A stretch of 27,535 nt of DNA from a virus: positions 1-27,535 of IMG/VR virus record IMGVR_UViG_3300009001_000068; one strand, written 5' to 3'. Shown here piece by piece: positions 1-27,535 of the stretch (position 1 is the stretch's first letter; each line of letters opens with the position of its first letter). Both the position numbers and the translations under genes were made by a program. Under the pieces are notes generated by a model. It was not told where the DNA came from. It ran no database searches and saw only the letters and a list, made by a program, of their open reading frames with translations.

Positions 1-3000
1 TATTTCGTTAGTTCTCTTATTATATAAGAACGCTCCTTCTATTTTAGATACGTCTACAGGCACTACACTTGATCTAATTTCATTATATGAAATTTTATTT
101 TTTGGTTTTCTGTAATCTAGTACCGCACCTCTTTTATTACCAGAAGTTTGATTAGGAAGTCCTACGTAAATGTGATTATCTTCAATTAATAAATTACGTC
201 CAAATTCTATTTCTGCATTTTCGTATATTAATCTTTCTGAGAATAGTAAGTTATTTTGTAAATTTTCAAATATGTAAATATTACCCTTATCTATTTTAGA
301 ATTTTTAAATGATGTAAACTTACTATCAAACGTAGTTTCTGTTCTAGTTTCAGAAGTTGTATCCAAAACATACGAATTTTCCAAAGCTTCTTCAAACGTG
401 TCGAAGCGAGTTGGTATTGACACATCGCCATTGATACTAGATACAACTAGACTATCCTTACCGTATGCTAATGAATTACCAAAGCCTTCAACTTCTTCGT
501 TGTTTGGTGAATATAGCTTAATGTTAGGTTGTGTAATTTCTCCATCAACAGTTCCAAACTTTTGATTTGTATAATTGTATTCATAAACCCAAACAGAACC
601 TTTATTAAATCCTTGTTCGTCATCTAGCGGAACACTTACTGCTATCTTGTTTCCTTGAGGATTGATAGATACAGAATCTGCCCATTTATTAATGTCAATA
701 TATACGTCAGGTGTTTGAGCATCATTATCGTGATCACTTAAAATATAACTGCTTGATGGTGCTTTTATAATTTGAGAAAGTTCATATTTGTTATCTTTTA
801 ATTTATAAATTGCAATAGCTGTTTCTAATGTACTATCTGACAATTGTTGTTTTGATCTAACAACTAAAGTTTCACCCTTGTCGTCTAAGGAAAATGTCGA
901 TGCAAATTGTTCTATATTTTCTATAGGATCGTAAGTTTCTTCTAATAATGCCTTGAAGCTAGTTAAATTTGGAAGATAACCTAAATAATCAATTCTATCG
1001 TCTGTTATACTCCACGATGTATTTTCTTCAGAAGGTACACTTATTGAACTTGTAATGTTTGTGGTTGCTGTCCAAAATACAGACCCATAAAGAACAATAT
1101 CTCCTAGTTTATAACTAGCAGTACTGTCATATGTTCCTCTGTAATTAATATCTTTTCCTCTTTGCCAACTGATATTATTCCAGTAAATAGAATTTTTTAT
1201 TTGATCTTCATTTACTGTAGTATCTTTTAGTGCAATATAATAATTGTCTCTCCATTTAACAACATCGCCAATTGAATATGCTTTGTTTAATTGATACGAG
1301 CCTAAGAAGTTTTGATCTATAGTTGTCCCGTGATTATATATTTCAATAGCACCAGGATTTTTCCTCCATTCATACGGATCATTTCTAGCGTCTCCAGAAG
1401 GTTTATTAGAAATTAAAAGCTTATACAAGTTGTTTTGTTTTTTAATTTCTACTTTAGAACCAAAGTGCTTATCTTTTCCTGCATATTCTGAAACTAATGT
1501 AATTTGATACTGATAAGATCCAGTAACGTCTTTTCTAAAAATGCTAACAGCACCTTGATTTAAGTACCCAGTTGTGCCTGTTTTTTCTGCAGGAATGTTA
1601 TAAACCTGCTTAAAGTCTTTGTTTAGACTAGAAGGATAATTAGGTTCTCTATCAATACCTGTAATAATATCTTCATTAAAGAAATAATATTCTTGATCAA
1701 TAATTGGAGTTACATTATCCCAAGTAAATGTTGTTGGAAAGTTTCTTCCGCTATCAATAACTAATAATTTTCCTATTAAACTTGTACCAATTGCAATATC
1801 ATTGTTAGGATTTAATACAGTACCTATAATTTGATCAGGATCACCGTTGCCTCTAAGACCTGGGTTCGACAAACGTCTTAATTCATATCTTCCGATGTTT
1901 GTTAATTGCTCCCAAGAACCTGAAGCAATATCTGGTCTTAATTTTACATATACTCTTACACTATTAAAGTTTCTTTGATAAAATACAACTTCCGCCGCAC
2001 TTGTTGTAGTAGTAGTTAAAGCAAGGCCGCCTTGGCCGTCTCTAGGATATTGCACATCTACTAGCACATCTCCAATTTCTGGTTCAAAAACATTACCTTG
2101 GAAATCAAATTCTGTAAAATCAAAATCAATAAATCCATCCCACATATCTTGAATAGTATGTGTACCTGTAATATCGTCAGTTGTAATGCCAGTCGGAGTA
2201 ATATCATATGCTGAATTATCAAAAAACTTAATATTAATTTGATAACTAGGATTGTTTAAAAATCTTTGATAAATTATATCGGAATATGTTTTTGATATTC
2301 TTATTACAAACCTCGAATCCGGTCTTGATAATTCTAAACCGTTGTTGTCGCCAGTAAACGAAAGATGATTTATAAAACTTGCTTGGTTCTTTCTTAAAAC
2401 ATACGGACCAATTTCAGAAATTGTATCTTGAATATTATCATAGACATTTATTGGTTCATTATCAAGTATTTGCGCTGCTGTTCTAACATCAGAATAAACT
2501 AGTCCTCGACCAACATCATAGTAAGCACGGTTGTTAGAATATGTAAACTCATCTCCAGAAAATAGTTCAGTTGTTTGTGGCTCAGGGTCGTTTCCAATAT
2601 TATATGTCTTAAATAACCAATATCCTGATACTTCCTCTGACGTTGCATATGTATTTTCTTCGGTATAGAAGCCTACAAAATCTCCAAATGCAGTAAACAA
2701 TTCACCGTTAACTGTAAATACGCCGTTTCTATTTTTTAAGTAGAGTACCGCACTATCTCTATTAGTACCTACATAGTATACTTCAGCTGTCCCTGTGTCA
2801 GTCTGTATAAAGTCTCCTATATTAGGTAAAGTTACAAAAGTTTCTATAAAGAATATGTTATCAATTTTTTCTTGGATAATATGTTCTCTAGATAAAAAGT
2901 TTACAGACAGTTCTGATATTCTGTTATCAAAAGGAAAATAATCATCTAATGTTGGATATGCAAAACTTCTTTGATTCCAGTACAATGTAACTCCGTCGCC

Positions 3001-6000
3001 GGGTGCTGTTCCATTGTACATATCGCTAGGTGCTCTAATTAAAAAGTGATCTGTTACATTATTTTCTAAACCAGGATCTCCCGATACAAGTAGTGTTAAA
3101 CTTGTACTATCTGTATCTGCTTGATCTACTAAGTTAATATAAGAATCAAATGTACTAAAGGGCTGATCTTCAATTTTTGGTAATATTTCTCTGTTTGCTC
3201 TCCATAAACTTTCTTTATATCTAACTATATCACCTTTAACATAACTAGTGTCTGTATCAAAGTTTCCTTTAAATTTAGTTTTTACATAACTTGCATCTGG
3301 TGCACCGATTACTAAATATTCGCCATCTTCGGAAACATCGATACTCTGTCCAAATTTTGAAAGTGCAGGATCATAGTAAAGTATAGCATCATCGGTTTGC
3401 TGTGTCCAGTTTTCTGCAACTTCTGCATCACTAAAAAACGTTCCACTAATGTGATTTCTTTTTGCTTTCCAGTATGTTCTAGTACTATCTAAATCATATA
3501 CAACTATATCGTTTGTATTATATCTAGTATTTTCAGTCCACACTTCAATAAAGTCAGGTGGCAAAATTGTTTGATCAATTTTTAAATCCCAAGACTCGTT
3601 TGTTCTTCTATAGTAATCAACTTTACCATTAAGCTCTGAATCAGAACTAACAAACAAATTTCTATTGTCAGCGGTAACTGCTATACTGTTTGAATAGTTT
3701 TGTAGTATACCTTCAAAACTTTCTATATTTTGTATTTCTTGTCTTTTTGCATATATTGGTGAATTTTCTATAACTTTCCAATCGTTATTAGAATAGTTTT
3801 CAATCCAAAATCTTTGATTTGGATATAGTTTTTGCTGTGCTAGAGTATTTGCTTCTGATATATCATTAACTTTTACAGAACGTAATTTAGATACCGTAAA
3901 TTTTTGATTTACAAATGTATCGGGTAGATCATCTTCAGGTACATAAACTGTAACGCTGTTTAGATTTATACTTTTAACAATGTATAATCCTGTAAGATTA
4001 TATTCTTCAGCATTTTTAATTCCAATAATATCTCCTTCTTGAATAAACGGAGACGCCCATCTATCAAGAGTAATCTTATATGTAACTTTACCATCTTGTG
4101 CAACTAAATTATCTTCGGATAAGTCTAATGCATACGCATCTGCGTGTATATGTTGAAATACATTCCAAGGCTTAACTCCTGATTCAGTGATCCATATATA
4201 ATCTCCAAGTCCTAAAAGATTTACATTACCATTTGGTAATTCGTCTTCCGAACTTGCTACAAATGTCACATCTTCTTCTCTTACAAATCCGCCTGATTTT
4301 ATATATTCTTCTGTAACAACCTTTGTCGGGAAAGGTTTATGATTATAGTCTACAGGTTTATCATAAACTTCGTAGGGCAAAATTCTATAGTGCTTATCAA
4401 AATTAGAATTAGGAATTACATTAACTAATTCTATTGCCTGCGGTGACTCTAAAAGTTTATCTTCTTTTAGATTAAACTCGACTTGTTTTTTATTATCAAC
4501 AGCGCCATATCTTCCAACTTGCAGAGCCCATTCTTCATAAAACTCCAAAGTATTCTCACCGGCACTACCTAAAGATCCAAACAGTTTAGTTAAAGCATTT
4601 TTTGTACCTTTGTCTTGTATAAATCCTTGATAGAATTTATACTGACTTACATCATCAGGTATAATATTTGACAAATATTGTCTTTTCTGGAAACCAGTAA
4701 GATGTTTTGCCATTCTTTGTAATTCGCTATCAAAACCTTGCGTATCTAAACTATAAAAATCATTAAATTGATTAATTCTATAATCAAAGTTTGTTAGCAA
4801 TTCAGATTCAGGTTTTTCACTTAATCTATACCATTTACTACTATCAAATTTAGAAGCACCTGATACATTGGCAACTGCTACATAATAATATTGTTTATAT
4901 TTTATAAGATTACCAATTTTATAATCTTTCCATTTTTCCCAATCTACTACTGTTGCGTCATCAAATATAAAGCCCGGTATGTTTAATCCTCCATTCCAGT
5001 CAGCTGCTTTATATCCTGAAATTCTAATTCTTTCTTGTCTATAACCAGTTGAAGGTTGGAATACAATATCATTAAAAACCGTTTTATTGTCAATTAAAAC
5101 AACGTGTTCTTTTTGTACAAGCGGCAACGATGCACTATACAATCCTTCTGCTGTATTTTCTGTTTGTATTCCAAAACTGTTTTGATTTCTTAGTAAGCTA
5201 CTAAATTCACTTGACAAAGGTTCGCCGTTTGCTTGTAAGATAGAGTAAGGATAAAACTCATCATTAATATTATCAACTACATAATAGTCTTTCTGGAAGT
5301 TAAATTTGTTTGCAGCAGGTGATAATGTTATCACTGTGCCTGCGGCCCAACCTTGTGTAGTCCAGAACAAAAATTCTCTAGCAATTTGGTCCCAGTTATT
5401 AACTGATCCATCTTCTTCTACAAAGTTAAAATCAAATCCAATTTTTTGTAACTGTTTTCCGTAACCTAATAAAAAGTCTACTACTTCTTGAGAAGTTCTT
5501 AGTGTTGTTCCGTATGCTAAACTTTGAGCAACTGTCTCAAAGTTGCTTTTAAACAATGCTGTTTTGCCGCCGACTGTAGGCAACTCAGGTAGTTTAACTA
5601 AGTTTTCTAAACTAAATGTTTCTTTAGATGTATGAGTTTTTATTACTCTATAATAATCATTTATATATTCTACTACTGTATCTTTTACATAGTATTTTCT
5701 ACCTTGCCATTCTGAAGAATCTTCAGAAATTCCGCCAACAGTGACCGGAACTGCTTTACTACCAGAGAGTGGCATAAGATAATTAAAAAATGGATTTTCG
5801 TTATTATACCCTCTTATAGTGTATCCTGAAGCAGTTTTCTCAACAACTACGCCACTATATACTGCTACATCTAAAGGAGAACTAGTATTAAAGAATATTT
5901 TATAGTTTTCTTGAGGAATATATATTCCTCCCTCTTCTAGCTGTTGTTGAGGACTTCTGCTATCAAGAATTAAATTTAATTTTTTAGTATCGCTAAAACT

Positions 6001-9000
6001 ACCTAATTTAAAACCAAGTTGGTTTGTTATACTAGTAACTTCGTTTTGGTAGTCGTTGTAAACTGTCAGTATATCACTTGCAACTAAATTATAAATGTAA
6101 TTTACAAGGCCAGCAGTTAGTACTCTTTCATTATCTGCATATGTATTAGGAAACACAATACTATCAAGTGTAATATTCTTGTTTGTTACAGAATATACTT
6201 TTTGATTTGCTAAGTTAGTTGATATTCTTGATACATCAAATGCTTCGCCGATTATTTTTGAAGGTTTGTTTACTATCATACTTAATAGCACTGCAAACGG
6301 ATAATCAGAACTTCTACGCCACGCTGTTTCTACAGGAGCTTCGTCACCGAAAGTAAAATTACCTGTTGATTGGCGCAAAACAAATTGTTTTACATATCCA
6401 CTTTCTTGTGGATGTTTAAGTTTGCCTTGAGAATCAACTGGTATCCAAGAAGTGATTCCTGGTCTTGCATAATCAGCATTATACCTTATATTTCCTGGCT
6501 CAGCAATTTTTCCTTCTTGGATATCTCTCCATAGAATTAAATTGTCACTTGTGTACGGAGCAGGTCCGTATACTTCATTCCACCATTTTGGTTTTATTTT
6601 GAAACCTAATATTTCCCAAGGATTGCTGTGCGGACGATCAGTATCAAATGCACGTTTGTATATGCCTCTCCAGAAACCAGGCAGTGGTTGAGAAGTTGGG
6701 CTTAATGCTTGTGAGTAATTAAACGTAAAAGGATTAAGTCTATCATAGAAAAAATTATCTGTATAATCATTATCAACTAGTGTAAGCCATTTTGTAAAAC
6801 TAGACAACAAACTACGATCTACTTCTTGCTTTGTAAATTCGCCGTCTCTCCAGTCGCCGCCGATAAATTTATCTACATTAATAATATTTGTGTCATAATT
6901 TACTTTAATATTATTAAAAATTCTCTTTTCAAAATCTAAAAGTAATTCGTCTCTGTAATCAAGATACGCACGAATATAACTACCGTCGTGACCTTTAATA
7001 AATGCAACACCTATTGGATATGCATCAATTTCTACATTATCGGTGCCGCCGTGAGTTCCTCCGGTGCCTGGCATATATAAATTAATATTCAATCCGTTAA
7101 AGGTGTGTGTATGGTATGTTCCTGTGCCTCCAGCATCTATATCAGCAGTTGTTGCTGATTCTTTTGTAGTGTATAAAGGATAAAACCATCCTCTAATATT
7201 AGTAGCACTATCTTCACCGTAAATTTTATAAGGACCATCATCAGTAGGTTGATCTGTTTGGTAAGTATCATCTATAACTAGTTCAGGTTCGTACTTGGGA
7301 TACAATCCTAATTTTGTTGGGGTTGGTGCAATATAACTTCCGTCAGATGTATTATATTCATAAATTTCAATAATGTCATTTTCAATTTGATTTGCACTAA
7401 TATCAACATACCCATCTGATCTAAATGTGTAATCTTTGCCGTTAACTAGTTGCTTTTTATTAAGATAAACATTTACACATTTAGCTGATATTTTTTCTAA
7501 AGTAAATGCGGTGCTAAGAGGATATTGAGTTATTCTCGAATCTAAAACTTTATATTCTATTCTATTATTTGGTCCGTATGAAAGCATATCGGAAAAATAA
7601 AAGGGTTGAGATTTAATTTTATCTTTATTAATTACTTCTAAAACTTTATCAACGTGTTGTTTTGTTTCTCCGTCAAAACCTAAAGACTCAGCTGTTTCAA
7701 GAAATACTCTTTTAAACTTATTATATTCTTTGTTTGCATAAGATACAGATTTTATTAGATTGTATTTTTTATTAGTAATATGATACAATGACAAGTTTAA
7801 CGGACTTGCGTGTTTTACAAATCTTTTACCGTATTTGTCTGTATCGCCTAGATCTCTAAGATTTCCAAGTCCAGGATATACTCCCTTAAACCCTGGTGCT
7901 TCTTCAATCATACTATTAACGTGATCAATAACCTCTCCTAGAGTAAATTCATTTATATCTTCGTTAAGAGGATTTCTTTCTAAGTTAATAGGAAGTTCAT
8001 AATATCCGTTATTATTTTTTGTTTGTTTACTAAATGCTTTAATTACAACAGAATCGTTTTCTTGTAAAGGTGTATAAAAGTTTACAAATGCTTTCTGGTT
8101 AATTCTTGTGATTTCGTAATCTGTATTTTTTACACTTAGTTTATTGTTAACATACACTACAACTTTTAAATCGTTTAAGTCGCCTGCGCGGTCAAATACA
8201 TCAATAGGAAAATCATTATTTAAATCAATATTAGCAATGTATTGTCTTATAACATACTGCTTACTTTGTATAGGATTATTTGTCCAACCATTTACATATG
8301 TAAAATCTGTTATAGTTTTATATTTTCTTAAAAAAGCTGTATCAGTTTTAACACTAACTAAATCTTCGCCGTCTTGTACACTAAAAGTATCATTCAACAA
8401 ATTAAATTCAAAAACAATATCTCCAGAATTTTCAATTGTTTTATACGACAACGGAAACCCAAGTTCAACGTCATTAGAACCTTCACCTACTTTATAAGAA
8501 AATATCTTTGTTCCTTTAAATGTTGAGGAAGAAAATACATCTAGGTCTGCGTATTCATTTCCTTGCGGGCAACAAAGATCAAACAACGGAGGCTGATTTC
8601 TAGTTGTTTTTTCTTGTGCTTCTATCCAGACATTTTTATGGTAGTGAAATGTTTTGCCGCCGAACTTTTTACCTTGTGTAACAAATATTGTTTCTAAATC
8701 TAAAGGATTTGTATCCTCAGTTTCTACTAAATTAATTTGTCTATTATTATTAATTGTAACAAATCTAACTTTATAAATTTTACCAGAAACTAAACTATCA
8801 GTATCAGATGCAAATAATACACGCATACCTTCAGCTAAATCTATGCCGTCAATATTATAACCTAACTTTCCTTCAATAGTCGAAAATACATCTTTTGTAA
8901 AAGTATCTATTAAGTCGATATCAGTTTTTGCTTCGGCTCCATAATTAAATAATTTTAATCCTGCTTCAAACTCAATAATTGGACGTCTTGCTCTAAAATT

Positions 9001-10431
9001 TTCGTCTATGTCTACAGACAAATTATTATATTCGTAACTCTTTACCAAAACATCTCTATGAAACCACTTGTTATAACGACTCCAGGGATTTTTGTCTTGA
9101 CTTGCACGATTAATTATAATATAATCTTTTTCAGCCGCATATGCACTTGCATTTGCAAATGGCAAACTATCAAATTTGTCACTATCAAATGGTATTAATT
9201 TATTTTCACTATATGACGCAGGAATTATTAGATCTTTTTCATTTATAAGAACAATTTTATCTCCAACACCTTCTACATACCAAAGATCTTGCTCATACTT
9301 TTTAGGCAATACGTCACCTTGGAATTCTACTTTCATACCATTTGATAGTGCAACACCATTTGCACTTGTATAAGTTTTCTTTCCTAAAATATCTTCTTCA
9401 ACATTTAAAAAAGTGTTTTCTTCAATGTCATATACTCTAATAACACCGCTTGTATCTACATTATTTTTACTAATATAGTATAGTCTATCAGGTGCATTTG
9501 TAGGTATTGTAAATTCAATTGTACCTTGTTCAATGTATGCAACTGCAACTTCTTCACCTTCTTCACCTATTTTTCTAATTCCATCAGGATAAAGTGTAGA
9601 TACGTTTTCATCGTCCTCAAATGTTACACTGCCACTGCTAGGTAAAACAATAAATTCGCCTACATCATAACTGATACCGTTTGCATCAAACAGTGTTGCA
9701 TCATAAAGACCACTATCACGAAGTCCAGCAGACCCTGCTGTAATAATAGAAGAGCCTGGAGTAAAACTTCTAGTTATAGCAATAGCCATAGGATGGCCAG
9801 GTGCATCAATTTCAAATCTATAAGTTTGTCCTCTATATAATTTTAGTGTCGGATTACGTGTAAGTCCATCATTAAATACATAAGCAACATTGTCACCTTG
9901 GTCTTCTACTGTAACTGTATAAGTGCTTATAACTTCTTTGCTTTGACCTCTTACCGGAACACTTAACGGACCATTAGGGGCCCAGTAGTATTCTCTGAAA
10001 TTTGTAAATTTATCCCAATCAATATTTGGGTTCCAAGCATAGTATTCGCTGTTGTTTAATCTACTGTGATTTTCTGTATTACTTTGGAAATAATTTAATG
10101 TTCCTATATAATCATTATAGTCTTTGTAAAAAGTTACATTGTCTAAATTGTCCTTTATTACAGTAGCCGGTTCAAGCTGATAGTTTTCTCTATCAGATGT
10201 TACATCCCCAATATAGTTGTCAGTTGATTTAAAAGATTTTGCAGTTTTTCTTCCTACATAACCGTTAATTCTTTCTGCCACACCTGGCTGAATTAACTGA
10301 TCTATTGTTCCTTGGAGGAATTTTTTGTTAGCCTCAGTTCTAAAAAACTTAGGAATAAAGTCAGAAGCTGTTCGCTTTTCATTACCATTAGTTGGTAACG
10401 GGCTTTCGTTTTGATTATCATTGTAAGCCAT
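1..10431 (-). CDS. Giant baseplate wedge/tail protein in the gp7 position (partial, C-terminus beyond the window)
   Basis: The frame opens at an ATG whose first base is 10431 (TAATG overlap with the gp6 stop) and shows no stop down to base 1, so at least 3,477 residues lie here. The N-terminus (motifs such as FIPKFFRTEANKKFL and ENYQLEPATVIKDNL) resembles very large structural proteins of marine T4-like phages, and it directly follows gp6, where T4 has gp7 (about 1,030 residues). It is therefore probably a wedge or baseplate-periphery component on the virion surface. Visible segments: a cupredoxin-like fold at about residues 190-335; an HxH segment near 1106-1109; a conserved-looking stretch after it (VAFIKGHDGSYIRAYLDYRD); Y-x-x-GD-x-V modules at about 1575, 1823, 2298, 2388, 3044 and 3098; and FG-GAP-like beta-propeller strands at about 2244-2377, 2948-3031 and 3168-3450. 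No signal peptide or membrane segment is apparent. It is certainly a real gene. The gp7 label rests on position and is moderate; a fused gp7/gp8/fibre-like protein is an alternative. Confidence 0.72.
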   Translation of the reverse strand, partial: MAYNDNQNESPLPTNGNEKRTASDFIPKFFRTEANKKFLQGTIDQLIQPGVAERINGYVGRKTAKSFKSTDNYIGDVTSDRENYQLEPATVIKDNLDNVTFYKDYNDYIGTLNYFQSNTENHSRLNNSEYYAWNPNIDWDKFTNFREYYWAPNGPLSVPVRGQSKEVISTYTVTVEDQGDNVAYVFNDGLTRNPTLKLYRGQTYRFEIDAPGHPMAIAITRSFTPGSSIITAGSAGLRDSGLYDATLFDANGISYDVGEFIVLPSSGSVTFEDDENVSTLYPDGIRKIGEEGEEVAVAYIEQGTIEFTIPTNAPDRLYYISKNNVDTSGVIRVYDIEENTFLNVEEDILGKKTYTSANGVALSNGMKVEFQGDVLPKKYEQDLWYVEGVGDKIVLINEKDLIIPASYSENKLIPFDSDKFDSLPFANASAYAAEKDYIIINRASQDKNPWSRYNKWFHRDVLVKSYEYNNLSVDIDENFRARRPIIEFEAGLKLFNYGAEAKTDIDLIDTFTKDVFSTIEGKLGYNIDGIDLAEGMRVLFASDTDSLVSGKIYKVRFVTINNNRQINLVETEDTNPLDLETIFVTQGKKFGGKTFHYHKNVWIEAQEKTTRNQPPLFDLCCPQGNEYADLDVFSSSTFKGTKIFSYKVGEGSNDVELGFPLSYKTIENSGDIVFEFNLLNDTFSVQDGEDLVSVKTDTAFLRKYKTITDFTYVNGWTNNPIQSKQYVIRQYIANIDLNNDFPIDVFDRAGDLNDLKVVVYVNNKLSVKNTDYEITRINQKAFVNFYTPLQENDSVVIKAFSKQTKNNNGYYELPINLERNPLNEDINEFTLGEVIDHVNSMIEEAPGFKGVYPGLGNLRDLGDTDKYGKRFVKHASPLNLSLYHITNKKYNLIKSVSYANKEYNKFKRVFLETAESLGFDGETKQHVDKVLEVINKDKIKSQPFYFSDMLSYGPNNRIEYKVLDSRITQYPLSTAFTLEKISAKCVNVYLNKKQLVNGKDYTFRSDGYVDISANQIENDIIEIYEYNTSDGSYIAPTPTKLGLYPKYEPELVIDDTYQTDQPTDDGPYKIYGEDSATNIRGWFYPLYTTKESATTADIDAGGTGTYHTHTFNGLNINLYMPGTGGTHGGTDNVEIDAYPIGVAFIKGHDGSYIRAYLDYRDELLLDFEKRIFNNIKVNYDTNIINVDKFIGGDWRDGEFTKQEVDRSLLSSFTKWLTLVDNDYTDNFFYDRLNPFTFNYSQALSPTSQPLPGFWRGIYKRAFDTDRPHSNPWEILGFKIKPKWWNEVYGPAPYTSDNLILWRDIQEGKIAEPGNIRYNADYARPGITSWIPVDSQGKLKHPQESGYVKQFVLRQSTGNFTFGDEAPVETAWRRSSDYPFAVLLSMIVNKPSKIIGEAFDVSRISTNLANQKVYSVTNKNITLDSIVFPNTYADNERVLTAGLVNYIYNLVASDILTVYNDYQNEVTSITNQLGFKLGSFSDTKKLNLILDSRSPQQQLEEGGIYIPQENYKIFFNTSSPLDVAVYSGVVVEKTASGYTIRGYNNENPFFNYLMPLSGSKAVPVTVGGISEDSSEWQGRKYYVKDTVVEYINDYYRVIKTHTSKETFSLENLVKLPELPTVGGKTALFKSNFETVAQSLAYGTTLRTSQEVVDFLLGYGKQLQKIGFDFNFVEEDGSVNNWDQIAREFLFWTTQGWAAGTVITLSPAANKFNFQKDYYVVDNINDEFYPYSILQANGEPLSSEFSSLLRNQNSFGIQTENTAEGLYSASLPLVQKEHVVLIDNKTVFNDIVFQPSTGYRQERIRISGYKAADWNGGLNIPGFIFDDATVVDWEKWKDYKIGNLIKYKQYYYVAVANVSGASKFDSSKWYRLSEKPESELLTNFDYRINQFNDFYSLDTQGFDSELQRMAKHLTGFQKRQYLSNIIPDDVSQYKFYQGFIQDKGTKNALTKLFGSLGSAGENTLEFYEEWALQVGRYGAVDNKKQVEFNLKEDKLLESPQAIELVNVIPNSNFDKHYRILPYEVYDKPVDYNHKPFPTKVVTEEYIKSGGFVREEDVTFVASSEDELPNGNVNLLGLGDYIWITESGVKPWNVFQHIHADAYALDLSEDNLVAQDGKVTYKITLDRWASPFIQEGDIIGIKNAEEYNLTGLYIVKSINLNSVTVYVPEDDLPDTFVNQKFTVSKLRSVKVNDISEANTLAQQKLYPNQRFWIENYSNNDWKVIENSPIYAKRQEIQNIESFEGILQNYSNSIAVTADNRNLFVSSDSELNGKVDYYRRTNESWDLKIDQTILPPDFIEVWTENTRYNTNDIVVYDLDSTRTYWKAKRNHISGTFFSDAEVAENWTQQTDDAILYYDPALSKFGQSIDVSEDGEYLVIGAPDASYVKTKFKGNFDTDTSYVKGDIVRYKESLWRANREILPKIEDQPFSTFDSYINLVDQADTDSTSLTLLVSGDPGLENNVTDHFLIRAPSDMYNGTAPGDGVTLYWNQRSFAYPTLDDYFPFDNRISELSVNFLSREHIIQEKIDNIFFIETFVTLPNIGDFIQTDTGTAEVYYVGTNRDSAVLYLKNRNGVFTVNGELFTAFGDFVGFYTEENTYATSEEVSGYWLFKTYNIGNDPEPQTTELFSGDEFTYSNNRAYYDVGRGLVYSDVRTAAQILDNEPINVYDNIQDTISEIGPYVLRKNQASFINHLSFTGDNNGLELSRPDSRFVIRISKTYSDIIYQRFLNNPSYQINIKFFDNSAYDITPTGITTDDITGTHTIQDMWDGFIDFDFTEFDFQGNVFEPEIGDVLVDVQYPRDGQGGLALTTTTTSAAEVVFYQRNFNSVRVYVKLRPDIASGSWEQLTNIGRYELRRLSNPGLRGNGDPDQIIGTVLNPNNDIAIGTSLIGKLLVIDSGRNFPTTFTWDNVTPIIDQEYYFFNEDIITGIDREPNYPSSLNKDFKQVYNIPAEKTGTTGYLNQGAVSIFRKDVTGSYQYQITLVSEYAGKDKHFGSKVEIKKQNNLYKLLISNKPSGDARNDPYEWRKNPGAIEIYNHGTTIDQNFLGSYQLNKAYSIGDVVKWRDNYYIALKDTTVNEDQIKNSIYWNNISWQRGKDINYRGTYDSTASYKLGDIVLYGSVFWTATTNITSSISVPSEENTSWSITDDRIDYLGYLPNLTSFKALLEETYDPIENIEQFASTFSLDDKGETLVVRSKQQLSDSTLETAIAIYKLKDNKYELSQIIKAPSSSYILSDHDNDAQTPDVYIDINKWADSVSINPQGNKIAVSVPLDDEQGFNKGSVWVYEYNYTNQKFGTVDGEITQPNIKLYSPNNEEVEGFGNSLAYGKDSLVVSSINGDVSIPTRFDTFEEALENSYVLDTTSETRTETTFDSKFTSFKNSKIDKGNIYIFENLQNNLLFSERLIYENAEIEFGRNLLIEDNHIYVGLPNQTSGNKRGAVLDYRKPKNKISYNEIRSSVVPVDVSKIEGAFLYNKRTNEI
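100..3700 (-). repeat. FG-GAP/beta-propeller-like strand repeats in the giant protein
   Basis: Several segments have the blade form (F)G-x-S-(I/V)-x(3)-DG-x-x-(L/I)-(V/A)-(I/V)-x-(A/S)-P followed by G-x-V-x-(I/V)-(Y/F). Examples: KFGQSIDVSEDGEYLVIGAP near 3301-3370; NSIAVTADNRNLFVSSDSEL near 3620-3700; GAVSIFRKD with HFGSKVEI and GAIEIYNHG near 1340-1590; VSINPQGNKIAVSVPLDDEQ with GSVWVYEYN near 590-690; GFGNSLAYGKDSLVVSS near 430-500; and EFGRNLLIEDNHIYVGLPNQ with a following GAV strand near 130-230. FG-GAP-like repeats normally build integrin-type seven-bladed propellers used for binding. The blades are interrupted by the carbohydrate-binding-like modules, and the series may continue past the window. 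Confidence 0.5.
1040..5710 (-). repeat. Six degenerate carbohydrate-binding-like (CBM5/12-type) modules in the giant protein
   Basis: Short segments repeat the pattern aromatic/Y-x(2)-GD-hydrophobic-V-x-(Y/W)-x(2-5)-(Y/F)(W/Y)-x-A. Approximate positions are 5610-5710 (YYVKDTVVEYINDYYRV), 4835-4965 (YKIGNLIKYKQYYYVAVANV), 3440-3540 (YNTNDIVVYDLDSTRTYWKA), 3180-3270 (YVKGDIVRYKESLWRAN), 1200-1300 (YSIGDVVKWRDNYYIALKD) and 1040-1140 (YKLGDIVLYGSVFWTATTN). The last two are tandem, about 54 residues apart. The pattern is the hallmark of small chitin-binding-like modules of the CBM5/12 type and of similar tail-protein modules. Binding of a surface glycan is an inference. Confidence 0.55.
7045..7120 (-). 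other. HxH metal-site-like segment in the giant protein
   Basis: Residues about 1100-1130 read GTGTYHTHTFNGLNINL, followed by a Gly-rich GTGGTHGGTDN. The first pair of histidines is at 7111-7113 and 7105-7107, and a further one is at 7051-7053. HxH motifs within Gly/Thr/Asn-rich sequence are known from phage fibre tips (T4 gp37), where pairs of histidines from three chains bind iron. Whether this segment trimerises or binds metal cannot be told from sequence alone. Confidence 0.35.
9430..9860 (-). other. Cupredoxin-like domain in the giant protein, metal ligands apparently lost
   Basis: Residues about 190-335 of the giant protein carry the pattern L-x-R-G-Q-T-Y-R-F-E-I-D-A-P-G-H-P near 9781-9840, and a closing strand TIPTNAPDRLYYISKNN near 9450-9500. 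This matches the beginning and end of the cupredoxin-like domains common in marine phage and bacterial proteins, which usually end in a YYC-x-x-H-x-x-M-type strand. Here the first histidine (GHP) is kept, but the Cys, second His and Met positions read as I, N and V/D-like residues. The fold is inferred from pattern only; it is probably structural rather than copper-binding. Confidence 0.5.
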
Positions 10432-13400
10432 TAGTAACTATTTCCTCCGCTATTAGTTATGAGTCCGCCAGTAGTTGATGTTGTAGTAGAACTGCTAGAT
10501 GCACTAGTAATTCCATTTGTTATAGTTGTCGAAACACTAGTAATAACATCACCTGATGCTTGTAGTTCTGTTGCTGTTAATTCGTCAATTATTTCAATGT
10601 CGCTCACTTTTGCACCACTAATAAAAATTTCTTCTAATTCTGATTTAATCTCAAAAAGACTTCCGAAACTTTGGTTACCTTGACGGGGAACAATAATAAT
10701 ACTTAAAAGTTTTGGACTTAATGTATTCATAATATATGCACTAAGCTCTTGGAAGTAAAATGTTTCGCCAAAGTCCCAATTTTCTATTTCAAAAAATGTA
10801 TCAATAGCAGAAATAATATCTGATTTTAGTTCATTTTCGTTTACAACTAAATTTCTATTTCTAACAATTTTAAATTTAACTTGCAAGTTTGTATCTGCCT
10901 TTTCGCCAAACAATACTTTATACTTAACTGGATGATAAACTACTTCGTCGCTTATTGACTTAATTGCAGTTATACTGTCTCCGTATGCCCTAGTTAAAAC
11001 ATCGTTGCTAGGCGGCGTCGGTTTTACAGAAGTTTGTCCTGAAATATATTTTCGCATTTCAGTATCATAATTTTTTGTTAGCAAATATGTGTCTATAATA
11101 TTACTTGCACTTGGATCAATTCTATAGTTACTATCAGCAACGTGTACATAATGGAACTTTAATCCACTTCTTCCAGTAAATGCTTTGTAATTAGAATTAA
11201 GTGTAGTATTTCCAGCTGCCTTGTTTAAAGTTTTAAATACCTTTTCTTCTAACAAGTAAAAAATCTGTCCTTCGTTATGAGAATTATAAGCGCCAATACT
11301 GTTTTCATTGTTTACTATTTTAATTTCTAAGTTAGTATTATCAAAAAACTTATAATCTTCTACACCGTCAGTTGTAGTATATTTCTTTTGGAATATAATC
11401 TTCTTTGATATATTAACAAAATCATTATTTTCGTCAACAATAACATTAAAAATATCTAAATCATCTGCTGTTCCGTCGTCGTCTAAATCAAAAAATTCAA
11501 CCTGTATTTTTCTAGTATCAGTATATCCTTCGCCGTCTCTATAAGCATCATTAATAGACCAAAGAAAATCTCTCGAATAAGAAGAATTACTTGACTGCTG
11601 TTTATTAATACTTAAAACTTTGATTTGGTCTCTAAATATTTTTCCTGAAGTTGGATCATAAATCTTATCTGCATTATCAAAAAAGAATCTTATTTCGTCA
11701 GCACTTTCAAATACATATCTTTGATTTCTATTAGTAATAGTATATGTTTCGCCATTAGTTTTAAAATATAACAACCAACTTGAATCTAAATTTTCACCGG
11801 AAATGTCTCCTGACTTTCCTAATGAAAATCCGTTAATAGTATTAATGTCTTCTGCAAGGATTAATTTCCAATCTCTTTCTTCTGTATCGTATCTAAGAGC
11901 AAAATCTTTATATGCAAAAGTTTGATCAATTATTTGTACCTTTAAATCATTTGAAAATGTTTTTGAAAATACTGGAACAATTTCAATTATTTTACTACCT
12001 TCATTTATAGTATCTGAAAGAACAATGTCTCCGACATTGTTTTCATCAAAACTATTTCCTTCATTAGTAACGCTAACAACTTTTGTCCAACGATACGTTG
12101 ATGCTCCGAGCTCAGTATCTAAAGTAGTTAATGTTCCGTTTGGCAAGAAGAATTGCGGAGTACCATTAGCAGTAGTTGGAGGTGCAAATTTAATCATTGC
12201 GCCTGGTTCTAAAAATCTTAAATTATTTGTAACAAAAGATCCTACTTTAAATGTTTGGTTACTGTCAAGTTCTCCTACAAGTATTCCAGAATTTTGATTT
12301 GTACTTTGATAATAATTTTTCCAGACAGCTGATAAATCGCTTGTAGACTTTCTTGGATATTGTCCGTTATAGAAATTACGTAAGTTCGTAGATTGTATTA
12401 TGCCTTCTACTGTATTATATATAACACCCTCAATATCACTTTGCGTAACAAATTTAAAATCAGTATTTGTTTCAAATGTATCTCTATAAATTACACCATC
12501 ATCTGCAAACAAACTAGTGTTGCTGTATTTTCCTGTTGCGTCTTTAAGATCAAAATAACGGCTTATACCACTAGAGATTCTATTAACACTTTTTGTTTTA
12601 ATAATATCTTGACTAATTGCTAACGGTCCAACATTATAATCTTCTGCTGTAATTAATCTGTTTTGTGTATAATAAGTTGCTGGAGCATTTTGTTTTATAC
12701 TTGTATTTGTTTCAGTAGCTGATCCGTTTGATACTGTATAATTTAATCTTAGTCCAAGTGTAAGTTTTTCTAAGTTTCCGTTTCTACCTTGATAAGGAAT
12801 TTCTATGTTAACATTACCGATAGAATTTGGAGTAACAATCATATTTGCATTAGCACTTGTTCTATAGAAAACTTTAAAATTACCTGCAGGTAAGTTTCCA
12901 AAAACTCCATCACTAAAAACTAAATTTATTCTGTCGCCTACTCTAGTTACAACTGAAAATATATTTCTTATTCCTGAAAAAAGGCTATTGTAAATTACGT
13001 TATTACCTTCTACATTATCTAATTTAGTCCAACCTTGTGTTTCAAAGCCGTTAGAATCAATGTTATATAACCATACATCGTCATTGTTAATATTTTCTGC
13101 ATCTACTGCAATAATTTGATTAGGCACTGGATTGTTTACAGCAAAATTACCTGTTTCTAGTTTACCTTGACGGAAGTGCATAAAAAACCCAGTATTGATA
13201 CTAGAAGCACCTTGACCGTCGTCGCGAAAAAGTAAAGCAGGACTTGTTCCTGGTAGAGGAGGTTCTTCTACAATTTTTGAACCTTGAATATCTGTACTTA
13301 CAACTTCAAATCGTGTACTTACTCCTTCAATATTTTTAGAGAAAGGAAAAATAGCACTGTCTGTATTAGTAGATTGTAATCTATATTTTTGTGTTTGTAC

Positions 13401-13943
13401 ACCGTCAATATTCTGAGATTTCAAAGGATTACCAATTGAATTTTGTACAGGTAATGCAGCATTTAATATTTTAATAAATTGTTCAAAATAACCTGTGTTA
13501 CTTTGATCATTCCATTTAATAACTCGACCTGCAAGCTGTGAGCCTGCGCTATCTTTTAAATTTTCAGTTGTTTTTACTGTAGCAATTTTTAACAATCCGT
13601 TTGCTGCTTGATTTCTGCGTGGATTGTATGACAACATACGTGCTAAACGAAGAATTGATTCTCTACGTTCTGCTGTTTCAAGGAAATTTTCTCTAGCATT
13701 TAGATCAACACGGAATGATAAGTTTTGCCCAAGGAATGCAATCATATCAATTAGTGCAAGGTATTCGCTAGACTCGATATAGTCGTTAAAATCTTCTGGA
13801 TAGTTTTGACGCAGATAATTAATCATTGTTCTGCGTAAATTATCAAAATCATAGCTTTGGAAGTCTGCATTCCTAAAACTTTGATATATTCTTTTCCAGT
13901 CTTCAGTTACTAATAACCTTGATTGTCTGTCGCTTGTAGACAT
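10431..13943 (-). CDS. 6: Baseplate wedge protein gp6-like
   Basis: This is the structural wedge subunit that, as a dimer, forms the inner ring joining the baseplate wedges. The first 130 residues carry the family signature (SSEYLALIDMIAFLGQNLSF, then RVDLNARENFLETAERRES and LRLARMLSYNPRR). The last part (NWDFGETFYFQELSAYIMN, VPRQGNQSFGSLFEIKSELE, then EEIFISGAKVSDIEIID) matches the gp6 C-terminal domain. At 1,170 residues it is far longer than T4 gp6 (660), with the excess lying in the middle. It ends in a Ser/Thr/Gly-rich tail of about 35 residues. The ATG start has an AAGGA ribosome site at 13951-13955, 7 nt upstream, and a late promoter octamer lies 27 nt before the start. The stop overlaps the next start as TAATG, which implies coupled translation with the giant protein. 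Confidence 0.95.
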   Translation of the reverse strand: MSTSDRQSRLLVTEDWKRIYQSFRNADFQSYDFDNLRRTMINYLRQNYPEDFNDYIESSEYLALIDMIAFLGQNLSFRVDLNARENFLETAERRESILRLARMLSYNPRRNQAANGLLKIATVKTTENLKDSAGSQLAGRVIKWNDQSNTGYFEQFIKILNAALPVQNSIGNPLKSQNIDGVQTQKYRLQSTNTDSAIFPFSKNIEGVSTRFEVVSTDIQGSKIVEEPPLPGTSPALLFRDDGQGASSINTGFFMHFRQGKLETGNFAVNNPVPNQIIAVDAENINNDDVWLYNIDSNGFETQGWTKLDNVEGNNVIYNSLFSGIRNIFSVVTRVGDRINLVFSDGVFGNLPAGNFKVFYRTSANANMIVTPNSIGNVNIEIPYQGRNGNLEKLTLGLRLNYTVSNGSATETNTSIKQNAPATYYTQNRLITAEDYNVGPLAISQDIIKTKSVNRISSGISRYFDLKDATGKYSNTSLFADDGVIYRDTFETNTDFKFVTQSDIEGVIYNTVEGIIQSTNLRNFYNGQYPRKSTSDLSAVWKNYYQSTNQNSGILVGELDSNQTFKVGSFVTNNLRFLEPGAMIKFAPPTTANGTPQFFLPNGTLTTLDTELGASTYRWTKVVSVTNEGNSFDENNVGDIVLSDTINEGSKIIEIVPVFSKTFSNDLKVQIIDQTFAYKDFALRYDTEERDWKLILAEDINTINGFSLGKSGDISGENLDSSWLLYFKTNGETYTITNRNQRYVFESADEIRFFFDNADKIYDPTSGKIFRDQIKVLSINKQQSSNSSYSRDFLWSINDAYRDGEGYTDTRKIQVEFFDLDDDGTADDLDIFNVIVDENNDFVNISKKIIFQKKYTTTDGVEDYKFFDNTNLEIKIVNNENSIGAYNSHNEGQIFYLLEEKVFKTLNKAAGNTTLNSNYKAFTGRSGLKFHYVHVADSNYRIDPSASNIIDTYLLTKNYDTEMRKYISGQTSVKPTPPSNDVLTRAYGDSITAIKSISDEVVYHPVKYKVLFGEKADTNLQVKFKIVRNRNLVVNENELKSDIISAIDTFFEIENWDFGETFYFQELSAYIMNTLSPKLLSIIIVPRQGNQSFGSLFEIKSELEEIFISGAKVSDIEIIDELTATELQASGDVITSVSTTITNGITSASSSSTTTSTTGGLITNSGGNSY

Positions 13944-13969
13944 AGCAATTTCCTTGTTTTACTTAAAAA

Positions 13970-13977
13970 TATTTATC
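13970..13977 (-). promoter_or_regulatory. T4-type late promoter octamer upstream of gp6
   Basis: On the minus strand the bases read GATAAATA, one mismatch from the T4 late consensus TATAAATA recognised by gp55-containing RNA polymerase. By the usual T4 spacing, transcription would begin near 13964 and leave a leader of about 21 nt with an AAGGA ribosome site. It lies in the only sizeable gap (60 nt) of the tail gene block, so it would boost gp6 and the giant protein. Confidence 0.6.
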
Positions 13978-14003
13978 TGATCTGAAAAAGTGCGTATTTA
14001 ATT

Positions 14004-14441
14004 TTATAACAATCCGTTCTTCTGATCGAAGCGGAATTTTAGTTGTTCAGATATATCGTAAGGTATAAATGCAACAGTACAATCTATTGTAATTCCTTGC
14101 TCGTATGTATCTACAACTATTTCAGTAGCAGACAATCTTTCGTCATAGTTTACAATAGTAGTAACGTTATTAATTATAGCTTCTTGGATAGCCGGTGTAA
14201 ACGGTTCGTATAATAAATCCCAAATAATACAACCAAAAGTAGGATCACTTAATTTTTCACCTTGGCGTATATGAAAATGGTTTATTAAATCTTGTTTGAT
14301 AAGCTCAAAATCATACAAACTAAAACTATTATTTTCTAGATTAGCTGTGCTAAAGCCTCTGTATGCTCTTCCTGACTTTACTGTACGACTCGGGGCATTT
14401 ACAGTAACTCTTTTATATAGATTTTTTTCTAGTTCGCTCAT
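14004..14441 (-). CDS. 25: Baseplate wedge protein gp25-like
   Basis: This 145-residue protein belongs to the gpW/gp25 family, conserved in nearly all contractile injection systems, where it helps link the inner baseplate ring and initiate sheath assembly. The core LINHFHIRQGEKLSDPTFGC followed by IIWDLLYEPFTPAIQEAI and the closing strand IDCTVAFIPYDISEQLKF are typical, including the E-P pair (YEPF). Length is close to T4 gp25 (132). It starts 12 nt after the gp5 stop with only a weak AGGG ribosome site, so it probably depends on translational coupling. The old label of lysozyme for this family refers to sequence resemblance and is not needed here, since cell-wall enzymes sit in the two upstream genes. 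Confidence 0.93.
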   Translation of the reverse strand: MSELEKNLYKRVTVNAPSRTVKSGRAYRGFSTANLENNSFSLYDFELIKQDLINHFHIRQGEKLSDPTFGCIIWDLLYEPFTPAIQEAIINNVTTIVNYDERLSATEIVVDTYEQGITIDCTVAFIPYDISEQLKFRFDQKNGLL

Positions 14442-14453
14442 ACTGTATTTACC

Positions 14454-17246
14454 CTATTCATCTGACCCAGGATCATTGTCATCATTTACTCCATCTGCAT
14501 TTGGAGTACCGTCAGAATTTTGAGGTCCTGGTAAGTTTTGTTGATCTTCTGGTTGTACTACTGGATCTTCTAAATCATTACCTCTTTCTTCGTCAACTAT
14601 TGGATTAACCGTTTCGTTAAAGTTAGAAGGACCTGCTGGTATTGTTCCGTTTCTTGGAAAGGTAAACGCTCCTCCTTCAGAGGTATGAGCACTAAAATGC
14701 ATAGCATCATCTAAACTATTCCAGGCTCCGCCCCAACCTAAGCCGTGTTTATTTGCAATTTCTAATGTATTAGGTGGCATATCTGTCATAGGAGCATTTC
14801 TAGGTCTCGGTCTATAAAGTCCGTTTGGAAAAGTATTTTCTACAGGGTTTGGCCAATTAATATCTATAGCTGCACCACTAGCGTGACAACTCCAACTTCG
14901 GCCGCCTCTAGTTGACCTGTAAGAATATCCGCCTAAGAGTTTAATTTCATATCCAGTAGCTTCAAATTCATCTAAGAACGCTTGGAAGTTTGGAGCAAAT
15001 ACTTCTGCTACTTGACAGCTTAATCCAGCACGTCTTGCATATACTGATACAAGTCTGCCTTGACCATTTGGATCAAACTCTGTACTGCTTGGCTGTGTAG
15101 AATTTGGTGAGCTATTAACTTGACCGTCGCCTGTTCCGCCATCAAAACTTCCTGAATTTCCGGAAGAACCAACTACAGTTCTAGAACTTGTATTTGTAGC
15201 TTTATTTTTATTGAATATATCCGGTGTTTCAATTCTATCAGCTGGTACTAACGGGCCAGGCATTTCTCTATCAGTTTGTTCTTTTTTAAATGCTTGAGGA
15301 TTTAAGTTTTCGTGATGCATCCAAGGTTCGTGCTGCGGAGCACGAGTTAGTATACTTTCGTAAGGAACAGGTTGTTGCGCACCAGGGAATATGTAAGGTA
15401 ATGTGACAGTTGTTAAAGGTTCAATTTTTACTGCATCTACAGGATCACTTGCTTGTGTTGCATTAAATGCTGTAAGTGCAATAACTGTGTCGTCACCTTC
15501 CGATGCTGGACTACTGAAACCACTGTTTAAGTGTATTTGATCTGCATCTTCTTGAATAATTCCTACTGCTTGAACATTTACATTTGTTGCAGCATTATGA
15601 TAAGAACTTTGTGCAGTAATAACGTGATGAGATCCTGTAGCTTCTTGATGCATACTGCCAGTACTAATATCAGTCATATTTGCTAATGTCTCAGTTACAA
15701 TATTACCTGTTACTTTTAGACTTAGGTCTCCTTCTATAACTTTATGATCCCATCCTGTAATCACACCATCCATATTGCCTTGAATACGGAATCTACAATC
15801 TCCACTATCCATTCCTTCACCAGTTGTTGATAGATTATAACTTGCAGATTTATCGTATCTTATTCCAACAGTTAAATCGTGCATATTAACACCTGCATAA
15901 CGGAAAGTACTTGCACCGCTCTTTTGATGCATTGATTGATCAGCTTTAATTCTTATATTTCTATTACTATGTACTGCATAATCTTTTTTAACAGTGGTTT
16001 TCATACCTAGAGAAACATTAGTATCAGACTCTCCTACAACAGTAAGTTTATAATCTTTACCTACGTGGAATTGTGTATCAAATTCACTTTCAATGTGAAC
16101 ACGGCCACTAGGTTTATCATCAAATGTTGCCTGACCATCACTCCATCTTGCTGAGGCGGACAAGTTAATATTACGACCTGCTTCTATATTAAAATCTCTT
16201 TCAGCAGTAAAATTAATATCATTATCTGACATAATGCTAATACTGTCTTGTGCGTGTATATCAATTTTACCGTCTGATGTTAATTCTATCCAGGCAGTTC
16301 CTCTGCTATTTCCGATATAAATTAAATCTTCCGAATTATGTAAAAGTATTTGATGACCAGTTCGTGTTCTTAGTCTTAATAATTCATTATGAGGAATAGT
16401 TTCGTCGCCGCCAGTTTCACCATTTAATCTATTAATATAGATAGGCGGTCCATCTTCTGCGTGTGTTGCTCTAAGGAACTTATCATTACCGTCGTCCATT
16501 ACAACAGAATGTCCACCTAATCTATTATAAGGAACATTTGCTTTTTTACCAGTAGTACCTACATCAAATCTAGGGCTTCCTGCACGTTTATCTTGTGGAC
16601 CGGGTGTATTAACTCCAAATACTGCACTAGGAATTTCTCTTCTAGCACTTGAGGTTGTTGTTCCTCTATTTTCATCAAATAACAAACCTTGTACTTCAAG
16701 AATATTTGTAAAGTCTTTGTTGTATGGTTTATTAAATAATGTAGGATCTATTAGTTCGCCTGTTTCTAATTTTTTATTATATTCACCTACTGGTAATTTT
16801 GCACCTTTTAAATTTTGTGGTGTAACGTCTGTTGTTCTATCAGTAGAAGCACGACCGTCAGGAACCATAAAATTCATATAGTCGTCTTGTATACAACCAA
16901 TCCAATATCCAAAATTTGCATTTCCTTCAGCAAATATAACAAGAACTTTAGTTCCAATATCTGGTGGTACCATCCACATACCGTAAGATTTTTGAGTATA
17001 CTGATATCCATCATTTTCTTGTAGTCCTTTTACAGGTGTAACACCATAAAAAGGAGAAAGATATTTTACGTTCATTACCTGACCACTGCGCTCAGGTGTT
17101 CCGCCGGCGCCTGTATATCTTAGAATTTCTACTTCTAAGGTACCCATATATTTGGTGTCAAGATGATTGACAACAATTGCTTCGTATGGCCCGGAGTCAA
17201 AGACTCCAGTTAATGCCGACGTTGTTCTAGTATAATTTCCTGACAT
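14454..17246 (-). CDS. 5: Baseplate central spike gp5-like with OB-fold, beta-helix and C-terminal M15-type peptidase
   Basis: This 930-residue cell-puncturing protein sits at the tail tip. The N-terminal about 120 residues form the gp5/VgrG-type OB-fold (GPYEAIVVNHLDTKYMGTLE, later FGYWIGCIQDDYMNFMVPDG). Residues about 290-560 hold the repetitive strands of a triple-stranded beta-helix (GKIDIHAQDSISIMSDNDIN and similar). T4 gp5 has a lysozyme between these; here none is seen. Instead, residues about 720-860 form a zinc peptidase of the VanY/M15 type: SCHASGAAIDIN with H788 and D795, and DAMHF with H850 and D847. That points to cleavage of peptidoglycan cross-peptides. A Ser/Gly/Pro linker precedes it, and an Asp/Asn/Pro-rich acidic tail follows. 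The start at 17246 has AGAGAG about 7 nt upstream, and the previous stop is 12 nt away. The fold assignments are by pattern, and the zinc motif is clear. Confidence 0.88.
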   Translation of the reverse strand: MSGNYTRTTSALTGVFDSGPYEAIVVNHLDTKYMGTLEVEILRYTGAGGTPERSGQVMNVKYLSPFYGVTPVKGLQENDGYQYTQKSYGMWMVPPDIGTKVLVIFAEGNANFGYWIGCIQDDYMNFMVPDGRASTDRTTDVTPQNLKGAKLPVGEYNKKLETGELIDPTLFNKPYNKDFTNILEVQGLLFDENRGTTTSSARREIPSAVFGVNTPGPQDKRAGSPRFDVGTTGKKANVPYNRLGGHSVVMDDGNDKFLRATHAEDGPPIYINRLNGETGGDETIPHNELLRLRTRTGHQILLHNSEDLIYIGNSRGTAWIELTSDGKIDIHAQDSISIMSDNDINFTAERDFNIEAGRNINLSASARWSDGQATFDDKPSGRVHIESEFDTQFHVGKDYKLTVVGESDTNVSLGMKTTVKKDYAVHSNRNIRIKADQSMHQKSGASTFRYAGVNMHDLTVGIRYDKSASYNLSTTGEGMDSGDCRFRIQGNMDGVITGWDHKVIEGDLSLKVTGNIVTETLANMTDISTGSMHQEATGSHHVITAQSSYHNAATNVNVQAVGIIQEDADQIHLNSGFSSPASEGDDTVIALTAFNATQASDPVDAVKIEPLTTVTLPYIFPGAQQPVPYESILTRAPQHEPWMHHENLNPQAFKKEQTDREMPGPLVPADRIETPDIFNKNKATNTSSRTVVGSSGNSGSFDGGTGDGQVNSSPNSTQPSSTEFDPNGQGRLVSVYARRAGLSCQVAEVFAPNFQAFLDEFEATGYEIKLLGGYSYRSTRGGRSWSCHASGAAIDINWPNPVENTFPNGLYRPRPRNAPMTDMPPNTLEIANKHGLGWGGAWNSLDDAMHFSAHTSEGGAFTFPRNGTIPAGPSNFNETVNPIVDEERGNDLEDPVVQPEDQQNLPGPQNSDGTPNADGVNDDNDPGSDE

Positions 17247-17257
17247 TTATATCTCTC

Positions 17258-18523
17258 TTAAATTGCTCCTGATTGACGCCACGAACTAGCAGCAGCTTCA
17301 GTTGTAGATGTAGTTCTACTATCATTGTCGTCGTTTCCAGCTTCAGTAACAGTACTGACTCCGCTTGTGCTAACTGGTTCTGGACACGGAGTTCTTGTAG
17401 GAGGTGGTGGCGGAGCCGGAGGCGCTCTTCCTTCTAATGCTTCATTTTGTTCTGTTAGTCGTTGTTCTCTTCCTCTTGGATCTGATGCATCTGGATCAGT
17501 ATCACTTTGTACATCCTCTCCTGCTCCTCCAAACGCTTCTAAAGGATCTGTCGTATCGCTCGGCTCAGTTCCCGGAATTTGGTTTCTTCCTCTTGGATCT
17601 GTTAGATCTGGATCTGTTCCCGGAGGAACTACACCGATATTTGTTCCTGCGACATTTGAAGCTCCGATATTTTGCTCACTGTGAGGAGAAGCCGCAGCAG
17701 CACTTGTTCCGTGGACTAGAATATCTTTAACCTTTTTACCTGTTCTAAAATCATATCTATCATCTAACGGATCTATAACTTCGTACACATAAACTGCATT
17801 ACCGCCAGGGAGTTCTGATCTCAGTATTGGTTGTGATCCAGGTCTGCCTTGTCCAGATACTGCACCAACACTAGTTCCAGCTGCTCCTCTTGCAACTTGT
17901 GTTCTTGGTGACTGACCTGTTTCTGGTACTGCGCCACTAGGCCCGTCTGAGTTAACATCGACTAGCGTTGTTTCTCCTGGTTCACCTAGTCTAATTTCTT
18001 CTAATTCTTGATATAAAGTATCAGGGTCGTGGTTAGCTCTATTAAGGCCATCACCTGCATAATAGCTTTGACCTTTTTGTACTATTCTTGATTGTCCTTG
18101 TAATCTATACGGTACTGGCATACTTGCAAATTCCTGTGCAAGTTTAATCATAAATCTATCAGTTGCGTATGAGCCTTCAAGCCATTCGTTTAATTTTCTA
18201 TATCTTTTTAAAATGCCTATAATTAATGCATCTTGTACATCACCTGTATAGCGTGTTGTTAAAGGATCTATTCCTAAAATTTCAATTGCGCCAGTAAGTG
18301 TGCGTTTAATAAACTGATATCTGCCGCAAGCACTAGAAGCATATCCTGAATTAATCCGTTGAGTTTGAAATCTCTGAACTTCTGCACACGTCATTTGTAT
18401 TAGCGAAGGTTCGGATGTTCCGGGCCATAGACTAGTATAAGGATCTGCGCCAGCTACTGCTTCACCTTTAGCAATTAAATCTAAAAGTGATTTCTGTTGA
18501 TCTGTAATCGATATTGCAGGCAT
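17258..18523 (-). CDS. Tail-associated muramidase-like protein with Pro/Asp/Gly-rich tail
   Basis: Residues 10-180 look like a phage lambda-R-type lysozyme/transglycosylase domain (COG4678-like). A likely catalytic Glu21 lies in LLDLIAKGEAVAGADPY, followed by SSACGRYQFIKRTL (residues 63-76), which matches the AGRYQ signature, and by LAQEFASMPVP, which parallels the lambda enzyme's SNIWASLPG stretch. Such enzymes cut the glycan strand. Residues about 185-421 are low-complexity, rich in Pro, Gly, Asp and Thr, with two copies of DPRGR-N/E-Q, an EAFGGAG element and a run of prolines. It lies between the hub-like protein and gp5, so it is probably carried in the virion to open the wall during infection rather than acting as the lysis endolysin. 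The start overlaps the previous stop as TAATG, with a strong GGAGGAG ribosome site. A cysteine next to GRYQ (C66) is unusual. Confidence 0.72.
   Translation of the reverse strand: MPAISITDQQKSLLDLIAKGEAVAGADPYTSLWPGTSEPSLIQMTCAEVQRFQTQRINSGYASSACGRYQFIKRTLTGAIEILGIDPLTTRYTGDVQDALIIGILKRYRKLNEWLEGSYATDRFMIKLAQEFASMPVPYRLQGQSRIVQKGQSYYAGDGLNRANHDPDTLYQELEEIRLGEPGETTLVDVNSDGPSGAVPETGQSPRTQVARGAAGTSVGAVSGQGRPGSQPILRSELPGGNAVYVYEVIDPLDDRYDFRTGKKVKDILVHGTSAAAASPHSEQNIGASNVAGTNIGVVPPGTDPDLTDPRGRNQIPGTEPSDTTDPLEAFGGAGEDVQSDTDPDASDPRGREQRLTEQNEALEGRAPPAPPPPPTRTPCPEPVSTSGVSTVTEAGNDDNDSRTTSTTEAAASSWRQSGAI
17468..17601 (+). repeat. 17-nt direct repeat encoding the DPRGR motif
   Basis: The same 17 bases (tcttcctcttggatctg) occur at 17468-17484 and 17585-17601, exactly 117 bp (39 codons) apart, in the low-complexity tail of the muramidase-like gene. 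Read on the minus strand they encode the two copies of S/T-DPRGR-E/N-Q. A diverged third copy, with the same protein motif, lies at about 18597-18618 in the end of the neighbouring hub-like gene. Confidence 0.75.
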
Positions 18524-21500
18524 TATACTCCTCCATTACCGCCTGGACCTGCAGGCGGTCTTGATCTTGGTGCAGGTGCAGAGAACGGTGGAATTTGTTC
18601 TCTACCTCTTGGGTCAGAAACAACAGGTCCAGCGCCGCCGAATGCACTTAAAGATGTGTCACTGTATGTACCTTGTCGAGGTGCTGCTGGGAATATAGAT
18701 TGGTTCGGCGACCAAGAAAAATCTCCTATTTGAATTACTGGTTGGCTAAAGGCAATATCATCGCCTGCTGCTGTTGAGTTTCTATTAAACAATGGCATAC
18801 TCATTAATAAATTTTCTGCCGAAGTTGATGTTAAATTTGCAACTGCTGCGACAGCACTAACAGGTTGCGTTGTTTGGCAGGGATCAGATGCTCCAGCAGT
18901 ACTATTCACAGAATTATTAGCACCGGTAGCTGCATCTGTACCTAAAGTACGTTCTGTAGATTCATTAAGTGATGTTTGATCATCAGGGCTAATTGGATTT
19001 CTATTTACTGTAGGCTCGTCATCTTGACCTCTACGTCTAATCAGTTTAAGTAGTTGGGTAAATTTTCCACCACTGAAAGTATTTGTTACGGCCCATATAC
19101 TAAACAATCCACTAAATTGAGATACAGACTGTGGAAATTCCATTGTTGCTCCTGCTACTTGATAATCAAACGGAGTGTTAAAGTTTACTACACAAAATAC
19201 TTCATTTTGAAGATAATTCATTGTACGTTCTTGTAATACGTTTGGATTATCTGTAGAATTGCCTAAAAAGTTTCCTGTTTGCTGAGGTAAAAAGAACGGA
19301 TCTCCCCAAATTTCCATTTCAGCAGTGACCATATCAGCAGGAGAATTTATTAAAGTATTGTGAAATTGTTCTGCAATACGTTGTTTTACGTCTGAACTTT
19401 CAGATCCAGCAGTATACCTCATTTCTGTTGTTTCTTTAATTTGTCCGCCTGATTCTCTTTGACCTGTGGGCGGATTTTCTAAAGAAAGTCTTGTACCTTT
19501 TTGCTCGTCGCCGTTTTGCTGTGTAGCTTTGTTCGAGCTTGCTTGTGCAATTGATGCACTATTTTGTCCGTAGTTAGCAAATGCTGCTTGGAAAAATGCA
19601 TTATTAAATGCAATATCAAAGTTTAATACATCTTCGTTTTTTCCTGTATAGAAATAATTGTATTCTTTTGGTGCAAGTGCTTTTAGTCCTTCTGTGTTTT
19701 GAGCACGTTGGCTCGGTCCTAAAAACTTTGCTTCGTCACTGTGATAATCTATAATACTATACACATATACCCTTGGTGATCTTCCTCTTTGTTTTTCTGC
19801 TATAGGATTTTTATCTATAAAAACTTGTGTATCTATTTTAAACCATTTTCGAGTACCGTTGTTTGTTTCTTCTGTTGCTTTCTCTTTTGCATACTTACTT
19901 TGCAAAATAACTTTAGTAATAATATCTGTTATCATTTCGCCTTGTTGAAATTGATAAGTTCTACCTTTTTCAGATACATTTGTTTCGGCAGATCCTATAT
20001 CAACAACATCGCCAAACTCGTCATAAGATGCAGCCTGTTCAGCTTGAGGTTGTTGTCCCGGTTCAGCAGTATTTTCAACTAAATCGCTTAAACCTATCTC
20101 ATTCATATTATTTGGATCGGCGGTATATGCTTTTAATACATTAAACAATTGACTAGGAGCATTAACAGAATTGTTTTCTATACCTTCTTGACGTTTCTCT
20201 GTACTCCTATCAATTTCTGGATTAGCTAGTCCTTTTTCTCTACGCTGTTGTTCTGGTGCGTCAACTGTTAATGCTTGGTTAAGGCCAGCAACCTGGTTTG
20301 ACAATCCGTTAACTAAATTTACAAGATCTGCAGGGTTTTTTGGAAACGCAATAATATATCTATCTTCAGCAATTACTGTTCCAGCTTGCTCTAGTTCTTG
20401 TACTCTTTCGTTATAAACTGCTTGGACACTTCTTTCATCTCCGTTTAAAACTTCATAAACTTTTTGTCCTGCTGTATTAATTCTAGTTTTAGTTTCCTGT
20501 ATCTTATCGTCAAGACCTGTTTCTGTCATAGGAACAGCTTTCACAGAATATGTACTACCTTTGCCTGTTACAGAAAAATCTATTTTTGTAATTAATACAG
20601 GAACATATATAGGATCACCTATATTAATTGCAGATTCGCCGTGCTCGCCCCACCCAACAAACTCAAATTTTAAACAAAACGGAACGTCGGTATAATTTGA
20701 ATAGCCTAATTCAGCAGAGCTGCCTAATATTGCTTCAATAAATTGACCCATACTATACGGCTCAACAACATCAAAAGTAACAGTAGTTCCAAGGGCTACG
20801 TTTGTTGCAGTGTTTGGCGCAATTACTGCATCCATTTCTACATTATCAATATAATATTCTGCGTCTTCGTCGCCTTCTAAATAAGTTTTATATCTTTTAT
20901 CAAGTTTCCCGCCACCGCTACGCACAATATAGCTTTGCGTAAAATCATCTGCGCCCCTGTATGTTCCAGGAAAATTAAATTCTTGATCATTAAGAACACC
21001 CAAAGTTATAATATAGTTCCAGCTTATCATTTCTCTTAAAGGATTTGGCAATTTACTTGCCGCTGTTCCAGAACGTGATATAGCACTCACTCCTGCGCCA
21101 CTAACTGCGTCACTATCCCAAGGTGATTTAAATGTTAAATCTAAAAAGTCTCCTGTTATTCCTGAAGTATCTCCAAGTCCTTCTGCTAGTTGTCTAATTC
21201 TATCAAATTCTCCACCAACTGATCCTATTAATTCTCCAACATCTCTAGGAAGTACTGTAACAACATTTTGAATAAGATTATTAAAATTTCCAAAACTTCC
21301 AACTATTGAATTAAGGCTAGAAATATCAAAACCGTTTAATGCAGAAATTTTTCCTCTAATAGAACTTACAGTTGAACCAAATGATCCAGATACTCTGCTA
21401 AGTGTTCCAGCTACATTTGAAATTGTTCCTAATGTATTTGTAATTTTGCCTAATCCAGATAGTCCTGCATTTATATTAATAGATCCTCTATTAGAAATAC

Positions 21501-21849
21501 CTTGTATTTCTTGTGCTACAGCACCTGCGGCTGCTGCTACATTTCCTACTTGAGAAATGTTAGGAACTAGTCTGTTTAAACTTTGTGGATTAAAAATATC
21601 ATTAGCGTTTAAATTAGTGTCAATAAAACTCCTAGCACTAGTTGTAGCTCCAAGTGTAGATAAATCTGCACCAACTGCATCTCTAATTTGTTGCATTGCT
21701 GGAGTAACGTTTCCAGCTTCTGAAGCGAATCTTCCTTGTAAATCTCGTGTCAGTGGCTGAGATTGACGTGTTATCGATTCTACTCCAACTCTAAGAGAGT
21801 TTAATTCAGATGTAGCAGTGTTTATAATTTTTGCAAAATTAATTGCCAT
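18523..21849 (-). CDS. Large baseplate hub-like protein (possible gp27 equivalent)
   Basis: An 1,108-residue protein that I recognise only as a type found in marine T4-like baseplate clusters. Residues about 60-250 are low-complexity Gly/Ser/Asn/Ile helix-like repeats. The middle (ISWNYIITLGVLNDQEFNFP, VGWGEHGESAINIGDPIYVP, DYHSDEAKFLGPSQRAQN and YNYFYTGKNEDVLNFDIAFN) looks like compact beta-rich structural domains. The C-terminal 110 residues are disordered and end with AFGGAG, SDPRGREQIPP and a Pro/Gly tail. By position, between gp53 and the lytic genes muramidase/gp5, it may do the job of T4 gp27, the trimeric hub that holds gp5. It starts one base after the gp53 stop (TAAAATG) with AGGAAAG as ribosome site. 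A tail-length or tape-like role for the N-terminal part is an alternative. The gene is certain; the function is tentative. Confidence 0.6.
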   Translation of the reverse strand: MAINFAKIINTATSELNSLRVGVESITRQSQPLTRDLQGRFASEAGNVTPAMQQIRDAVGADLSTLGATTSARSFIDTNLNANDIFNPQSLNRLVPNISQVGNVAAAAGAVAQEIQGISNRGSININAGLSGLGKITNTLGTISNVAGTLSRVSGSFGSTVSSIRGKISALNGFDISSLNSIVGSFGNFNNLIQNVVTVLPRDVGELIGSVGGEFDRIRQLAEGLGDTSGITGDFLDLTFKSPWDSDAVSGAGVSAISRSGTAASKLPNPLREMISWNYIITLGVLNDQEFNFPGTYRGADDFTQSYIVRSGGGKLDKRYKTYLEGDEDAEYYIDNVEMDAVIAPNTATNVALGTTVTFDVVEPYSMGQFIEAILGSSAELGYSNYTDVPFCLKFEFVGWGEHGESAINIGDPIYVPVLITKIDFSVTGKGSTYSVKAVPMTETGLDDKIQETKTRINTAGQKVYEVLNGDERSVQAVYNERVQELEQAGTVIAEDRYIIAFPKNPADLVNLVNGLSNQVAGLNQALTVDAPEQQRREKGLANPEIDRSTEKRQEGIENNSVNAPSQLFNVLKAYTADPNNMNEIGLSDLVENTAEPGQQPQAEQAASYDEFGDVVDIGSAETNVSEKGRTYQFQQGEMITDIITKVILQSKYAKEKATEETNNGTRKWFKIDTQVFIDKNPIAEKQRGRSPRVYVYSIIDYHSDEAKFLGPSQRAQNTEGLKALAPKEYNYFYTGKNEDVLNFDIAFNNAFFQAAFANYGQNSASIAQASSNKATQQNGDEQKGTRLSLENPPTGQRESGGQIKETTEMRYTAGSESSDVKQRIAEQFHNTLINSPADMVTAEMEIWGDPFFLPQQTGNFLGNSTDNPNVLQERTMNYLQNEVFCVVNFNTPFDYQVAGATMEFPQSVSQFSGLFSIWAVTNTFSGGKFTQLLKLIRRRGQDDEPTVNRNPISPDDQTSLNESTERTLGTDAATGANNSVNSTAGASDPCQTTQPVSAVAAVANLTSTSAENLLMSMPLFNRNSTAAGDDIAFSQPVIQIGDFSWSPNQSIFPAAPRQGTYSDTSLSAFGGAGPVVSDPRGREQIPPFSAPAPRSRPPAGPGGNGGV

Positions 21850-21850
21850 T

Positions 21851-22150
21851 TTACTTTCCTAAAATAGCCGACAAGTTTGATCCCTGAGGCAAATATATCT
21901 TTGTGCCAGCAACAAAGTCAAAGACAGGATCTTTAATTATATCAGGATTGCGTTGAGCAAAAATCCACCAAAGATCTTTTTTTCCGTATAAATCGTGTGC
22001 TAGTAAATCTGGTCTATAATTATAAGCTGGAATTATTTCGTATAATACGTCATTACCTGCAACAGGTACAGGACGAGGTACAAATATATCTAAATACCCT
22101 GCGGTATTAACCGGAGTTTTTCCGTATGGTCCGTTTCCTTTACCTTTCAT
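21851..22150 (-). CDS. 53: Baseplate wedge protein gp53-like (LysM-like)
   Basis: This 99-residue protein carries the gp53 core: YNYRPDLLAHDLYGKKDLWW, then IFAQRNPDIIKDPVFDF and VAGTKIYLP. The last part is the end of a LysM-like fold, which in gp53 is used for clamping adjacent wedges together rather than for binding peptidoglycan. It is half the length of T4 gp53 (196) but normal for marine relatives. The start overlaps the gp48-type stop as TAATG. It completes the wedge set together with gp25, gp6 and the giant protein. Confidence 0.88.
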   Translation of the reverse strand: MKGKGNGPYGKTPVNTAGYLDIFVPRPVPVAGNDVLYEIIPAYNYRPDLLAHDLYGKKDLWWIFAQRNPDIIKDPVFDFVAGTKIYLPQGSNLSAILGK

Positions 22151-23130
22151 TATACAAATCCTTCGTCTTGACCAATGTGTCTGCCTGATGCATAATCAGT
22201 TAAACTAAATCTTGCTTGAGATCTTCTAGCGTACTGTGGAGCAAGTGTTACTGTTATTGTTGCTTGAGCAGGAACATAGTTTTCTTTTCCGTCAACTACT
22301 GTTTTTATATAATCTATATCCGCAGGAAGGTCAGTTGTAAAGTTTGTAATTAATACTGGAATATCATTAAGTACGTGAGGACCATAACCATTTAATCTAC
22401 AGACAACGGGCGGCTGTCCTAATAATGCTTCTTGTCCGCTGTCTCCATAAAACATTTTAGTAGCCGTTCTTAAAAAATGTATACAGGCAATAAAATACTG
22501 TGCATCTTCAGTAGTTTCATTTAAGTATTCACCAGTAATTGTATAATTGTCAACCTGACTATTTTCATAAGCATTATAAGGAAAATTAGTATGTACTGGA
22601 TGAACTTGAGAATAATTTGCACTATGTCCAATTAGCACTGTAGGAGTAAAAGGAAAAATCATTCTATTTCCTGTTCCAGCTAATGGACTTAAAATCTGAC
22701 CAGCATTTGGACCTGCTATAAATATTTCAGGAACACTTATACTTACTCTCCAATCGCTTGCATCTGCTGTCGAAATGTTTGCCGATAATACTGCACGAGA
22801 TAGTTGGCGCGATCTTGGAGCAGCATTGTATCCTACTCCTTGAGAAGCATTTCCTATCATTCGTATTGCACTACCTACATTTGCTAAACTATTGCCTCGA
22901 TTAATTAAGTTATCTACAGCACCAACTGTGTTTCTTAACGACCCTGCAATTGTTGACACTTGTGAAAGTGTGCCTGTTAATCCGCCAGAGGTATCAAAAT
23001 TTCTAATAGTGCTTGCAGCACGATTTATGTTCGAACTAACGTTATTAATAGTGTTAGACACAGAACGTATATTGCTAAAAGCATTATTCACTTTTGTACT
23101 AAGATTGTTAAAGGCACTAAAAATACTCAT
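22150..23130 (-). CDS. 48: Tail tube cap/initiator protein gp48-like (or gp54-like)
   Basis: First gene of the tail block, 326 residues. Residues 1-110 are low-complexity Ser/Asn/Ile/Val helices (FNNLSTKVNNAFSNIRSVSN and similar). Residues 125-310 are a beta-rich domain with the features I associate with the marine gp48 family: MIFPFTPTVLIGHSANYSQV, NYTITGEYLNETTEDAQYFI, FLRTATKMFYGDSGQE and VVCRLNGYGPHVLNDIPVLI. In T4, gp48 and gp54 cap the baseplate hub and start tube polymerisation; only one such gene lies here, so which of the two it is remains open. The start has GGAG at 23141-23144, 10 nt upstream, and a late-promoter-like octamer just beyond it. Confidence 0.75.
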   Translation of the reverse strand: MSIFSAFNNLSTKVNNAFSNIRSVSNTINNVSSNINRAASTIRNFDTSGGLTGTLSQVSTIAGSLRNTVGAVDNLINRGNSLANVGSAIRMIGNASQGVGYNAAPRSRQLSRAVLSANISTADASDWRVSISVPEIFIAGPNAGQILSPLAGTGNRMIFPFTPTVLIGHSANYSQVHPVHTNFPYNAYENSQVDNYTITGEYLNETTEDAQYFIACIHFLRTATKMFYGDSGQEALLGQPPVVCRLNGYGPHVLNDIPVLITNFTTDLPADIDYIKTVVDGKENYVPAQATITVTLAPQYARRSQARFSLTDYASGRHIGQDEGFV

Positions 23131-23149
23131 AATACGGTTTCTCCATTAG

Positions 23150-23157
23150 TATTTAGT
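23150..23157 (-). promoter_or_regulatory. Late-promoter-like octamer for the tail block
   Basis: On the minus strand the bases read ACTAAATA, which keeps the TAAATA core of the T4 late octamer TATAAATA. With T4 spacing, transcription would start near 23144, at the ribosome site itself, giving a very short leader of about 14 nt. It shares base 23157 with the -35 box of the divergent promoter. Plausible but not proven; the short leader lowers confidence. Confidence 0.45.
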
Positions 23158-23185
23158 TGACAAACTTAACAGAGTATATTATAAT
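23157..23185 (+). promoter_or_regulatory. Perfect sigma-70 consensus promoter for gp55
   Basis: TTGACA at 23157-23162 and TATAAT at 23180-23185 are separated by exactly 17 bp, so both hexamers and the spacer match the bacterial housekeeping consensus. This is what an early phage gene read by unmodified host polymerase would use. Transcription should begin near 23192, about 17 nt before the gp55 ATG, leaving room for the GGAG ribosome site at 23199-23202. Confidence 0.88.
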
Positions 23186-23208
23186 AAATATAACAACTGG
23201 AGCAACAA

Positions 23209-24051
23209 ATGAGACCTAAAAATTACCTCAATAACAAAGACATTCTCAAAGAAATACATCGATCAAAAAATACATTCAATAGCTTTGTTGAAAAAGATTA
23301 TGCAAACTATGATATTATTTTAGAAAGCGTTGATAAAATTAACATTAGAACTATTGCAGAAGCAAAACGTAACAAAGCAAAAAAACTAAGCAGCGAAGAG
23401 TACGATAAACGTAAAACAGCAGGTGAAAAAGTTAAACAAGCAGACTGCGAAATTGACTATAAAAGCATTACCAAAGAAGAATTAATTTTTCGAATTATGA
23501 CGTTTGATCATATTCCAGAAGAGCCAGGACGTAAAAAGAATCCTAAAACTATAGCAGATACAAAAGTAAAATTAAATTTTCCACCTTTTCAACACTATAA
23601 GTTTAACGAAGACGGTGAACTAATCTGTGTTGGCAAAAGTCATTGGCAAGGTGGTATGGAAAACGGATACTTTAGTATAACCCACGGAAAAGCTACAGAC
23701 AAACTTGCACTTATGTGGATGAAACTGTGTGATCGTTATGCTACAAGAGGAAATGTGAGAGGATACACCTACAATGACGAAATGCGAGGACAAGCGATAC
23801 TGCAACTTGCTCAAATTGGTCTACAGTTTGATGAGTCTAAAAGTCAAAACCCCTTTGCTTACTACACAGCGGCAGTTACAAACTCATTTGTACGTGTTAT
23901 CAACATTGAAAAACGCAATCAAAACATTAGAGACGACATCCTTGAAATGAATGACTTGTCTCCAAGTTATACAAGACAACACCAAGGCGAGTGGGAAGCA
24001 AGTGTTCGTAGAAACGAAGAAGCCGATATGAGTTCATTTTCTAAAAAATAA
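23209..24051 (+). CDS. 55: Late-transcription sigma factor gp55-like
   Basis: This protein redirects host RNA polymerase to late promoters in T4-like phages. Its C-terminal half holds the family core: DRYATRGNVRGYTYNDEMRG, then QLAQIGLQFDESKSQNPFAY and VRVINIEKRNQNIRDDILEM (residues about 180-250), corresponding to sigma-70 region 2 (core binding and recognition of the TATAAATA-type element). It is 280 residues, against 185 for T4 gp55. The extra length lies mostly in a Lys/Glu-rich N-terminal part and in the insert around QHYKFNEDGELICVGKSHWQ. The ATG has GGAG 6 nt upstream. It has its own consensus sigma-70 promoter and lies back-to-back with the tail genes that it should activate. Confidence 0.92.
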   Translation: MRPKNYLNNKDILKEIHRSKNTFNSFVEKDYANYDIILESVDKINIRTIAEAKRNKAKKLSSEEYDKRKTAGEKVKQADCEIDYKSITKEELIFRIMTFDHIPEEPGRKKNPKTIADTKVKLNFPPFQHYKFNEDGELICVGKSHWQGGMENGYFSITHGKATDKLALMWMKLCDRYATRGNVRGYTYNDEMRGQAILQLAQIGLQFDESKSQNPFAYYTAAVTNSFVRVINIEKRNQNIRDDILEMNDLSPSYTRQHQGEWEASVRRNEEADMSSFSKK

Positions 24052-24053
24052 GG

Positions 24054-24082
24054 TTGACAACTGTATAATTACATAGTATACT
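24054..24082 (+). promoter_or_regulatory. Strong sigma-70-type promoter for gp47-gp46
   Basis: TTGACA at 24054-24059 and TATACT at 24077-24082 are 17 bp apart, one base from full consensus. The -35 box begins only 3 nt after the gp55 stop codon. Initiation would fall near 24089, giving a leader of about 20 nt that contains the GGAGG ribosome site of gp47. Confidence 0.8.
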
Positions 24083-24097
24083 TTAACAAGTATATAT

Positions 24098-24112
24098 GGA
24101 GGATAATCCTTG
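24098..24112 (+). promoter_or_regulatory. Strong ribosome site before a TTG start (gp47)
   Basis: GGAGG at 24098-24102 lies 7 nt before a TTG at 24110. No ATG lies near, and the protein frame resembles the family from this point on (FKKAAVFTDIHFG). The strong site probably offsets the weak start codon. Confidence 0.75.
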
Positions 24113-25126
24113 TTTAAGAAAGCTGCGGTGTTTACAGACATCCATTTTGGCCTAAAAGGCAATAGTCGTGTTCATAACGACGACTGTGAAGAATTTATCG
24201 ATTGGTTTATTGAAACTGCAAAAGCTAACGGTTGCGAAACTGGAATCTTTTGTGGAGACTGGCATCATAATCGTAATTCACTTAATCTTACCACTATGGA
24301 TGCAACTATTCGATCAATGGAAAAGCTAGGAGCTGCATTTGAAAAGTTTTACTTTTTTGATGGCAATCACGACTTGTATTACAAAGACAAGCGTGATGTA
24401 AACAGTACTGCATTTGCAACATACATTCCAGGTATCACATTTGTTGACAAAATTACAACAGTTGATGATGTAACACTTGTTCCTTGGTTAGTAGGTGACG
24501 AATGGAAAAAAATGACCAAATTAAAAAGCAAATATGTGTTTGGTCATTTTGAACTTCCTAGCTTTTATATGAACGCTATGGTGCAGATGCCAGATCACGG
24601 TGACTTGAAGGCAACAGATTTTGCTAACCAGTCATATGTTTTTAGCGGACACTTCCACAAACGTCAAGTACAAGGTAACGTGCATTATATCGGCAATGCG
24701 TTTCCGCACAACTATGCAGATGCGTGGGACGATGATCGCGGTATGATGATTCTTGATAGAGAAAATAACAAAGAACCTGAATATATCAATTGGCCTAACT
24801 GTCCTAAGTATCGGACAGTTAAACTTTCTCAGCTATTAGACGAAACAGACACGCTTGTTAAAAACAAAATGTATCTGCGAGTAACTCTAGACTTACCTAT
24901 TAGCTACGAAGAAGCAAATTTTATCAAAGAAACTTTTATAAAAAATTATAACTGTCGAGAAATTACTCTTATTCCCCAAAAACAACTAGAAGAAATTAAC
25001 ACAGATTTAGATATTGCACAGTTTGAAAGTGTAGATCAAATTGTTGCAGGTGAAATTGCAGAGCTTGACACTAACAATTACGATAAAAGTATGCTGCTAG
25101 AAATTTACAACGGACTAGAACAATAA
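24110..25126 (+). CDS. 47: Recombination endonuclease subunit gp47-like (SbcD/Mre11-type)
   Basis: This is the metallophosphatase subunit of the gp46-gp47 complex, which resects DNA ends for recombination-dependent replication and takes part in host DNA breakdown. All metal motifs of the Mre11/SbcD family are visible: DIH (D10, H12), GDWHH (D50, H52-53), GNHD (86-88), GHFELPS and GHFHKR (H181, H183). At 338 residues it equals T4 gp47 (339). It starts with TTG and ends directly before the gp46 ATG (TAAATG), so the two subunits should be made together from the promoter at 24054-24082. Confidence 0.95.
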   Translation: MFKKAAVFTDIHFGLKGNSRVHNDDCEEFIDWFIETAKANGCETGIFCGDWHHNRNSLNLTTMDATIRSMEKLGAAFEKFYFFDGNHDLYYKDKRDVNSTAFATYIPGITFVDKITTVDDVTLVPWLVGDEWKKMTKLKSKYVFGHFELPSFYMNAMVQMPDHGDLKATDFANQSYVFSGHFHKRQVQGNVHYIGNAFPHNYADAWDDDRGMMILDRENNKEPEYINWPNCPKYRTVKLSQLLDETDTLVKNKMYLRVTLDLPISYEEANFIKETFIKNYNCREITLIPQKQLEEINTDLDIAQFESVDQIVAGEIAELDTNNYDKSMLLEIYNGLEQ

Positions 25127-26899
25127 ATGATTCGTATTAAAGATTTAACCGTAAAAAACTTTATGAGTGTAGGTAATCAAACCCAGGCTGTAGACTTCGA
25201 TAAGGAGAACCTAACACTTGTGCTAGGTGAAAACTTAGATCAAGGCGGAGATGACTCAGGATCACGCAATGGTACTGGTAAAACTACCATTATTAATGCT
25301 CTTAGTTACGCATTATACGGTACTGCACTTACAAACATCAAAAGAAACAACTTAATTAATAAAACTAACTCAAAAGGTATGTTGGTTACACTACATTTTG
25401 AGAAAAATGGTATTGATTATCGTATTGAACGTGGACGTTCTCCTAATGTGTTAAAGTTTTTTATTAATGAACAAGAACAAGAGCTTGTTGACGAGTCACA
25501 AGGTGATAGTCGCAAAACACAAGAAAGTATTCAAGAACTTTTAGGTATGAGTCACGATATGTTTAAACATATTGTTGCACTAAACACCTATTCAGAACCT
25601 TTCTTAAGTATGCGAGCAAATGATCAACGTGCAATCATTGAACAATTACTCGGTATTACATTACTAACTGAAAAATCTGAACTACTAAAAGAACAAGTTC
25701 GAAATACTAAAGATGCTATTACTCAAGAAACACTTAAAATAGAAGCAATACAAACTGCTAATTCAAAAATTGAAAACACTATTGAAAGTTTAAAAAGAAA
25801 TCAACGTGCGTGGCTATCAAAAAAATCACAAGACATAGAAAAACTTGAGCGCGGTATTGAAGAACTTGAACGTGTAGACATTGATTCAGAACTAGATGCA
25901 CACGAAAAATTAGCAAATTGGACAGAAATGAACAATGCTATTTTGGCTCTTAATAAAGAAAAAAGCACATTAGAAAGTGCATTACTACGTGCTACAAGTT
26001 CTGTTGAAAAGGCAGAAAAAGACATTGCAAATCTTGAAGATGCAACCTGTTATACTTGCGGGCAAGCACTGCACGACGATAAACGAAAAGAAATTGAGTC
26101 AAGAAAAGACAAAGAATTAAACGATGCAATGGCTTATCAAGTAGAAGTTGCAGGAAAATTAGAAAATGTGCTCAAAGGCCTAGACGAAATTGGTAATATT
26201 AACGGCCGACCAAACACATTTTATGAAACTGCTAAAGAAGCATACGAACATAGAAACAACGTAGATAATTTAAAACAAACACTTCTAAACAAACAACAAG
26301 ACGAAGACCCGTATCAAACTCAGATTGACGAGTTGAACTCTAGTGCTATTCAAGAAATATCTTGGGATATAGTAAACGAACTAACAAATTATAAAGAACA
26401 TCAAGAATTTTTGTTAAAACTTCTTACAAACAAAGATAGTTTTATTCGCAAGAAAATTATTGATCAAAACCTAGCATATCTAAACAACAGACTTACATCC
26501 TATCTTGATAAACTAGGATTGCCGCATCAAGTTCTGTTCCAAAATGATTTGAATGTTGAAATTACACAACTAGGTCAAGACTTAGACTTTGATAACTTGT
26601 CAAGAGGCGAACGCAACAGACTTATCTTAGGATTAAGTTTTGCATTCCGCGATGTCTGGGAAAGTTTGTATCAACACATTAACTTGTTGTTTATTGATGA
26701 GCTAATTGACTCAGGTATGGATACTGCTGGTGTTGAAAACTCGCTAGGCATTCTCAAGAAAATGGGAAGAGAGCGTGATAAAAACATTTATTTGATCAGT
26801 CACAAAGATGAACTTATTGGTCGTGTTAATCACGTACTAAGAGTTGTAAAAGAAAACGGCTTTACAAGCTATGCAAATGATATAGATGTGGTAGACTGA
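25127..26899 (+). CDS. 46: Recombination endonuclease subunit gp46-like (SbcC/Rad50-type ATPase)
   Basis: This is the ATPase partner of gp47. The Walker A loop GSRNGTGKTT is at residues 45-54, the Q-loop region follows near NTYSEPF, and the coiled coil runs from about 180 to 300. The zinc hook is CYTC at 308-311, a returning coil follows, the signature motif LSRGERNR starts at 491, Walker B is LLFIDE (D524, E525), and the switch region reads ISHKDE. At 590 residues it is close to T4 gp46 (560). No motif is missing. The start immediately follows gp47 with only a weak ribosome site (coupled translation). Its stop overlaps the next start as TGATG. Confidence 0.95.
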   Translation: MIRIKDLTVKNFMSVGNQTQAVDFDKENLTLVLGENLDQGGDDSGSRNGTGKTTIINALSYALYGTALTNIKRNNLINKTNSKGMLVTLHFEKNGIDYRIERGRSPNVLKFFINEQEQELVDESQGDSRKTQESIQELLGMSHDMFKHIVALNTYSEPFLSMRANDQRAIIEQLLGITLLTEKSELLKEQVRNTKDAITQETLKIEAIQTANSKIENTIESLKRNQRAWLSKKSQDIEKLERGIEELERVDIDSELDAHEKLANWTEMNNAILALNKEKSTLESALLRATSSVEKAEKDIANLEDATCYTCGQALHDDKRKEIESRKDKELNDAMAYQVEVAGKLENVLKGLDEIGNINGRPNTFYETAKEAYEHRNNVDNLKQTLLNKQQDEDPYQTQIDELNSSAIQEISWDIVNELTNYKEHQEFLLKLLTNKDSFIRKKIIDQNLAYLNNRLTSYLDKLGLPHQVLFQNDLNVEITQLGQDLDFDNLSRGERNRLILGLSFAFRDVWESLYQHINLLFIDELIDSGMDTAGVENSLGILKKMGRERDKNIYLISHKDELIGRVNHVLRVVKENGFTSYANDIDVVD

Positions 26900-27096
26900 T
26901 GGAAAGTGATATACACGATCAGTTAGTTCAAGCATATTTAGAGTATTTCAAGGCTAACGAAAAATTTGAAAGGCAAAATAGTGTACGTACACACAGGTAT
27001 GTACGTAAATGTTTAAGAGACATTAGGCAACTAGCAAAAGATAGAGCAGAAGAAATACACAAATTGCATAATGCAACCCGAATAACCAGAAAATAG
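26899..27096 (+). CDS. Small basic/charged protein of unknown function
   Basis: A 65-residue protein that I do not recognise as a named family. It is rich in Arg, Lys, Glu and His with no membrane segment, and most of it (residues about 5-60, for example RYVRKCLRDIRQLAKDRAEE) looks like one or two long amphipathic helices. One Cys is present. Its ATG overlaps the gp46 stop (TGATG), so it is translated with the gp47-gp46 unit. A role as a small DNA-binding or complex-modulating protein is possible, but only context suggests it. Small charged proteins behind gp46 are common in T4-like phages. Confidence 0.7.
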   Translation: MESDIHDQLVQAYLEYFKANEKFERQNSVRTHRYVRKCLRDIRQLAKDRAEEIHKLHNATRITRK

Positions 27097-27115
27097 GCAA
27101 AACAATTTAGGCTCT

Positions 27116-27143
27116 GGTAAGTAACTGATGCAGTGGACTTACC
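27116..27143 (+). promoter_or_regulatory. Hairpin with the start codon in its loop, controlling the GIY-YIG gene
   Basis: GGTAAGT (27116-27122) pairs with ACTTACC (27137-27143), 7 bp. Inside, ACTG (27124-27127) pairs with CAGT (27131-27134), 4 bp. The triloop left over is exactly the ATG at 27128-27130. The only Shine-Dalgarno-like bases at correct spacing (GGTAAG, 6 nt upstream) lie in the outer stem. Such a structure should hinder ribosome binding unless opened or unless the start is made from a shorter transcript, as known for some T4 homing endonuclease mRNAs. Confidence 0.6.
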
Positions 27144-27535
27144 AAGGACAAACAATTGACACTATACCAGAAGAGTATGAAGGCTTTGTTTATCTTATTA
27201 CCAATCTTACCACTGGGCAAAAATACGTAGGCAAAAAACTAGCAAAGTTTAAAACAACTAAGCCACCACTCAAAGGCAAAAAAAATAAACGTAGAGGCTA
27301 CAAAGAAAGCGATTGGAAAGACTATTGGGGTTCATCTGATAGACTTAATGCTGATGTTGAAGCACTAGGCCCAGAAAATTTCATAAGAGAGATATTATAT
27401 CTTTGCAAAGGCAGAGGCGAAATGTCTTACATCGAGGCAAGAGAGCAATTTGACCGCCGTGTATTAGAGAGCGACGAGTATTACAATGGAATTATTAATG
27501 TTAGAGTTGGCGGTTCCGACAAATTGCGACAGGCA
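27128..27535 (+). CDS. GIY-YIG nuclease (partial, C-terminus beyond the window)
   Basis: The 136 codons in view stay open to the last base. Residues 19-37 (GFVYLITNLTTGQKYVGKK) contain the GIY-YIG core in the form VYL...KYVG. The region that follows, KDYWGSSDRLNADVEALG and then ENFIREILYLCKGRGE, resembles T4 Seg-type and other phage GIY-YIG proteins, and EAREQFDRRVLESDEYYNG fits the end of the domain. The usual catalytic Arg and Glu of the family cannot be assigned safely by eye. It is likely a free-standing homing endonuclease or a phage DNA repair nuclease; the window ends before any DNA-binding region could be judged. It begins 31 nt after the small gene, behind a strong hairpin. Confidence 0.75.
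   Translation, partial: MQWTYQGQTIDTIPEEYEGFVYLITNLTTGQKYVGKKLAKFKTTKPPLKGKKNKRRGYKESDWKDYWGSSDRLNADVEALGPENFIREILYLCKGRGEMSYIEAREQFDRRVLESDEYYNGIINVRVGGSDKLRQA

Follow-up and report, generated by a model that had tools for sequence, protein, structure and literature searches.

Can the early promoter of a late sigma factor and a late promoter of virion genes be used side by side when both lie in one short intergenic gap, or does use of one preclude use of the other? This question arises from the window analysed here, which is the whole of a 27,535-base virus fragment (IMGVR_UViG_3300009001_000068). A gap of 78 bp (23131 to 23208) lies between a minus-strand open reading frame (ORF; 22150 to 23130) and the plus-strand gene of a gp55-type late sigma factor of 280 amino acids (23209 to 24051; phrog_12791, E = 1.2e-79; also phrog_234). 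The minus-strand genes to the left of 23131 encode virion structural and baseplate proteins: the ORF next to the gap, the first gene of the late block, matched a virion structural protein (phrog_12050, E = 1.2e-42), and the next minus-strand gene (21851 to 22150) matched a baseplate wedge subunit (phrog_7145, E = 9.4e-25). All three assignments agree with the original prediction, which had been made from the sequence alone. The plus-strand genes to the right of the gap encode gp55, SbcD, SbcC and a GIY-YIG endonuclease; the latter, a SegE-like homing endonuclease gene 3' of SbcC, occupies 27128 to 27535 (PF19835, E = 1.4e-34).

The protein is a homologue of T4 gp55, since the T4 chain (7d7c_F) matched its amino acids 161 to 236 by sequence (E = 3.4e-5). 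An AlphaFold2 model had T4 gp55 as its best Foldseek match with a probability of 1.00, but with an E value of only 4.4e-3, and no PDB entry matched the whole model at an E value of 0.001. About 150 residues precede the T4-like core, with pLDDT mostly above 90 (AlphaFold2). A profile search for gp45 gave no match, and control profiles likewise gave none.

Two promoters in one gap

Ahead of gp55, a -35 box TTGACA (23157 to 23162) is followed after 17 nt by a -10 box TATAAT (23180 to 23185), both on the plus strand. The perfect sigma-70 promoter that had been predicted here was indeed found: it matches the consensus at 12 of 12 positions and is the sole perfect site in the whole window, and 300 dinucleotide shuffles contained on average 0.03 such sites per window. 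GGAG at 23199 to 23202 is the likely ribosome-binding site of gp55. On the minus strand, the octamer ACTAAATA (23150 to 23157, read from 23157 to 23150) lies 19 nt from the ATG of the left gene and is of the T4 type. The late octamer of T4, TATAAATA, is placed at -13 to -6 (PMC1524935), and CTAAATA from -12 is given as the putative late motif of the T4-like phage Aeh1 (PMC1524935; also PMC2988020). By the T4 rule, the late start is predicted at 23144, the same position as in the original prediction, and GGAG at 23141 to 23144 on the minus strand, the likely ribosome-binding site of the left gene, lies at this predicted start. As in T4, an octamer of this type stands about one turn before the predicted start and a gp55 homologue is present.

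Octamer and -35 box have base 23157 in common, and none of the 300 shuffles had TATTTA within 0 to 2 nt of TTGAC(A/T) followed after 16 to 18 nt by TATAAT. The one-base overlap first proposed thus stands, but the total overlap is larger, because an element of the late promoter lies in the early spacer (see below). A plus-strand late octamer, AATAAATA at 23183 to 23190 over the -10 box, was seen by eye in a minority of relatives and was rejected as not conserved.

TAAATA was enriched at -35 to -21 before gene starts, with 17, 28 and 23 occurrences per 5-nt bin, where coding sequence predicts about 1 (563 genes in six large relative contigs and the window, called with a simple script). The motif piles up before gene starts and is therefore a real late-promoter signature in this phage group. 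In the window as a whole, TAAATA was underrepresented (22 observed versus 60.7 expected), as if genes avoided stray late octamers. In nine records (the window, contigs G001 to G006, a 335-kb contig and phage PA5oct; ORFs of at least 40 amino acids), the distance from TAAATA to ATG, counted from 0 to 12 nt, was most often 5 nt (37 cases), followed by 4 nt (20 cases), with 1 to 9 cases at each other distance. A start 6 nt past the octamer would place the A of the ATG at +1 or adjacent to it at the peak distances, and leaderless late mRNAs thus look common in these phages.

Both signals are kept in relatives. The best 80 of at least 600 candidate stretches encoded a gp55 77 to 90% identical to that of the window, and 78 of the 81 loci (window and relatives) had at least 100 nt upstream of gp55 and were compared, 3 being left out. 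The exact 12-mer TATTTAGTTGAC with the 17-nt spacing was present in 77 of these 78 loci, with TATAAT as the -10 box in 74, TATACT in 2 and TATTAT in 1. Among the 67 unique sequences, TTGAC and the octamer ACTAAATA were invariant, and the sixth base of the -35 box was A in 47 and T in 20. The left ORF was homologous to that of the window in 75 of the 76 loci examined (4 of the 80 were left out); at L036, no left ORF was found upstream of gp55. The gene order is thus kept along with both elements, as the original prediction had demanded of relatives. Exactly one copy of the 12-mer was present in each of 15 large contigs and likewise in a contig of 335,231 bases that encodes the same gp55 (83% identity). 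This contig, PBPT01000016.1, and PBPT01000082.1 (153,204 bp; gp55 likewise 83% identical), which correspond to loci L482 and L483, come from a Neomarinimicrobiota metagenome bin and look like misbinned jumbo phage genomes. Two loci, L055 and L080, have an extra TTGACA promoter (with TATAAT and TATACT, respectively) between the conserved module and gp55. No isolates of the clade were found: all 278 phage matches were below 60% identity. We also tried the pattern ATTTAGTTGAC-N15..17-TATAAT, which was present in at least 120 stretches; among the 80 examined, four had a weak gp55 match and did not have the spacer in common. By sequence, then, the overlap of the two predicted promoters at gp55 is confirmed and is strongly conserved across a clade of large marine viruses of bacteria.

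The upstream element in the early spacer

The 17-nt spacer of the gp55 promoter was conserved with 1.37 bits per site, versus 0.45 at the early promoter of SbcD (45 paired loci), and six fourfold third positions in gp55 gave 0.42 bits per site (64 loci). The SbcD control, GG-TTGACA-17-TATACT at 24054 to 24082 on the plus strand and about 900 nt from the gp55 promoter, was found in 65 of the 81 loci with weak matches included, which may lower its conservation. Judged by this comparison, a sigma-70 promoter does not account for the conserved gp55 spacer.

We therefore turned to gp55 loci outside the clade, grouped in 36 distant clusters that are 37 to 64% identical to the window gp55 over the best segment and none of which was chosen by motif. 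A motif finder was free to place a 17-nt motif anywhere in columns 8 to 29 from the octamer start; in 26 of 233 gp55 loci, no octamer followed a start of the left gene with its ribosome site, and anchors were set by hand for some of these 26 (L236 and those of the L459/L462/L464 type); L031 was left out with its anchor inside the left gene. De novo, the element was recovered with a score of 336.7, whereas 25 shuffles averaged 214.2 and reached at most 224.9, and it lay at columns 12 to 14 in 31 of the 36 clusters. A rerun scored 348.3, with 31 of 36 at columns 13 to 15, and in leave-one-out runs 29 of 36 were within one column of the mode. When the matrix from the distant loci was applied to the main clade, it fell on the spacer: 65 of 66 unique sequences were matched in the same column, with a mean of 9.0 bits; shuffles gave 0.26 bits and 78 other late promoters 0.31 bits. 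In the window, the element occupies 23165 to 23181, that is, early spacer and the first two bases of the -10 box, or -21 to -37 of the late promoter. The window's own copy, a CAGAG variant, is weak (0.98 bits), and it is one of three weak gp55-side copies among eight genomes (1.0 bits each in the window and the 335-kb contig, 0.4 in G001). A further 97 stretches carried the pattern TATTTA-N6-AAATTAACTAC, with gp55 on 20 and adjoining in 19; these were excluded from the motif statistics, having been selected by the motif itself.

In the distant relatives, most of which have their early promoter elsewhere, the element keeps a fixed distance to the late octamer. Of the 36 distant clusters, 31 could be scored for a sigma-70 -35 box. 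In 29 of them the best box began 27 to 108 nt away from the start of the octamer, and in the remaining two 9 and 11 nt away; weak boxes, for example the fused -35 box at L465, were missed. Early and late promoters thus lie apart in most distant clusters, so strict overlap is not needed for this type of phage. Other relatives have a second fused form, in which TTGCAA overlaps the octamer by two bases with the same spacer. In L438, L443, L445, L451, L454 and L455, TATTTA-N5..6-TAAATA places late octamers back to back upstream of gp55 and the early promoter lies further on, as if gp55 had a late promoter too. In L298, L333 and L337, gp55 follows soon after the element and no sigma-70 promoter was visible between them.

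Loss of the fused form was found once within the clade. Locus L046 is nested there as the sister of L076 (support 99/87 in a gp55 tree of 53). It has lost both boxes of the old early promoter, -35 as well as -10. The late octamer, here TATAAATA, and an intact element (11.8 bits) are retained, and TTGACT-16-TATAAT forms a new early promoter nearer to gp55. The element has thus outlived the early promoter. These sequence comparisons indicate that the element is part of the late promoter and is common to other late promoters.

Among isolate jumbo phages, PA5oct, 121Q, Vibrio 2.275, GAP32 and RaK2 resemble the window in that structural genes diverge from gp55-gp47/46 and a late octamer lies on the minus strand; SCTP-2 has a similar divergent gap but different genes after gp55. 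All six are without the 12-mer of the window clade, and the octamer start is 29 nt from the -35 box in PA5oct and 9 to 11 nt in RaK2 and 121Q. The exact 12-mer was present only in Atu_ph07 among the eight isolate gaps and had no -10 box at 17 nt there; in this phage (L238, 2900 to 3000), an exact TATTTAGTTGACAAATTAACTAC lies beside a gp55 only 44% identical. The Atu_ph07 paper names the late sigma gene, and its main text does not contain the word "promoter" (PMC6102473). Sinorhizobium phage Phosso, which was held out of training, had the element before the neighbour of gp55 with 12.5 bits, the best site in a gap of 215 nt. In leave-one-out scans, the element at the gp55 locus reached 13.3 bits in Atu_ph07, 5.2 in RaK2 and 4.9 in PA5oct, and a matrix scan did not reveal it in the gp55 gap of 121Q, Vibrio 2.275, GAP32 or SCTP-2.

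Other late promoters with the element

The element is not unique to gp55, as we had considered: a second copy in the window, at 13985 to 14001 (11.9 bits), overturned this. It lies upstream of the minus-strand late octamer GATAAATA (13970 to 13977, read from 13977 to 13970), at the same octamer distance as at the gp55 locus, and before a baseplate wedge gene (10431 to 13943, minus strand; phrog_10646, E = 2.5e-295) that we call gp6-like, a name of our own. In the window, the gene before the gp6-like gene is on the same strand, so the element there is no part of an early promoter. The ORFs of the nine records were surveyed for late octamers followed by a ribosome site, with 7 nt or more before the ATG, so that short-leader sites were missed. 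Of the 169 octamers obtained, 10 had an element of at least 8 bits versus 0.5 expected, and 12 one of at least 6 bits versus 1.4 expected from shuffles. All 12 lie at one of two genes: five of eight genomes have such an element before the left gene of gp55, and seven of eight before the gp6-like gene, where the copy in the 335-kb contig is the one miss (2.9 bits). Of the other late octamers, 2 of 153 had an element of at least 4 bits.

The gp6-like promoter was examined in 80 relatives of gene 10431-13943, the best of about 600 and not motif-chosen. TAAATA was present 8 to 60 nt before the start in 80 of 80. With free placement, the gp55-trained matrix picked columns 14 to 16 in 36 of 37 clusters, with a mean of 8.19 bits versus -8.26 in shuffles and at least 4 bits in 30 of 37 clusters versus 2.7% of shuffles; for loci with more than one TAAATA, the copy with the highest-scoring element was used, a choice that the shuffles did not have. 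TTGAC at the position equivalent to that at gp55 was found in 0 of the 37 clusters. The element at the gp25 promoter scored 13.2 bits in Phosso, 5.3 in PA5oct and 2.3 in Atu_ph07.

A search of three subsets of 36 other late promoters gave motif scores of 217.5 to 221.2 versus shuffle maxima of 213.4 to 217.0, which is little excess. T4 late promoters are described as having no sequence conservation at -35 (PMC2988020), and the other late octamers of the group mostly appear to fit this rule, whereas the baseplate and tail promoters depart from it with a common element. When all 1,725 TATTTA sites of the nine records were scanned, 14 reached 8 bits. One of them, PA5oct 49608 (12.3 bits), lies 5 nt before the 41-amino-acid gp356, upstream of gp357 and the tail-fibre/gp10-like gp358; another, G004 3198 (12.6 bits), lies 5 nt ahead of a tail tube gene, where weaker elements in the same column were found in G003 (4.9 bits) and the 335-kb contig (2.9 bits). 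Two further sites of at least 8 bits are inside open frames (G002 and PA5oct). We take the tail genes as a lead to a third group with the element, and the putative promoter class is called baseplate/tail for this reason.

The base adjoining the -35 box of gp55 was also compared between classes. In 61 other early promoter candidates, drawn from seven contigs and the window, TTGAC was preceded by G in 36, C in 18, A in 6 and T in 1, and T preceded 671 of 2,235 TTGAC sites at large; GG stood directly before TTGAC in 31 of the 61. The base before TAAATA was A in 30 of 49 late octamers of the 335-kb contig, which reads T on the early strand. At the gp55 overlap, the base before TTGAC was G in 67 of 67 unique sequences; read as late base -12, it was C in 67 of 67 versus A in 33 of 37 gp6-like clusters. 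This base looks like a compromise between early and late preferences. Set against the usual pattern of both classes, the G at the overlap therefore makes it appear that both promoters are selected simultaneously.

Use of the two promoters

The footprint of RNA polymerase extends from about -55 to +20. With the early start predicted at about 23192 and the late start at 23144, a polymerase bound at one promoter would overlie most of the second one, and the early and late start signals at gp55 are probably unusable together. The best explanation, to which we give a probability of about one-half, is that two divergent promoters share the same DNA and that late occupancy excludes early gp55 transcription. 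On the baseplate side there would be a two-part late promoter, consisting of the octamer ACTAAATA at -13 to -6 and, further upstream at about -37 to -21, the element, which would be confined to the baseplate/tail class. On the gp55 side there would be a host-type early promoter, whose -35 box meets the octamer and whose spacer and first -10 bases lie on the element. Since the early promoter is built inside the two-part late promoter, the two should not be occupied at once. Host polymerase would make gp55 early in infection; as gp55 and a putative reader of the element accumulate, late polymerase would come to occupy the baseplate promoter. It would exclude host polymerase from the gp55 promoter because both need 23157 to 23181, so early gp55 expression should fall as the baseplate block opens. 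We thus infer mutual exclusion from the layout and, from mutual exclusion, that rising late occupancy would lower early gp55 transcription.

A known system with some of these features is phage phi29, in which p4 represses the early promoters A2b and A2c and activates the late promoter A3 from sites that overlap -35 elements (PMC3100819). Early and late promoters lie in one intergenic region there too; phi29, however, uses the dedicated regulators p4 and p6, whereas at the window locus the early gene is that of the late sigma factor itself. By this analogy, the architecture of the window is compatible with an early/late switch of the phi29 type. Searches of the open-access literature in PMC listed no work on early and late promoters that overlap at gp55.

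The overlap might also be compact packing, with two needed promoters squeezed into one gap and exclusion as a by-product without regulatory use. The overlap would then be kept since each part is needed and moving one takes several changes, and conservation of 12-mer and spacer would be expected on those grounds alone. L046, which swapped the overlap for a separate early promoter, and the separated promoters of most distant clusters agree with this. On the other hand, the fused form was kept in 77 of 78 loci although the flanks and the N terminus of the left protein vary, and the fused form with TTGCAA is present in other relatives. We consider packing without a regulatory use rather unlikely, if clearly the strongest competitor; sequence cannot separate it from a selected switch, and L046 and the separated clusters urge caution.

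Lower still we rate a third reading, in which the element is an operator for a regulator that represses these late promoters and the clade's gp55 early promoter until late infection. The element does lie at a constant place within the -35 region of late promoters and, in the clade, between -35 and -10 of the early promoter. A palindromic operator was plausible by eye, but the inverted-repeat score of 4.77 was not significant (shuffles, 4.68 ± 0.09) and no regulator was identified, which makes this reading improbable.

A role of the conserved block as a replication origin or packaging site, rather than in transcription control, is very improbable. The GC skew does change sign at the block, both in the 335-kb contig and in the window, but gene orientation flips at the same place, and the second copy of the element lies before the gp6-like gene, which follows a same-strand gene in the window. 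Least credible is that the octamer is no promoter and ATTTAG an upstream extension of the gp55 early promoter, for although ATTTAG abuts the -35 box in 77 of 78 loci, none of the 61 other early promoter candidates has TATTTA within 14 nt upstream, TAAATA is enriched ahead of gene starts, L046 retains its octamer despite loss of the adjacent -35 box, and distant loci retain theirs with the early promoter further off.

Beyond the proposed exclusion of host polymerase from the gp55 promoter, the data may point to a class of T4-type late promoters in jumbo phages that carries a -35-like element at baseplate and tail operons, combined in a marine clade with shut-off of the gp55 early promoter. We regard this combined proposal as possible but hold it somewhat less firmly than the exclusion itself. 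If true, it would imply either that the late holoenzyme contacts DNA at a second place or that these promoters have a dedicated activator. T4 late promoters are the textbook case of a TATA-like octamer with nothing at -35. That some late promoters share a conserved element at a fixed position suggests unequal handling of the late genes, and baseplate and tail genes of T4-like jumbo phages may have separate control. With the superposed early promoter of gp55, the question of how a phage might restrain the late sigma factor that it encodes could be tested on a short piece of DNA.
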